A stretch of DNA of 64,000 nucleotides. It comes from a bacterium (GTDB lineage Bacteria; Hinthialibacterota; Hinthialibacteria; H5-UNCL2). How positions within the stretch are numbered: the stretch's first letter is position 1; each line of letters opens with the position of its first letter. The translations under genes were made by a program, and so were the position numbers. A model generated the notes under the pieces. It had not been told where the DNA came from and ran no database searches. It saw only the letters and a program-made list of their open reading frames with translations. The DNA lies in assembly GCA_015075175.1 (NCBI GenBank), contig JABTUV010000001.1, positions 1,167,677 to 1,231,676 of the forward strand. Direction: 5' to 3'. Shown here piece after piece: positions 1-64,000 of the stretch.

Positions 1-410
1 CGCCTGGCCGGTTTTGTCGGCCATAAGCGGCAGCCAGAACTGACGTGCAGGCGGAGCCGTCCGAACTCCTGGCGGGTTCGAATATTGCCGCCTGTGGCTA
101 CTTCCACGTAGCCGTTCTCGACCTTCCAGTGGGCCGGCGCGCCGTTGAGTCGGCTCCAGGCCTCCAGATTGGTCCCGTCAAAGAGCACGATGGCGCCCGG
201 CGGCGGGGCCACGGGCAGGTTGGCGTTGCTGGGAACCGGCGCGCGCTTGGTCATGGTTTGCACCTCCCCGGTCGCGTCCCGGCCGGATTTCATGGCTTCC
301 ATCTTGGCTTTGGATTCCATCTGCGCCCTCATCTCCATCGTGGCCGGATCGGCCGCCCACGCAGCTGCCGCCACGAAAGCCGCGACGATGATAAGTCCCG
401 TGCCTCTCAT
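1..410 (-). CDS. DUF1080 (3-keto-disaccharide hydrolase-like) secreted protein, partial
   Basis: This is the N-terminal part of a secreted DUF1080 protein that runs off the left edge. The ATG at 410 has an AAGGAG ribosome site about 9 bases upstream. It opens with a signal peptide (MRGTGLIIVAAFVAAAAWA), then a charged stretch, then the family's opening motif GAIVLFDGTNLEAW near residue 72. DUF1080 proteins (PF06439) have a lectin-like fold, and members hydrolyse 3-keto-glycosides. Near positions 30-50 the frame changes from RTRQEFG to QFWLPLMADKTGQA, which looks like one missing base. It lies just downstream of a second DUF1080 gene, in an apparent sugar operon with a Gfo/Idh dehydrogenase. 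Confidence 0.75.
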   Translation of the reverse strand, partial: MRGTGLIIVAAFVAAAAWAADPATMEMRAQMESKAKMEAMKSGRDATGEVQTMTKRAPVPSNANLPVAPPPGAIVLFDGTNLEAWSRLNGAPAHWKVENGYVEVATGGNIRTRQEFGRLRLHVSSGCRLWPTKPAR

Positions 411-424
411 GATTCCACTCCTTC

Positions 425-1303
425 TCATGGCGATCCTTGTTTCTCCCTGGGAATGATCCAGATGTTGCGAAAACGGACGGGATGTCCGTGGAACTGCAGG
501 AAGACCGGCCCGCGTTCGGCGTAGGTATCGGCGATGCCGCTGCCGGTTTGCACCAGGGGGATTTCGACGTTGTCCTGCACCTGGACTCCGTTGTGGATGA
601 CGCTGATGCGCGGCTTGGCGACGAGCGCGCCGCCGGGGGAAAGGCGCGGGGCGGTGAAGTCGATGTCGAAGCTCTGCCACTGTCCGGCGGGCAGAGCGGC
701 GTTGGGGGTGGGCGGTTTGACGGCGTAGACGGCTCCGCAGGCTTGGGTCGTCGCCGGCACCATGGCGGCGGTATTCATGATCTGCACTTCGTAGCGACCG
801 CAGAGATAGACGCCGGAGTTGCCGTTGAAGACGTCGGTCGCCGCCGCGGGGGGCAGCCAGAACTCGAGGTGCAGCGTGCAGTCGCCGAACTCCTGACGGG
901 TGTAGATGTTGGTCTTGGTTGCCGTGGCGACGCCGTCCTTCACGATCCAGGGCGCCGGCTCGCCGCGGAAAGTCTTCCAGGCGGAGAGGTCCGTGCCGTC
1001 GAAGAGAACGACGGCCCCTTCGGGCGGAGTGCGTTCGATCATGTGCACTTCCAATGCCGGCGCCAATCCCACGGCGCAGGAGAGGATGGCCGCGAAGAGG
1101 AATGACCAGGGAGCGGTCTTGTGCGGGGTAGCGCCGGCGTCCCGCCGGCTCGCGTGTGGGCATCCTGCCCACACGTTTCGGTCGGTTGCTGGACGCTGCG
1201 CGAAGCGTGGGGGCGAGACGCCGCCCACGCGAGCCGGCAAGATGCCGGCGCTACGCAGAATCGCGTCGGTACCATACGGCGGCACGCGTTGCGGTCGGAA
1301 CAT
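425..1303 (-). CDS. DUF1080 (3-keto-disaccharide hydrolase-like) secreted protein
   Basis: The C-terminal two thirds form a complete DUF1080 domain: GAVVLFDGTDLSAWKTF, then LHLEFWLPP, NGNSGVYLCGRYEVQI and a closing FRNIWIIP. Such proteins are exported and act on 3-keto sugars made by Gfo/Idh-type dehydrogenases; the specific substrate here is unknown. A hydrophobic export segment (SFLFAAILSCAVGLAPALE) lies unusually far from the ATG at 1303, because a 127-bp dispersed repeat (1128-1254) sits in frame between the start and that segment. The true start may therefore lie inside or after the repeat. The next gene (1-410) is a paralogue 14 bases downstream. Confidence 0.8.
   Translation of the reverse strand: MFRPQRVPPYGTDAILRSAGILPARVGGVSPPRFAQRPATDRNVWAGCPHASRRDAGATPHKTAPWSFLFAAILSCAVGLAPALEVHMIERTPPEGAVVLFDGTDLSAWKTFRGEPAPWIVKDGVATATKTNIYTRQEFGDCTLHLEFWLPPAAATDVFNGNSGVYLCGRYEVQIMNTAAMVPATTQACGAVYAVKPPTPNAALPAGQWQSFDIDFTAPRLSPGGALVAKPRISVIHNGVQVQDNVEIPLVQTGSGIADTYAERGPVFLQFHGHPVRFRNIWIIPREKQGSP
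1128..1254. repeat. Dispersed palindromic repeat inserted in a signal-peptide region
   Basis: The ends are inverted repeats: GTAGCGCCGGCGTCCCGCCG at the left and a matching CCGGCGCTAC at the right, with internal GTGTGGGC/GCCCAC arms. Related elements lie at 24748-24803 and 59014-59131. When read as protein they give phrases such as GILPA, GQDAHAT and RMPVP. This copy is in frame within the DUF1080 gene at 425-1303. Confidence 0.7.
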
Positions 1304-1383
1304 GCTACTCTCCAAACGTCTCGTTGAACACACACGACTTGAAAAGCACTTCTGCGCCCTCCGCGTCTCTGCGCGAGCTTCTC

Positions 1384-2373
1384 TTACTCGCCGAACGCCT
1401 CGTCGAACACCCGGTCCGACTTGGGGAAGTCCAGGCTCCTGACAAATGCGCAGGCTTCTTCCGCACCGTGCTCGCGCGCCATCGCCGCGTCCTCCCACTC
1501 GACGGACAGCGGGCCGGTGTACTTGACATGATTCAGCGCGCGGATGATGTTCTCGAAATTGATGTCGCCGCGGCCCGGACTGCGGAAGTCCCACCCGCGC
1601 CGCGGATGGCCGAAGTTGAGGTAGGAGGCCAGAATCCCCGTCTCCCCGTCCAGTTGCAGCGCCGCGTCCTTCACGTGGACGTGATAGATGCGGTCCGGGA
1701 ACGCTTCGATAAACTTGACCGGGTCCATCATCTGCCAATGCAGGTGGCTGGGATCGAAGTTGAAGCCGAACGTCTTACGGTGGTTGACCGCCTCCAGCGC
1801 GCGCCGCGCCGTGATGATGTCGAAGGCGATCTCGGTCGGGTGCACTTCGAGGGCGAACTTAACGCCGCACTCATCGAACACGTCCAGGATCGGGTTCCAC
1901 TTTTTTGCGAAGTCCTTGAAACCGGCCTCGATCATCCTTTCCGACACGGGCGGGAAACTGTAGATGAGATGCCAGATGGAGGAGCCGGTGAAGCCGTTGA
2001 CGATGGAGACGCCCATGTTCTGCGCGGCGCGGGCCGTGTCCTTCATGGCCTTGACGGCCCACTTGCGCTTGGCTTCGGGATCGCCGGCGCATTCTTTGGG
2101 CGCGAACATGTCGGAGCGGTCGTCGTTCTGGTCGCAGACCAGTTGGCCGGCGAGGTGGTTGGAGATGGCGTAGACTTTGAGGCCGAAGCGGGCCAGGAGT
2201 TCGACGCGGGAGCGGGCGTACTTCTTGTCCTTGGCGGCGCGGGCTACGTCCACGTGATCCCCCCAACAGGCCAGCTCGAGGCCGTCGTAGCCCCATCCCG
2301 CGGCTTTTTCCGCAAGATGCTCGAGCGGCAGATCGGCCCATTGTCCGGTGAAGAGTGTGACGGGTCTTGGCAT
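1384..2373 (-). CDS. Sugar phosphate isomerase/epimerase (AP endonuclease 2-like TIM barrel)
   Basis: A 329-residue TIM-barrel protein of the xylose-isomerase-like/AP-endonuclease-2 family (PF01261). It has the usual metal-site pattern: a Glu in ALEVHPTE, then FNFDPSHLHWQ, a DRIYHVHVKDA strand and a late SVEWED Glu. The ATG at 2373 (MPRPVTLFTGQW) is chosen because GAGGTGAT lies just upstream. The frame stays open further upstream but without family similarity. It sits 40 bases downstream of the Gfo/Idh gene and ahead of two DUF1080 genes, so a sugar or inositol-type conversion in one pathway is likely. The exact substrate cannot be read from sequence. Confidence 0.88.
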   Translation of the reverse strand: MPRPVTLFTGQWADLPLEHLAEKAAGWGYDGLELACWGDHVDVARAAKDKKYARSRVELLARFGLKVYAISNHLAGQLVCDQNDDRSDMFAPKECAGDPEAKRKWAVKAMKDTARAAQNMGVSIVNGFTGSSIWHLIYSFPPVSERMIEAGFKDFAKKWNPILDVFDECGVKFALEVHPTEIAFDIITARRALEAVNHRKTFGFNFDPSHLHWQMMDPVKFIEAFPDRIYHVHVKDAALQLDGETGILASYLNFGHPRRGWDFRSPGRGDINFENIIRALNHVKYTGPLSVEWEDAAMAREHGAEEACAFVRSLDFPKSDRVFDEAFGE

Positions 2374-2413
2374 GGTATCACCTCGCAGTTGCGCAGCGTG
2401 CTGCGCAACTATG

Positions 2414-3610
2414 TTAATATCGCACTTGCACCTGCTTCTTCTTCTGCGCCGATTCGAGTATTGCGTCGCAGAGGACGGCGGCGCGATAGCCGTCCTCAAA
2501 GGTCGCGCCCGCCGGTGCGACGCTCTTGTCGTTGGCGACGCAGTCCAGAAAGTGGCTCAGCTCATGCACGAAGGTGTGCTCCCAGCCGATGATGTGCCCG
2601 TGCGGCCACCAGTTGGAAATCCAGGGATGAATGCCCTCGGTGACCAGCACGTTGTGGAAGCCCTGCGTGCTTGCGGGTTCATCTCCGACCCAGTACACCT
2701 CCAGTTCGTTGAGGCGCTCCAGGTTGAAGCGCAGCGAGCCGTGCTCGGCGTTGATCTCGATCTCCGCGCGGTTCTTGCGGCCGGCGGCGAAGCGACTGGC
2801 CTCGATCGTCCCCAGCGCCCCGTTCTCGAACTCGACGATGGAGGCGAAGGCGTCGTCCACGTCTACCTTGCCCGTCCCCGAGCCGTCGGGCAGGGGACGC
2901 TCGGTGATGAATGTTTTCGTCAAGGCCGAGACGGTCGCAATCTCGCCGACCAGAAAGCGGGCCAGGTCGATGATGTGCGCGCCCAGGTCCCCCAGAACTC
3001 CGCTGCCGGAGGCCTCCTTACTGAGGCGCCAGATGAGGGGCAGGTTGTAATGCGGCATGACCCACTCCTGCAGGTAGTTGGCGCGATAGTGGTAAATGCG
3101 GCCCAGCCTGCCGCTGTCGATAAGCTGTTTCATCTGCGCCACGGCGGGCACGAAGCGATAGTTGAACGTGCACATGTGCTTGACGCCGGCCTTTTTGACG
3201 GCGTCCAGCATGGCGGCGGCTTCGTCGCGATTGCGGGCGAGGGGCTTTTCGCAGCAGACGTGCTTGCCCGCCTGGGCCGCGGCGATGGTGGGTTGGGCGT
3301 GCATCCCGTTGGGACCGCAGTTGTCGAAAACCTGCACCTCGGGGAGGGAGAGGAGCTTTTCCCACGCGGTGTAACTCTGGCGGTAGCCGTAGCGGCGGGC
3401 TGCGCCCTCGGGGTGGTCCGCCGGCAGCCCGCAGATGGCGACCAGTTCGGGGATCGCCGGCGGGGGGTAGATCATGTAGGGAATCTTCTTGTAGGCGTTG
3501 GTGTGGGCCTTGCCCATGAAGGCGCAGCCCAACATGCCGATGCCGACGCGCGGGGCGGCATCCGTCGCGCTCTCGCTGGCCATGCTGGTGAAGGTGGTCT
3601 TCTGCGACAT
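2414..3610 (-). CDS. Gfo/Idh/MocA family oxidoreductase
   Basis: A 398-residue NAD(P)-dependent sugar dehydrogenase. The Rossmann fold begins at VGIGMLGCAFMGKAHTNAY (about residues 22-40), and the conserved EKPLARN motif with the catalytic-region Lys lies near residue 118. The C-terminal half is the usual alpha/beta substrate domain (GDLGAHIIDLARFLVG). The ATG at 3610 (MSQKTTF) has GGGAGGTAG six bases upstream, which favours it over an upstream ATG. It is the first gene of a minus-strand run with an isomerase and two DUF1080 hydrolases. Members oxidise a sugar hydroxyl, often at C3, matching the 3-keto-glycoside role of DUF1080. Confidence 0.92.
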   Translation of the reverse strand: MSQKTTFTSMASESATDAAPRVGIGMLGCAFMGKAHTNAYKKIPYMIYPPPAIPELVAICGLPADHPEGAARRYGYRQSYTAWEKLLSLPEVQVFDNCGPNGMHAQPTIAAAQAGKHVCCEKPLARNRDEAAAMLDAVKKAGVKHMCTFNYRFVPAVAQMKQLIDSGRLGRIYHYRANYLQEWVMPHYNLPLIWRLSKEASGSGVLGDLGAHIIDLARFLVGEIATVSALTKTFITERPLPDGSGTGKVDVDDAFASIVEFENGALGTIEASRFAAGRKNRAEIEINAEHGSLRFNLERLNELEVYWVGDEPASTQGFHNVLVTEGIHPWISNWWPHGHIIGWEHTFVHELSHFLDCVANDKSVAPAGATFEDGYRAAVLCDAILESAQKKKQVQVRY

Positions 3611-3752
3611 CGCTACCTCCCTTGAGTGCAAGCGGTCGGATCAAGCTGCCGGGAAAGCCGGGACGGCGAAGTCTCAAGATGCCACGTTACGAGGCTTTTG
3701 TGAAGGGTGTCAAGGATACGGGACGGGGAAAAATCGGGCGCGTCGATTCCGC

Positions 3753-3782
3753 TTGAGCGTGCCGGGGGGGTACGGGTATAAA
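3753..3782 (+). promoter_or_regulatory. Probable sigma-70 promoter of tRNA-Leu
   Basis: TTGAGC at 3753-3758 and TATAAA at 3777-3782 are separated by 18 bases. The tRNA begins 13 bases after the -10 box. Confidence 0.5.
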
Positions 3783-3795
3783 CGACGGGCGGAAC

Positions 3796-3880
3796 GCGAA
3801 GGTGGCGGAACTGGCAGACGCACTGGATTTAGGATCCAGCGGGGCAACCCATGCGGGTTCGACTCCCGCCCTTCGCACCA
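3796..3880 (+). tRNA. tRNA-Leu (anticodon TAG)
   Basis: The acceptor stem GCGAAGG pairs with CCTTCGC, followed by A and an encoded CCA. The anticodon loop ATTTAGG sits on a CTGG/CCAG stem. A long variable arm (GGGGCAACCCATGC) and a T loop GTTCGACTC give the class II tRNA layout expected of leucine. Confidence 0.97.
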
Positions 3881-3884
3881 ACCG

Positions 3885-4211
3885 TTAGCGGCCCACAGGG
3901 GCGTGATGGGCGGGAGTGGCGGCGTGCTTGCGGCGCGGGCCGCCCCGATGGCGCCGGATCAGGATGGGCGCCGCGGCCGCCTTGTGGTACAGCACGACGG
4001 CCGCGACCGACAAGAGAAGCAGCAGGGCGACCGGCCAGAAGACGACCTCCGCCAGCGTGGTCCCGGCATCGGAGGAGTCCGTCATGGGCCGACCGGTCCA
4101 GTCGGTTTGCGCCGTGGGCGTGGACAACGACCAGACCGGCAAGGCCACGGCCAAGGCCAGACATCCTACGGCGAGCATGTACAAGCTCAGTTTTGCCATC
4201 CGCATCAACAT
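3885..4211 (-). CDS. Small membrane protein, two predicted helices
   Basis: A 108-residue protein of unknown function. The ATG at 4211 (MLMRMAKLSL) has GGAGGAACG upstream. One hydrophobic helix is near the N-terminus (LYMLAVGCLALAVALPVW) and a second near residues 58-76 (VVFWPVALLLLLSVAAVVLY). The tail is Arg/His rich and probably cytoplasmic. The first helix could be an uncleaved signal. It is convergent with tRNA-Leu, ending 4 bases beyond it. No family is recognised. Confidence 0.6.
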   Translation of the reverse strand: MLMRMAKLSLYMLAVGCLALAVALPVWSLSTPTAQTDWTGRPMTDSSDAGTTLAEVVFWPVALLLLLSVAAVVLYHKAAAAPILIRRHRGGPRRKHAATPAHHAPVGR

Positions 4212-4528
4212 GGTCTTCGTTCCTCCGTTTCCAACGCCGCATTCTGGCGGCTCAGGCTCCATACGATAAAATTATACGTCAAGTATCTTCATAGAGCAAA
4301 ACCGACACATCTGGTTACGAGACGCCGTCTCAATTACCCGAAGTTGTCGTTCGTTTTAATCTGTAGCAGCTTGCGCGCCAACCGCAGATAGTTTTGTAAG
4401 TAGCTGAAAAATAATGACTTATTTATGGACTAGATACGACTCATGTGGGTCGGCGTGGCAGGAGATCGTCTGTGGCTGAGCCGGAGTTGTCCCAAAGTGG
4501 GCGCGTACGCTCGATGCACCCCCTTCGC

Positions 4529-4681
4529 CGAAATGTCATTTCGACCGAAGGGAGAAATCGCCAGTCACGCCCTCGACATCTGCAAGGGGAGGAAAGATTT
4601 CTCCCTTCGGTCGAAATGACAATTGCGCGGTCGAAATGACAATTGCGCGGTCGAAATGACAATTGCGCGGTCGCAATGACA
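4529..4681. repeat. TCATTTCGACCG repeat array
   Basis: An inverted pair, TCATTTCGACCGAAGGGAG and its complement, surrounds a short spacer. It is followed by about four tandem copies of a 20-bp unit containing CGGTCGAAATGACAATTG. The same family occurs at 6716-6856, 15378-15620, 39243-39333, 45065-45250, 53545-53570 and 61390-61415. Upstream, 4212-4528 is moderately AT-rich with no gene that can be supported. Confidence 0.85.
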
Positions 4682-4830
4682 ATTGGAGTGCGCCAGCTTG
4701 CTGGCGCGGGTTAGATGGGCGCGGCAGCAAGCGGCTGCAGTCCAGAGATACGTGCGGCGGCAAGCAGCCGCAGTCCAGAGGAGGAGGGGTTCGTACTTGT
4801 CGGGGGCGGCTTTTTTGAGTAACAATGCGC

Positions 4831-4946
4831 AGGAGCCGCTCCCAGGCCCCTTCGGGGACCCTGATGATACGTCAGGGCTGGATCGCTACGCAGACAATCA
4901 GCGGGCAACCACGGTTGCCACGGGGAGAGAGGTGGGAGCGGCTCCT
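4831..4946 (+). ncRNA. Candidate retron msr-msd RNA region (14-bp flanking inverted repeats)
   Basis: AGGAGCCGCTCCCA (4831-4844) and its perfect complement (4933-4946) enclose 88 bases with at least three possible hairpins: GGCCCC-TTCG-GGGACC, CCTGA/TCAGG and GGCAAC/GTTGCC. The right arm ends 56 bases before the start given for a retron-type reverse transcriptase. In retrons, short inverted repeats a1/a2 flank msr-msd, and the branching G follows a1; here a G follows the left arm directly. Against this, each arm is itself palindromic (GGAGC/GCTCC) and the span is short for msr-msd. This is a structural guess. Confidence 0.35.
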
Positions 4947-5002
4947 TTTCTCATCTTCGCCGCGAGGCCGTCATCATTTGGGCCATTGTCATCGTCTGCA
5001 TT

Positions 5003-6058
5003 TTGGGGCTGATCATCTACGCGATCCTGTCGCGCGGCAAGATCGACGCGGTCGCCATCCGGCGCAGCCGCAAGGACTATCGATCGCCGTTTCTTTTTAG
5101 GCGCGCGGGCAGGCCGGATGCGGGCAAGCTGGCGTCCCGCGGGCTGCCGGTCCTGGGAAATGTCAACGAGGTCGCCGCGCTTCTGGGCGTTTCGCCCAAG
5201 CAGCTGCGCTGGTTGTCGGTCGCCGATTTCGGCCATTATCATTCGTTTCTGTTGGAGAAAAAGAGCGGCGCCGCGCGGCTGATCGACGCGCCCAAGCCGC
5301 AGCTGAAGGCCGCGCAACGCAAGATTTACGAGCTTCTCCTGAAAAAACAGCCGCTCCATCCGGCTGCGCACGGTTTCTGCCCGGGCAAAAACGTCCGCGA
5401 CCACGCCGCGCGCCACTGCGGCAAACAGACCGTGCTGGGGATGGACGTGGCCAACTTTTGTCCCAGCGTGTCGGCGCGGCGCGTGTGCGGCCTCTTCAAG
5501 TCGTGGGGATACGGCGAGGACGTGGCGCTGCTTTTGACCACGCTGACGACCTACAACGGGCATCTGCCGCAAGGCGCGCCCACCTCGCCGGCGCTGGCCA
5601 ACCTGGTCTTTACGCACGCCGACGCGCGCCTTGCGGGTCTGGCCCGGCGCTTCGGGGCGGAGTATTCGCGTTACGCGGACGATATGACGTTTTCCGGCGG
5701 GCAGGCCTTTCAGCGCAAGCTCTCCGCCTTCAGCAAGGCGGTGCAAGGCATCGTGAAAGAAGAGGGCTTTGCGCTCAACCATAACAAGACGCGCCAGATG
5801 CGCCACGGCCGGCGGCAGGTGGTCACGGGGTTAGTCGTCAACGAGACGCCGCACGTCTCGCGGCGCATGAGGCGGCGCATGAGGGCGATCCTGCACAACG
5901 CGCAGAGGAAAGGGCTTGAGGCGCAGAATCGATTCAAGCATCCGCGTTTTGCGGAGCATCTGCGGGGGCGGATCGCCTGGATCACGTCCCTGCATCCGCG
6001 GCTGGGAGGCAGGCTGCTGGAAGGATGGAAGGCGGCGCGCGCGAGGTTCGCGGGATGA
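5003..6058 (+). CDS. Retron-type reverse transcriptase
   Basis: A reverse transcriptase of the retron class. In order: the RLIDAPKPQLKAAQ fingers motif, an HPAAHGF motif corresponding to the retron NAxxH box, LGMDVANFCPSV (first Asp), LPQGAPTSPALANL, the catalytic YSRYADDMTFSG (YADD), and the retron hallmark VTG in VVTGLVVN near residue 276. By eye it aligns over its length with Eco1-type retron enzymes. The start is uncertain: TTG at 5003 is the first usable codon, no clear ribosome site is seen, and the frame stays open upstream to 4868 through a hydrophobic stretch (AVIIWAIVIVCILGLIIYAI). The stop overlaps the ATG of an ArsR gene (ATGA), so the two are probably co-translated. Confidence 0.88.
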   Translation: MGLIIYAILSRGKIDAVAIRRSRKDYRSPFLFRRAGRPDAGKLASRGLPVLGNVNEVAALLGVSPKQLRWLSVADFGHYHSFLLEKKSGAARLIDAPKPQLKAAQRKIYELLLKKQPLHPAAHGFCPGKNVRDHAARHCGKQTVLGMDVANFCPSVSARRVCGLFKSWGYGEDVALLLTTLTTYNGHLPQGAPTSPALANLVFTHADARLAGLARRFGAEYSRYADDMTFSGGQAFQRKLSAFSKAVQGIVKEEGFALNHNKTRQMRHGRRQVVTGLVVNETPHVSRRMRRRMRAILHNAQRKGLEAQNRFKHPRFAEHLRGRIAWITSLHPRLGGRLLEGWKAARARFAG

Positions 6059-6429
6059 GTTCCAAGCGGCCGCCTGCGGACGACGCCTGCCAGGAGCGCG
6101 CGATACATCCCGAGGCGCTGGCGCGCGTGCAACGCGAGATGCCCGCGCCCGAGACCATCATCGCGTTGGCGGAGACCTTCAAGGCGCTGGCCGATCCCTC
6201 GCGCACGCGCATTCTCTTTGCCCTCTCGCGGGCCGAGTTGTGCGTTTGCGACCTGGCGGAACTGCTCGGTCTTTCCGTCTCCGCCATCTCGCACCAACTG
6301 CGGCATCTGCGCGAGCTGAAGTTGGTCAAGTATCGCCGCGAGGGCAAGATGGCCTATTACAGCCTGGACGACGACCACGTGAAGACGCTTTTCCGGCAGG
6401 GGCTGGCGCACGTGGAGGAGGGCCGGTAA
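6055..6429 (+). CDS. ArsR/SmtB family transcriptional regulator
   Basis: A 124-residue winged-helix repressor. The domain spans about residues 35-115: FKALADPSRTRILFAL, then ELCVCDLAELLGLSVSAIS (recognition region), HQLRHLRELKLV and the wing KYRREGKMAYYSLDD. The ELCVCD box is the classic alpha-3 metal-binding site of ArsR/SmtB sensors, so metal or metalloid sensing is likely. The ATG at 6055 overlaps the reverse transcriptase stop as ATGA. A metal-permease gene with a palindrome upstream lies 465 bases downstream and is the obvious candidate target. Confidence 0.92.
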   Translation: MSSKRPPADDACQERAIHPEALARVQREMPAPETIIALAETFKALADPSRTRILFALSRAELCVCDLAELLGLSVSAISHQLRHLRELKLVKYRREGKMAYYSLDDDHVKTLFRQGLAHVEEGR

Positions 6430-6474
6430 CGCCGTAGCGGCGGCATCCCGTCGCCGGGAGCGTGGAGGCATCCG

Positions 6475-6687
6475 ATGGACAAGTACGAAATCATCATCTT
6501 CTGGAGCGACGAGGACAACGCCTTCATCGCCGACGTGCCGGAGCTGCCCGGCTGCATGGCGCACGGTCCGACGCATCGGGCCGCGTTGGAGAGCGTGGAA
6601 GAGGCCATGCGGCTGTGGATTGACACGGCTCGCGAGTTCGGCGATCCCGTCCCGGAGCCCAAGCGCCGTCGTCTCGCTCTTGCTTGA
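6475..6687 (+). CDS. HicB-like antitoxin (type II toxin-antitoxin, orphan)
   Basis: A 70-residue protein matching the HicB N-terminal fold: MDKYEIIIFWSDEDNAFIAD, VPELPGCMAHGPT and a following helix ALESVEEAMRLWI. GGAGG lies seven bases before the ATG. The short length and absence of a C-terminal helix-turn-helix put it with solo HicB/UPF0150 proteins. No HicA toxin is seen on either side, so it may be an orphan. It stands between the ArsR gene and a repeat array. Confidence 0.8.
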   Translation: MDKYEIIIFWSDEDNAFIADVPELPGCMAHGPTHRAALESVEEAMRLWIDTAREFGDPVPEPKRRRLALA

Positions 6688-6715
6688 GCGGTCGCGCTCG
6701 CGATTTTTGTCATTT

Positions 6716-6856
6716 GGGCCGCAGGTTGTCATTTCGACCGCAGGTTGTCATTTCGACCGCAGGTTGTCATTTCGACCGCAGGGAGAAATCTTTCGAGAGG
6801 GAATCCGGCAAGAGTGAGTTGCCTAACAAGATTTCTCCCTGCGGTCGAAATGACAC
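6716..6856. repeat. TCATTTCGACCG repeat array
   Basis: Three tandem units of GTTGTCATTTCGACCGCAG, a spacer, then an inverted copy containing TCTCCCTGCGGTCGAAATGA. It fills the gap between the HicB-like gene and the permease. Confidence 0.85.
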
Positions 6857-6858
6857 TT

Positions 6859-6878
6859 GCACGATTGCTCAATCGTGC
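6859..6878. promoter_or_regulatory. Perfect 20-bp palindrome, candidate ArsR operator
   Basis: GCACGATTGCTCAATCGTGC consists of 9-bp arms around CT. It ends 15 bases before the permease ATG at 6894, in a position to block transcription or translation. ArsR/SmtB repressors bind such inverted repeats; linking it to the ArsR encoded at 6055-6429 is inference. Confidence 0.5.
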
Positions 6879-6893
6879 TAATATGTAATCAAC

Positions 6894-7979
6894 ATGGCCG
6901 ACCTTCTGCAACATCTCTGGGGCATCCTCGCGGCGACAGGGAATGTGATTCTGGAATCGGGCGTTTATCTCATGTTCGGCTTTCTCTTCGCCGGACTGGT
7001 GGGGGCTTTTCTGCGCCCGGAGACCATCGCCAAGTATCTGGGCGGCAACCGGCTGCGGTCGGTAGTGAACGCGTCGCTGTTGGGCGTGCCGATTCCGCTC
7101 TGCTCGTGCGGGGTGATCTCCGCCGCCACCGGGTTACGGAAACAGGGCGCGGGGCGCGCCGCCACGCTCTCTTTTCTTACCAGTACCCCGCAGACGGGAC
7201 TCGACTCGATTGCGCTGAGTTGGGGTCTCTTAGGCCCGGCGTTGACGCTGGTGCGTGTGGTCTCCGCCTGCCTGGCGGCGTTTCTTGCCGGGATGGCGGA
7301 GGTTTTTTGGGGGCGCGACGGCGGACGCCCAGCCGAACCCGCTCCGGCGCCCGTCAGTCCCAGGTTTCAACCGAAACTTGCGACGCGCGTCAAGCTGAGC
7401 CTGCGCTCCACCTTCGGCATGGTTTTCAACGACATTTTGACGCCACTGTGGATGGGCCTTCTGGCGGCGGGCGCCATCGGCTACTTCGCCCCGCCGGAAC
7501 TGGTGCAACGCTATTTGGGGACGGAGTGGTACGCGATGTTCGTGGCGCTGGGCGTGGGGTTGCCGCTCTACATCTGCGCGACCGCCAGCACGCCCATCGT
7601 CGCCTCGCTCTTGGCAGCGGGCATGAGTCCCGGCGCGGCGGTGGTCTTTCTTCTGGCCGGACCGGCGACCAACGCCTCGACCATGACGGTCGTCGGGCAT
7701 CAACTGGGCCGCCGCAGCCTGGTCATGTACCTGGGCTCGATCATCGTCACGTCGCTGGCGCTGGGATGGACGACCAACCTCCTCTTCGCCTATACCGGCT
7801 GGAGTACGACTGCGTCAGTGCATATTCACGAACACGGCCACGGCCTCCGGCAATGGATGGGCGCGATCCTGTTCGTGGCGTGGAGCGTGAAACTCTACTT
7901 CGACCGCTGGCGGAAACGCCAGGCGCGCCTCGCCCCAACCCGCCGCGCCGCGGCGCCCGACGGCTCGCCGGCGGATTAA
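6894..7979 (+). CDS. SO_0444-family (DUF318/UPF0718) metal efflux permease
   Basis: A 361-residue polytopic permease of the PF03773 group. Two homologous halves each have several helices. The first carries VPIPLCSCGVISAATGLRK with the conserved CSCG motif (about residues 63-81), and the second has LPLYICATASTPIVASLL and GPATNASTMTV. The tail is His-rich (IHEHGHG) and ends in basic residues. Members with the CSCGV motif are annotated as SO_0444-type Cu/Zn efflux transporters, so metal export is the best guess. The ArsR upstream and the palindrome at 6859-6878 support metal-responsive control. Confidence 0.88.
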   Translation: MADLLQHLWGILAATGNVILESGVYLMFGFLFAGLVGAFLRPETIAKYLGGNRLRSVVNASLLGVPIPLCSCGVISAATGLRKQGAGRAATLSFLTSTPQTGLDSIALSWGLLGPALTLVRVVSACLAAFLAGMAEVFWGRDGGRPAEPAPAPVSPRFQPKLATRVKLSLRSTFGMVFNDILTPLWMGLLAAGAIGYFAPPELVQRYLGTEWYAMFVALGVGLPLYICATASTPIVASLLAAGMSPGAAVVFLLAGPATNASTMTVVGHQLGRRSLVMYLGSIIVTSLALGWTTNLLFAYTGWSTTASVHIHEHGHGLRQWMGAILFVAWSVKLYFDRWRKRQARLAPTRRAAAPDGSPAD

Positions 7980-8041
7980 CATTCCCTCTTTCTGCGGGGA
8001 GTTGACAGTCCCCTCTCCCTCTGGGAGAGGGGACTTGGCGC

Positions 8042-10159
8042 TTATCGCCCGTAGCCGAGGAAGAAATCGAGGTTGAAGCGCAGGCAGAGTTTGGCGTCGC
8101 GCAGGAAGTTGTAGGCCAATTTCAGGGGGTTGATGGCGAATATCCGGCCTTCGCGCAGCTTGGCCCAGGTCTGCTGCCAGTAGCGGTCCAGGTGGGCGCG
8201 GGACTGGATGCGCAGGGAGAGGGGATTGAGGTGCGACAGGAAGCGGACGACGCGGCCGCGGCTGTCCTGGCGCAGGCGGTCCCACTGGGCGATCAGGTCC
8301 TCGGCGGTCTGGCGGCTGACCTGGCCGGCGCGGGAGAGGGCCTCTTCGGCGCCCGCCCGCATGTGAGCCACGCTGCGCACCAGCGCCTCGCCCGCGCGCG
8401 TCCGGCGGTCTCCCAACCGCTCCACAACTTCGTCGTAACGCCGCCGCAATTCCTCCAGGTTGGAGGCGATGCGCGCGCGTCCCCGCGTCGCCAACCATAC
8501 TTCCTGCATCTCGAAATACAAGCGGAACATGCCGCCCACGATCCGGAGCACCTCGGGCACGCGCCGGCGATAGTGCCGCCACACCGATTCCACCGGGTAT
8601 CCGGGACGCCGCTGTTTGCGGTCCTTGAGGCTGAAAAACCCGCAGATCATGGGATGCTCGCGCTCGATCAGCGCCGCGTACTTGTACCATACGAAGTTCT
8701 TGAACAGGCCCCAGTAGGTCCGGTCGTTGGCGCGCGAAAGAATCTCCTTCATGGTCGGGACGGTATAAAACTGCTCCCAGCTCTCGCGATAGACGCCGAA
8801 CCACTCCTCCGCGCTCATCCGGCCGTGGATGGTGGTGGGATGGAAGGAGTCGAAGCGGTTGTAGTCGGGGTCCATCCATTCGCCGCGGGCGACCATCTCG
8901 GTGTGGTCCTGGCTGCCGGGCAGGGGGGTGAGCATGAAAAAGGAGGCCTGGTCGACCTTGATCTCCTCGCGCAGTTTGCGCACGTCCTCGCGCACGCTCT
9001 CGACCGTGTCGAAGGGGAAGCCGATGATGTAGCCGACATGGCAGGCGATGCCGTGGGCGTGCCAGGACTCGATCATGTGCTTGTAGTCCTCGACACGGTT
9101 CTGGCGCTTGCCGGCGGCGGGAAGATTGGCCGGATTGATGGTTTCCATGCCGATGAAAACCTGGGTGCAGCCGGCCCGCTGCGCCTTCTCCATGAAGCGG
9201 GGCAGCTTGTAGGCCAAGACGTCGACCTGGATCATGAACTGAAGTTCGATGCCCTCCTCCTGCCGCAACTCGATCAGGGCGTCGAAGATCTGCTCCCAGT
9301 TGGGGTTGCGCGAGAAGTTGTCGTCGGTGAAGAAGTAGTAATCGATCTTCATCGCCGCGTTGGAGCGGATGCGCTCCTTGATCTTTTCCGCCAGGCGGTT
9401 GCGCATCTTGCGGCCCTGCACGTTGATGATGGTGCAAAAGGAGCAGGTGAAGGGGCAGCCGCGGCCCGCGTCGATCGTGCCCAGGTAGGGATAGGCGTAT
9501 TTCTTCATCAGCCTGGGCTCGACCACGGGAATGCCGGCGCGGGAGAGGTCGGGGCGCTCGACGATGTCGTAGTAGGTCGCCAGCTTGCCGTGCAGGGCGT
9601 CGCGCAGAAGATCGCCCCAGCACTCCTCGACTTCGCCTTTGACCAGCGTGATGCCCTCGTCGATGAGCGCTTGGCATTCGGGGGGAATGCCGTTTTTGGA
9701 GAGGGCGATGGCGCCGGAGACGTGAAAGCCGCCGATCATCACCGCCAGGCCCTGGGCGTGGAGTTCGCGGGCTAGGTCGGCGGCGCGGGGGAACTGATTG
9801 GTTTGCACCCCGCACAGGCCGACGACCACGCGCGCGCCCGGTTTCGCGTACTTGCGCCGCAGCGCCCGCGCGTCCACTTTCTGGACGAATTCGTCCATCA
9901 TCACGATTTCCACGTCCACGCGGCCGATGTCGCCCCGCTCGACCACTTCTTCCGTCAGCCCGGCCAGCGTCGCCAGCGTGTTGCTGGGCAACACCCCGCG
10001 CACGTAGCGCATGACGTAGCCGTCATCGTCGTACTTGCTGGGGCGGATCAGAACGACGACCAGGCGCTTGGTTTCAGACGGAGGCGGAGTCTCCGGGGGG
10101 ACCACTCCGATGCGCGACGTGGACTCTGAGGGAGTGGGGGTATTTACGAGTGCGACCAT
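8042..10159 (-). CDS. B12-binding domain radical SAM protein
   Basis: A 705-residue enzyme. An N-terminal cobalamin-binding Rossmann-like domain (about residues 30-190, with GLCGVQTNQFPRAADLA and IGGFH) precedes a radical SAM barrel with the cluster motif CPFTCSFC near residue 235. A long C-terminal extension (about 450-705) is Arg-rich and helical and ends in NPLKLAYNFLRDAKLCLRF. Such enzymes use S-adenosylmethionine and cobalamin for methylations or other radical steps; the substrate is unknown. One of four related proteins in this window. It is convergent with the permease gene. Confidence 0.9.
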   Translation of the reverse strand: MVALVNTPTPSESTSRIGVVPPETPPPSETKRLVVVLIRPSKYDDDGYVMRYVRGVLPSNTLATLAGLTEEVVERGDIGRVDVEIVMMDEFVQKVDARALRRKYAKPGARVVVGLCGVQTNQFPRAADLARELHAQGLAVMIGGFHVSGAIALSKNGIPPECQALIDEGITLVKGEVEECWGDLLRDALHGKLATYYDIVERPDLSRAGIPVVEPRLMKKYAYPYLGTIDAGRGCPFTCSFCTIINVQGRKMRNRLAEKIKERIRSNAAMKIDYYFFTDDNFSRNPNWEQIFDALIELRQEEGIELQFMIQVDVLAYKLPRFMEKAQRAGCTQVFIGMETINPANLPAAGKRQNRVEDYKHMIESWHAHGIACHVGYIIGFPFDTVESVREDVRKLREEIKVDQASFFMLTPLPGSQDHTEMVARGEWMDPDYNRFDSFHPTTIHGRMSAEEWFGVYRESWEQFYTVPTMKEILSRANDRTYWGLFKNFVWYKYAALIEREHPMICGFFSLKDRKQRRPGYPVESVWRHYRRRVPEVLRIVGGMFRLYFEMQEVWLATRGRARIASNLEELRRRYDEVVERLGDRRTRAGEALVRSVAHMRAGAEEALSRAGQVSRQTAEDLIAQWDRLRQDSRGRVVRFLSHLNPLSLRIQSRAHLDRYWQQTWAKLREGRIFAINPLKLAYNFLRDAKLCLRFNLDFFLGYGR

Positions 10160-10422
10160 GGAGTACTCTTGCTTCTCCGATTCCTTGGGAGTTTGTCCGG
10201 CCTGGTGGTTGCGATGCGAACGTCGATGGGCGCTTGATGCACCTTTGCACGTATATTAGCACAAGCCCGCACCGTCTGTAAGGGAAAAAGGCGGTGGCGA
10301 AAAGAATTTTGGCAGAGTCTCAAGAGGGGACGGGATGGGTGGGGCATTACCTCGCGAGGCCTTGCCTCGCCTGTCGAGGACGAGAATCGAGGCCGCTCGG
10401 AAGACGGGCTGCTCGCATCCAT

Positions 10423-10503
10423 GCCGTCCTCTCGATACGCGGCGCGAAGTTACAGCTCGGACATCAAGCAAGCAACCCGGCGCGCCGCTACTCGAGGACT
10501 CGG
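10423..10503. repeat. CTCGATACGCGG dispersed repeat, copy 1
   Basis: It opens with GCCGTCCTCTCGATACGCGG and closes with CGCGCCGCTACTCGAGGACT, which are imperfect inverted repeats. Close relatives lie at 20423-20501 and 63853-63894. The rest of 10160-10569 holds no gene that can be supported. Confidence 0.7.
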
Positions 10504-10569
10504 ATCTTCTTTATCTCGCAACCCTGTCAGGGTCCCTTTTAGGAGCAAGAGACTTGAAGGGCGTCGTGG

Positions 10570-11268
10570 TCAGGGGGACGGGGGGGAGTCGCCGCGGTAG
10601 ATGCAGCGGGCGGTGCAGGTTTCGGCGACCACGACGGCCGACAGGCCGGCGACCTCGGGCGACAATCTCTGCCACAACCAGCGGGCCAGCACTTCCGAGG
10701 TGGGATTCTCCAGGCCATCCAACTCGTTCAGGTGGATGTGGTCCAGGTCTTGGTACACGTCGCCCAGGATTTCGGCCAGGTTGGAGGGATCGCCGCCGGC
10801 GATCTCGACGCGGAAGGAATGTCCATGCAGGCGACGGCACTTGTGCCCGTCCGGCAGGCGGGGCAGCCAATGGGCGGCCTCGAAGCCGAAGGCCAGGCGG
10901 GGGGGAAGGCGAAGATGGGCATCGGCGGGCAGGCCCTGTGGACGGAAAACGCATTCGCCCACGATGGAGACGCGCACGTCGGAGAGATGCGGCAGGCGCG
11001 GAGCCAGCCGCTGGCGGATCCATCGCCTCACGCCGGCCAGGTTGGCCGATCCCATGCCCTCGATGTCGTTGAGAAAGCGATGGTCCAGTTGCTTGTAAAG
11101 CGGCTGCATCGCCTCGGTGATTTCGGCATAGTCCACCAGCCAGCCCAACGTCTCGTCCAACTCACCGGCGGCGATGATCTCGACCCGGTAGCTGTGGCCG
11201 TGGACGCCGAAGGGGGGCGTTTCGTGCGCGGCCTCGAAGGTCAGGCTCTTGACCAGCTCGACTTTCAC
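10570..11268 (-). CDS. queD: QueD-like protein with two tandem 6-pyruvoyl-tetrahydropterin synthase domains
   Basis: 6-carboxytetrahydropterin synthase of queuosine/7-deazaguanine synthesis. The start is GTG at 11268, two bases after the queC stop (TAATCGTG). Domain 1 (about residues 1-120) has zinc histidines in FEAAH and HGHSY and a GWLVDYAEI strand but no catalytic Cys. Domain 2 (about 125-225) resembles E. coli QueD closely: [16 protein letters not shown] (Cys present), [31 protein letters not shown]. It appears shortened where the VDF/GW strand should be. The two halves may complement one another. Co-directional with queC and queE. Confidence 0.88.
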
Positions 11269-11270
11269 GA

Positions 11271-11960
11271 TTACGGCTCCAGGGGAGGGTAGGGAAGCGG
11301 GTCGGAGACGCCGGCCTGGGCGAAACCCTTGCGGCGCAGCCGGCAGGCGTCGCAACTGCCGCACGGCAGGCACTGCGGCAGGGGATCGTAACAGGAGTGC
11401 GTGAGCGCATAATCCACCTTGTGGCGCATGCCCAGCTTGATGATCTGGGCCTTGGTCAGCGCGATCAGCGGCGTGTGCACGGTCAGCTTGCGTCCCTCGA
11501 CTCCCGCGCGGGTCGCCAGGTTGGCCAGCCGCTGGAAGGCCGCGATGTACTCGGGCCGGCAGTCGGGATAGCCGCTGTAATCCAGGGCGTTGACGCCGAT
11601 GAAGATGTCTGCGGCTCCGCAGACTTCCGCATAGGCCAGGGCGAAGGAGAGAAAGATGGTGTTGCGCGCGGGGACGTAGGTGGCGGGAATCTCGGTCGCC
11701 GACAGGTCGCGATCGTGGGGGACGGGAAGATCGCCGGTCAGCGCGGAGCCGCCGAAGGCGCGCAGGTCGATCTTGAGCCTACGGTGCTCAACGACGCGCA
11801 TGGCGCGGGCGACGCGCTCGGCCGCCGCCAGCTCGCAGTGGTGGCGTTGGCCGTAGTCGAAGGTCAGGGCGTGGACGGCATAGCCCTCCGCCTGGGCCAG
11901 GGCGAGGACGGTCGTGGAGTCAAGCCCTCCACTGACAAGAACAACCGCGGGACGGGTCAT
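11271..11960 (-). CDS. queC: 7-cyano-7-deazaguanine synthase QueC
   Basis: A 229-residue ATP-dependent enzyme converting 7-carboxy-7-deazaguanine to preQ0. The PP-loop [17 protein letters not shown] is near residue 10, followed by [10 protein letters not shown] and [17 protein letters not shown]. The C-terminal zinc site has four cysteines in [15 protein letters not shown] (about residues 196-212). Its length matches the family. It lies between queE upstream and queD immediately downstream, so the three are probably one operon. Confidence 0.97.
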
Positions 11961-11975
11961 AGCGGCGCATCTCCG

Positions 11976-12068
11976 AATCTTAATCTTAATCGTAATCTGA
12001 ATCGTGCTCGTGCTCGCAATCGATTACGAGCACGATTACGAAGTCGTAAACGATTACGAGTACGATAA
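11976..12068. repeat. (ATCTTA)n / GTAATCGATTACGAG low-complexity repeat
   Basis: Short AATCTTAATC units lead into CGTGCTCGTGCTCG and a palindromic CAATCGATTACGAGCACG stretch. The same family is much longer at 27840-28030 and recurs at 39175-39385. Confidence 0.75.
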
Positions 12069-12088
12069 CGAAGCGTTGCTTCGTGGCG

Positions 12089-12733
12089 TTACACGCCTCG
12101 CCGGTCCGGTTGCCAGATGAGCTTGTGCAGTTGCAGTTGCAGGCGAACAGGCGCGCCGTCGGCGAGAATCCACTCGGCCAGCTTGTGCGGCGCCAGGCGA
12201 TCCAGGACGGGCGAGAAATGCACGGCGGCTACTTTCTTCCACAACTCGCGCTCGCGCACGACGTCGCGCGCCCATTCGTAATCGGCGCGGTCGGCGATCA
12301 CGAACTTGAGCTCGTCGCGCGAAGTGAGATGCTCCAGATTGGAGAAATCGTTCTTCTCGCATTCGCCGCTGCCGGGGCACTTGAGGTCCATGATTTTTAT
12401 CGCGGCGGCGGGAAGGACGTGAATGGGCAGGGCGCCGGAGGTCTCGACCAGCACCTGCCAGCCGGCGGAGAGCAGCGCCTGTGCGAGCGCGGGGCAGTCC
12501 TTCTGGGCCAAAGGCTCGCCGCCGGTGATTTCGACCAGGCAGGTTCCCAATCGCTCCACCCGATCCAGCACCTCGGGAATCGACATGGAGACGCCCTCAT
12601 AGAAGGCGTACTCGGTGTCGCACCAGGCGCAGCGCAGGGGGCAGCCGGTCAGCCGCACAAACGCGCACGGCAGCCCGGCGAAGGTCGATTCGCCCTGGAT
12701 GCTCTTGTAGATTTCGGTGACGCGCAACATCAA
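12089..12733 (-). CDS. queE: 7-carboxy-7-deazaguanine synthase QueE
   Basis: A 214-residue radical SAM enzyme that makes 7-carboxy-7-deazaguanine from 6-carboxytetrahydropterin. Signature features: SIQGESTFAGLPCAFVRL at the N-terminus, the cluster motif CPLRCAWC near residues 31-38, EITGGEPLAQ, and LKCPGSGE near residue 118. First gene of the queE-queC-queD run; the low-complexity repeat at 11976-12068 lies between it and queC. Confidence 0.97.
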   Translation of the reverse strand: MMLRVTEIYKSIQGESTFAGLPCAFVRLTGCPLRCAWCDTEYAFYEGVSMSIPEVLDRVERLGTCLVEITGGEPLAQKDCPALAQALLSAGWQVLVETSGALPIHVLPAAAIKIMDLKCPGSGECEKNDFSNLEHLTSRDELKFVIADRADYEWARDVVRERELWKKVAAVHFSPVLDRLAPHKLAEWILADGAPVRLQLQLHKLIWQPDRRGV

Positions 12734-12794
12734 AGTTTCCTGGTAAGAAGATAGGACGTATAGGACCTATGGGACCTATAGGGCGGCCGAGTCC

Positions 12795-15272
12795 TCAGTG
12801 CTGGAGGCTGGCGGGCAGGCGCAGGCTGCCCCGTCCGCCGCGCTGGGCGGGCGCAACGCGGCGCGCGGGCGAGGGCCTCTTGGGCGTCCGCCGACGCGTT
12901 CTGGTCTTGCCCTCCGCGGGCAGGAGCGCCGTCTCCAGCACCTTGTCCATGTTCTCCACGGGAATAATGGACAGCTCGCTGAGCACCTCCTTGGGCATGT
13001 CCTCCAGGTCGCGCTGGTTCTCCTCGGGGAGTATCACGGTGGAGAGGCCGGCGCGATGAGCGGCCAGGAGTTTTTCCTTGATGCCGCCCACCGCCAGGAC
13101 GCGTCCGCGCAGGGTGATCTCGCCGGTCATGGCCACGTCGCCGCGCACCGGGCGGCCGGTCAACGCGGAAATGATGGCGGTCGCCATGGTAATGCCCGCG
13201 GAGGGGCCGTCCTTGGGGATGGCCCCCTCGGGCACGTGCACGTGGATGTCGTAGTTCTTGTAGAAGTCCTTGTCCAGGCGCAGGTGGGCGGCGCGACTGC
13301 GGGTGTAGGAGATGGCGGCCTTGATGGACTCCTGCATGACTTCACCCAGCTTGCCGGTGAGGGTGAGGGCGCCCTTGCCGGGCACGACCGACACCTCGAC
13401 GGACAGGATTTCGCCGCCCACCTCGGTCCAGGCCAGGCCGGTTGCCACCCCTACGGCGTTCTCCTTGTCGGCCTGGCGGAAGCGGAAGCGAGGCACGCCC
13501 AGGTGGCGGTGGACTTCCTCGGGCGTGACGACGATGTTCTTCTTGTCATCGCCCAGGGCGATGTCCTTGGCGACCTTGCGGCAGACGGCGCCGATCTCGC
13601 GCTCCAGGTTGCGCACGCCCGCCTCGCGCGTGTACTCGCGGATCACGTGGTAGAGGGCGTCGTCGGTGAACTCCAGCCGGCGCCGCGCCAACCCGTGGTT
13701 CTTCAACTGCTTAGGAACCAGGAAGCCCTTGGCGATATTGAGCTTCTCCAGTTCGGTGTAGGAAGGAATCTCAATGATCTCCATGCGGTCCTTGAGCGCG
13801 GGAGGAATCGAGTAGGTCACGTTGGCGGTAGCGATGAAAAGCACGTTGGAGAGATCGAACTCCACTTCGAGATAGTGATCGACGAAGGTGTCGTTCTGCT
13901 CGGGGTCGAGCACCTCCAGGAGGGCGGAGCTGGGATCGCCGCGGAAGTCGGCGGTCATCTTGTCGATTTCGTCCAGGAGAAAGACCGGGTTGCGGGACTT
14001 GGCCTTGCGGATGGACTGGAGGATGCGGCCGGGCATGGAGCCGATGTAGGTGCGGCGATGGCCGCGGATTTCGGCCTCGTCGCGCACGCCGCCCAGGGAC
14101 ATGCGCACGAACTTGCGCGCAAGCGCGCGCGCGATGCTCTTGCCCAGGCTGGTCTTGCCCACGCCGGGAGGTCCCACCAGGCACAGGATGGGGCCTTTCA
14201 GATGCCCCTTCAACTTGGCTACCGCCAAAAACTCGAGAATCCGCTCCTTGGGCTTGGAGAGGCCGTAGTGGTCCGCCTCCAGAATCTGGCCGGCGCGCTT
14301 GATGTCCAGGCGGTCCTTGGTTTGTTTGGCCCACGGCAGGCTCACCATCCAATCCAGGTAGTTGCGCACCACCGTCGCTTCCGGGGACATCATGGGCATA
14401 TTACGCAGGCGGTCCAGTTCGCGAAAGGCCTTCTCGGCCGCCTCCTTGGACATTTTGGCCTTGCGGATCTGCGCCGCCAGCTGCTCCAGCTCCTCCCCGC
14501 TCTCCGAGTCCTGGCCCAGTTCGCGCTGGATCGCCTTCATCTGCTCGTTGAGATAGTATTCCTTCTGGCTTTTTTCCATCTGCTGGCGCACTTCGCCGCG
14601 GATTTTCTGCTCCAGCTCGAGGATTTCGATCTCGCTGGAGAGAATCTCGGAGAGCACGACCAGGCGATTGCGCACGTTGGCGGCGGCGAGGATCTTCTGC
14701 TTGTCGGCGACCTTGATGAAGAGATTGGCGGCGACGTTGTCGGCCAGCTTGCCCGGCTCGGTGATGTTGATCACCGACAGGAGCGTCTCCTGGGGGGTCT
14801 TGCGCGAGAGTCGGACGTAGTTCTCGAACTGGTCGATGACGTGGCGCACCAGCGCCTCCATCTCCTTGCCCTTGGGTTCGATTTCCACCAGGGGTTCACA
14901 GCGGGCGTTCATGAAGCGGCCGTTGTCGGCGATTTCGACGATGTGCTGGCGCGTCATGCCCTCCAGGAGCACCTTCATGGAGCCGTCGGGCAGCTTGAGG
15001 ATTTGCAGAATGACGGCCAGCGTTCCCAGCCGGTACAGGTCGTCGGCGGTAGGCTCGTCCACCTCGGCGCTGTTCTGGGCGGTCAGGAGGACCAGTTTAT
15101 CCTTGGCCAGCGCCTCATCCAGCGCCGCCACGCTGCGCTCGCGCCCCACGAACAGCGGCACCATCATGTTGGGAAATACCACCACGTCGCGCAGCGGCAG
15201 CAGAGGGTATTCGCCGCCGGTGGTCGCCGGACTGGTTGCGTTGTCTTCCATGGAGTCCAACCTTTCTTGCAT
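12795..15272 (-). CDS. lon: ATP-dependent protease Lon
   Basis: An 825-residue LonA-type protease that degrades misfolded and regulatory proteins in the cytoplasm. The N-terminal substrate domain begins [14 protein letters not shown] coiled region ([20 protein letters not shown]) follows, then the AAA+ module with Walker [13 protein letters not shown] near residue 370 and Walker [11 protein letters not shown] near residue 430. The protease domain has the catalytic Ser in [11 protein letters not shown] (about 692) and Lys in [12 protein letters not shown] (about 734). The tail is Arg/Lys rich. The ATG at 15272 gives the usual length. Confidence 0.98.
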
Positions 15273-15377
15273 TGCACCGGCGCCGCTCGCCTCGGGGGCC
15301 GGCAGACGCCAACGTTATTGTGAGCGCCCGACTCCCGCCTTGGCAAGCGGAATCTCGCCGCCGACGGTATTCGTCCT

Positions 15378-15620
15378 CCCTGTCATTTCGACCCCAGGGA
15401 GGGCACGGCCTCTTGCCGCTACGCTGTCATTTCGACCGCAGGGAGAAATCCTGTCCGGCCTTTGCGGGGGCGGGGCGAAAACCGCAGGGTTTCTCCCTGC
15501 GGTCGAAATGACAGGGCCGGTCGAAATGACAGGGCCGGTCGAAATGACCGGGCCGGTCGAAACGACGGGGCCGGTCGAAATGACAGGGCCGGTCGAAATG
15601 ACGGGGCCGGTCGAAGGGAC
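15378..15620. repeat. TCATTTCGACCG repeat array with tandem GGTCGAAATGACAGGGCC units
   Basis: Inverted copies of the family core are followed by at least seven tandem 18-bp units of the type GGTCGAAATGACAGGGCC with single-base variants. No gene is supported between 15273 and 15722. Confidence 0.85.
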
Positions 15621-15722
15621 GGCGGCGATGGCGGGATTCGGCAACGGAGTATGCACCTCACTTGGATGGCCCCCTCGCGGGCGCCTCTTCCTCCATTATA
15701 ACGCCGCCGGCAGTGGTTTCGA

Positions 15723-16877
15723 CTAAGCCAGGATGGAGGTGATGGGGGTTTTGACCAGGTACTCGTCGATCCGCTTTCTGGCCTCTTCCCGCTTCTCCCG
15801 GTGTTCGGCCAGCCAGGTTTTGACGTGGCGGATGGCCAGAGCCTTCAACTCGGTCGACAAGAGACGGCCCTCGCGATAGTCCCGGTAGAGCTGGGCGGAC
15901 TCCTCGTCGGAGAGGAAATGATAATTGAGCAATTGAAAGACGGGGCAGATGTCCGGTACCCCTCCCAGTTCGCGCTGCACGCGCGCCAGCGGCAGGCCGC
16001 CGGTGTAGGCCGACTTGATTTTGGCCTCGGCGACCTCGGGCGCATCGTCCAGAAAGATGCAGGTGTTGGGAAGGCTGGCGGACATTTTCTTCTCCGGACC
16101 CTGCAAGCTGTAAAGAAACTTGGTGCACATTTCGCCCGGCGGGACCATGTCCATCTTGTCGGCCACGTCGCGCGAGAGAAGAATGTAGGGATGTTGGTCG
16201 ATGCCCACGGGGACGACGGTGGGGCGCGGGCCGCCGAACTCGGGCAGCTGGGGGAAAAGAATGTGCGCCAATTGGATCGCGCCCTGGTAGAAGATCGCGC
16301 CCGCGTTGGCGCCCACCTCGAAGCCGAACACGCCCTTGAGGTTGTTCCAGGTGACCTTGGTCGAGAGCTGGATGGCGAAGTTGTAGATGGAGGTGTAATC
16401 CGAGTCGAGAAAGATGAAGGTCTTGCCCGGCTCGAATCCCAGCGCGATCAGCGTGGGGATGACGGTGTCGTAGGCGAAGCGCCTGGCCTGGCCGCGCGTG
16501 GCGACCTTGTTGAAGATGTAGGATTCATCGTCGGAGAGCGGGATGAAGACGTCCGCGCCCTGGGTCTGCAGCCAGCGGATTTCGTCGAACACCGCCTTGT
16601 GGCCGAAGTGCAGAGGGCCGGAGGGGTTGATGCCGGACAGGACCGCCCAGGGTTTGCCCGCGCGGATGCAGTCGGCGATCTTCTCCATGTCCTTGTGGCC
16701 GTAGGTGATGCCGCGCCTCATGCGGTAGCTGGCGGCGGGGGCCCGCTCGATGAAAGTCGAGATGGGCGACAGCCCGAAGGTCATCATGCGCTCTTCGTAG
16801 TAGGCGCGTTCGCGCTCGGCGATGGCCAGCTTCTCGGCATGGTCGCGCCGCGAGGCGGCTTCGTGGTCTTGGTGCAT
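15723..16877 (-). CDS. trpS: Tryptophan--tRNA ligase, archaeal/eukaryotic type
   Basis: A 384-residue class I aminoacyl-tRNA synthetase. The HIGH-type motif is HFGH at residues 90-93 within SGINPSGPLHFGH, and the second motif is KMSAS near residue 265. Other matches point to the archaeal/eukaryotic TrpRS group rather than the usual bacterial one: FIFLDSDYTSIYN, PVGIDQHPYILLSRDVA and a C-terminal AYTGG segment. Its length also fits that group. It is near a degraded trpEG locus. The ATG at 16877 is the first; M31 could also serve. Confidence 0.9.
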   Translation of the reverse strand: MHQDHEAASRRDHAEKLAIAERERAYYEERMMTFGLSPISTFIERAPAASYRMRRGITYGHKDMEKIADCIRAGKPWAVLSGINPSGPLHFGHKAVFDEIRWLQTQGADVFIPLSDDESYIFNKVATRGQARRFAYDTVIPTLIALGFEPGKTFIFLDSDYTSIYNFAIQLSTKVTWNNLKGVFGFEVGANAGAIFYQGAIQLAHILFPQLPEFGGPRPTVVPVGIDQHPYILLSRDVADKMDMVPPGEMCTKFLYSLQGPEKKMSASLPNTCIFLDDAPEVAEAKIKSAYTGGLPLARVQRELGGVPDICPVFQLLNYHFLSDEESAQLYRDYREGRLLSTELKALAIRHVKTWLAEHREKREEARKRIDEYLVKTPITSILA

Positions 16878-16914
16878 GTCTCCTGTCTCGCTTGTTGGCT
16901 GAAGATGTTTCAGG

Positions 16915-17327
16915 CTATTCGTCTTCCAAGAACGTCACCAACCGCAGTCCCCCAGCTCCGCGCCCGAGGGAATCGCGGTCGCGAGCGAGCAGCGGAAGAC
17001 CCTTGGGAACGGCCGTCGCGGCGATCCAGCAATCACCTACCTCGAAACGGCGCCCCTCCTTCATGCTGGCGGCCGTTATCCTCGCCCATTGCCGGCATAT
17101 CGGGTGATCATAGCGAATCACCACGAAGCGGCCCGGGAATTCCTCAAGTCGGCCGCATTCCCGCTCGCTCCAGGCATGGTATTCCGCCCACTGCCATTTC
17201 TGCGACGGTTTGAAAGCTCATGGCGGCGGTCCTGCCGGCGATCACGTCGGCGTACCGATCGCAGCAACGGCCGCTTCCTCCGAGGGGTGCAAAAGGCTCG
17301 CGACCGAGGTATCGAGCAGAATGCCAT
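16915..17327 (-). pseudogene. VapC-like PIN-domain toxin, frameshifted
   Basis: Pieces of one PIN-domain nuclease occur in successive frames: LLDTSVASLLHPSEE (first Asp region), TAAMSFQTVAEMA, EYHAWSERECGRLEEF, then RFVVIRYDHPICRQWARI and GDCWIAATAVPKGLPLLARD (late acidic residues). Joining them needs at least two single-base changes. The intact protein would be about 138 residues, normal for VapC. The antitoxin-like fragment upstream ends 4 bases before its ATG at 17327. The indels may be sequence errors, as the surroundings are full of them. Confidence 0.65.
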
Positions 17328-17331
17328 CTAA

Positions 17332-17545
17332 TTATAAAGATCTGCCATCGTCGATAATGAATGCCAAGAGTTCATCAGGATCGTCGTCGCGAGGCCAGAG
17401 GTCGCTGAGAGCGTCGATGTCGCTAATCGGTCGGACCCCCTGTTCGCGCGCCAACACTTCCAGCGACGGTGATTCATCAAACGGTGGTCCAAGATTCCAT
17501 TCTCTCGGCCGCCTTGCGAGGCGGGAGAACCTCGATCGAGTCTTC
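17332..17545 (-). pseudogene. VapB-like antitoxin fragment
   Basis: One frame reads RLARRPREWNLGPPF, then SPSLEVLAREQGVRPISDID and WPRDDDPDELLAFIIDDGRS before a TAA at 17332-17334. The LEVLAREQGV(R/K)P and WP.DDDPD elements are typical of short antitoxins paired with PIN toxins. No start codon exists in this frame, and the N-terminal part (EVLPPRLAR) is best read with one frame change near 17520. It lies directly upstream of the VapC-like gene. Confidence 0.55.
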
Positions 17546-17550
17546 TTATC

Positions 17551-17779
17551 TCAAGTTGCTCTCACTGACGATCTACGGTTCGCCGCCGACACCGCGACGG
17601 CCCGAAACTTGAACTGCGCATCCATGCCCGCGCCAAGCGTGGCATATCCTTCGAGGAAAACGGCATAGCCAAGACGCACCGTCCGGCTCGCGCAGGCGGC
17701 CGGTGACTTCGCCGCAACCGTTGATTTCTTCGAGGCATCCGGTAAGTCTTACCCATTCCGGTTTCCCCTGCCGAATCAT
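17551..17779 (-). pseudogene. Small hypothetical gene upstream of the vapBC-like pair, frameshifted
   Basis: From an ATG at 17779 one frame reads MIRQGKPEWVRLTGCLEEIN and GEVTGRLREPDG. Another frame continues plausibly as EGYATLGAGMDAQFKFRAVA to a TGA at 17551-17553. A single protein of about 75 residues would need at least one frame change around 17650. No family is recognised. It might be part of the neighbouring toxin-antitoxin unit, but only position suggests this. Confidence 0.35.
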
Positions 17780-17812
17780 CGCCGATCCTTGCTTGCGCCC
17801 AAAGTTCGATGA

Positions 17813-18395
17813 TCATAACACGCTTAACGCCCGCGCCGCACCTGCGCAACAGGTTCTCCAGCATCCGGCCTCCGTGGGCGTCAAGACCGACTCCGGGGTG
17901 GAACTGCACACCGCCAGCGGCATCTTCTCGTGGCTGGCGGCCATGACGAGGCCCTCGGCGGTCGCGGTGACGGCGAACTCCGGCGGCAGGTCGCAGCCCA
18001 CCAGCGAGTGGTAGCGGCCCACGCGCAGGGGATTCTCCAGGCCTCTCGAAGATGCCGCGGCCGTCGTGATGCACGATGCTGGACTTGCCGTGGACGACGG
18101 ACGGCGCGCGTCGCACCACGCCCCGACGAATTGCACCACGCATTGCAGGCCCAGGCAGACGCCGAAAATGGCAGCCTGCCTGCATATTCGCGCAGGAACC
18201 GGGGGCAGAGACCGGCGTTTTCCGGCGCTCCCGGTCCGGGCGACAGCACCGCCAGGCTGACGCCGCGCTCGACCTCCGCGCCCAGCACCTCCATGCCGCG
18301 TCGTTGCGGTAGACCACCACCTCCGCGCCGCGTTTCGGAATCGTCCACGAGGTTGTAGGTGAATGAGTCGTGTTGTCAATCAGGAGGACTCGCAT
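17813..18395 (-). pseudogene. trpG: Anthranilate synthase component II (TrpG), multiple frameshifts
   Basis: Glutamine amidotransferase subunit that supplies ammonia for anthranilate synthesis. Family segments lie in alternating frames: MRVLLIDN, VERGVSLAVLSPGPGAPENA, IFGVCLGLQCVVQFVGA (nucleophile Cys in GVCLG), RVGRYHSLVGCDLPPEF, GVQFHPESVL (catalytic His) and MLENLLRRC. At least five indels would be needed for one frame. Gene length and order after trpE are normal. Either the sequence here is poor or the gene is decaying. Confidence 0.75.
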
Positions 18396-18465
18396 GATGG
18401 ATCGCCTTCACATCAAGAGGACCTATGGGACGTTTGGGAACGATAGCACGTATCGGAGCAATGTT

Positions 18466-20049
18466 TCACTCGCGGGCGCGGCGGATGGCGGCTGGCACGA
18501 ACCCGCCTTGCGCTCGGTTTCGTCGTACTCGGATTGGGGCACGCTGTCGTGCACGACTCGCGCCCACGCGCAGGTAGGCCGTATCGCCCACGATGCGCAG
18601 GGAGCGGATGGTGATGGCCGAGTCGAAGCGGCCGCCCGGCGTCAGGTTGAAGACCGCGCCGCCGTAGTATCCGCGCCGGTTCTTCTCTATACCTGCGCAG
18701 AGTTTCATCGCCTCGATCTTGGGCGCGCCGGTCAGGGTTCCCATGTTCATCGTGGCGGGTAGGCGCAGCGGGTCCAGCCCTTCTTGAGCGCGCCCTTCAC
18801 GCTGGAGACGGATGCTGGACGTGGCTGTACTTCTCAATGAAAAACGGGTCGGTGACGACGCGGCTGCCCGGCTCGGCGATGCGGGTACGTCGTTGCGCGC
18901 CAGATCGACGAGCATGGTGTGTTCGGCAAGTTCTTTGAAGTCGGTCGCTGTCGATGGCGTAGCGGCTGTCCAGGTCGGGATCGATTTTTCCTCCACGAGG
19001 CCGCGCGGCTTGGTCCCCGCGATGGGGCGGATTTCGACCAGACTGTGGCGCGCCCGCGCGGTTCGACTCCAGGCAGCGCTCCGGGCTGGCGCCCAGAAGG
19101 ATGCCCTCCGGCGTGTGGATGTAAAACATGTAGGGCGAGGGGTTCAAGCCCGCGCAGTTGTCTGTAGATTTCGAAGGGTTCGCAGCCGTACCTGATTTGC
19201 AACGTGCGCGAGGGCACGGCCTGGAACACGTCGCCGGCGAGGATGTGCTCCTTGAGGCGTTCGACGATGGCCATGTACTCATCGCGCGACGTGTCGGAGG
19301 CGACCTCAAGTTTTCCCGAGACGCGCCGGGGCGGGCGCGCCCGGGGCGGATGGGCAAGGCGCGCCAGGAGCGCCGCCAGGTCTTCTTCGGCCTCGCGGTA
19401 CAACGCCTTGGGGTCGGCTCCGTCCGTCCACACCGTGGCAATCGCCCGCAGGACCCGGCGGCGATGGTCGTAATGAAAGAGCCGATCCACGAGGTAGGCT
19501 TCGTAGTCGGGATCATGGGACAGGTCGCCGGCGTTGGGCGGCAGGTCCTCGAACTGGTCGATGAAGTCATAAGCCAACATGCCGAAGAGGCCGCCATAGA
19601 GCCGACCGGTTCCTCCGCGGGGCGGGCGAAGAAGGCGACGGCGCGCAAAATGTCGGCATGATTGGGCAGGTGCAGCCGCTCCTCCTCGGACACGTTCCTG
19701 CGCGCGGGCACGAGCCGGCCCGCCAGCGCGTTCCGGGAAGCGACAGTTCATCGCAGCGCGCTTCTCGCAGCATGGGTAGAAGCCTCCGGCCGCGCGCGTT
19801 CAACGCGGTGATCTTGAAGGATTGGCCGCGCCCGCAGACGTAAAGGCAGGGATCGACCGCGGCGAGGCTGTGCTCGCCGTATTTCCTGACGACCTCCGCC
19901 GACTCCAGGAGCACGCAATGCTTCGCGCGCCCGTAGTCGGAGATGCGGCTGAACAGGTCCAGCGGCCAGTAGTGCCCGCGCACCTGCTCGACCAGCGGGA
20001 TGGCCCGTCCGGACGAAGCCAACTTGAGGAACTGCTTCAGGCTGATCAT
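18466..20049 (-). pseudogene. trpE: Anthranilate synthase component I (TrpE), multiple frameshifts
   Basis: Chorismate-utilising subunit of tryptophan biosynthesis. The start region is intact from the ATG at 20049 (MISLKQFLKLASSGRAIPLV). Later segments occur in several frames: LYGGLFGMLAYDFIDQFED, VERLKEHILAGDVFQAVPSR, SPYMFYIHTPEGILLGASPE, TMNMGTLTGAPKIEAMKLC and YYGGAVFNLTPGGRFDSAIT. These are the conserved TrpE motifs in the correct order, so the gene spans its normal length but is split by many single-base indels. trpG follows 70 bases downstream. Confidence 0.8.
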
Positions 20050-20422
20050 GCTGTTACCGTGAGGGTCCTTTTCCCTCTAAAAAAACGCGCGCGACCCGAG
20101 TGGAATGACACAGAGTACTGGATTTTGGAGCGAGGAGGTATATCGGCGCTAGCCGCGCCAGCGGTCGGACTTCACCGGAACCGGCGCGGGAACCGGCTTG
20201 GGGAAGAGGAGGTCGAGTATCTTGCGTACAATTCGTTTCATTTCACTAAGGATTATGGCGCAATCCTTGCGCCGTGTCAACTTTACTTCATCGAGGCTCT
20301 GACTACGTCGCGGCGCGCAAGTCGCTCTGAGGCCCATAAGTTACTGAATTAAAAGAGCTTATAAGCGACTTTGGGTCTCCGCAGAGAGCGAGTGCCCTTT
20401 CAAGGAAAGTCGTCGCGATCAA

Positions 20423-20501
20423 GCCGTCCTCTCGATACGCGGCGCGTAGCTTAAGCGCGGATGACGCGTGCATCCCGGCGCGCCGCTACTGGAGGACTCG
20501 G
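20423..20501. repeat. CTCGATACGCGG dispersed repeat, copy 2
   Basis: It begins GCCGTCCTCTCGATACGCGG and ends CGCGCCGCTACTGGAGGACT, the same length and layout as the copy at 10423-10503. The rest of 20050-20538 shows no gene that can be supported. Confidence 0.7.
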
Positions 20502-20538
20502 TCTTTCCTTCCTCGCAACCACTTTTCTAGAGACTGCA

Positions 20539-21945
20539 CTAGGAGCGCCCGGCGGCGACGGGAGGGCCGGCATCGGACGCGTGCACGGCCTTGCGCCAGT
20601 ACTCCTCGAAGTGGTCTTTGAACTTCGGGCTTTGACTCTCGACGTGGCAGACCTCGCACAGCGCGCGGTCGGACAACCGGATGTTTTCCTTGGTCGGGTT
20701 GATGGTGTGATTGCCGCCCGGTCCGTGGCAGGCTTCGCATTGCACGCCGGCCAAGGGATCGCCCGGCAGCTTGACGTGGAAGCCGTCGACGCGCCCGAAG
20801 CCGGTCACATGGCAGACCACGCAGTTGGATTGATATTGCACGCGGTTTTGTACCAGCGTGGCGTAGGCGCGCGCGTGGGGGGTGGCCTTCCACTGCTGGT
20901 ATTCCGCCGTGTGGCAGGGGATGCAGGCCTCGTGACCCAGGTAGGGATTCTCCTTGTCTTTTTCCTGCGGCTGGGAGAGCAGGAACCCCCGCGCGGTGGC
21001 GGCGTATTTCGGGTCGGCCAGCGCGCTCTCGTGGTATTCATCGACCAGGAGGCGGATTTCGGCGACTTCGGGACCTTCCGAAGAGACGGGAAAGAGCTGC
21101 GGGGCGCCGAAGCGCAGGCGCCCCTCGACTTTTTCCACGCCGATGCGTCCCAGGCTCTTGCCTTCGGAGTCGTAGCCGACCAGGGGAACGGTGGTCTTGC
21201 GTTCGGAGGGCGGCAGGATGGCTTCGCGCCGTGCCACGATCAGGTCGACGCCGGGGATGGCGGCCAGCTCTTCGTTATCGTCGGGCGCCAGCGCGTCGGA
21301 GAGGACGACGACCACGTCGACTTCTGGACGCAGGGCTTCCACTTCGCGCGTGATGGCCGCGACCGGATCGTCCAGCGCGAAGGGCAGGCTGAGGTCGGAG
21401 ATGGGCGAGCGCGCCGCGCCGGTAATCCCGAACCAGAGGCCGCCGCGCTCCACGATGCGGCGGGTCTCCCAGAAGGGGCCGAAGTTTCCCCAGGTGCGAC
21501 GCAGGTTGGCGATGACGAAGGGAGGGGAAGAACGGTCGGAGGCGGAGACGAGGCTGGGCAGTCCCAGCATGAGGTCGTCCATGCCCACGAGAACGGTGTC
21601 ATAGGCCATCTGTTGCATGGCGCGGAAGCCCAGGTCGGCGGCGGCCTTCTGGGCGAGATCGGTTCCCGGGCAGTTGCCGCCAAGGTCCAGGAGCAGGAGG
21701 GCGGCTCGCTTCTGCCGCATCTGCCGCAGGATTTCGGCGCGCTGGGGCAGACCGCCGCGCCGGTCCGAGACGCAGTTGCAGCTCTCCAGGAGTCCGGCCG
21801 TGCCTCCGCTGGCCACGATCCACACCGCTTCGGTCGGGTCGGGCGGAAGCTCCAGCACCTCCCTGCCGCGACCGCATCCCGATAGGAGCGGCAGGAGAAG
21901 CCCGCTAATAATCGATGCCTTCGCGCGCCATGACGCCGGTTTCAT
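20539..21945 (-). CDS. Tetraheme cytochrome c lipoprotein with metallophosphatase-like N-terminal domain
   Basis: A 468-residue exported lipoprotein: signal ASIISGLLLPLLSGC with the lipobox Cys near residue 24. Residues 40-300 resemble the 5'-nucleotidase/metallophosphatase fold found in some cytochrome c-554-like proteins (LLLDLGGNCPGTD, DTVLVGMDDLMLG), with motifs incomplete by eye. The C-terminal third (about 340-445) has four c-type heme sites: CIPCH, CVVCH, CEACHGPGGNH and CEVCH. Periplasmic electron transfer is likely; the partner is unknown. Its start overlaps the end of cobO by 41 bases in another frame. Confidence 0.82.
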   Translation of the reverse strand: MKPASWRAKASIISGLLLPLLSGCGRGREVLELPPDPTEAVWIVASGGTAGLLESCNCVSDRRGGLPQRAEILRQMRQKRAALLLLDLGGNCPGTDLAQKAAADLGFRAMQQMAYDTVLVGMDDLMLGLPSLVSASDRSSPPFVIANLRRTWGNFGPFWETRRIVERGGLWFGITGAARSPISDLSLPFALDDPVAAITREVEALRPEVDVVVVLSDALAPDDNEELAAIPGVDLIVARREAILPPSERKTTVPLVGYDSEGKSLGRIGVEKVEGRLRFGAPQLFPVSSEGPEVAEIRLLVDEYHESALADPKYAATARGFLLSQPQEKDKENPYLGHEACIPCHTAEYQQWKATPHARAYATLVQNRVQYQSNCVVCHVTGFGRVDGFHVKLPGDPLAGVQCEACHGPGGNHTINPTKENIRLSDRALCEVCHVESQSPKFKDHFEEYWRKAVHASDAGPPVAAGRS

Positions 21946-22447
21946 AGTAGTGCTTGACCTGCTTCATCTCGGTCACAAGGTCGGCGGCCTGAATCAGTTC
22001 CTGCGGAGCGCCGCGTCCCGTCATGACCAATTCCACGTCGCCGCCGACTTCACGATAGACTTCCACGATGCGCATGAGTTCATCAAGCTGAATCAGTTTG
22101 TAGGTGAGGGCGGAGCAGATTTCGTCGATGACGACGAGGCGGTATCGGCGCGAGCGCAGGACGTCCTCGCACAACGTCAGCGCGCGCACGGCCTCGGCGC
22201 GGTCCTCGGGGCGCACGCCGAAGCGGAAACGGCCGTTCTGCATGATGCGCTCGCAGCCGGTGGGAAAGAGCGTGACGCCCGGCAGCGCTCGCAGCAGCTT
22301 GCGTTCGCTGTAGTGCTCGTTTTCGCCGTCGAAACCCTTGTCGAAATAGATGATGGCGACGGGCAGGCCGGCCGCCGCGGCCCGCACGGCCAGCCCCAGG
22401 GCCGCGGTCGTCTTGCCCTTGCCGTCGCCGGTATATACATGCAGCAT
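21905..22447 (-). CDS. cobO: Cob(I)yrinic acid a,c-diamide adenosyltransferase (CobO/CobA type)
   Basis: A 180-residue ATP:corrinoid adenosyltransferase that adds the upper adenosyl ligand to cobalamin. The P-loop TGDGKGKTTAALGLAVRA is at residues 6-23, followed by RLVVIDEICSALTYKL near residue 108 and VMTGRGAP near 145, as in CobA/CobO. It has the normal family length. It follows hemL in the tetrapyrrole gene block and overlaps the cytochrome gene. Its product would serve the B12-dependent radical SAM enzymes elsewhere in the window. Confidence 0.95.
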   Translation of the reverse strand: MLHVYTGDGKGKTTAALGLAVRAAAAGLPVAIIYFDKGFDGENEHYSERKLLRALPGVTLFPTGCERIMQNGRFRFGVRPEDRAEAVRALTLCEDVLRSRRYRLVVIDEICSALTYKLIQLDELMRIVEVYREVGGDVELVMTGRGAPQELIQAADLVTEMKQVKHYYETGVMAREGIDY

Positions 22448-22514
22448 CGCTTCGCCTCCGCCGGTTCAAGTTAACCCAGGGGAAGGGAAAATCAAGCGAA
22501 AGCGGCGCGGCCAT

Positions 22515-22546
22515 CGGCTCCCCCCTTAACGAGGGGGGGTCGGGGG
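22515..22546. repeat. GGCTCCCCCCTTAA hairpin repeat
   Basis: CGGCTCCCCCCTTAACGAGG continues as a G-run, giving a C6/G6 hairpin. Related copies lie at 34700-34727 and 61211-61238. It lies downstream of hemL and could act as a terminator. No gene is seen in 22448-22650. Confidence 0.5.
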
Positions 22547-22650
22547 GGCGATGGGGTGGAAGGACAGCCGCCCATTTCCGCAAGAGGATGTGGCTTTGAT
22601 GCGAGGGCCGGCGGCGGAAATGGGTGACGGTTCCTCCGGCGGTTCTCTTC

Positions 22651-23928
22651 TCACAACGATTCGCGTGCGGCCGCGATGGTTCGGTCGATGTCCTCGTCCG
22701 TGTGCGCCAGGGAAATGAAGGCGGCCTCGAATTGCGACGGCGCCAGATAGATGCCGCGCTCCAGCATGGCGTGGAAGAAGGCGGCGTAGCGCCGGGTGTC
22801 CGACCTCTTGGCATCGTCATAGTTGCGCACGGGACCCTTGTTGAAGAAGAGGCAGATCATGGAGCCGACGCGCGTCAGCGTGACGGCGGTTTTCTTCTCT
22901 TTTGCGACGGCGCGCAGACCGTCCTCCAGGCGCTTGCCCCTGCGCTCCAGTGTCTCGTAGACGCCGGGCTGGGCAAGCCGCTTGAGCGTCTCCAGGCCCG
23001 CCGCCATGGCCAGCGGATTGCCGGAGAGCGTGCCGGCCTGATAGACCGGCCCGGCGGGGGAGAGATGCTGCATGTACTTGCGCCGGCCGCCGAAGGCTCC
23101 CACCGGCATACCGCCGCCGATGATCTTGCCGAAGGTCGAGAGATCGGGCCGCACGCTGTAAAGCTCTTGCGCTCCGCCCGGCGCCACTCGAAACCCGGTC
23201 ATCACTTCATCGAAAATCAGCAGCATCTTGTGTTTGTCGCAGATTTCCCGCAACCCCGCGAGGAAACCCGGCTGCGGTGGGACCACGCCCATGTTGCCGG
23301 CCACCGGCTCGACGATGACGGCGGCGACCTCCTTGGGATGCATCTCCAGTTGCTCGACGACCGATTCCAGATCGTTGTAGCGCGCGCAAAGCGTGTTGAA
23401 GGCGATGGAGGCGGGCACGCCGGGGCTGTCGGGCACGCCCAGGGTGGTGGCCCCCGAGCCGGCGGCGATCAGGAACGAGTCGCCGTGGCCGTGGTAGCAG
23501 CCCTCGAACTTGATGATCTTGTCGCGCCCCGTGATGCCGCGCGCCAGGCGGATGGCGGACATGGTCGCCTCGGTTCCCGAGTTGACCATGCGCACCATTT
23601 CAAGTCCCGGAACCATGCGCTTGACCATCTCGGCCAGGCGGACCTCCAGCTCGGTAGGTGCGCCGAAACTGGTTCCGTCCGTGGAGACTCGCTGCAGGGT
23701 CGAGATGACCTCGGGATGGGCATGGCCCAGGATCATGGGGCCCCAGGAGCCGACGTAGTCGATGTACTCGTGGCCGTCCACGTCCCAGATACGGCTGCCG
23801 GCGGCTTTCTTGATAAAGAGGGGCGTGCCTCCGACGCCGCGGAAGGCGCGGACGGGCGAGTTGACGCCCCCCGGAATGCTGCGCAGGGCGCGCCTCAGGA
23901 GTTGCTCGCTTTTGACGTAACGGCTCAT
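22651..23928 (-). CDS. hemL: Glutamate-1-semialdehyde 2,1-aminomutase
   Basis: A 425-residue PLP enzyme that turns glutamate-1-semialdehyde into 5-aminolevulinate in C5-pathway tetrapyrrole synthesis. Motifs: [17 protein letters not shown] at the N-terminus, [44 protein letters not shown] and the PLP-lysine segment [17 protein letters not shown] near residue 265. Its ATG overlaps the hemD stop (ATGA), implying translational coupling. Confidence 0.97.
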
Positions 23929-24725
23929 GGATGCTGGCCTCGTTGTTGGAGTTCAAAATCGGCGATGGCCGCCGCCAGCGCGTCGGCGGACGGCGACGGG
24001 CCTTCGACGTCGGCCGGGCGGCCCAGCTCCAGGAGGGCCCGGCTGGTCACCGGGCCGATCGACGCCAGGCGCACCCTTTGCCAGGCGTCGCTTTCCACCA
24101 GCTCCCCCAGGAGCGCGTACAGGCTATGCGCCGCGGAAGGCGATGTCAAAGCAATCCAGTGGACGGCGCCCGCCCGGATTATTGCCCGCAGCCCCTCCGC
24201 ATCGACCTCGGCGGCCAGTGTGCGATAGACCACGACCGGCAGGACGTGCGCGCCGCGCCGCTCCAGTTCCAGCCTGAGCGTGTCGCGGCCGCGGTCGCCG
24301 CGCGGCCAGAGCATGCGGGTGTTCTCCAGATTCGCAGTCGTCGCCAGAGCTTCGACCAGTCCTTCGGCGACCGCCTTCCCGGCTACCAGGTGGACCGCAA
24401 GGCCGTGCGCGTGAGCCGCTTCGGCCGTGGCCTCGCCGACGGCTGCGACGCGGGCCGTGATCTCGCTGGGTGGTCTTCCCAGCTCGCTCATGCGGTCCAG
24501 AAGTCCCGCGACGCCGTTGGCGCTGGTGAAGAGAATCCAGTCGAACTCGGGCAGTCGCGCCAGCGCCGCGTCCACGGGACTCCAGTCTTCCGGCGGGCGG
24601 ATGTCGATCAAAGGCAGATGCAGCACCTCGGCGCCGAGCGCGGACAAAGCTTGGGCGAGTCCCCCCGCCTGCTTTTTGGGGCGGGCGACCAGAATGCGAC
24701 GACCGGTCAAAGGTAAAATCTTCAT
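23925..24725 (-). CDS. hemD: Uroporphyrinogen-III synthase
   Basis: A 266-residue protein of the weakly conserved HemD family, which closes hydroxymethylbilane to uroporphyrinogen III. Recognisable parts: [56 protein letters not shown] and [15 protein letters not shown]. The ATG at 24725 (MKILPLTG) is chosen because the frame upstream is encoded by a dispersed repeat. It lies between hemC and hemL and overlaps hemL by ATGA. Confidence 0.92.
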
Positions 24726-24747
24726 GTTAGGACTTGATGAGCGTCCC

Positions 24748-24803
24748 ATTGTGGCATGGGCATCTTGCCCATGCAGCACGGGCAGGATGCCCGTGCCACT
24801 GTG
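24748..24803. repeat. GTGGCATGGGCATCTTGCCC-type dispersed repeat
   Basis: GTGGCATGGGCATCTTGCCC is followed by an inverted GGGCAGGATGCCCGTGCCAC, making a strong hairpin between hemC and hemD. It belongs with the elements at 1128-1254 and 59014-59131. Confidence 0.7.
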
Positions 24804-25727
24804 TCAGACGGCGCGAATGGCGTCGAGAATGGCGCGTGCGCCGCGGGCCAGGAGTTGCTCGGCCAGCGCCACGCCGACCTGTTGCGCCTGGGTGCGCGCG
24901 CCCTCCAGGGCGCCTCGACAGAGCGACTTTCCGTCCAGAGAGGCGATCACGCCTTGCAGTCGCAGACGTTCTCCCGCGACCGTGGCCAGGGCGCCCACGG
25001 GGACCTGGCAGCCGCCGCGCAGATGATGGAGAAAGGCGCGCTCGGCGGCGACCGCGTCCGCCGTCTCCGCGTGCTGGAGGGGCGCAACCAGCCGCCGCGT
25101 CCCGCCGTCGTCCGCGCGCGCCTCCCGCGCCAGCGCGCCTTGTCCCACCGCCGGCAGGAGCACGTCGGTGGAAATGCGCTCGGTGATTTCGTGTTGCATG
25201 GCCAGTCGGACCACCCCTGCCTCCGCCAGAATCATGCCCGCCCAGTCGCTCGCATGGAACTTGCGAAAGCGCGTGTTGAGATTGCCGCGCAGATTCACGA
25301 TCGACAGGTCGGGGCGATAGTGGAGCAGTTGCGCCCGGCGGCGCAAGCTGCCGGTGGCCAGGACGGAAGCGGACGGCAGCTCGGCCAGCGTGGCGCGCGC
25401 CTTCGAGATCAGGACGTCGCCGCCGTGAACCCGCTCCAGAATGGCGGCCAGCGCCAAGCCCGCCGGCAGCTGGGTGGGAACGTCCTTGCAGCTGTGCACG
25501 GCCGCGTCGATGCGGCCGTCCAAGAGCGCCTCCTCGACTTCCTTGGTGAAGAGCCCTTCGGCGCCGATCTCGGGCAGCGGCTGGGAGAGATTGCGGTCGC
25601 CGGTCGTGGTGATTTCGACGATCTCGATCTCCAGCGCTGGATGAAGCGCGGCCAGCCGGTCGCGCACGTGATGGGCCTGCCAGAGGGCAAGCGGACTGCC
25701 GCGGGTTCCCAGTCTAAGTCTCGTCAT
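24804..25727 (-). CDS. hemC: Hydroxymethylbilane synthase (porphobilinogen deaminase)
   Basis: A 307-residue enzyme that polymerises four porphobilinogens. It opens with RLRLGTRGSPLALWQAHHVR and contains EIVEITTTGDR, GLFTKEVEEALLDG and VHSCKDVPT. The dipyrromethane cofactor Cys is in HHLRGGCQVPVGA near residue 240. The ATG at 25727 overlaps the end of hemA by 14 bases, so the two are likely coupled. Confidence 0.97.
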   Translation of the reverse strand: MTRLRLGTRGSPLALWQAHHVRDRLAALHPALEIEIVEITTTGDRNLSQPLPEIGAEGLFTKEVEEALLDGRIDAAVHSCKDVPTQLPAGLALAAILERVHGGDVLISKARATLAELPSASVLATGSLRRRAQLLHYRPDLSIVNLRGNLNTRFRKFHASDWAGMILAEAGVVRLAMQHEITERISTDVLLPAVGQGALAREARADDGGTRRLVAPLQHAETADAVAAERAFLHHLRGGCQVPVGALATVAGERLRLQGVIASLDGKSLCRGALEGARTQAQQVGVALAEQLLARGARAILDAIRAV

Positions 25728-27006
25728 CGCCTTCCGCATTCGCGCCGAGATGAAAAAGTTCCTTGACCGCCTCGATGCGCAAGGGGTCGGCGCCGTCCTC
25801 GCCGTGCCAGGCGCGCAGGCTGGTCATGGGGTCGGCCAGAATCTTGCGCACGATCCCGCGGGTCAGCGCGTCCAGGTCCTTCCAGTGCTCGTCCTCGAAG
25901 CGCCGGCGGTGTTTTTCCACCTCGCGGCTGCGGATTTCTTCGGCTTTTTTCATGATGCCGGCGATCAGGCCGTCCACTTGCAGCGAGCGCGCTCCTGCAA
26001 GTACTCGCCGACCATCTCCTCGACGATGCCCTCGGCCTTCTCGATCTCGTCGCGGCGGCGGTCCAGGTTGAGGTCGGCCAACTTGCAGATCATCGGGATT
26101 GTAAAGAAAGACGTTATCGTGCCGGGCGCAGTTGGGATCACAGTTTCTCAGGACGGACAGGTCGATGAGAAAGAGGATGCGGCCGGAGCAGGCCGACATG
26201 AGGCGACGGCGACTTGCGGTCAGCAGGTAGGTGGAGCCTCGGTGCAAGAGGACCACGTCGGCCTCGGCCAAGGCGGAGTGGAGCGAGTCCCAGGGCACGA
26301 CGGCGCCGGAGAGTTTCTGCGCCAGGACGGCGGCGCGCTCCTCGGTGCGATTGGCGATCAGGAGCCGGCGGATCTTGCGGTCCACCAGGTAGCGCGCCAC
26401 CAGTTCCCCGTCTCCCGCGCCCACGAGAAAGGCCGTGTTGTCGGAGAGGCAGCCGAAGATTTTCAGCGCCAGGTTCACCGCCGCGGAGGCGACAGAGATT
26501 TCGCCCTGTCCCAGCCCGGTCTCGGTGCGCACGCGCTTGCCGCAACGAAAGGCGATCTGAAACAGCTTGTGAAAGACCGGATGACCCTCGCCGGACTCGC
26601 AGTAGATGCGGTAGGCGTCCTTGAGTTGACCCAGAATCTGCGGCTCGCCCACCATCATGGAATCCAGTCCGGCGGAGACGCGGAAGAGATGGCGCACCGC
26701 CGCCCGGTTGCAGTGCGGGTACCAGTGGGCCGGCGGCACCTGCCGCACGTCCGCCGCGCGCAGGTGCGAGCATTCCCAGCAGCGGGTCCGGGCCGGCGGA
26801 AAGCTCGTCCGTGACGGCGCAGATTTCCGTCCGGTTGCAGGTCGAAAGCACCGCCGCCGATTCGACCACGTGCTGGGCGCGCCCGTACTCGAGCAGCTGG
26901 CGGATTTCCGGTTCTGGTGAGGGCCAGGCGTTCCCGCACTTCCAGCGGGCGGTGTTGTGGTTCATTCCCAGAGAGGCAGGGTGGACGGCTCGGGCGCGTC
27001 TGCCAT
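25714..27006 (-). CDS. hemA: Glutamyl-tRNA reductase, several apparent frameshifts
   Basis: NADPH-dependent first enzyme of the C5 tetrapyrrole pathway. The ATG at 27006 follows the ccsA-like stop directly. Family segments are present in order but in different frames: LGMNHNTA, VLSTCNRTEICAVT (nucleophile Cys), VSAGLDSMMVGEPQILGQLK, ETGLGQGEISVASAAVNLA, AFLVGAGDGELVARYLVD and LDALTRGIVRKILADPM. Breaks fall near 26980, 26920, 26750, 26090 and 25990. The gene is otherwise full length and belongs to the hem operon, so indel errors are a likely explanation. Confidence 0.88.
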
Positions 27007-27828
27007 TTACTGAAACCCGTGAAACTGCGAGACGAAGTTGATGGTGAGCATGGAGGCGATCGTGATGCCGTAGCCCGCCAGCGATAAATAGGCGATGCGC
27101 CGCCCCTTCCACTTGCCCGCGAGTATCTGCGACACCAATGCGCCGTACACCAGCCAGATCAGGATGACGGACAACACCTTGGGATCGTGATACCAGGCGT
27201 AATCGAGCTCGGCGTGGGCGCGGAACGAGCCGGCCACCATGGCCAGGGACAGAAACACGAAACCCACCTGGGCGCCGTGCGCGCAGAAGGAGGCCATCAC
27301 GTCCAGGCTGGGCATGCGGCTGTAGATGAGTCCGAAGCGATGCTGCCGGATTTCGTGATACAGCATGAGATACATGAGAGCGAACACGGCGGACACGGTA
27401 AAGGCGGCGTAGCTGACCAGCACGGACGCGACGTGCAGCGCGACCGCGTAGCCGGCGAGGAGCGGTGGCGTGGCCTTCGGATGCTCCACGAAACCGGAGG
27501 AGAGCAGTTGAAAGAGAAAGGCGAGGGCGAGAATAAAGAGGCCGACGGACTTCTCCGCCACGCGGCGCTCCAGGTAGAGATAGACGGCGGCGACCGCGAA
27601 GGCCAGGCACGACAGTACTTCAAAGATGGAGACCATGGGGATGCGCTGAAAATGCGCCGCCACGATGACGAGATAGGCGAGGTGCAAGAGCAGGGTGATT
27701 TCCAGCGCGGGCCGGGCCGGCTGCGCCAATACGTGGCCGGGATTGACAAAGGCCACGCCGTAGAGGTTGACTCCGACAAGATAGCCGAGCGGCAGGAGAA
27801 TCTCGATGAAGTGGATAAGCCGTTCCAT
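27007..27828 (-). CDS. CcsA/HemX-like cytochrome c assembly membrane protein
   Basis: A 273-residue integral membrane protein with about eight helices, matching the CcmC/CcsA/HemX family (PF01578). The tryptophan-rich-type region reads AMVAGSFRAHAELDYAWYHD then PKVLSVILIWLVYGA; the usual WG...W pattern is only partly kept. A periplasmic His is present in LDVMASFCAHGAQVGF. Genes of this type often precede hemA, as here where its TAA is followed at once by the hemA ATG. The role is heme delivery for cytochrome c or tuning of HemA levels. Confidence 0.85.
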   Translation of the reverse strand: MERLIHFIEILLPLGYLVGVNLYGVAFVNPGHVLAQPARPALEITLLLHLAYLVIVAAHFQRIPMVSIFEVLSCLAFAVAAVYLYLERRVAEKSVGLFILALAFLFQLLSSGFVEHPKATPPLLAGYAVALHVASVLVSYAAFTVSAVFALMYLMLYHEIRQHRFGLIYSRMPSLDVMASFCAHGAQVGFVFLSLAMVAGSFRAHAELDYAWYHDPKVLSVILIWLVYGALVSQILAGKWKGRRIAYLSLAGYGITIASMLTINFVSQFHGFQ

Positions 27829-27839
27829 GTCGCCGGTCT

Positions 27840-28030
27840 TTCTTATAATCTTAATCTTAATCTTAATCTTAATCTTGATCTTGATCTTAATCTTGATCTT
27901 GATCTTGATCTTAATCTTGATCTTAATCTTAATCTTAATCTTGCTCTTGCTCGTAATCGAGTACGAGCACGAGCGAGATTACGTCGTAATCGATTACGGT
28001 TACGAGCATGAGTACGATTACATCGTCTTC
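27840..28030. repeat. Long (ATCTTR)n array with GTAATCGATTACG palindromes
   Basis: About twenty units of AATCTT or GATCTT run in tandem, followed by CTCTTGCTCGTAATCGAGTA and CGTCGTAATCGATTACGGTT. It separates ccsA from hemB. Related shorter arrays are at 11976-12068 and 39175-39385. Confidence 0.85.
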
Positions 28031-28044
28031 GTACTCGCGCGGCG

Positions 28045-28993
<949 letters not shown>

Positions 28994-29324
28994 CGGCAGC
29001 GGGCCGCAGGGTGGAGCGAGCGCCGCCGAGCGCCTTCGAGGTGTCGATTGGGTTCATCGTGGGGCGGTGCATCCTCCCTTGCTTCTGGCGTCATTATGCC
29101 CGGAAAAACGGTCTCAATCAAGGGGAGAGTCATCCGTGGCGGCGACGCGGCGTCCGTAGCGGCGACGTCCGTCGCCGGTCGTGTCGGCATCTGCCGACAC
29201 GGGCGCAGGAGAGCAGGGACTATGGCGGTATGGGACCGATAGGATTTGAGGCTCGAAGAAAAAGGGGCGCGTGGGCGCCTTTGGGTGTCGTTCGCCGGAG
29301 CCGTCGGTGCGCGGTGGCCAGGAG

Positions 29325-29411
29325 CCGTCGGTGCGCGGTGCGCAGTGCGCGGTGCGCAGTGCACGGTGCGCGCGGTGCGCGGTGCGCGGTGCGCGGTGCG
29401 CGGTGCGCACC

Positions 29412-29412
<1 letters not shown>
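29325..29412. repeat. GTGCGCGGTGCGCACCCTAC repeat cluster
   Basis: Tandem variants of GGTGCGCGGTGCGC end in GCGCACCCTAC exactly at the pckA stop region. The family recurs at 47555-47722, 53455-53478, 54450-54535 and 54670-54692. Confidence 0.8.
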
Positions 29413-31046
<1,634 letters not shown>

Positions 31047-31050
<4 letters not shown>

Positions 31051-32264
31051 AGCCAGTCCCTCACCATTTTCTTGTCGCCGATGAAGATTTCATTGGGCGA
31101 ATTGGGATCCAGCGCCCACTTGATGCGCGCGATGCCTTCGGTGATGTCCTTGATGCTGCCCGTGTAGCTGAGCCGCAGGTGGCCCTCCATGCCGAACTCG
31201 CGCCCGGGTACCGTCACCACCAGCGCCTTGGAAAGGAGAAAGTTGGACAGTTCCAACGAGCTCTTCTTGTAGGCCGAAAAATCCGGCAGGCAGTAGAAGG
31301 TCCCGTCGGGCGGCGTGACACGCACGCCGGTGAACGAGGCCAATTCGGTCATCATCACGTTGCGGTTGTTCTCGATGGTGGCGCGCAGGGCCTGCACCGT
31401 GCTTTGCAGGCCCGACAAGGCTCCCACGGCCGCCGCCTCCAGCACCGGCGAGTTGCATGATGTGGTCTGCGCCTGGATGTTGGTCATCACCTGGACGATC
31501 TTTCTCGGCGCGATCGCCCAGCCGATGCGGAAACCCGTCATCCCGTACAGCTTGGAGATGCCGTTGACCACGATCACGTGGGTGGACTCGATGTCCCGGT
31601 CGGTGAACTCGTAGGCGTTGGGCGCCACCTTGCCGTTGAACACCAGCCGGTGGTAGATGTCGTCCATAAGGAGAAAGATGCCCTTGCGCTCGCAGAACTC
31701 GACGAGCGAGGCGATCAGCTCCTTGGGATAGACGGCCCCCGAGGGATTGTTGGGGCTGTTGACGATGATCATGCGGGTGTAAGAGCTGACCGCCCGCTCA
31801 ATCTCCTCCATGCGGGGGATGAAGCCGCCGTCCTCGGGCGTGACGACCACGGGGACGGCATGGACCATCTTGACCATCTCCGGATAGCTGACCCAGTAGG
31901 GGGCCAGGATGATGACTTCGTCCTGAGGGTTGAGGGCGGCGAAAAGGAAATTATAGATGGCCTGCTTGGCGCCCGCGGAGACGATCACGTTCTCCGGCGC
32001 GACCCGCCGCCCGTAGAACTCCTCCGTGTAACGGATGATCTCTTTCTTGAGCGCGGGTGAACCGTCCGAGGGCGAATACTTGACGTCTCCCGTGGTCAAC
32101 TTGGCCGATGCCGCCAGGATGGCCTGCAGCGGCGCCTTGTTCTTGGGTTCCCCGCCTCCCAGATGGACGACCGACTCGCCCTTCTCGCGCAACAGTCGGG
32201 CGGTCTCGTTGAGCTTGAGAGTCGGGGACTCCACAATGCTGAGTGCGAGTTGCGACAGACTCAT
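31047..32264 (-). CDS. Pyridoxal phosphate-dependent aminotransferase (aspartate aminotransferase family)
   Basis: A 405-residue class I/II aminotransferase. Conserved parts: VVHLGGGEPKNKAP, KYSPSDGSPALKKEI, VSAGAKQAIYN, IIVNSPNNPSGAVYPKEL, LLMDDIYHRLVF, and the PLP lysine in VVNGISKLYGMTGFRIGWA near residue 238. The ATG at 32264 (MSLSQLAL) has CAGGAGAT nine bases upstream. The longer frame start lacks support. It overlaps pckA by ATGA; if it makes oxaloacetate from aspartate it would feed pckA directly, which is inference. Confidence 0.92.
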
Positions 32265-32666
32265 GTGGATGATCTCCTGCCCCGTTAGTTTCCGCCGGGT
32301 TCTCCGGTTCGGGAGCGCATCTTGCCCGCCTCCATGCCTTTCCGCAAACACGATGTAGTTGAATCGCCGCAAGCAGTGGTTGAATCGTGGAACGCACGAA
32401 ACAATGGACAGCGACGCTCCGGAATGCTATTGGAGTTGGTGAAGAATTTGTGAACCATTTTTCGATCCGTGGCGTCTAGGGGATGGGAGTGTCCACGACC
32501 GTGGTTTTGGCGCATGTTCTGGCCTTTCCGGCTCGTTTTAGGTGAGTTGCAGGTTCTTGCGGCTCACGGCGAGCCTACGCCCAATCAGATATCATTCAAC
32601 TGACTGATTTTCAAGCACTTATTTTTGTTTCTGCCATCCGGAAATCTGTTTTCAGCGAAGTACTAT

Positions 32667-32695
32667 TTGACATTCCATCAACTAATAATTATTAT
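32667..32695 (+). promoter_or_regulatory. Strong sigma-70-like promoter of the selenoprotein gene
   Basis: TTGACA at 32667-32672 and TATTAT at 32690-32695 with an ideal 17-base spacer, in an AT-rich island unlike the rest of the window. The next gene starts 41 bases after the -10 box. Confidence 0.75.
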
Positions 32696-32736
32696 TCTTG
32701 CGGTCCTTCCGGAACCGCGATCGGAGGTTAAGATCT

Positions 32737-34377
32737 ATGACGTGCATTGGACGTATTCTGGTTGGGTTGGTGGTCGGGTGGATGCTGGCGGGGCCGGCGG
32801 GAGCGGTGACTATCGCGCTGGAGCTGGTGAAGTTCGAGCAGTCGCCGGCGCTCTTGCGGGCTGGCGACGCTACCGCGGTCGAACGGCTGGCGGCCGGCAT
32901 GGCCCGCGGCCAGGCCATGCCCCTCACAGTGGAGGAGGGAAAGATCGCCGTCGATCCGGCTTACTCGCAAGTGGTCCGGAAGGAACCGGCCGGCCTCATC
33001 TGCGCCCAACCGCTGCGCGGGGTGCTAAAGATCGGCGAGAGCGCGTTCGGGTACATCTTCGACTCGACCGATCTAGCCGAGTCCGGTTTCCATCGATTGT
33101 ATTTCGACCGGAACGGGGACGGGGACCTGTCGGACGAGACGCCGCTGGAGGCGATACCCGTGCGGCGCGGTGTCAGCGGCCCGCTGGCGCGGCCGGTGAC
33201 AACGGGCGCGCGCGTCGCGCCGACAACGGCCGCCCCCGCGCGCTTCGTGCCCTCCCCGGCGTACAACTACACCAGCGCCAACTTTCCCCCCTTGGACATG
33301 CAGGTGAGATCGGGGGGGAAGACGCTGGACTATCGCGTGTGGCCTTACGTGTACGCCACCTTCACGTCCGGCGATGACGCGCAGCTGCGCAGCGGCGGCG
33401 TGACCTTCCGCCCCGGCGGCTATCGCAAGGGGCAAGTCGAGCTGGGCGGCAGGCGGATGATGGTCGTGCTCGTGGACTCCAACGGCAACGGCGCATTCAA
33501 CGATCCGCTGGTATTCCAGGCGATGGGGGCGGATGCGGCGGGGCGCGTACGGCCCGTCTTCGGCGACGCCCTGGTGGTGGCCGAGGAGGACTCCCTGGCT
33601 GCGATGCGCACGACGCTTTTGGGCTTGCGCGACGGTCTCCACGTCACGCCGCTCTACAGAGTCGGTGAGACGCTCTATGACCTGTCCGTCTCACCCTCCG
33701 GCGAAGCCGTTACGCTGGCGCCCAGCCGCGTGGCGACCGGCCGGGTCCGGTGTCCGGGCAAATCGTTTTCCGGCGTGCTCTTCAGCGAGCTGGGTTTTGT
33801 CAACCTGGTCGCAGTTGAAGGTGAGGCCGTGGAAGTCCCCGCCGGCGAGTGGAAACTCTACCAATACACGCTGGACATGGCCACGCAAGAGGCGGCGGGC
33901 GGGGCGACCGTGCCGGTCGCCGGCACGCGCAACTATACGCGCGTTTCGGCTGTGGGTACTCGTGAATCGCCGCCCGTCAAGGTGGAGAGGGGCAGGACGA
34001 CCACGTTGCCCTACGGCGGTCCGTACAAGACGGTTGTGCACGCCGCGCCGGGAAGCGCCCCCAAGGACGCACCACCGGGCGACTACGCGCAACTGAGCCT
34101 GTCGCTGGTCGGCAAGGGCGGCGAAGTGCTGACCGGCCTGTACCTGAACGGCCGGCGTCCGGCGGCTCCGACCTTTGTCGTGGCCGACTCGAGGGGCAAA
34201 AAGATCGACGCCGGCGCGTTCCAATTCGGCTGAGGCTTCACCTGTTCGTACTCATGGCGAGTACCTGAAAACCCCGATCGTGAATATCGCATCAAGGTGA
34301 ATCTGACCGCCGAGCCGTTCAAGATCGACGCGCGGGAGACGAGCATTCTGAAACGGAGCGACTTGTTGGCGCTGTAA
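32737..34377 (+). CDS. Candidate secreted selenoprotein (in-frame TGA at 34231-34233)
   Basis: No known family is recognised. The ATG at 32737 has GGAGG upstream and begins a signal peptide (GRILVGLVVGWMLAGPAGA). The mature protein has two Ca-binding-like loops, DRNGDGDLSDE (about residue 124) and DSNGNGAFND (about 247), in beta-rich sequence. At codon 499 the frame meets TGA but then continues without stops for 47 codons to TAA at 34375: GFTCSYSWRVPENPDREYRI, then KVNLTAEPFKIDARETSILK. Read as selenocysteine this gives QFGUGFTC, a U-x3-C redox-like motif. A hairpin follows the TGA, and selC, selA, selD and selB lie just downstream. Without Sec insertion the product ends at 34233 (498 residues). 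Confidence 0.78.
34248..34264 (+). promoter_or_regulatory. SECIS-like hairpin after the in-frame TGA
   Basis: GTACTC-ATGGC-GAGTAC forms a perfect 6-bp stem with a 5-base loop. The apical loop begins 20 bases after the TGA, within the usual spacing of bacterial SECIS elements. The loop contains two G residues, though not in its first two positions. Confidence 0.6.
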
Positions 34378-34382
34378 GACCG

Positions 34383-34560
34383 TAGTTGCGCAGCGTGCTG
34401 CGCCGCGCGATGTCGAATGCGGCTGCTTGCTGCCGGTGCGCTGACGGCGGGGAGCAGGCTAAAGCCTGTACTCCGCGGCGCCTCGTAGTTGCGCAGCGTG
34501 CTGCGCCGCGTAGGGTGGGTCCTACCCACCAACTCCAGACGGTGGGTAAAACCCACCCTA
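34383..34560. repeat. GTAGTTGCGCAGCGTGCTGC palindromes and a GGGTGGGT hairpin
   Basis: Two copies of GTAGTTGCGCAGCGTGCTGC (34383 and 34487) and a TAGGGTGGGTCCTACCCACC/GGTGGGTAAAACCCACCCTA pair lie between the selenoprotein gene and selC. The first palindrome also appears near 2384 and 61170. Confidence 0.7.
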
Positions 34561-34569
34561 CGAGCCAGC

Positions 34570-34665
34570 GGAGGTAATCGGGGCCCGGTGGTCCTCGCGG
34601 CCTTCAAAGCCGTCTGCGTCGCGCCGCGCGTGACGGGTGGGTTCGACTCCCATTTACCTCCGCCA
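34570..34665 (+). tRNA. selC: tRNA-Sec (anticodon TCA)
   Basis: An 8-bp acceptor stem GGAGGTAA pairs with TTACCTCC, then G and an encoded CCA. The anticodon TCA is at 34604-34606 within CTTCAAA on a GGC/GCC stem. A very long variable arm (about 34613-34636) and a T loop TTCGACT follow. The 96-base length and 8-bp acceptor stem are diagnostic for selenocysteine tRNA, which decodes UGA. Confidence 0.96.
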
Positions 34666-34689
34666 ATATGTCAACGTGGGCCGGCAGAG

Positions 34690-34770
34690 TCCCCCCACCC
34701 CCCCTTGTTAAGGGGGGGCTATATGGAGTGCGGCAGCTTGCTGCCGCGCGCAGCACGCTGCGCAACTGCG
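34690..34770. repeat. Two dispersed hairpin repeats downstream of selC
   Basis: CCCCCCTTGTTAAGGGGGGG (could act as a terminator after selC) is followed by TGGAGTGCGGCAGCTTGCTG and CGCAGCACGCTGCGCAACTG. The latter two recur at 55640-55665 and 61135-61185. No gene is seen between 34771 and 34908. Confidence 0.65.
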
Positions 34771-34908
34771 GGATGGGGCAATGCGCGCATGAGTCCCAAG
34801 CTCAAACATGAGGGTCTCACGCCGACTTCATGTTTGATTGTCAACAACGGTCCTCCATGCTAGGCTTCGCCCGGTTGATCTGTAACTGCCTCACGGAGTG
34901 CGGGTGAC

Positions 34909-35166
34909 GTGAGAAAACGAATCCTCCTCGGCTGCCTGATGACCCTTTTGGGCGCCGGCATGATCGCCGCCTCCAGCACGCGCGCGTTTCCCGTTTACGA
35001 CGAAGACCTGCCGGAAGATGAGTTCGCTTTCTATCAGGAAGTGTCGGAAATCCGGGTGACCTGGGACGGCACGTTTGCAGGCGTGCTGCGTTCATCCTCG
35101 ACCGGTCGGCTGGTGACGACGTACGACCGCGATGCCCCCCCGGAGCGGCCGGCATGTCCCACCTGA
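34909..35166 (+). CDS. Small secreted protein of unknown function
   Basis: An 85-residue protein starting at GTG (34909) with a signal peptide (RKRILLGCLMTLLGAGMIAA) and an acidic mature region (YDEDLPEDEFAFYQEVSEIR). No family is recognised. A seven-C run at 35133-35139 may hide a frameshift: with one extra C the protein would end PPGAAGMSHLNRIIHGPQGA and so on, with a TGA overlapping the ATG of the next gene (ATGA at 35240). It sits between selC and the iron-sulfur protein, in the same direction. Confidence 0.55.
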   Translation: MRKRILLGCLMTLLGAGMIAASSTRAFPVYDEDLPEDEFAFYQEVSEIRVTWDGTFAGVLRSSSTGRLVTTYDRDAPPERPACPT

Positions 35167-35239
35167 ACCGAATAATTCATGGGCCGCAGGGCGCGGCTCC
35201 TGTCGTCCCACGAGTCGCAGTCGTCCCGGTTGGTCCGGC

Positions 35240-36103
35240 ATGAAATCCGGGCTGCTGCGACCCGTGCGGCTTGTCTTCAACCTGCTGCGCCGCCGCCGCG
35301 TCTGGCAGTGGGGCTCGCTGGTCCTCTTGAACCTGCCGCTGTTGGGTCTCTGGACTCAGGTCTGCGCGCCCGTGCTCAACTGCCATTCCTGCCCCTGGGC
35401 CGTGTTCGCCTGTCCCATCGGCGTGGCCGGACATCTCATCTCCTGGCACGTGTTCCCGCTCTACGTTCTGGGCACGATGCTCGTCTGGGGCGCGCTCTTC
35501 GGGCGCATCGTGTGCGGTTGGGTCTGTCCCTTCGGCCTCGTGCAGGATTATCTCCACAAGATTCCCTCGCCCAAGTGGAGGCTGCCCAGGTGGACGCGCT
35601 ACCTCAAGTACGGCGTCCTCTTGACGAGCGTGATCCTCGTGCCGTTTTTCATCGGACTCTCCAACCGCGCGTTTTTCTGCTCGCTGTGTCCGGTGGGGAC
35701 GCTGGAGTCGATGCTGCCGGCGGTCGTGGCGTCCGGCGACTGGGCAGCGTTTCTGCGCAGTTGGGCGCGCACCCTGGCGCTGATTCTGATACTTCTCTTC
35801 GGCGTGGTCGCCATGCGCAGCTTCTGCAAGACGCTCTGTCCCATCGGCGCGTTTCTGGCGCTCTGCAACCGCTTCTCGGGCTACAGCCTCCACTACAACC
35901 AGGACACCTGCTCGTCGTGCGAGCTGTGCCTGGCCGGATGCCCGATGGACGTAGACATCGCCGAGATGGAGAATAAGGCGGGAGGCGTCACGCTGACGGC
36001 GTCTTCGGAGTGCATCCTGTGCCTGAATTGCACCCGAAACTGCCACACCAGCGGGCTGTCGTGGTCGTTCTGGACTCTGGTGGGAGGGGGGAGGAAGCGA
36101 TGA
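35240..36103 (+). CDS. NapH/MauN-like 4Fe-4S membrane protein
   Basis: A 287-residue polytopic protein with four to five helices and cysteine motifs of the NapH/MauN group: NCHSCPWAVFACP, GRIVCGWVCPFGLVQD, FCSLCPVG and FCKTLCPIGAF. A C-terminal ferredoxin domain has CSSCELCLAGCPM and CILCLNCTRNCH, suggesting two 4Fe-4S clusters. The ATG at 35240 (MKSGLLRPVRL) lacks a strong ribosome site. Its last codons overlap selA by ATGA. Members pass electrons across the membrane to periplasmic partners, so a reductase for the secreted selenoprotein is an attractive but untested idea. Confidence 0.85.
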   Translation: MKSGLLRPVRLVFNLLRRRRVWQWGSLVLLNLPLLGLWTQVCAPVLNCHSCPWAVFACPIGVAGHLISWHVFPLYVLGTMLVWGALFGRIVCGWVCPFGLVQDYLHKIPSPKWRLPRWTRYLKYGVLLTSVILVPFFIGLSNRAFFCSLCPVGTLESMLPAVVASGDWAAFLRSWARTLALILILLFGVVAMRSFCKTLCPIGAFLALCNRFSGYSLHYNQDTCSSCELCLAGCPMDVDIAEMENKAGGVTLTASSECILCLNCTRNCHTSGLSWSFWTLVGGGRKR

Positions 36104-37467
36104 GCGCGGGGACGGATGCGCGGGCGCTGTTGCCGGCGGTGGATCGTGTCTTGCGCGCGATGGAAGCGAGGCCGGAGGCGTCGAGCTATGCGCCGGCTCG
36201 GCGCGCGGATGCCGCGCGGGCCGTCTTGGCGCGCCTGCGCGCCGCCCTGCCGGCGGTGGTTCCCGGCGTCGAGGAAGTCGCCGCGGAGGCGCTGGCGCTG
36301 CTGGCCGCGGAGGCCGCGGCGGGCCTGTCGCGCGCCGTCAACGGGACCGGCATCGTGTTGCATACCGGCCTTGGGCGCGCGGTTTTGGCGCCGGAGGCGG
36401 TCGCCGCCGTGGCAGCGTTGGACGGTTGTTGCACCCTGCAAATCGACCTGGAGACCGGCGCCCGGGGACGCCGCGACGCCGTCATCGCCCATCTCCTCGC
36501 CACTCTCACGGGCTGCGAAGCGGCGACCGTGGTCAACAACAACGCCGCCGCCACGCTTCTCGTTCTGGCCGCGCTGTGCGCGGGGCGGCAGGTGGTCGTC
36601 TCGCGCGGGCAGTTGATCGAAATCGGCGGCTCGTTCCGCCTGCCCGACGTCATCCAGGCCAGCGGCGCCCGCATGGTCGAGGTTGGCACGACCAACAAGA
36701 CGCACCTCCGCGATTACGAGCGCGCGCTGACGCCCGACACGGCGGCGCTGCTTCACGTCCATCCCAGCAACTATCGCATCATAGGATTCTCGCAGTCGGT
36801 TTCGCTCGCCGAGCCGGCGTCGCTGAAAGAAGGTCGAGAACTGATCCTCATCGACGACCTGGGCTGCGGCGCGCTGGTGGACCTGGCCCGGGTCGGCCTT
36901 CCCCACGAGCCGACCGTACAGGAGAGCCTGGCCGGGGGCGCGGACGTGGCGCTCTTTTCCGGCGACAAGCTGATCGGCGGGCCGCAGTGCGGCATCATCG
37001 TGGGCAAGCGGACCTGCATCGAGAAGATTCGCAAGCATCCTCTGGCGCGGGCGCTGCGCGTGGGCAAGTTCACCGTGGCCGCGCTGGAGGCGACGCTCAA
37101 GCTGTTTCTGAATCCTGAAACGGCGTGGCGGCGCGTGCCGACGCTGCGCATGTTGGCGCTGACCGTTGACGAGCTTGTTGCGCGCGCGACCGCCCTGGCG
37201 GACCGGCTTTCGCCGCTCTTTCGCGCGCGTCGTACCCACGGAGAGCGCCTGCGGGCGGCTCGCTGCCTGCCGCAAGGCTTCCCTCCGCCGCCGTGGCGCT
37301 GGCGCATCCAACGCTGTCCGCCGGCGAGTTGGCGCGCCGGTTTCGCCTCGCCCATCCCCCGGTCGTGGGGCGCATCGATAACGAGCAATATCTTCTGGAC
37401 GCGCGGACCCTACTCCCCGGCGACGAGGAGCGCATCGAGGCCGCCGCCAGAATGGTCGGGAGGCTGA
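36100..37467 (+). CDS. selA: L-seryl-tRNA(Sec) selenium transferase, frameshifted near the C-terminus
   Basis: PLP enzyme that converts seryl-tRNA(Sec) to selenocysteyl-tRNA(Sec). Motifs: AVNGTGIVLHTGLGRAVLAP, AATVVNNNAAATLLVLAALC, VVVSRGQLIEIGGSFRLPDV, LIDDLGCGAL and the PLP lysine in LFSGDKLIGGPQCGIIVG. The C-terminal part is found in another frame (AGGSLPAARLPSAAVALAHP, VVGRIDNEQYLLDARTL), so an indel is placed at about 37205-37255. The true stop is unclear because that frame stays open into selD. The ATG overlaps the iron-sulfur gene stop. Confidence 0.9.
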   Translation: MSAGTDARALLPAVDRVLRAMEARPEASSYAPARRADAARAVLARLRAALPAVVPGVEEVAAEALALLAAEAAAGLSRAVNGTGIVLHTGLGRAVLAPEAVAAVAALDGCCTLQIDLETGARGRRDAVIAHLLATLTGCEAATVVNNNAAATLLVLAALCAGRQVVVSRGQLIEIGGSFRLPDVIQASGARMVEVGTTNKTHLRDYERALTPDTAALLHVHPSNYRIIGFSQSVSLAEPASLKEGRELILIDDLGCGALVDLARVGLPHEPTVQESLAGGADVALFSGDKLIGGPQCGIIVGKRTCIEKIRKHPLARALRVGKFTVAALEATLKLFLNPETAWRRVPTLRMLALTVDELVARATALADRLSPLFRARRTHGERLRAARCLPQGFPPPPWRWRIQRCPPASWRAGFASPIPRSWGASITSNIFWTRGPYSPATRSASRPPPEWSGG

Positions 37468-37491
37468 GGTGCGTCTCCCGAGCGACGCAAG

Positions 37492-39090
37492 ATGGTGATG
37501 GCGCGCGGCAGCATGGCGCTGGGCCATTGCATCTGCAATCCGCGGCAGCCCTGTCCCTGCGACGCGTTGATCAACGACGACCTCTGTCCCTGCGCGGGCG
37601 AGCGTCCCGATTCGGGGACCGGGGAAATCCGGCTTACGCGATTGGTCAAGAAGCCCGGCTGCGCGTCCAAGATCAACCGGAGCGACCTGTCGCGCGTGTT
37701 GGAGGGGCTGCCCCATTACCCCGATCCCAACGTGCTGGTGGGCGTGGCCGCGGGCGACGACGCCGGCGTCTACAAGCTGGAGGGCGACTACAATCTGGTC
37801 CAGACCGTGGATGTGTTTTCCCCCGTGGTCGACGACCCCTATCTTTTCGGCCGCATCGCCGCCGCCAACTCGGTGAGTGACATCTATGCCATGGGGGGAC
37901 GGCCCATCTGTGCTTTGTCCATCATAGGATTTCCCATCGAGGAGCTGCCGCACGCCGTGATGGCCGAGATTCTGCGCGGCGGCATCGACGCCATGTGGGA
38001 GGCGGGCGTCTCCGTGATCGGCGGCCACTCCATCAACGACTCGGAGATCAAGTGCGGTTTCGCGGTTTCCGGACTCGTCGAGGGGATGGGTGGCATTACC
38101 AACAGCGGGGCGCGTCCGGGGGACCAACTCGTGCTCACCAAGCCCATCGGCACGGGCGTTCTCTCCTTCGGCGCGCAGATCGGGCGCGTCTCCGAGGCGG
38201 CGTTGGCGCTGGCCGGCGAGAGCATGGCCGCGCTCAACCGCGACGCGGCGGAACTCATGCTTCAGCACGGCGCCCACGCCTGTACGGACGTCACCGGCTT
38301 CGGCCTGGCCGGCCACCTGGCGGCGATCTGCGAACACAGCCGCGTGTCGGCCCGCCTCGAGCTTTCCGCCGTTCCGTTCTTCGCGGAAGCGGTCGCCTGC
38401 GCGCGTCACGAGATCATTCCGGGTGCCGTCGAGCGCAACCGCGAGTCGTATGCGGCCGGCGTGCGCGTCATGGGCGAGGGGGAGGCGTGTCTCGTCGATC
38501 TGCTGTACGACGCCCAGACTTCCGGCGGACTTCTGGTCGCGCTCCCGCCCGAGTGGGTGGATGATTACATCCACGCCATGCAGGAGCGCGGCCATGAGGA
38601 AACGTCGTGGATCGGCGAGATCATCGAGCCGGGGCCGCGCGCGATCCTGGTCGCCTTGGGCGAGCCGCTCAATCTGATCGGAGAGTATCGCGAGCCGGCG
38701 CCCGCCGAACCTGCGTCGGTCGTCGCGCAAACATCGTGCTGCGATGATCCGCCCGTGCTGGAGTCCTCTCCGGCGTGTTGCGGGGAGTCCGGCGCCATGA
38801 GCAGGGAGGAGACCGTGCCGTCCAATGCCCAACAGGCCGCGGAAACTTTCCGCGCCATGATGAAGGCCGCCGGTGAACCCGGCCTGGTCGACGCGCGCAC
38901 CAAGAAGCTCGTCGCCATCGCGCTTTCCATCGTCGAGAAGTGCGAGCCGTGTCTCAAGCATCACGTCAGGAGCGCCCGAGACATGGGCATCAGCATGGAG
39001 GAGATCGAGGAGATCGCCTGGCTGGCCACGTCCTTCTCCGGTTGTACGGGCCGCATGTTCTACCAGGAGCAACTCAAGGAGTTGTCCTGA
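37492..39090 (+). CDS. selD: Selenophosphate synthetase with Cys-rich N-terminus and fused AhpD-like domain
   Basis: A 532-residue protein. Residues 8-40 hold a cysteine cluster CIC-x5-CPC-x7-CPC, reminiscent of ferredoxin-thioredoxin reductase CPC/CHC motifs but with different spacing. The SelD core (about 48-410) follows: PGCASKI with the catalytic-type Cys, VDVFSPVVDDPYLFGRIAAA, GGHSINDSEIKCGFAVSGL and DAQTSGGLLVALP. A Cys-rich linker (TSCCDD, PACCGE) leads to a carboxymuconolactone decarboxylase/AhpD-like domain (about 443-532) with CEPCLKHH. An internal GTG at 38815 with GGGAGGAG upstream could also yield the AhpD-like part alone. It makes selenophosphate for SelA. Confidence 0.92.
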   Translation: MVMARGSMALGHCICNPRQPCPCDALINDDLCPCAGERPDSGTGEIRLTRLVKKPGCASKINRSDLSRVLEGLPHYPDPNVLVGVAAGDDAGVYKLEGDYNLVQTVDVFSPVVDDPYLFGRIAAANSVSDIYAMGGRPICALSIIGFPIEELPHAVMAEILRGGIDAMWEAGVSVIGGHSINDSEIKCGFAVSGLVEGMGGITNSGARPGDQLVLTKPIGTGVLSFGAQIGRVSEAALALAGESMAALNRDAAELMLQHGAHACTDVTGFGLAGHLAAICEHSRVSARLELSAVPFFAEAVACARHEIIPGAVERNRESYAAGVRVMGEGEACLVDLLYDAQTSGGLLVALPPEWVDDYIHAMQERGHEETSWIGEIIEPGPRAILVALGEPLNLIGEYREPAPAEPASVVAQTSCCDDPPVLESSPACCGESGAMSREETVPSNAQQAAETFRAMMKAAGEPGLVDARTKKLVAIALSIVEKCEPCLKHHVRSARDMGISMEEIEEIAWLATSFSGCTGRMFYQEQLKELS

Positions 39091-39174
39091 CGTTGTCGGA
39101 TTGAGACGTGGCGGGTTGCATGGCGCCCTTCCGGGACGTGTGCCTGTCGGCAAACGTCTCAGGGCTGTCGGCAA

Positions 39175-39385
39175 CTCGTGCTCGTGCTCGTAATCGTAAT
39201 CGATCACGATGACATCGTAATCCTGCTCGTGCTCGTCATCGCATGTCATTTCGACCGAAGGGAGAAATCCAGCCATACGGGCCGGGGGCCGCTGGAAGCG
39301 GGGGAGAAGATTTCTCCCTTCGGTCGAAATGACAGCTGGTTGCTCGTGCTCGATTGAGAGCACGAGCAGGATTAAGATTTCGATT
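39175..39385. repeat. Mixed repeat block between selD and selB
   Basis: CGTGCTCGTGCTCGTAATCG palindromes flank an inverted pair of the TCATTTCGACCGAAGGGAG family (39243-39333). A short AAGATTTCGATTGAGATTTA tail follows. No gene is seen. Confidence 0.8.
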
Positions 39386-39435
39386 GAGATTTAGAGAGAC
39401 CGGCGACACATTCAGCCTGAAGAGGTTCTGATCGC

Positions 39436-41455
39436 ATGTCCCCCCGCCCGCCAGGAATGCTCAGCCAGGCCGAAAACCCCGATGTGCTCCTGATGATCGG
39501 CACGGCGGGCCACGTGGACCACGGCAAGACCCGGCTGGTGCGTTTTCTCACCGGTTGTGAGACCGACCGGCTCAAGGAGGAGCAGGAGCGCGGGCTGTCC
39601 ATCGAGCTGGGTTTTGCGCCCTGCTCGCTGGGACCGGGCATCGCCTGCGGGATCGTGGACGTGCCCGGCCACGAGCAGTTCATCCGAAACATGGTCGCGG
39701 GCGCGGCGGGCATGGACCTTTGCATTCTCGTCGTCGCGGCCGATGATGGCGTCATGCCTCAAACTGTCGAGCACCTGCAAATCATGCAGTTTCTGGGCGT
39801 GCAGGCGGGGCTGGTCGCGATCACCAAGATTGATCTGGTCGAACCGGAGCGCATCGAGGAGGTGCGGCGCGAGATCGAGGCGTTGGTCTCTGGTACGTTT
39901 CTGGAAGGCGCGGCCGTCTGTCCCGTATCGTCGGAGACGTTCGCCGGTTTCGAGCGGTTTTATACCACGCTGGTCGACGTTGCGCTGCACGCGAAGGTGC
40001 GGCGGCAGCGCGGCGTATTCCGCATGCCGGTGGAACGGGTGTTCATTTCTCCGGGACACGGGACGGTCGTCACGGGCATACCGCTGGCGGGTCGCGTGCG
40101 CGAGGGCGAGGAGGTGGAAATCCAACCGGGCGGGGCGCGCGCGCGCGTGCGCGGCATTCAGCGCTTTCTGCGCGCGGCTGCCGAGGGCGGGGCGGGGCAG
40201 TGCCTTGCGCTCAACCTGGCCGGACTGTCCCGCGAGGCGGTCGAGCGCGGCGCGGTCGTCGCCGCGCCAGGGTACGTCGGCCCCGTATCGATTTTGCTGG
40301 CGCGCCTTTCCACGTGCGACAATCTCAGTCCGCCCCTGCGAAGCGGGGAGGAAGTGCGAGTCCACACGGGGACGGTCGAAGTCCAAGCGAGGCTATCGCT
40401 CTATGATGTCGCCGCCCTGCCGCGCGGGGCGGAGGGTTTCGCCAGCTTGCACTTGGCCCATCCCGTCGCCGCCTCGCCGACCGATCGACTGGTCGTCCGG
40501 CGCAACTCGCCCTCGAGGACGGTAGCCGGCGGCGTGATTGTGCGCGCCTTGGCCGAAAAGCCGCGCGCCTCGCGCGGAGACCGCGGCGGGCTGGCGGCGC
40601 GCTGGCAGGCGTTCGCCACGCCCCGAGGCGCGCTGCCTCCATCACTTCACCGCCGCAGGGATGGCCGGAAGTACGGTGGACCAGGCGGCGATCGAGATAC
40701 TTCTGTCGAGCTCCGATACGCAGGAAATCGCCAACCGCCTGCTTTCCCGCGGCGCGTTGATGGCCGGTTCGGTCGGGAGTCGTCTCTTTACTTTCACGGG
40801 GGCGGAAGCCTTGCAGGGAGCCATCCTGGCCCACCTGGAAACGCATCGGGAGAAAAACCCGAGCGCGTTCGGTCCGACGCTGGCCGAGGCCGCGGCCGGT
40901 TTACGCCTGTGCGAGGGCGCGCTCCTTTGCGGCGTGGCCTGGCTGGAAAGTGAGAAGAAGGTCGTGCGGCGCGAGAACCGCATCGGCCTGCCCGCGGAAA
41001 CGGCGCGCTTCGACGAGCGGCGCGCCCGGCTCGTGGCCGAGATCGAGCGGATTATGCGCGACGGGAAGTACGCCACTCCACGCCCGGATGAACTGCCGCA
41101 ACTGCTGTCCGCCCCCGCGGCCGAGGTGGAATCCCTGCTGGAGTATCTCTGCCTGTCCGGCGCGCTCGTGCGACTGGGCAAGAACGTCGTCTTTCACTCC
41201 CATTGGATGGCGGAAGCGGAGCGGCTCGTGGTCGATTGCATTGAAAGGAATGGCGTTCTCGACAGCGCCGACTTCAAGAACATGATCCACTCCTCGCGCA
41301 AGTATGCGCTGGCGTTGCTGGATTACTTCGACGCGGTTCACGTCACGAGCCGGGTCGGCAACCTGCGGCGCCTGCATCCCGCCTACCTGCGCAAGCGCGG
41401 AGAGATTGGCTCGCGCAGAGACGCAGAGGACGCGGAGAAGGAAGCGGAATTCTAA
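39436..41455 (+). CDS. selB: Selenocysteine-specific elongation factor SelB, frameshifted
   Basis: GTPase that brings selenocysteyl-tRNA(Sec) to UGA codons with a SECIS. G domain: GTAGHVDHGKTRLVR (P-loop), VDVPGHEQFIRNMVAGAAG, ITKIDLVEPER. EF-Tu-like domains follow (FRMPVERVFISPGHGTVVTG). The C-terminal winged-helix repeats that bind SECIS are in the next frame from about 40640: FGPTLAEAAAGLRLCEGALL, and FKNMIHSSRKYALALLDYFD near the end. One indel at 40580-40650 would restore about 670 residues. The last residues (SRRDAEDAEKEAEF) are encoded by a dispersed CGCAGAGACGC repeat. It converges on the next gene with a 4-base overlap. Confidence 0.92.
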
Positions 41456-42822
41456 TACAACCAGCAGCGGTCCAGCTCGAGGGCCTGCCCGTCGTCGGGA
41501 GTCAATCGCAGGACGCCATAATGCGGAACGAAGTCGACGGGGAGTACGGCGCCAGCCAGGGGGGCGACTCCGGCGGCATCCACCAGCTCTCCGGCGCGGA
41601 TCCTTCCAAAATCATGACGCAACACGGATTTCCTGGAAAGGTCCTGGAGCACGAGCTCCAAATTCCCAGTGACAAAAACGCCGAAGGCGCCTTCCCACCG
41701 TCCGGCGAAACCCCGTGGAGCGGCGCCGTCGTCGCCAACATACGCCAGCGGACGAAAGAGCATCATGCGGTCGTCGGCGGCCACGACCGGGCGCGCCGCC
41801 TTGCATAGACCCCAGGTGTGAGCGATGCTTCCCGACTCTCCCGGCGCCAGCTCCATGAACGGCGAATGCACCTCCGACTCGAGATAATACATCGGATCCT
41901 CGTCCGCCGTCGGCATAGCGATGCGCTGATGCGCGGCGAAAAACTCGCCCCTGCCGTTCACCCAGAACTCGACGCCGGCCTTGTGCGGATAATCGGCGCC
42001 GGGAAAGGACTCGAAGAGTGATGCGAAACCGTATCCCGACGCCGCGTCGACCACAGCCAGCCAGCCGGCGTCGGCGTCCAATCCCACCTTGCCCACGCTG
42101 TGCTGATAGTGCAGTTGAAAGAGTCCGCGTTTCGCGTCGGGCTGCCATTGCTGGTCGCCGACGAGTCCGAACTCGACGTTGTAACCCGACGGATACACCG
42201 ACAGCGGATTCATGGGAGCAAAGGCCCAAAGGGACTTATTGAAGCCGCCGTCCAGCGCCGCGTTGTGCTGCGTCACCTGCCAGATGCCCCAGCGCTGTAC
42301 GCGCGCGCCGTTGTTTCGCAACGTGTTGATGAAATGCACCTTGCTCTCGCCGGGGAAGAGTCGCACTTCGCGGATGAACTGCAAACCCGTGGTCGCGTCG
42401 GTAGGCCCGGTCAGGCGCACGGCGACCTCGCTTCCCCCAGACGACAGAGTTTCCAGCAGAAAAGGGCCGCCGTCGTGGGTGGGATCGCCAGGCCCCGGCC
42501 ACTGGCCCGGCCCGTCCCAACCCTGCGGCGCCGTCCACAGCTTGTCGCCGCCGTAGTTCTTCCAGTTGCTCCAGCCGTTGTCGTCGGGGGAATAGAGCCT
42601 GCCCGCGTTCCGAGGGTTGGCCCAGAGATACTCATGGCCGTCGTAGCGCACTTGAATGACGCGCCCGCCCACCTGCGGCAGAAGCTCGACTTCGACGACG
42701 CCGTTGGACAACCGTACCGTCGGCCAGTCCATGTAGCTCGATTTTTCATTGAGGCTGCACTGAGCCGCGGCGTCGCAAAGCACCGCCGACGCCAGCGCAA
42801 TCACGAGCGTTGCTCTTTGCAT
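41452..42822 (-). CDS. Secreted galactose-mutarotase-like (DUF4380-type) protein
   Basis: A 456-residue exported protein with a signal peptide (QRATLVIALASAVLCDAAAQ) and beta-sandwich sequence: TVRLSNGVVEVELLPQVGGR, VIQVRYDGHEYLWANP, NWKNYGGDKLWTAPQGW and WGIWQVTQHN. These match DUF4380 proteins, which share the carbohydrate-binding fold of aldose epimerases. The substrate is unknown; no clear catalytic residues can be assigned. The ATG at 42822 (MQRATLV) has AAGGAG upstream and is preferred to 42864. Confidence 0.75.
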   Translation of the reverse strand: MQRATLVIALASAVLCDAAAQCSLNEKSSYMDWPTVRLSNGVVEVELLPQVGGRVIQVRYDGHEYLWANPRNAGRLYSPDDNGWSNWKNYGGDKLWTAPQGWDGPGQWPGPGDPTHDGGPFLLETLSSGGSEVAVRLTGPTDATTGLQFIREVRLFPGESKVHFINTLRNNGARVQRWGIWQVTQHNAALDGGFNKSLWAFAPMNPLSVYPSGYNVEFGLVGDQQWQPDAKRGLFQLHYQHSVGKVGLDADAGWLAVVDAASGYGFASLFESFPGADYPHKAGVEFWVNGRGEFFAAHQRIAMPTADEDPMYYLESEVHSPFMELAPGESGSIAHTWGLCKAARPVVAADDRMMLFRPLAYVGDDGAAPRGFAGRWEGAFGVFVTGNLELVLQDLSRKSVLRHDFGRIRAGELVDAAGVAPLAGAVLPVDFVPHYGVLRLTPDDGQALELDRCWLY

Positions 42823-42994
42823 GGCGTATGCTCCTTCTCTGTGGTTGAGCATTTTATAGTCCAATCCCCGCGCATTGGGAAGTTCCTTTGCGCTTACAAG
42901 TACGCTTGGTCATCGTTTTGGTCTCATCGCGGAACCCACGCTGCAGCGTCGCCGGCGAGCGGAAAGACCAAGGTTCGGATTGAGACCCAGCGGG

Positions 42995-44161
42995 TCAACC
43001 CTTCACCACCGCCAGGGGGCGCAATCGCACCAGAGGCTCGACCAGGTCCTTTTGGTTGGCCATCACGTCCTCGATGTTCTTGTAGGCCTGCGGGGCCTCA
43101 TCCAGCGTGGCGCGGGAGATGGGGGCGACCACGTGCTCCATGCTGCGGCGCACCTCCTCCAGCGAGAGCGTGCGCTTAGCCTCCCGCCGTCCCAACACGC
43201 GACCGGCTCCGTGCGAACTGCTCGTAAACGACTGCGGGTTTCCCAGCCCGCGCACGATGTACGAGTGGGTGCCCATGCTTCCGGGAATGATGCCGATAGT
43301 CTCAGCCGTCGCCTGGGTTGCGCCCTTGCGATGCACCCACAGGCGCTGCCCGAAGTGTTCCTCTTCATCGGCGTAATTGTGATGGATGTTGATCATTTCG
43401 CCGTGCGTGAACGGTTCGTCGGCGGGAATCTGACCCAGGATATCGAGCACGGTCTCCATCATGCGGCGGCGGTTTTCAAAGGCGTATCGCAGCGCCCAGC
43501 GCATGTCGTGCAGGTAGTCTTGTCCTTCGTCGGTATCCACGGGCAGATATTCCAGGTCGCGGCCGGCGGGATGCTCGCGCATGGCATTGAGCGACTTGGC
43601 GATGCCCGCGTAGTGCTCGGCGATCTTCAGCCCCGCATGCCGGCTGCCGGAGTGGATCATGACCCAGACTCGGCCCTCGGGATCGGCCTGCAGTTCGATG
43701 AAATGGTTTCCGCCGCCCAGGGTACCCAGCTTGGTGCGCCCGTCGGTCTGGATGATCTGATTCAGTTTTTTGGAAGAACTTTCATGATTGAAACCCTCCC
43801 AGTCCTGCGGGCGGGGATGGCCGTCGAAACCCACCGGCACGCGGCTGTAGATGGCGGCGACGATGGCCTCCAGGTCGGCGCGCGAGAAGCGCGCGGCGGG
43901 CAGACTGGTGCGCACGGCGCACATGCCGCAGCCGATGTCCACGCCCACGGCGTTGGGCACGAGGGCGTTCCGGGCTGCGAAGACGCTGCCGATGGTGGCT
44001 CCCAGGCCCACGTGCGCGTCAGCCATGGCGGCCACGTGATGCTCGACGTAAGGCGCGGCGGCCAGGTTGCGCAACTGGGCCAGCGTCTCCTTGTCCAGGT
44101 CGTCGGTCCACGCGAGAATGGGAACGCGCTGGCGGTGGGGATCGTAAATCTCCTGCACCAC
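42995..44161 (-). CDS. rtcB: RNA-splicing ligase RtcB
   Basis: A 388-residue, Mn- and GTP-dependent ligase that joins RNA 2',3'-cyclic phosphate to 5'-OH ends. Motifs: HVAAMADAHVGLGATIGSV, AVGVDIGCGMCAVRT (metal-binding Cys), LGTLGGGNHFIEL, VMIHSGSRHAG and SYIVRGLGNPQSFTSSSHGA followed by GR, including the guanylylated-His region. The length fits the shorter bacterial subtype. It lies one base downstream of a membrane-anchored gene. Confidence 0.95.
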   Translation of the reverse strand: MVQEIYDPHRQRVPILAWTDDLDKETLAQLRNLAAAPYVEHHVAAMADAHVGLGATIGSVFAARNALVPNAVGVDIGCGMCAVRTSLPAARFSRADLEAIVAAIYSRVPVGFDGHPRPQDWEGFNHESSSKKLNQIIQTDGRTKLGTLGGGNHFIELQADPEGRVWVMIHSGSRHAGLKIAEHYAGIAKSLNAMREHPAGRDLEYLPVDTDEGQDYLHDMRWALRYAFENRRRMMETVLDILGQIPADEPFTHGEMINIHHNYADEEEHFGQRLWVHRKGATQATAETIGIIPGSMGTHSYIVRGLGNPQSFTSSSHGAGRVLGRREAKRTLSLEEVRRSMEHVVAPISRATLDEAPQAYKNIEDVMANQKDLVEPLVRLRPLAVVKG

Positions 44162-44162
44162 G

Positions 44163-44930
44163 TCAGGATTCTCCGCGCGCGCTTCGGCCGGCGGCCAGCC
44201 CCTCGGGGACGATGGGTTCGCCCTCGGGATGTTCTTCCACCCGCCGGGCGCGGCGATAAAGCACGTAAGCCGCTCCCCCCGCGCCCACGCTCACGACGAG
44301 CGCCAGCGTGATCCAGAAGTTGATGACGTCCTCGTAGCTCTCCGGCGGCGGAGGATCAAACATGGCAAACGAAGCCACCATCGCCTCGGCTAAAGGCGGG
44401 TGGACGGCGAAGCCCTCGATCGTGTCCGTAAAGGTGAGCAGGAAGTTGATCTGACCGGAGAAAACCCAATGGCGTGACGCCAGCCGGCGGCCGGACGCGT
44501 CGTTGAAGGTGTAATCAAGCACCAACGCGGGTCCGGCGGGTAGGGTCTCGAAGCGGTCGTCGATCATCTCCAAGCTGGCGCCGGCGACGCGGCCGGCCAT
44601 GGCCCGCAGGCTTTCCACCGTCTCGCGCCGCAGCTTCTCGTCAATGGCTCCGTACAGCCCGCGCGGTTGCACGTTCAGTGTGGGACGGAATCCGTCCGCC
44701 TCCGGTCCGGCCACTACGTAGCGGGCGTTCGGTGAACCCTGCGGAACCGGGGGCAACGCCGTGGCCGCGTAGTAGGTCACCACGTCGCTGTAGGCCGACG
44801 CTTCCGTCCAACCCGCAGGATAGCGCATCTGAAACCCGTACACGGAGGATTTCAGCGTGTGCGCCAGCTCCACCGCTCCCGCCAGCGTCATCGCGCCGCA
44901 CAGTCCCACGAGAAACAAACTTCGTTTCAT
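44163..44930 (-). CDS. Exported, C-terminally anchored protein (PsbP/DcrB-like)
   Basis: A 255-residue protein. Signal peptide KRSLFLVGLCGAMTLAGAVE; then a domain starting YGFQMRYPAGWTE and ending INFLLTFTDTIEGFAVHPPL, resembling the PsbP/DcrB alpha-beta fold; then one transmembrane helix (FWITLALVVSVGAGGAAYVL) and a charged tail. The role is unknown. The ATG at 44930 is preferred for its signal peptide. It precedes rtcB with one base between them. Confidence 0.65.
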   Translation of the reverse strand: MKRSLFLVGLCGAMTLAGAVELAHTLKSSVYGFQMRYPAGWTEASAYSDVVTYYAATALPPVPQGSPNARYVVAGPEADGFRPTLNVQPRGLYGAIDEKLRRETVESLRAMAGRVAGASLEMIDDRFETLPAGPALVLDYTFNDASGRRLASRHWVFSGQINFLLTFTDTIEGFAVHPPLAEAMVASFAMFDPPPPESYEDVINFWITLALVVSVGAGGAAYVLYRRARRVEEHPEGEPIVPEGLAAGRSARGES

Positions 44931-45064
44931 GTCGCCCATCTCTCTCCCTTATTCGTCAGCGGACATTCTGGCCTCAAATGACCCTTGCGTCAAAACAAAA
45001 AGCGTTGGGCCTCGCCCATGGGAGCGAGCGGGGCGCCGATGCAGTTCCCTTGCGCCTGGCGGTG

Positions 45065-45250
45065 CGCTGTCATTTCGACCGATGCGCGCTGTCATTTCGA
45101 CCGCAGCAGGCTGTCATTTCGACCGCAGCAGGCTGTCATTTTGACCGCGCAGCAGGCTGTCATTTCGACCGCAGCAGGCTGTCCCTTGGACCGAAGCAGG
45201 TTGTCATTTCGATCAGAAGCAGGTTGTCATTTCGACCGAAGGGAAAATCT
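45065..45250. repeat. Tandem 21-bp TGTCATTTCGACCGCAGCAG array
   Basis: Eight or so units of the type GGCTGTCATTTCGACCGCAG, diverging toward the right end, fill the divergent intergenic region 44931-45414. The region 45251-45414 shows no other feature beyond the upstream region of the ROK gene. Confidence 0.85.
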
Positions 45251-45414
45251 TCCGCCCCGCATTCGACCCAGCAAGAACGGCGGGAAGGATTCTCCTGGTC
45301 GAAAATGACAGCTCCTGACAAATGGCCTCTACCAGGCGAGGTCTTTTTCTGCTAAAATGAGAGTTCCTTGAAATGTCACCAACGGTTTCGCTGCGCGCAC
45401 GCCGAAGTGAAACC

Positions 45415-46602
45415 ATGCCCGGGCTGAAGAACCGTTCCATTCTGCGGCAGCACACCGCTCGCATCCTGCGCATCATCCGCGAGGAGGGGCCGGTGACGCG
45501 CGTCGACCTGGCGCAGCACACCGGCTTTGACTCGGCCACCGTCACCAAGATCACCAAGGCGCTGATCCGCAAGCGGCTGATTCATGAAACCGCCCTGGGG
45601 CAGTCGACCGGCGGGCGCCGCCCCAAGCTGTTGGAGATTACCACCGATGCCTACACCGTGATCGGCGTCAACGTGGACCAGGACTTCATCTCCATCCAGT
45701 CGATGGGCCTGTCGGCGCGCCCCATCAAGACGCGGCGCATCGGCAATCCCGAGTTCCGCAATCCCGACAAGGTGCTGCGCACGACGCAGAAGGCCATCGC
45801 GCAGATGGTGGAGGAGCACGCCAACGTACTGGGGGTGGGAGTCGCCTTTCCGGGCATCGTCAACTCAGAGACGGGGGTCTGCATCTACAACGCCTACTTC
45901 GGCTGGCACAACGTGCCGGTGCGGAGCGCGCTGTCGGCGGGCTTGTCGGTGCCGGTGAAGGTCGAGAATGACGTGCGCAGCGTGGCCCTGGGCGAGCAGT
46001 GGTTCGGCGCCGCCAGGAGCGTGTCCAACATGGTGTGTTTGCGCTCGCACATGGGCGTGGGGGCGGCGGTCGTGGTGGGTGGGGAAGTGCTGCACGGGGC
46101 GCACAACATGGCGGGCGAACTCGGCCACACCGTGGTCGCCGTCAACGGCCCGTTGTGCGTGTGCGGCAGCTACGGCTGCCTGGAGGCCATCGCCTCCGTC
46201 TCCTCCATCGTCAGGAACGTCAAGCAACGGTTGGCGGACAACTATCCCAGCATGTTGGGCGAGCTGCCTCCGGAGCGGCTGGACTACAAGGCCATCTGCC
46301 GCGCCGCCAAGGCCGGCGACAAGCTGGCGGTGCGCACGCTGGACGAGGCCGCCCAGTACCTGGCCATCGCCATCGGCAACGCCATCGACCACGTCGATCC
46401 GGAGATGATCCTCTTGTGCGGTTCGGCCTTCATGGAGGACGATTACCTTTATCACAAGGTGCTGTCGCTGGAGCCGCGCCGCTCCTTCGCCTTCTCCAGC
46501 AATGCGGTGGCCATCGAGCGGTCCAAGCTGGATCACTGCGAACTGGTGGGCGCCGCCACGCTGATTCTGAAGGACTTCTTTTCCGGCGGCGGAACGCTCT
46601 GA
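45415..46602 (+). CDS. ROK family transcriptional regulator/sugar kinase-like protein
   Basis: A 395-residue NagC/XylR-type protein. An N-terminal winged helix-turn-helix (about residues 10-70: GPVTRVDLAQHTGFDSATVT, KITKALIRKRLIHE) precedes a ROK domain with VGVAFPGIVNSETG, VPVKVENDVRSVALGEQWFG and the zinc motif CVCGSYGCLEA near residue 245. The presence of the DNA-binding domain makes it a regulator responsive to a sugar. The ATG at 45415 (MPGLKNRSILRQH) is chosen by family alignment; 45373 is possible. Confidence 0.9.
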   Translation: MPGLKNRSILRQHTARILRIIREEGPVTRVDLAQHTGFDSATVTKITKALIRKRLIHETALGQSTGGRRPKLLEITTDAYTVIGVNVDQDFISIQSMGLSARPIKTRRIGNPEFRNPDKVLRTTQKAIAQMVEEHANVLGVGVAFPGIVNSETGVCIYNAYFGWHNVPVRSALSAGLSVPVKVENDVRSVALGEQWFGAARSVSNMVCLRSHMGVGAAVVVGGEVLHGAHNMAGELGHTVVAVNGPLCVCGSYGCLEAIASVSSIVRNVKQRLADNYPSMLGELPPERLDYKAICRAAKAGDKLAVRTLDEAAQYLAIAIGNAIDHVDPEMILLCGSAFMEDDYLYHKVLSLEPRRSFAFSSNAVAIERSKLDHCELVGAATLILKDFFSGGGTL

Positions 46603-46776
46603 ATCCGGTTTGTGGGTTGACGCCGTGAAGATGCACCGAGATGAAGAAAAACCGAGTCCCTGAGTAGCGGCCCGCCGGGGACTCACGCGAAATGCAATGG
46701 GCGCCTTCGGGCCGCGTATCGAAGGGCGGCTTTTCGCTGTCACGTTGCTTGACGCGGTGAAAAGGGAGAACATGCC

Positions 46777-47544
46777 ATGCCCGACCAGCCGTCCGACTTC
46801 GACTTTCGCTTCGACCAGCCTTCGCCCGAGGAGCTGGGGGCGGGACGGACTGCGCCGCCCGGCCGGCCCGGGCTGCCCTGGGAACGCCGCGCCGAGATCG
46901 GTTTCTTTCCGGCCCTCGGCAAGACCCTGGTCGTCGTGCTCACCAATCCCTCGCGCGCCTTCCGCGAGATGCGCCTGGACGACGACCTCTGGAACCCGCT
47001 CTACTTCCTCCTCATCTTCGGATGCACCGTCGCCGTGGTAAACTTCATCTTCAGCATGGCGGGATTGCCGCTGCAAGTGTTCATCTGGGAGCAGATGGAG
47101 CGCTTCGGCTACCAGGCGCCGCGCGAGGAGCTGGAGATCGTGCAGTTCTTCAGCAGCATGGCGGGACGGATTGTGGGACTGGTGTTGGCGCCGATAGTGA
47201 TCTCCGTCGGCGCTTTCGTCAGCGCCGGGCTTATCCACGTGGTACTTCTGCTGTGGTCGGGTCCGCAGCGCGGTTACGTCACGACCTTCAAGGTCGTCGC
47301 GTTCGCATCCGGCGCGACCACGCTGGTGAGCCTCTTTCCCTGCGGAGGCGGATGCATCGCGATCGTGTGGAGCCTCGTGGTCACCATCCTGGGGCTGATG
47401 GCGGCGCACGACATCGACGGCGGGCGCGCGACCGTGCCGGTGCTCGCGCCCAACGTCCTGTGCTGCTGCGCCATTGCCGCAGCCGTCATGCTCGTATTCG
47501 TTGTTCTGGGGATTGCGTTACCGCCGCCGGCGCGGTGTTATAGC
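46777..47544 (+). CDS. Yip1-domain membrane protein
   Basis: About 255 residues with a Pro-rich soluble N-terminus, then PSRAFREMRLDDDLWNPLYF and roughly five helices typical of the Yip1 domain (PF04893): LIFGCTVAVVNFIFSMAGLP, RIVGLVLAPIVISVGAFVSA, FKVVAFASGATTLVSLFPCG. The last helix ends VMLVFVVLGIAL. The natural stop seems lost: a TAG lies one base out of frame at 47541, and the frame runs on through a GTGCGCGG repeat cluster to 48129 antisense to the next gene. I end it at the loss of similarity. Confidence 0.75.
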
Positions 47545-47554
47545 CATCAGTTGG

Positions 47555-47722
47555 CGCGCGGTGCGCGCGATGGGAGGGTATCCCGTTGGTGCGCGGTGCG
47601 CGCGATGGGAGGGTATCCCGTTGGTGCGCGGTGCGCACCCTACGAGACGTTCCGGTTGGTGCGCGGTGCGCACCCTACGAGACGTTCCCGTTGGTGCGCG
47701 GTGCGCACCCTACGAGACTTTC
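47555..47722. repeat. GTTGGTGCGCGGTGCGCACC repeat cluster
   Basis: Units of GTTGGTGCGCGGTGCGC ending in either GCGATGGGAGGGTATCCC or ACCCTACGAGACGTTCC are repeated about five times. The array lies between the convergent Yip1 and radical SAM genes and overlaps the C-terminal codons of the latter. Confidence 0.85.
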
Positions 47723-49134
47723 AGGTCGGCGATCTTCGCTTTGATTTCGCGGATGCGGGCGCTGATGTCGATGGGCTTCTGTGCGGCCTGGCGCTCTTTC
47801 TCCGCCCAGCGAACCGCCGACCAGTTGTTGACCATAGCGGCGATGCTGCGTCCGATCTTCAACAAATTAAGAAATTCCTCGCGGTCCAGATGCTTGTTGA
47901 GAAAGATGTAACGGTTGCGCATGAAGTAGTCTTCGTCGAAGTCCTCCGGCTCGATCACCACGCCGGCGAGGTTGTCGACGCTGCACAGCCCGCGCTCGAC
48001 CGCCCAGCGCCAAACCTGTGTGCCCGGGCAGACCATGAGGGGCGTGACCACGCAGCCCTGCAGCGTGTCGGCGTTCTCGCAGATGAACTGGTAGGTCGCC
48101 AGAATGTCCTCGCGCCGCTCCGAGGGTGAGCCGATGATGAAGCAACTGGCCGCCTCGAACCCGTACTTGCGGCAGTAATCGATCATCTTCTGGTTGTGCT
48201 CGGGCTTGACGCCGGTCTTGCCCAGCTCCTGAAGGATCGGCGCCGAGTTGGACTCAAAGCCGGTGTAAAGAATGTTGCAGTTCATGCGCGCCAGAAGATC
48301 GCACATCTCGTCGTCCATCAGGTTGACGCGCACGAAACAGCGCGTCGAAATCCCTGACAGCAGCCCCCGCTCCTCCAGGGCCAGCACGATCTCCTTGAAG
48401 CGTTTCTTGTTGGCGATGAACAGATCGTCGTAAAAGAGCACGTTCTCGCAGTCGTAGGTGTTGCGCAGATGCTCGATCTCGGCGCACACGTACTCCGCCG
48501 AATGGCCGCGGAACTTGCGCCCCCACTGCACGATGGTGGCGCAGAAGGTGCACTTGTAGGGACAGCCCCGCGAGGTCATGATGGTGGGATAGGTCTTGTT
48601 GTCGCCCCACTTGCCGTCCATCAGATGCCGATCCGGGATGGGGAAGACGTCCATGTCGTAAAGGAGTTCGCGGTCCTCGGTGCGAACCATGCCGCCGTTG
48701 TCCCAGAAGGCGATGCCCTGGATCTTCGCCAGGTCGCCGGCGGTGGGCTTCATACCCGTGGAGGCGTAGGCTTCCACCAATTCGGTTGCGCACTGCTCGC
48801 CTTCTCCGATCACGGCCAGGTCGAAGTCGCGGGTGAGACTCTCCACCAGCGAAGTGATATGCGGCCCGCCCAGCCAAACCGGGCAGCCCAGCGCCTCTTT
48901 CACCCGCTGGGCGTACTGCCGGGCGATCGAGTAGGCGTACGACACGCAGCCGATGCCCACGATGTCCGGCTTGGCCGCGATCAGCCGCTCCAGGTCGCGC
49001 TCGATGACGATCTCGCTCACGTGCGGCGAGTATTTGCGCAGATACGAGGAGATGTAACCGATTCCCAGCGGCTGATGGAACGACCATTCCTTGTCCAGTT
49101 CCGGGTTGACGGCGATGGTAAGACCGATTTTCAT
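47710..49134 (-). CDS. B12-binding domain radical SAM protein
   Basis: A 474-residue enzyme. The N-terminal cobalamin-binding domain (GIGYISSYLRKYSPHV, KPDIVGIGCVSYAYSIARQY, VWLGGPHITSL) is followed by a radical SAM barrel with CPYKCTFC near residue 191 and GFESNSAPILQELGKTGVKP, a pattern usual in this class. The ATG at 49134 (MKIGLTIAVNPEL) has GGAACGGGAT upstream; the upstream in-frame extension has no similarity. The substrate is unknown. Divergent from the next radical SAM gene across about 190 bases. Confidence 0.9.
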   Translation of the reverse strand: MKIGLTIAVNPELDKEWSFHQPLGIGYISSYLRKYSPHVSEIVIERDLERLIAAKPDIVGIGCVSYAYSIARQYAQRVKEALGCPVWLGGPHITSLVESLTRDFDLAVIGEGEQCATELVEAYASTGMKPTAGDLAKIQGIAFWDNGGMVRTEDRELLYDMDVFPIPDRHLMDGKWGDNKTYPTIMTSRGCPYKCTFCATIVQWGRKFRGHSAEYVCAEIEHLRNTYDCENVLFYDDLFIANKKRFKEIVLALEERGLLSGISTRCFVRVNLMDDEMCDLLARMNCNILYTGFESNSAPILQELGKTGVKPEHNQKMIDYCRKYGFEAASCFIIGSPSERREDILATYQFICENADTLQGCVVTPLMVCPGTQVWRWAVERGLCSVDNLAGVVIEPEDFDEDYFMRNRYIFLNKHLDREEFLNLLKIGRSIAAMVNNWSAVRWAEKERQAAQKPIDISARIREIKAKIADLKVS

Positions 49135-49327
49135 ATCCCGTTCCTTGCGGAAGACTTTACCACACGACCACGTGACCGGGAAGGAAGAGGAGCCGGTTTC
49201 CATCCCGTTGCGGGTTAGGCTACTCCGAAATCCCCCTCCATGCAAGTATTTCTTGATTTGAAAATCAATCAGTATCAAAACGATCCTAATTGCTTCCCCG
49301 GCCCGACCGTGCTAACCTGAAGGCGTC

Positions 49328-50737
49328 ATGGCGAAAAGAATCGTGCTCTGCCTCAATCCGCCCGGTGACAAGCGCTACCTGCGCGACAACTACTGCAGCC
49401 ATGCCTCCAAGGCCCACTATTATTGGCATCCCTACGACCTCCTGGTTCAGGCGGGGGTGCTGGGGCAGAAGCACGAAGTCTTGGGGCTGGACGCCAACGT
49501 GCGCGGGTATTCATTCCAGAAGACGCACCAAATCCTGGCAAATCAACCCTTTGACGCCATTCTATTCCTCACCGGCGCGGTCTCCTGGAAGGAGGACTTC
49601 CGCTTTGTCCACGAGCTGGTGGTGCGCCGTCCCGGGCTTTTCGTGTGTACGACCGGCGACATCGGCATCGCCCGCAGTACCCAACTCCTGGAGCAGTACC
49701 CCTGGATTGACAGCGTGCTCATGGACTTCACGGTTGACAGCCTCTCCCGCCACCTGGCGGGGGAGATCGAGCCGGGCGAGGAACTGCTGGACTACGCCTA
49801 TCGCCACGATGGCGCCATCGTGGATACGGGCAAGGACAAGAAGATGCGCCGGATAGAGCTGCCCTTCCCGCGTTACGATCTCTTTCCCTCCCGGCACTAC
49901 ACCCATCCCTGCGCGCGGCGCTATCCCTTCGCCAGCATCATGACCGACTTCGGCTGCCCTTACACCTGCACGTTCTGCATCACCGGCCAGTTGGGCTACA
50001 AGCTGCGGGACCTGGACAACGTGTTGTCCGAGATGCACTGGCTGTGGGACCAGGGCTATCGCGAGTTGTATGTGAAGGACAGCACCTTCGGCGTGCACAA
50101 AAAGCACCACAACGAGCTCTTGGACCGGATGATGGCGGAGGGGCTGGCTTTCTCGTGGTTCACGCTGTCGCGGGCCAACGTGCTCAATGAGGCGCTGATC
50201 GAGAAGATGGCGCGGGCCGGCTGCCATACCGTGCAGATCGGCGTCGAGAGCGTGGACGAGGAGATTCTGAAAAACGTCAGGAAGGGCATCAAGGTGAGCC
50301 AGGTGATGGAGGTGTTTCAGCTGTGCCGCAAGCACGGCATCCGCACGCTGGCGCATTTCACCATCGGTTTTCCGGGCGAGACGGAGGAGAGCGCCTTGCG
50401 CACGATCGAGTTCGCCAAGGTGCTGGACAGCGACTTCGCCTCGTTCAACATCGCCACCCCGCGACTGGGCACGCCCTACCGCGACCAGGCGATCGCCGAG
50501 GGATGGACCGATCCGGGCCTGGACGTACTGGACAACAGCCTGCAGTTTCCGCAGATCAACATGCCGCAGTTGTCGGCGGCGGACCTGTGGCGGTTGCGCA
50601 GCCGGGCCGTGCGCGAATTCCACCTGCGGCCCCACTATCTCTGGCGCACGCTCAAGAACGCGGCCTCCTCGCGCGAACTGCTCTCGCACCTGCGGCAGGG
50701 GTACTATCTGTTCGCGGGGCTTTTGCGCGGCGGTTGA
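49328..50737 (+). CDS. B12-binding domain radical SAM protein
   Basis: A 469-residue enzyme starting AKRIVLCLNPPGDKRYLRD, a start typical of this group. A B12-binding-like domain without an obvious DxHxxG motif precedes the cluster motif CPYTCTFC at about residues 212-219, then VQIGVESVDEEILKNVRKGI and HFTIGFPGETEES. The C-terminal extension is Arg-rich (LRPHYLWRTLKNA) as in the neighbouring paralogue at 52033. It heads a plus-strand run with a lipoprotein and another radical SAM gene. Function unknown; lipid or envelope modification is a guess. Confidence 0.9.
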   Translation: MAKRIVLCLNPPGDKRYLRDNYCSHASKAHYYWHPYDLLVQAGVLGQKHEVLGLDANVRGYSFQKTHQILANQPFDAILFLTGAVSWKEDFRFVHELVVRRPGLFVCTTGDIGIARSTQLLEQYPWIDSVLMDFTVDSLSRHLAGEIEPGEELLDYAYRHDGAIVDTGKDKKMRRIELPFPRYDLFPSRHYTHPCARRYPFASIMTDFGCPYTCTFCITGQLGYKLRDLDNVLSEMHWLWDQGYRELYVKDSTFGVHKKHHNELLDRMMAEGLAFSWFTLSRANVLNEALIEKMARAGCHTVQIGVESVDEEILKNVRKGIKVSQVMEVFQLCRKHGIRTLAHFTIGFPGETEESALRTIEFAKVLDSDFASFNIATPRLGTPYRDQAIAEGWTDPGLDVLDNSLQFPQINMPQLSAADLWRLRSRAVREFHLRPHYLWRTLKNAASSRELLSHLRQGYYLFAGLLRGG

Positions 50738-50798
50738 ACGCCCCGCCCCCGGCTGCTATGCTGAGCGGCAAGTCTCCAAGTGGGGTCCGGGTGCAACC

Positions 50799-52031
50799 AT
50801 GAAGCGTCTCTTCCTTCCCTCGCTCGTCTTGGCCGTGCTGTTTTTATCCCTCGGATGCGTGGGCAATACACCCGACGCCACGCTCTTGAAGGGACTGGAG
50901 GCCTACCGCGACGGAGACTGGTGGGGGGCGATCCACTACTTCAAGATGTACGTGGAGAAGTGGCCGGACCACAACATGCACAACGAGGCGCTGTTTTACC
51001 TGGGCGACTGCAATTTCAACGCCGACCAGCTGCAACCGGCGGAGGACTATTTCCGGCGGTTTCTGTCCGCCGCGCCTTCCCATCAACTGTCGCACCGGGC
51101 GCGGCTGTCGCTGGCCATGATCCTGGACCGCAACAGCCGCAGCCTGGAAAAGGAGGGCAAGAGCGAGGAGGCGGCGGCCGCCTGGCGGGAGTCGGAGGAG
51201 CTGCTCAAGGACGTCTCGTCCTTGAACGATCCCATCTTCGGCGTCCTGGCCGACCAGGCGACGGTGTACCTGGCCAATGCCAGTTTCGTGCACGGCGCCA
51301 CGGCCGAGGCGATTCTCCTGTACGAGCGGCGGCTGGCCAAGGCGGAGCGCGGGCTGGCGCGGGCCGAGCTGGACGCCGCCACGCCCTCGCGCCTGGCCGC
51401 CGCCATCGCCGATCCCACCGACGCCCGCATGTGGCTCGACAGCCTCCAGCAGCTGGCGACCATCCACTCGGTGGAAAAGGACTGGGACAAGGCGCGGCGC
51501 TACCACGAGGAGATCATCGCCGCCACCTTTCTGGCCCCCGACATGCGCGTCAACGAATACCGCGCCGTGGCGGCGACGTATCGCGCCGAGGACCGTCTGG
51601 CCGACGCCATCGCCGTCTATCAGCGCATGCGCGATGAACTGGTCGCCGAGGACGTGGACATGGCGACGGTCTTGACCATTCTCTCCAGCCGCTTCGTCGC
51701 CGACGCCTACATCGCCGCCGGCAGCCCGCTGGAGGCCTCGGCCGTTCTGGATCCGGTATATGATCTGTGCCGGGGCATTTACCGAAATCCCGGCGACGAC
51801 CGCGAGCTGGCGGTGTACGCGGGCATCAACCTGGCCGAGATCGCCCTGATCCGCGGCGCCACCGACGAGGCTGAGAATACCCTCACCCAGGTGCTCCTGG
51901 ACCATCCCAGCACCCGCTCCACGCAACTGGCCGAATACAAGCTGCGAGTCCTGCGGGCGATCCAGGCGGGGCAGGCGACCGCCGAGGCCGCCGCCGATCC
52001 CGCCGCCCTCATTCAGCCCGCCAGTCCCTGA
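50799..52031 (+). CDS. TPR-repeat lipoprotein
   Basis: A 410-residue exported lipoprotein with lipobox LGC near residue 20 (LPSLVLAVLFLSLGC). Helical TPR-like repeats: GLEAYRDGDWWGAIHYFKMY, HNEALFYLGDCNFNADQLQP, DKARRYHEEIIAATF, LADAIAVYQRMRDEL. It resembles BamD/YbgF-type scaffolds in the periplasm. It lies between two radical SAM genes, with one base before the second, so all three are probably one operon. Confidence 0.85.
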   Translation: MKRLFLPSLVLAVLFLSLGCVGNTPDATLLKGLEAYRDGDWWGAIHYFKMYVEKWPDHNMHNEALFYLGDCNFNADQLQPAEDYFRRFLSAAPSHQLSHRARLSLAMILDRNSRSLEKEGKSEEAAAAWRESEELLKDVSSLNDPIFGVLADQATVYLANASFVHGATAEAILLYERRLAKAERGLARAELDAATPSRLAAAIADPTDARMWLDSLQQLATIHSVEKDWDKARRYHEEIIAATFLAPDMRVNEYRAVAATYRAEDRLADAIAVYQRMRDELVAEDVDMATVLTILSSRFVADAYIAAGSPLEASAVLDPVYDLCRGIYRNPGDDRELAVYAGINLAEIALIRGATDEAENTLTQVLLDHPSTRSTQLAEYKLRVLRAIQAGQATAEAAADPAALIQPASP

Positions 52032-52032
52032 C

Positions 52033-53457
52033 ATGACCACGCGCCGCGCACTGCTTCTCAATCCCCCTTCCGGCCTCTATCGCCGCGACGACCGCTGCCA
52101 GTCCAAGGTCGAGGATCAGACCATTCAAGTCAATTTTCCCCCGCTGGTACTGGCGTACGCCGCGGGCGCGCTGATGGAAAAGGGCTGGCAGTGCCGCATC
52201 CGCGATTATCCCGCCGCCGGCGCCGGTTGGGACCGGCTGGAGGCCGACCTGCGGACGGATGATTACTCGCTTGTTCTGATCGCCGCCACCTCGCCTACAC
52301 TCCAAAACGATCTCAAGGCGGCGATGTTGGCGCGTTCGCTGCATCCCAACGCCGCCATCGCCGCCCGCGGCGAGATCTTTTCCACTCACGACGTGGCGAT
52401 TCTGCGCGACCAGACGGCGCTGGATTTCGTCCTGCGGGGCGAAAACGAAGTGACTCTGCGCGAGTGGGGTGCTAATCACGGCCCATCGCACGCCATCCCC
52501 GGCCTCACCTGGCGTCGGCCCGACGGGGAGATCGCGCGCAATCCCGACCGCCCCCTGGTCTCCGATCTGGACACCCTGCCCCGGCCCGCGCGCGAACTTC
52601 TGGATCATCGCCTCTATCGCAATCCCGAGAACGGCCGAATCCTCACCACCATTGAGACCGCCCGCGGCTGCCCTTACGCCTGCATCTTCTGCAGCGTCTT
52701 TCTGGCTACCGGCAAGGCCGTGCGCCAGTTCTCCGTGCCCCGCGTCTTGGACGAGATCGACGAATGCATCACCCGCTGGAACATTCGCGAGTACCTTTTT
52801 CACGCCGACACCTTCACCTACCATCGCGACTGGGTACTCGCCCTCTGCCGCGGAATCGTGGAGCGGGGCTTTTCCATTCGCTGGGGCGCCAACTCGCGCG
52901 TCGACACCCTGGACCGCGAGATGCTCGTCGAAATGAAGCGCGCCGGCTGCCATACCATCGGTTTCGGCATCGAGAGCGGCGATGAGGAGTCCTTGCGGAA
53001 GATGAAGAAGGCGGCGCACGCCGACAAGGCCTTCCAGGCGGTCGCCCTGTGCCGCGAAGTGGGCGTGCGTTCCCATGCCTTCATGGTCGCCGGCTTCCCG
53101 TGGGACGACATGGCCTCACTGGAGCGCACCGTCGAGTTCGTGCGGCGGCTGGACCCGGATTTCTTCGATCTCAACCTGGCCCATCCCCTGCCGGGAACCG
53201 AACTCTGGAACCTGGCGCGGCAACTGGGCCTCCTGCAAGAGGAGAGGCTCTCCGGCGGCAGTTACGGCAATCCGGCCATCTCGGGGACGCTTTCCGTCTC
53301 GCAGGAGGAGCTGGTGCGTTGGCGCAAGCGCTCGCTGTTGAAGCTTTATTTCCGTCCGAGATACGTGGGGCGGACGCTGCTGCGGGCGGGGCGGGAGGGC
53401 CATCTCTCCAACTTCGTTTTGGCCGGCGCTCGCCGCCTGCGCGGGTTGCTGTCGTAG
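52033..53457 (+). CDS. B12-binding domain radical SAM protein
   Basis: A 474-residue enzyme, fourth of its type in this window. It opens RRALLLNPPSGLYRRDDR; the B12-binding-like domain includes LAYAAGALMEKGWQCRIRDY and LVLIAATSPTLQNDLKAA. The cluster motif CPYACIFC is at about residues 214-221, then IGFGIESGDEESLRKMKKAA and FMVAGFPWDD. The Arg-rich tail (LYFRPRYVGRTLLRAGREG) matches the gene at 49328. It starts one base after the lipoprotein stop. Substrate unknown. Confidence 0.9.
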   Translation: MTTRRALLLNPPSGLYRRDDRCQSKVEDQTIQVNFPPLVLAYAAGALMEKGWQCRIRDYPAAGAGWDRLEADLRTDDYSLVLIAATSPTLQNDLKAAMLARSLHPNAAIAARGEIFSTHDVAILRDQTALDFVLRGENEVTLREWGANHGPSHAIPGLTWRRPDGEIARNPDRPLVSDLDTLPRPARELLDHRLYRNPENGRILTTIETARGCPYACIFCSVFLATGKAVRQFSVPRVLDEIDECITRWNIREYLFHADTFTYHRDWVLALCRGIVERGFSIRWGANSRVDTLDREMLVEMKRAGCHTIGFGIESGDEESLRKMKKAAHADKAFQAVALCREVGVRSHAFMVAGFPWDDMASLERTVEFVRRLDPDFFDLNLAHPLPGTELWNLARQLGLLQEERLSGGSYGNPAISGTLSVSQEELVRWRKRSLLKLYFRPRYVGRTLLRAGREGHLSNFVLAGARRLRGLLS

Positions 53458-53570
53458 GGTGCGCACCGCGCACCAACCACCCATGAGCTATGGGACGTAT
53501 GGGACCTGTGGGACCTGTGGGACCTGTGGGACCTATGCGGGGAAGATTTCTCCCTGCGGTCGAAATGACG
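53455..53570. repeat. GTGCGCACC, GGGACCTGT and TCGAAATGA repeats
   Basis: GTAGGGTGCGCACCGCGCAC is followed by several tandem GGGACCTGTG/GGGACCTATG 10-mers and a copy of the TCTCCCTGCGGTCGAAATGA core. The rest of 53458-53670 shows no gene. Confidence 0.75.
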
Positions 53571-53670
53571 GTTACTGCGTTTTCCGCGGCTCTGCGCGAG
53601 TGCTCGCCACGGTGCGCGTTGCGCACCCCAGCGGCTTCAGTCCCGCCCCGAATGCGCCGATGATTAACCT

Positions 53671-54234
53671 ATGCTCGACGTCGCGAACACATCCCGCAAG
53701 GCCCAGCATCAACTAGAGAAGGCTGCGCCGGAAATGCCGGCCTTGCATCTGCGTTACCTCTGTCAGTATCTCGACTATCTCGCCGCCGAGCGGGGATTGT
53801 CGCCGGCCTCGCGCGCGGCCTACCAACGCGATCTCTCCGATCATCTGGCGTACGTGGCGGAGCGGCGGCTGGAGTTTCCGGGCGGCATCACCTCGCGGCA
53901 TCTGCTGGCGTACCTGGCGCGGCTCGGTTCGCGGGGACTGTCGCCGGCGTCGCTGGCGCGCAAGCGTTCCAGCCTGCGGGGTTTCTACCGGTTCCTGTGC
54001 GGAGAAGGAGTGATCGGGCACGATCCGGCGGCGCGGCTGGAGGGACGCGCCCAGGCGCGGCGCCTGCCCAGCGTCCTCTCTGAAGAAGAGGCGGCGCGCC
54101 TCGTTTCTGTTGCCGTCCCGGAGGGCGACTCGGCCGCCGCCCGCAAGGCGGCCCGCAATCGCGTGATGCTGGAACTGCTCTACGGCGCCGGGCTGCGCGA
54201 CAGGCTTCTGCGTTTGAAAACCACCGATTTGACC
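53671..54234 (+). pseudogene. Truncated tyrosine recombinase (XerC/XerD-like)
   Basis: About 188 residues match the N-terminal part of Xer recombinases: the SAM-like core-binding domain (YLDYLAAERGLSPASRAAYQ, SLARKRSSLRGFYRFLCGEG) and the start of the catalytic domain (LSEEEAARLVSV, NRVMLELLYGAGLR). Similarity stops near KTTDL at 54230. The HxxR and the nucleophilic Tyr are missing, and repeat-rich sequence follows. Even inside the matching part the LR-SEL motif is altered. It is therefore probably inactive, unless the rest was lost through misassembly. Confidence 0.75.
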
Positions 54235-54439
54235 ACGCAGACGCTTGCGCGCCCATCTCGAAGCAAGAGCGGCTGGCGCGCCTATCCACAAGAAGTACCA
54301 TCCCCGCGGCTGATGACCCTGGCTGACCTATGCGGAGTTCGTATGGGAGTTTTTCCCTCCAGCACAAGCCGGCCCAACGCGTGGGATTCGTACTCCGTCG
54401 TGCGCTCTGCGGCTCTGCGGCATTCGCCGCAAGGCGATC

Positions 54440-54700
54440 GCCCCACACGCGCGGTGCGCACCCTATCTCCTCGTAGGGGCATGTTCTGCGTACCCCGTCA
54501 GGTTTCGACGGTGCGTGGTGCGCACCCTACCACGCCTTCTCGCATAAGGACCTGGTGCGATCCGACATCAGCACCAGAGGTCCCGTTCATCCAATCGGCC
54601 GTCGGGTACCATCAGGTCGTAGGCGACGGGATTCTCGCTGTACCATCAGCGTGGCGAAGTCGAAAATCTCGACGGTGCGCGGTGCGCACCCCTACCAGCC
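54440..54700. repeat. GTGCGCACCCTA repeats downstream of the truncated recombinase
   Basis: CGCGGTGCGCACCCTATCTC, GTGCGTGGTGCGCACCCTAC and GGTGCGCGGTGCGCACCCCT occur within 260 bases. The last overlaps the 3' end of the next minus-strand gene. No intact gene is seen in 54235-54645. Confidence 0.7.
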
Positions 54701-55626
54701 GTCGGCGCGGGCGTTTCGACCGCCGTTCCGGCCAGCGGCAGCTCGACCAGCGTCGCCTCTGGATCGTCCGACCAGACCCGCAACCACGCCAGTTTCTCGC
54801 CGTCCAACGTAGGGTCAAACACGACCGCGACGAAAGCCGACTGGCCGGGCGACAAGCGGCGCGTGGCCGGCCCGGAGACAATCGCGAAATCGGCGAACAA
54901 CGCCCCCGAAAGGCAGACGTTAAAGACCAGGTCGGCGACGCCCGTGTTGCTGATCACGATCACTTCCGCGGGCGTCGGACCGTCGCCGGTCCCCTGCGTA
55001 CCGAAGTCGATGGCGGGCGGGGAAACCAGTAAGTGGGGCTGAGGAAAGGGCAGGTCCACGTCGCAGGAGGCCGCGTCCAGGCTGGCCCCGAACTGCCCCG
55101 CCCACTCCTCGGTGTCCTTGCCGCCGTCTTCCCAGTAGATGTAGCGCAGCCCCGGCCCGTAATCGGTGAAGCGATGGGAAATCTGCAGCCAGCCGCCGCG
55201 GGTGCGAAAGACACCCGTGTCGAAGGTGGCAAAGGCCACGTGACCGGCGTCGCGCAGCTCGACTTTCAGGTAGGCGTAATCGTTGGGATCGGGATCGGCG
55301 CCGGCGAACCACTCGGAGACGGCCACGGCGGGGGCCGCGTCCAGCGCCTCCGGCGCAAAGCCCCGCGCCACAAGGTCGATCTCCTGCGAGCGAATGCACC
55401 ACTCATACGACGTGACGAAGCGCCGGCAGCCGTCGATGCCCCCGGCTCGCACGTCCCAACCGCTGCTGGGGGCGCCGGCGTGAATCGTCCAGCCGGAGAG
55501 GAACGCCCCATCGGCGCTGGGATTGACGAGCAGGCTCTCGCCCCAGGAGGCCGTCGCGGTCATTCCGAGAAAGCAAAGGGCGGTTCGCGCCCAGCTTGCG
55601 CGAACCGCCCTCGGTCTTGGATTCAT
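54646..55626 (-). CDS. Secreted FBA-like domain protein with choice-of-anchor D domain
   Basis: A 326-residue exported protein (signal ALCFLGMTATASWGESLL near residues 17-35). Residues about 35-190 match the F-box-associated (FBA) domain of eukaryotic FBXO2/6-type proteins: [57 protein letters not shown] followed by WAGQFG. Residues 200-300 are a choice-of-anchor D/HYDIN-like beta domain (DFGTQGTGDG, VISNTGVADLVFNV, VVFDPTLDGEKLAWLRVWSD). The C-terminus (GRGAHRAPSRFSTSPR) is encoded by a GTGCGCACC repeat, so the native end may be lost. The ATG at 55626 is chosen because upstream codons come from another repeat. It is 52 bases downstream of a larger paralogue. Confidence 0.78.
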   Translation of the reverse strand: MNPRPRAVRASWARTALCFLGMTATASWGESLLVNPSADGAFLSGWTIHAGAPSSGWDVRAGGIDGCRRFVTSYEWCIRSQEIDLVARGFAPEALDAAPAVAVSEWFAGADPDPNDYAYLKVELRDAGHVAFATFDTGVFRTRGGWLQISHRFTDYGPGLRYIYWEDGGKDTEEWAGQFGASLDAASCDVDLPFPQPHLLVSPPAIDFGTQGTGDGPTPAEVIVISNTGVADLVFNVCLSGALFADFAIVSGPATRRLSPGQSAFVAVVFDPTLDGEKLAWLRVWSDDPEATLVELPLAGTAVETPAPTAGRGAHRAPSRFSTSPR

Positions 55627-55680
55627 AACCTTGTCCCAATCGCGGCAGCACGCTGCCGCACTCCACATTGTTGATTGCGT

Positions 55681-58600
55681 CTACCTGGCCTTGACGGGCA
55701 CGCCCACGTTGCTGCCCCAGTAGCGGGAGAAGACCAGGATGTCCATGTAATCGGTGCGGCCGTCGTCGTTGAGGTCGCACTCCTGGCCCTCGCTCATCAT
55801 GGAGGAGAGAAGAGCCAGGTCTCCGGCGTCGATGGCGCCGTTGCGATTCAGGTCCAGCCGCGAGGCCTTGCGCGCCTCCGAAACCGCACCCGGGCCGGGA
55901 ACGCACGGCGACACCGGCAGCGGCTCCGGCCCGGACAGCGTGAAGATCAGCATCTGTCCCGGCGAGTCGCCGTACTCGGAAACCTCGATCAGGTAGCTAT
56001 GGCCCACTTCGGCATCGAAACCGGCCGTTTCCGTCTTGTTGCGCCCGAAGGCGTCCACGCACGCCACAAGTCCGGCGAAGTCGCCGCAACAGGCGTCCTT
56101 CCAGACTGAAATCACCGTGTCATAACCGGCCGCCGAGAGATTGACGCGGCCCGCCGCGCTGGGCGTGTACATGTACCAGACCGTCCTGCTGTTGGCGACG
56201 CCGCCGCCGAAACTGCACGGTTGGACTGGATCATCCGGCGAGGAGGTAGCCGCACCCGTGGTCAGTACGTCCACGAAGTTGCGGCTGTTGACGACCTTGG
56301 CGTTGACGCACAGATCGTTGGGCGGCGGGGTAGCCGCCGGCGTCACGCTGGGCGTGGCGTTGGGATCGGGCGTCGGAGTACTGGTCGGCGTGGGCGACGG
56401 CGCGCACACCGCCGCGACCGTCGCCGCCGGCCCCGACAGGCTGAAGGTCAGGCTCTGGCCCAGCGAAGTACCGTACTCGGCCACTTCGATCAGGTAGTGA
56501 TGCCCGGCGAGCACCTTGAAGCCCACCGTCTCCGCCTTGTTGTGGCCGAAGGCGTCCACGCAGGCGACCAGGTTGGCGAAGTTCCCGCAGCAGGCGTCCA
56601 GCCAGACGGAAATGACCGTGTCGTAGCCCGCCGCGGTGATCTGGACGTTGCCGTCCGTCTGCGGCGTGTAGACGTACCAGAGGGTCTTCGCTGGCGTCAC
56701 CGCCGCCGAAGGTGCACGGCTGGACGGATCGTCCGGGAAGAGGTCGCCAGGCGGTCAGGACGAAGTCAGGTAGTTGCCGCTGGTGACGATGCGCGCGTTG
56801 ATGCAGAGATCATGCGAGGGCGGCGTGGGCACGACCGACGGGGTGGCCGTCGCCTGGCCCGTGGGCGTGGTCGTGGGAGTGGGCGTGGGGGCGCAAATCG
56901 GCGCCGCGATCGCCGCCGGACCCGTCAGCGTGAAGTACAGCGATTGGCCCGGCGCATTGCCGTACTCGGCGATCTCGATCACGTAATGATGCCCCGCATG
57001 GACCGAGAAGGACACCGCCTCCGGCTGGTTCTGCCCAAAAGCGTCCACGCACGCGACCAGTTGATTAAAGCTGCCCTGGCAGGCGTCCAGCCAGACCGAG
57101 ATCACCGTGTCGTAACCCACGGCGGTCACCACGACCAGTCCATCGGTCGCCGGCGTGTAGACGTACCACAGCGTCTTGCTGTTGGGATAGCCGCCGCCGA
57201 AGGTGCAGGGCTGAACCGGATCGTCCGGCGAGGACGTGGCCAGCTGAGTCTGAACGTAGTCCAGGTAATTGCCGCTCGTAATGATGCGCGCATTCTGCGA
57301 GAGGTCGTGGGGCGGCTGAGTCGGTATCGGCGTCGGGGTCGCCGTGGGCGTAAACGTGCGCGTGGGCGTGGGCGTCCGCGTCGGCGTGGGAGTCCGGGTG
57401 AACGTCACCGTCGGCGTGTCGGTCGGTACCGGCGTGTCGGTGGGCGTATTCGTCACCGTCGGCGTGTGAGTATGGGTCGGCGGCAGCGTGTTCGTCGCCG
57501 TCGGGGTGGGCGTACGCGTCGGACTGGGAGTCGGCGTGTTCGTCACCGTAGGGGTCGGGGTCGGCGTCCCCGTGGGCGTCGCCGTCTCCGAGGGAACCTT
57601 GGTCGGCGTGTCCGTCGGCGTGGGGGTGAACGTGTTCGTCGGTGTCGGGGTGGGGGTGTCGGTGGCCGTATCCGTCGCCGTGGGCGTCGGCGTGGGCGTG
57701 TCGGTGGGAGTATCCGTCGCCGTGTCCGTGGGCGTGGGAGTCGGCGTATCGGTAAAGGTGTTGGTCGGCGTCGGCGTATCGGTAAAGGTGGGGGTGGGCG
57801 TGGCCGAGCCGGTCGGCGTGGGGGTCCAATCCTCGCCGTTGCCGATCAACGCCACCGCCGTGGTCGCCTCGCTGGCGTCATTGCTCCAGATGAGCAGCGT
57901 CGCCAGCTTGGGGCCCGGCGAGGTGGGATCAAACGCCACGTCGATGGTGCGGCTCTGCCCGGCGCCGATGTCGGCTATCGACGGCGCCCCGGTAATCACG
58001 TAGTCCACCGGGCTGGCGCCCCCCAGGCAGTAGTTGTACTGCAAGGGGTACGTGCCCGTATTGGTGACCACCACCGGCATGGAGGCCGTCGGTCCGTTGT
58101 AGGTCAGTTGGGTCCCGAAATCGAGCACCAGCGGGTCCACTTCGATCTCGGGCACGTCCGGCGGATCGACCGCCAGGCGCACGAAGGCGGCATCCATGAT
58201 GGCGCCCCAGTGCCCCGCCCAGTACTCCGCGTCGTCGCCGCCGTCCTCGATGTAAATGTACCGTAATCCGGGGCCGTAACCGCTGAAGGTGTGCTGCGCC
58301 AACTGCCAGGCGTTGGTCGCCGTCACGTCCACGCTGAAGGCATCAATCGTGTTGAAGGTGGCGTCGCGCAACTCGACGGAGAAGTAAAAGCGGTCGCTGT
58401 AATTTGGCCAGGTACCGATATACCATTCACCCACGGTTACGTTGGGCGCTGCGTCCAGTTGCGCCTCGGAATAGCCACGCGCCAATAGGTCGATCTGCTG
58501 GCTGCGCAACGAGAAGTCGTACGACGTGATGAACATCTTGCAGGCGTCGATGCCGCCGTTTTGCACCGCAAACCCGTCGCCGCCGGAAATGACGATGCTC

Positions 58601-58710
58601 CAACCCGACAGGTCGCCGGTTTCCGCGCTGGGGTTGAGGAGGAGATTCTGCTGCGCCAGCGCCGGGGAGAGGGCCACGAGGATGCCGACAACGAGAGCCG
58701 AACCTTTCAC
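55681..58710 (-). CDS. Large secreted FBA-like protein with Thr-Pro linker, three PPC-like repeats and dockerin
   Basis: About 1010 residues. Signal [22 protein letters not shown]-like domain about 20-173 ([57 protein letters not shown]); choice-of-anchor D domain about 187-287; a low-complexity Thr/Pro linker about 293-456; three repeats of roughly 150 residues with [37 protein letters not shown] and [11 protein letters not shown], resembling PPC domains; and a dockerin-like pair ([32 protein letters not shown]) at the end. The frame breaks around 56700-56760 inside repeat 2, so two or three indels are inferred. Likely a cell-surface or cellulosome-like carbohydrate/glycoprotein binder. Confidence 0.8.
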
Positions 58711-58845
58711 GGTAGTTGTCCTCCGGGAGAAGTGATTCGTCTATTATCTTACCGCAGTCTCAAGTCTGCCGCCGAGTCCGCATCCCGCCCCGAGGCGGTA
58801 TGCGGGCGCGGAATCCGCCTTCTTCTCCACTCACGGAGTACAAAC

Positions 58846-59131
58846 TTCAGTTTGCAGACAGGCTGAAGTCTGTACGCCAAGAGACAGGCTGAAGCCTGTA
58901 CTCCGGTTGGTGGATCCGCCACGTTCGCTCGATCAAAAAACCAGGTCAAGCGAAGTCTAAACCGAAATGACGTAAAATCAAAAGAAAAAAGCAGGGGGAG
59001 CGGACTTTTTGGCGCCGTAGCGGCGACCTGCGGTCGCCGGTCAGGGCGACAGCTTGTCGCCCGCGCGGCAGCAGTGTCGGCAAGATGCCGACACGACCGG
59101 CGACTAAAAGTCGCCGCTACGGGCAGAGTCG
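58846..59131. repeat. CAGGCTGAAGCCTGTAC and GTAGCGGCGACCTGCGGTCG repeats
   Basis: ACTTCAGTTTGCAGACAGGC and CAGGCTGAAGCCTGTACTCC occur at 58846-58905. A 118-bp palindromic element at 59014-59131 runs from GCCGTAGCGGCGACCTGCGG to AAAAGTCGCCGCTACGG with an internal GTGTCGGCAAGATGCCGACA hairpin. No gene is seen between 58711 and 59144. Confidence 0.75.
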
Positions 59132-59144
59132 CCGCTGCGGAGGC

Positions 59145-61052
59145 TCAGCCGTTCTTGCCCGCGAACTGCAACTGGAACATCTCGGCGTAGAAGCCGCCGC
59201 GGGCCAGCAGTTCGGCGTGGCTGCCCGTTTCCACCACGCAACCGTGATCAAGCACGAGTATTCGGTCGGCGTCCAGGATGGTCGAGAGGCGATGGGCGAC
59301 CACGAAGGTGGTGCGGCCGGCCATGGAGTCGGCTAACGCCGCCTGCACCAAGAGCTCGGATTCGGTGTCCAGGCTGGAGGTGGCCTCGTCCAGGAGCAGG
59401 ATGGGGGGATTGTTGTAGAGGGCGCGCGCCAGGGTGAGACGCTGCCGCTGCCCCCCGGAGAGCGCGCAGCCCCGCTCGCCGACCAGCGACTTCTCCTTCT
59501 CGGGAAGGGCGTTCACGAACTCCCAGCAGTGGCCGATGGTCAAGGCCCGCTCCAGCGCCGCCCGGTCGTAGGGACGCCCGAAGACCACGTTTTCCTCAAT
59601 CGTCTCGTGGAACAGAAACGGCTCCTGCGGGACCAACCCCAGGAGGTTTCGCAGCGAGACCAGCGACGCGCGCCGGATATCCACGCCGTCAAAGGTAATC
59701 GAGCCTGCGGTGGGATCGTACAAGCGGCACAAGAGGTTGATGAGGGTGGTCTTGCCGGCGCCGCTGGGGCCGACGATGGCGATGCGCTCGCCCGCCTGCA
59801 CTTGGAAGGAAACGTCCGTCAACGCGTTCTCCCCGCTCGGGCCGTAGGCGAAACTGACGTTGCGGAACTCGATCAGCCGCGGCGGGGACAGTTCCACCGG
59901 GTTCTCCGCCTCCTCAGGCTCCCTGGCCTCGTCGAGAACCTGGAAGACGCGCTCTGCTCCCGCCAGCGCCTCCAGCATCTTGTACTGCATGTTGGTCAGG
60001 TCCTTCAGAGGTCCGCGCACGCCCAGAAGCAGGACGAAGAAGGCGATAATGGCCCCCTTGGTGAGGTCGAAATCGTGAAAACTGAAGACCAGCACCCCCG
60101 CGATGATGGTTCCGTACAGGATGGTGTCGTTGATGGGGTTGGTCAGCGACTTGACCCGGATGCGCCGCACCATGATGTCGAAGAACTTCATCGTCTCGTA
60201 GTCGAACTGGCGGAACTTGTAAGCGTAGCGATTGAAGGCCTTGATCAGCCTCATGCCGGACAGCGACTCGACCAGGAAGGAGGTGATTTCGGCGTTCTGG
60301 GCGCGTTGGATGCGCGACAGCCGCTTGACCGCCCGGGCTACCGGGATGATCGTCACCGCGATGATGGGCGCCAGGATCAAGACGAACAGCGTCAGCTTCC
60401 AGCTGAGATAGAACATGGCCGACAGGGCGAAGAGGATCTCCATCGGCTTGGTCAGGACTTCCTCGAAGAGGATGTCCACGCTTTGCTTGAGCAGGTTGAT
60501 ATCCGCGGTAATCCGGGCCAGGAGGTCGCCGGAGCGGTTCTTGTCGAAGTAGCGCATGGGCAGGGCCAGGATGTGGTTGTAGACGCGCAACCGTACCTGT
60601 CGGATCACGTTGAGTCCCACCCACTTGGAATAGACGCTCTGGAAGTATTGGAGCAGATTGCGGCCGAGCGTCAGCGCGCCGAAGACGACCAGCCAGAACT
60701 CGACGGGAAAGCGATGCTTCGTCTTATGGGGGAGGGTTTCGGAATCCGGTGCGGGTTCTCCGTAGAGCGCCAGGGCCTCGGAGAATCCCTCGCCGATCCG
60801 TTCCCAGGAGAGGCTCTGGCCCGGCTCGAACTGGTCGATGAGGGGCTTGTAGATCAGTTTGCGGCCGGCATTGGAGGCCTCGACCACGATGATGGCGGAG
60901 ACCACTGCGATCCAGAGCCAGAGATAGGGCCGGATGCGCCGCAGGAGGCGGAAGTAGAGGCGCGTGAAGTCCTTGTCCCGGAAGAACAGGAACGAGTCGA
61001 AGCGTTTCTTGAACCGTCTCTTGCGTGCAGGGGAGTCGCTTTCCAAGCTCAT
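59145..61052 (-). CDS. MsbA-like ABC transporter (permease-ATPase fusion)
   Basis: About 635 residues: a six-helix exporter domain (residues ~30-360, with WLWIAVVSAIIVVEASNAGR and MRYFDKNRSGDLLARITADI) fused to an ATPase with Walker A GPSGAGKTTLINLL, Q-loop LGLVPQEPFLFHETI, signature LSGGQRQRLTLARALYNNPP, Walker B ILLLDEATSSLD and H-loop VVAHRLST. This is the layout of lipid A flippases and related exporters; the cargo is unknown. The ATG at 61052 (MSLESDSP) has GGAG upstream; 61067 is an alternative. Confidence 0.93.
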   Translation of the reverse strand: MSLESDSPARKRRFKKRFDSFLFFRDKDFTRLYFRLLRRIRPYLWLWIAVVSAIIVVEASNAGRKLIYKPLIDQFEPGQSLSWERIGEGFSEALALYGEPAPDSETLPHKTKHRFPVEFWLVVFGALTLGRNLLQYFQSVYSKWVGLNVIRQVRLRVYNHILALPMRYFDKNRSGDLLARITADINLLKQSVDILFEEVLTKPMEILFALSAMFYLSWKLTLFVLILAPIIAVTIIPVARAVKRLSRIQRAQNAEITSFLVESLSGMRLIKAFNRYAYKFRQFDYETMKFFDIMVRRIRVKSLTNPINDTILYGTIIAGVLVFSFHDFDLTKGAIIAFFVLLLGVRGPLKDLTNMQYKMLEALAGAERVFQVLDEAREPEEAENPVELSPPRLIEFRNVSFAYGPSGENALTDVSFQVQAGERIAIVGPSGAGKTTLINLLCRLYDPTAGSITFDGVDIRRASLVSLRNLLGLVPQEPFLFHETIEENVVFGRPYDRAALERALTIGHCWEFVNALPEKEKSLVGERGCALSGGQRQRLTLARALYNNPPILLLDEATSSLDTESELLVQAALADSMAGRTTFVVAHRLSTILDADRILVLDHGCVVETGSHAELLARGGFYAEMFQLQFAGKNG

Positions 61053-61132
61053 CCACAACTCCGGCATCCCGGCGGGCCGCCCGCCGCTCTGACGGGGAAT
61101 TTAACACAAACGGGGGCGGGGAACCAGCGGCA

Positions 61133-61238
61133 ATGTGGAGTGCGGCCGCTTGCTGCCGCGCGCAGCGCGCTGCGCAACTACGGGCGCGCACCGCGCATGA
61201 TCCCTCCCAGCCCCCCCTTGTTAAGGGGGGAGCCGATG
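61133..61238. repeat. TGGAGTGCGGC/GCGCAACTACG and CCCCCCTTGTTAAGGGGGG repeats
   Basis: GTGGAGTGCGGCCGCTTGCT and GCGCGCTGCGCAACTACGGG match elements beside selC. CCCCCCTTGTTAAGGGGGG matches the hairpins at 22515 and 34700. They lie just upstream of the ABC transporter. Confidence 0.7.
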
Positions 61239-61292
61239 GCCGCATCAAGTTAGTCTTCAGCATCCAAGCCGGGCTTCGACACGCGGCTCCGC

Positions 61293-61388
61293 CGCTGCTC
61301 AGCCCTGTCGGCTCTAGTTATTGTCGCTGCTCAGCCCTGTCGGTTCTGGTTATTGTCGCTGCTCAGCCTTGTCGGTTCTGATTGTCTG
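61293..61388. repeat. Three tandem copies of a 32-bp repeat
   Basis: Units begin CGCTGCTCAGCCCTGTCGGT and end CTGGTTATTGT, at 61293-61324, 61325-61356 and 61357-61388. The first two differ at two positions; the third diverges at its end, beside a TCATTTCGAGCGCAGCGAG element. Confidence 0.85.
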
Positions 61389-61393
61389 GCTTG

Positions 61394-62961
61394 TCATTTC
61401 GAGCGCAGCGAGAAATCTCGCGGCGGGCGGCGATGGCGCGTTGCCTGTTCGTAGGCGTAGGCCAAGCGGACGAGCCGTCCCTCGTCAAAGGGACGGCCCA
61501 GGAATTGCAGCCCGGCGGGCAGGCGCTCGTAAGTGTACCCCATCGGGACCGTCAACGCGGGCAGCCCCGTTAGCGGCGAGAGGACCTGGTTGTTGTCGCC
61601 GTGGGGACTTTCCAGATCACCAACCAGGCGCGGCGCGTTGCTCCAGGTGGGATAGACCAGCGCATCCAGGGCCTGCGCGTCCATCGCGGCGACGATGGCG
61701 TCGCGGAAGGACTCGCGCGCCGGATCGCCCGCCACGCCGGTCGGGGCGGGCGCTTCATCGCGCGCGGGCGGGGGAACCTCCAGCTCCCGCCGCAGCCGCG
61801 ACTCGAGCGCGGGGTGGTATTTCCCCGATGCGACGATCTCGGCCAGAGTCCGGTACGGCACTCGTTCCCCGCGCGTCGCCAGATAGCGGTTGAGATAGTA
61901 TTGAAAGCTCCGATAGCCGCGCCGCGCGCGCAGGCCATCCATCGTCGCCTCAGCGGACAGTCGCAGGGATCGACGATGGTCGCGCCAACCGCCGCAGGTC
62001 CGTAATGGCCTGCTCCATCAATCAACTTGATCTGCGCATCCGTCGTCTGCGTCTCGAAGATGGGGCGCAACACGCCGATGCGTGCTCCGGACAGGCCGTT
62101 ATCGTCGAGAAAAGCCGTGTAGCTCTTGGGAATCTTTCCCACGCACGCGGCGGTTACAGGATCGGCGGGATCATAACCGGCCATTGTATCGAGAAGGCGG
62201 GCGGCGTCCTCGACCGTGCGCGCCATGGGGCCGGCCACGTCGAAATCGAGATAGAGCGGGATGATCCCGTCGCGGCTGGTCAGCCCGAGGGTGGGACGGA
62301 TGCCGACCAGCGCGCAATGCGACGACGGCCCGCGAATCGAGTTGCCGGTGTCGGTCCCGATTCCGGCCAGGCCGAAGTTGGCGGCGACCGCCGCCGCCGT
62401 CCCACCCGAGGAACCCGCCGGCACGCGCGACAGGTCGTAGGGATTGCGCGTCACCCCCGCAATCGAACTCTCCGTCTTGTAGGGACTGAAGGCCCACTCG
62501 TCCATGTTCGACTTGGCGAGCAGAATCGCGCCCGCCTGGCGCAGTTTTTTCACCACCGAGGCATCGTCGAGAGGAAAGGTGTCTTTCAATGCAATCGAGC
62601 CGCCCGTCGTCGGCATGTCCGCGGTGTCAAGATTGTCCTTGATGATCAAGGGGATGCCGTGCAGCGGCCGCAATTTTCCCGTGCTGCGATACTCGCGGTC
62701 GAGCCGGTCGGCTTCCTCCCGCGCGCGCGGATTGACCATGATGATGGCGTTGAGGTCGGTACTTTGGTCGTACTGCGCGATGCGTCGGAGATAGTCTTCC
62801 ACCAGTTGGCGACTGGTGAGCCGCCCTTGCCGCATGGCGGCGTGGATTTCGGCGATGGTGGCTTCCTCGATCTGAAAGGCGGTCGGTCTGTTCACGGCCA
62901 TGCGACACCCGGCGAGAGCCAGCGTTGAGAAGAGTGCCATTGCGGCGACGCCGGTGCGCAT
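61394..62961 (-). CDS. Amidase signature family lipoprotein, frameshifted
   Basis: About 520 residues; lipobox LALAGC near residue 19. Amidase-signature motifs: [20 protein letters not shown] (catalytic Lys), [20 protein letters not shown] (cis-Ser region) and [19 protein letters not shown] (nucleophilic-Ser region). The C-terminal third ([51 protein letters not shown]) is in another frame, with breaks at about 61930-62010. The final residues ([12 protein letters not shown]) and stop come from a TCATTTCGAGCG repeat. Hydrolyses an amide of unknown identity; not GatA, given its export. It follows sucD by 8 bases. Confidence 0.87.
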
Positions 62962-62969
62962 GGGGACGG

Positions 62970-63836
62970 CTAGAGGAGCGACTGCATGGCCTTGCCGATG
63001 TCGGCGGGGCTGTCGGCGACGGCGATGCCGGCCGCGCGCAGCGCGGCGATCTTCTCGCCTGCCGTTCCCTTGCCGCCGGCGATGATGGCCCCGGCGTGGC
63101 CCATGCGCCGGCCCGGCGGCGCGGTGCGTCCCGCGATGAAGGCCGCGACCGGCTTCCGCATGTTGGCCGCGATCCAGGCGGCCGCCTCCTCCTCCGCGCT
63201 GCCGCCGATCTCCCCGATGAGTACCACGCCGTCGGTCTCGGGATCGTCTTTGAAGAGCTTCAAAAGATCAATGAACGAACTGCCCACGATGGGATCGCCG
63301 CCGATGCCGATGCAGGTGGATTGGCCCAGTCCCAGCTTGGTGAGCTGCCAGACGGCTTCATAAGTGAGCGTGCCGCTGCGGGAAATGACGCCGATGCACC
63401 CCTCCTTGTGCACGAAGCCGGGCATGATGCCCATCTTGCACTTGCCGGGCGAGATGACGCCTGGGCAGTTGGGGCCGATCATGCGAACGGGCCGCCCGCG
63501 CAACGCCAACTTGACGCGCATCATGTCCAGCGTGGGAATGCCCTCGCTGATGCAGACGATCACGGACACTCCCGCGTCGGCCGCCTCCAGGATGGCGTCG
63601 GCGGCGAACGCGGGGGGGACAAATATCAGCGAGGCGTTGGCGCCCGCTTTGTCTACGGCCTCGCGCACCGTGTCAAACACCGGCACGCCCAAATGCACGG
63701 CGCCGCCCTTTCCCGGCGTTACCCCCGCTACGACTTTGCTGCCGTAGGCGATGCACTGCTCGGCGTGGAAGGTCCCCTCCTTGCCGGTGATGCCTTGCAC
63801 GACGATGCGCGTATTCCGATCGACAAGTATGCTCAT
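62970..63836 (-). CDS. sucD: Succinate--CoA ligase alpha subunit
   Basis: A 288-residue TCA-cycle subunit. CoA-binding Rossmann start [20 protein letters not shown], then [58 protein letters not shown] and the phospho-histidine segment [13 protein letters not shown] near residue 245. Normal family length. The beta subunit gene (sucC) would be expected upstream, beyond the right edge. Confidence 0.97.
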
Positions 63837-63852
63837 GTATCCTCTACCTTGG

Positions 63853-63990
63853 CCGTTCTCTCGATACGCGGAGTACCGCTACTCGAGAACTCGGTTTTTC
63901 TTTTTTGCGCTGCTTGAGAACTCGGGTTTTCCCATTTGCACTACTGGAGAACTGGGATTCCGACTTAACGTGAAAAATCCACGCCGTGTC
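63853..63990. repeat. CTCGATACGCGG dispersed repeat, copy 3, with partial copies
   Basis: GCCGTTCTCTCGATACGCGG pairs with CGCTACTCGAGAACTCGG (to 63894). Further right are partial right-end copies, CTTGAGAACTCGGGTTTTCC and CTACTGGAGAACTGGGATTC. They lie upstream of sucD, up to the window edge. Confidence 0.65.
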
Positions 63991-64000
63991 CTCGAGTAGG

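Follow-up and report, generated by a model that had tools for sequence, protein, structure and literature searches.

The gene located at positions 32737–34377 on the forward strand of the window—by which the whole analysed stretch of 64,000 nucleotides from contig JABTUV010000001.1 of a bacterium of the Hinthialibacterota is meant throughout—very likely encodes a genuine selenoprotein of 546 amino acids, in which the UGA codon at 34231–34233 is decoded as selenocysteine at residue 499 (Sec499). This conclusion comes from comparison, there being no experiment that shows the selenocysteine itself. The protein belongs to a family, probably undescribed until now, that comprises two architectures, i.e. 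a secreted form and one with the Sec domain joined to about eight transmembrane (TM) helices. With regard to function, the reading preferred here is that of an exported selenoprotein working outside the cytoplasm in a selenol/thiol redox relay that draws low-potential electrons from the membrane; a probability of roughly 0.6 is given to it, and the reaction itself is inferred.

A first-pass annotation of the window, made from the sequence alone, had proposed that the frame starting at 32737 runs through the in-frame TGA for another 47 sense codons up to a TAA stop (34375–34377), that the context QFG-U-GFTC contains a U-x3-C pair, and that a 6-bp hairpin has its apical loop 20 bases past the TGA. 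All three claims held: the partner cysteine, Cys503 (34243–34245), is present and invariant across the family alignment, and the hairpin is found at 34248–34264 on the forward strand, with its stem formed by 34248–34253 and 34259–34264 and its 5-nt loop starting 20 nt past the TGA. It should be pointed out that post-TGA open frames are frequent in this GC-rich window—of its 45 long open runs ending in TGA, 25 are followed by no fewer than 47 sense codons—so that the open frame was dropped as evidence by itself. The same was done with the single-sequence fold of the hairpin as standalone evidence, since it was no better than the folds of shuffles (z = 0.3). Because the open frame and the single-sequence hairpin are both weak when taken alone, homologues and covariation were used as the test. 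The strong promoter of its own ascribed to the gene (TTGACA-17-TATTAT, 32667–32695, forward strand) is present as a promoter-like site, but the evidence for it is weak, one such site having been observed against 0.5 expected by chance in shuffles.

Concerning the homologues, a tblastn search of 60 related genomes revealed two more genomes from the same phylum, each having two copies and every copy exactly one in-frame TGA, and a profile search of the window's GTDB phylum recovered the same three genomes. A profile-guided scan of 85,000 species genomes yielded 61 loci, including a few remote rows that match the N-terminal part only; beside the window's own phylum, the family thus ranges over Planctomycetota, which dominate among these loci (Pirellulales, Phycisphaerae and others), as well as Verrucomicrobiota, Sumerlaeota and Armatimonadota. 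Scanning the genome contigs with the single protein as a query gave no matches, whereas the alignment as a query did find the relatives. In the relatives spanning the Sec site, with the TGA read as open, the TGA occupies the same column in several phyla and is followed by G(F/G)(T/S)CxYSWRVP. All 46 aligned full-length relatives have TGA as the Sec codon and a cysteine at +4, the residues invariant in this 46-member, near-full-length alignment being G498, U499, G500, C503 and W507. The motif F-x-(Y/F)-G-U-G-x-x-C was matched 75 times, with three matches spurious by chance, leaving approximately 72 sites. The protein sequence beyond the codon appears to be under constraint, 23 of the 38 post-UGA changes among close relatives being synonymous (21 of 35 outside the hairpin), while roughly a quarter would be expected without it. 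Homologues with TGA at the site and conservation continuing past it, which the first-pass annotation had named as confirmation, were therefore found, and homologues all ending at QFG, which it had named as refutation, were not seen among the relatives.

Homologues with cysteine in place of selenocysteine are usual, though not obligatory, for bacterial selenoproteins. No ordinary Cys homologue at the Sec site was seen among all the relatives; the sole sequence with Cys (TGT) in that column is a degenerate paralogue (L056:3720–5745). The motif of this paralogue is rearranged to GCDTLSRYCFW, and a Sec-to-Cys conversion is possible there.

The hairpin, which had been proposed to be a bacterial SECIS element, covaries like a real one. 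In a gapless alignment of 62 sequences anchored at the TGA, the common stem consists of 6 bp (columns 18–23 with 29–34) closed by a 5-nt loop; 98.7% of the cells of the helix are paired and in five of the six pairs, both partners are altered in at least one sequence. The compensated cells number 27 vs 3.4 in shuffles, the controls with a slid structure exhibit at most one double-sided pair, and alignment-based structure prediction recovers the same helix unaided. When run over the 5 Mb genome from which the window comes, the covariance model of the element returns two sites, both of them belonging to members of the family with an in-frame TGA, and it also recovers the sites of L105 and L106, neither of which was used in building it.

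The order of the Sec machinery downstream, given in the first-pass annotation as selC followed by selA, selD and selB, held as well, all these genes lying on the forward strand: selC (34570–34665) is recognized as tRNA-SeC by ARAGORN and as RF01852 by Rfam with 68.4 bits, selA covers 36100–37467, selD—fused to an AhpD/CMD-type domain—covers 37492–39090, and selB covers 39436–41404. Two genes intervening between selC and selA, one for a Cys-tailed membrane protein (34909–35166) and one for a polyferredoxin (35132–36103), had been missed there, and the frame breaks, one in selA (between about 37212 and 37254 in the assembly) and one in selB (between about 40620 and 40643), had not been mentioned. 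As homologous sequence is present on either side of each break, continuing in another frame beyond it, an error of the draft assembly is considered likelier than decay in this metagenome-assembled genome (MAG), a judgement made without reads; a damaged Sec machinery in this single organism remains possible. A phosphoenolpyruvate carboxykinase-like frame at 28849–31050 of the window, the C-terminus of which looks shifted, hints at further assembly indels. The C-terminal AhpD/CMD-type fusion of SelD is apparently also present in the genome G011 (L011:11507–13177).

A true tRNA-Sec was found in 3 of the 14 genomes of the window's phylum, exactly those with the family (p = 0.003). The SelB protein scores above the cut-off in two of these three, with none above it in the remaining G011, a genome that is 91% complete. 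The tRNA-Sec matches at the Rfam cut-off in G005 and G006 were rejected, as ARAGORN reads them as tRNA-Ser, and the remaining best candidates checked in the phylum are likewise tRNA-Ser. The selC gene is present in 27 of the 34 family-bearing MAGs. The use of selenocysteine is common in Planctomycetota, with tRNA-Sec in 105 of the 149 sampled genomes, and for that very reason the co-occurrence of selC with the family within Planctomycetota does not discriminate and was set aside as uninformative (p = 0.4).

As far as the gene neighbourhood is concerned, 50 loci with a Sec site were surveyed. A sel gene is located within 12 kb of the Sec site in 13 of them, against about one expected, and a NapH/MauN-like polyferredoxin is found near the site in 17; many family loci have neither a sel gene nor the polyferredoxin on the surrounding stretch examined. 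In the window, the NapH/MauN-like membrane polyferredoxin (35132–36103, forward strand; Fer4_5 and Fer4_10) is preceded on the same strand by the small protein at 34909–35166, which has one N-terminal TM-like stretch and the C-terminus ...PACPT and is a candidate thiol-arm partner. In 15 of 16 loci, the window included (i.e. 14 of the 15 others), the polyferredoxin is preceded by a small protein ending in CP(T/S), two of these loci being truncated where the contig begins and showing no more than the tail; as background, such ends occur in 19 of the 6226 long frames of all loci, most of these being the small proteins in question. A double-cubane reductase together with its activase was detected in 4 of the 50 loci (L024, L049, L062 and L063), and in L011 and L064 the family adjoins genes for ResA/TlpA-like proteins. 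The most complete islands (L024, L047, L049 and L055) bring together, in various combinations, selA, selB, selC, the SelD-AhpD fusion, the small membrane protein, the polyferredoxin, the double-cubane reductase with activase, a membrane Sec protein and between one and three genes of the secreted Sec form. Two side observations may be added: in L049:2–4412 and L024:4203–6195, the Sec island encloses the genes for the double-cubane-cluster anaerobic reductase and its activase, and a contig of the Sedimentisphaerales (L069:1557–13600) carries a dense selenoprotein cluster of at least five Sec-motif genes adjoining selA and selB.

The protein of the window begins with a signal-peptide-like segment (32737–32805), which is its sole hydrophobic stretch according to the sequence and a hydropathy scan, no dedicated predictor having been applied. 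Export from the cytoplasm, as claimed in the first-pass annotation, is consistent with this stretch, being a prediction only and the export itself inferred. Both of the calcium-loop-like segments noticed there, DxNxDGDLxDE (33106–33138) and DSNGNGAFND (33475–33504), are conserved across the family, with D247 of the second one invariant, and a weak GEVED match was obtained for 9 of the 46 relatives; that these EF-hand-like loops of the body bind calcium is inferred from their sequence, without binding data. The AlphaFold2 model based on the family alignment reaches a mean pLDDT of 86.5 and a pTM of 0.85, with pLDDT of about 84–95 past the UGA, and the C-terminal Sec domain (34018–34374), when modelled alone, attains a pLDDT of 91.1 and is beta-rich and Ig-like. 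By their sequence positions, Sec499 and Cys503 fall into the loop between strands 489–494 and 505–508. The Sec site is thus predicted to sit on a hairpin of an Ig/macroglobulin-like domain and not on a thioredoxin fold, which was not found around the motif, either in the model or as a thioredoxin family in Pfam and NCBIfam. The fold neighbours of the domain are the macroglobulin (MG) domains of complement and alpha-2-macroglobulin, copper proteins of the FetP/P19 type and SoxYZ; these matches are middling (Z below 8), are common to many unrelated Ig-like proteins and do not settle the function. A sequence search of the PDB gave nothing credible for the whole protein and a weak match to an adhesin Ig-like domain for the Sec domain.

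In the membrane form of the family, several TM-like stretches, as a rule about eight, come after the Sec domain (L049, L055, L035, L066, L067 and L104). One such member, with the Sec motif YG-U-GGYC and about eight TM-like stretches, is encoded on another contig of the window's own genome (C48:229041, corresponding to L104:8284–10464, G000:C48), and the organism therefore has at least two members of the family. The suggestion of the first-pass annotation that the secreted gene is the main client of the island consequently remains partly open: it is possible, given this second, membrane-bound member and a search for other selenoprotein families in the genome that was not exhaustive.

The same annotation had called the selenoprotein undescribed, and this is supported. 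The window protein has no match in NCBIfam (2025–2026) at E ≤ 1, the 46 members yield there one chance flagellin match only and the membrane form none, and no Pfam family (2025–2026) covers the gene. None of the 119 prokaryotic selenoprotein families and subfamilies tabulated in a 2026 review is alike in motif, fold or export (PMC13188914); the families of Haft and Tolstoy 2025 are, according to that review, NCBIfam models (PMC13188914), and no NCBIfam model matches. In an earlier paper on selenoproteins of Planctomycetes, the criteria for candidates were an in-frame UGA, a SECIS and homology to selenoproteins already known (PMC4807772). No earlier description was met with in the literature searched for the motif or for a selenoprotein linked to Planctomycetes or NapH. 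The family is therefore likely to be new, with the reservation that the coverage of the relevant papers is incomplete and priority not certain. The authors of deep-Sep state that their method may miss families without Cys homologues (PMC12013277), and the almost purely Sec nature of the present family would explain a miss by methods of that type.

With bacterial selenoproteins in general, the family shares the decoding of UGA by selA, selB, selC and selD, the hairpin within about 20 nt, and the selenocysteine with a nearby cysteine, whereas its U-x3-C spacing with SWRVP, its export and its Ig-like fold have no counterpart among the 119 tabulated families. Similarity to MG2 (Pfam PF01835) was recorded for 4 of 65 Sec-domain members at E ≤ 0.01 (best E 2.7e-6), the window protein itself giving no match, and the predicted fold is similar to that of MG domains (2p9r is matched by Foldseek with a probability of 1.00 at E 0.01, and the Z values from VIA go up to 7.9); the family, however, lacks the alpha-2-macroglobulin architecture and possesses the Sec/Cys hairpin. 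The neighbouring polyferredoxin matches the NapH/MauN ferredoxin model TIGR02163 with E 1.3e-18, but with 67.4 bits against a cut-off of 213 bits it is a relative and not a member. In structure, the periplasmic Ig-like copper proteins FetP, P19 and FtrA are among the closest neighbours that the Sec domain has, and systems of the FtrA type include a NapH-like polyferredoxin, too, a parallel that is no more than a lead; no sequence similarity to them was found, however, and their Z values tie with those of unrelated Ig-like domains. The thiosulphate carriers SoxY and SoxZ have an Ig-like fold that appears among the Foldseek neighbours (2oxh and 1v8h). In SoxY, the substrate is bound to a Cys arm at the C-terminus, and Sox is not known to contain selenocysteine; the resemblance may serve as a mere analogy for a flexible thiol arm. 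In the island of L049, the reductase scores 401.6 bits with the double-cubane anaerobic reductase model NF040772 (cut-off 350) and the activase 249.7 bits with TIGR00241 (cut-off 125.4), the homologues in L024, L062 and L063 having been found by tblastn; this system was not found beside the window gene, its linkage being confined to the four loci mentioned above.

Put together, the proposed mechanism starts with SelB, tRNA-Sec and the hairpin 3' of the codon, which—as strongly supported—would decode the UGA at 34231–34233 as selenocysteine. The finished protein is predicted to leave the cytoplasm as a beta-rich body containing the calcium-loop-like segments and a C-terminal Ig/macroglobulin-like domain, in whose hairpin loop the pair Sec499...Cys503 is predicted to sit. 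The two residues would most likely form a reversible selenenylsulphide, i.e. an extracytoplasmic redox centre. Electrons may cross the membrane from the neighbouring NapH/MauN-like polyferredoxin, probably by way of the small membrane-tethered protein and its Cys-Pro-Thr tail; in many genomes, the membrane-embedded relative with the same Sec domain may represent a further electron route, and in some, the double-cubane reductase may be the source of the low-potential electrons. It should be noted that all these statements on function are inferred from neighbourhood and fold without any assay, and that the substrate is not indicated.

Two rival explanations leave the selenocysteine conclusion as it stands. 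In one, the Sec/Cys pair of a genuine selenoprotein would bind a metal or metalloid (copper, mercury, arsenic or iron) outside the cell and the polyferredoxin would reduce the bound metal. The presence of FetP, P19 and FtrA (Z 7–8) as well as CopC among the fold neighbours of the Sec domain, together with the calcium-loop-like body, speaks for it; these Z values, however, tie with those of complement and macroglobulin domains and may reflect just a common Ig-like arrangement, and the invariant columns contain neither His nor Met, so that metal binding appears unlikely. In the other, a genuine selenoprotein would act at the cell surface as an antioxidant enzyme reducing peroxides or disulphides independently of the polyferredoxin. 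This could draw on the ResA/TlpA-like genes in L011 and L064, on the AhpD-type domain fused to SelD in the island and on the fact that most characterized selenoproteins are redox enzymes (PMC13188914), but the gene that recurs next to the family codes for an Fe-S electron carrier of the membrane, and four loci have the double-cubane anaerobic reductase, which would not be expected for a role in oxidative stress; it is thus judged improbable as well.

The remaining rivals question the selenocysteine itself. That the TGA is a real stop, the 47 codons beyond it being a decayed or unrelated frame, could be argued from the frequency of long post-TGA frames in the GC-rich window and from the broken selA and selB frames; the possibility is all but excluded, since conservation of the TGA and of the protein downstream extends across phyla, covariation is seen in the SECIS and most post-UGA changes are synonymous. 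Reading of the UGA as some other amino acid, by general suppression or a reassigned code, is very hard to maintain: no evidence supporting it was found, selC, selA, selB and selD adjoin the gene, the hairpin would be unnecessary, and in the window's phylum the distribution of selC follows that of the family.

Based on the above results, a widespread family is added to the selenoproteins, of a sort that current methods are built to miss. In this family, selenocysteine is predicted to be carried by an Ig-like domain rather than by a thioredoxin fold and to lie outside the cytoplasm; it occurs in both of the architectures and is linked, by inference, to an electron route in the membrane. Automatic gene prediction in public genomes would as a rule truncate these proteins at the UGA, so that the presumed active end goes missing. 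The family also suggests a reason for the use of selenocysteine in a part of Planctomycetota, where tRNA-Sec is common. A bolder reading, for which the case falls a little short of even odds, is that the soluble and the membrane-embedded Sec-x3-Cys/Ig-like proteins form one extracytoplasmic redox system, with low-potential electrons passing across the membrane from the polyferredoxin to these proteins by way of a membrane-tethered Cys-Pro-Thr arm, and with the whole Sec machinery gathered in one island beside them; if this were true, the island would be a main reason why these bacteria keep selenocysteine.
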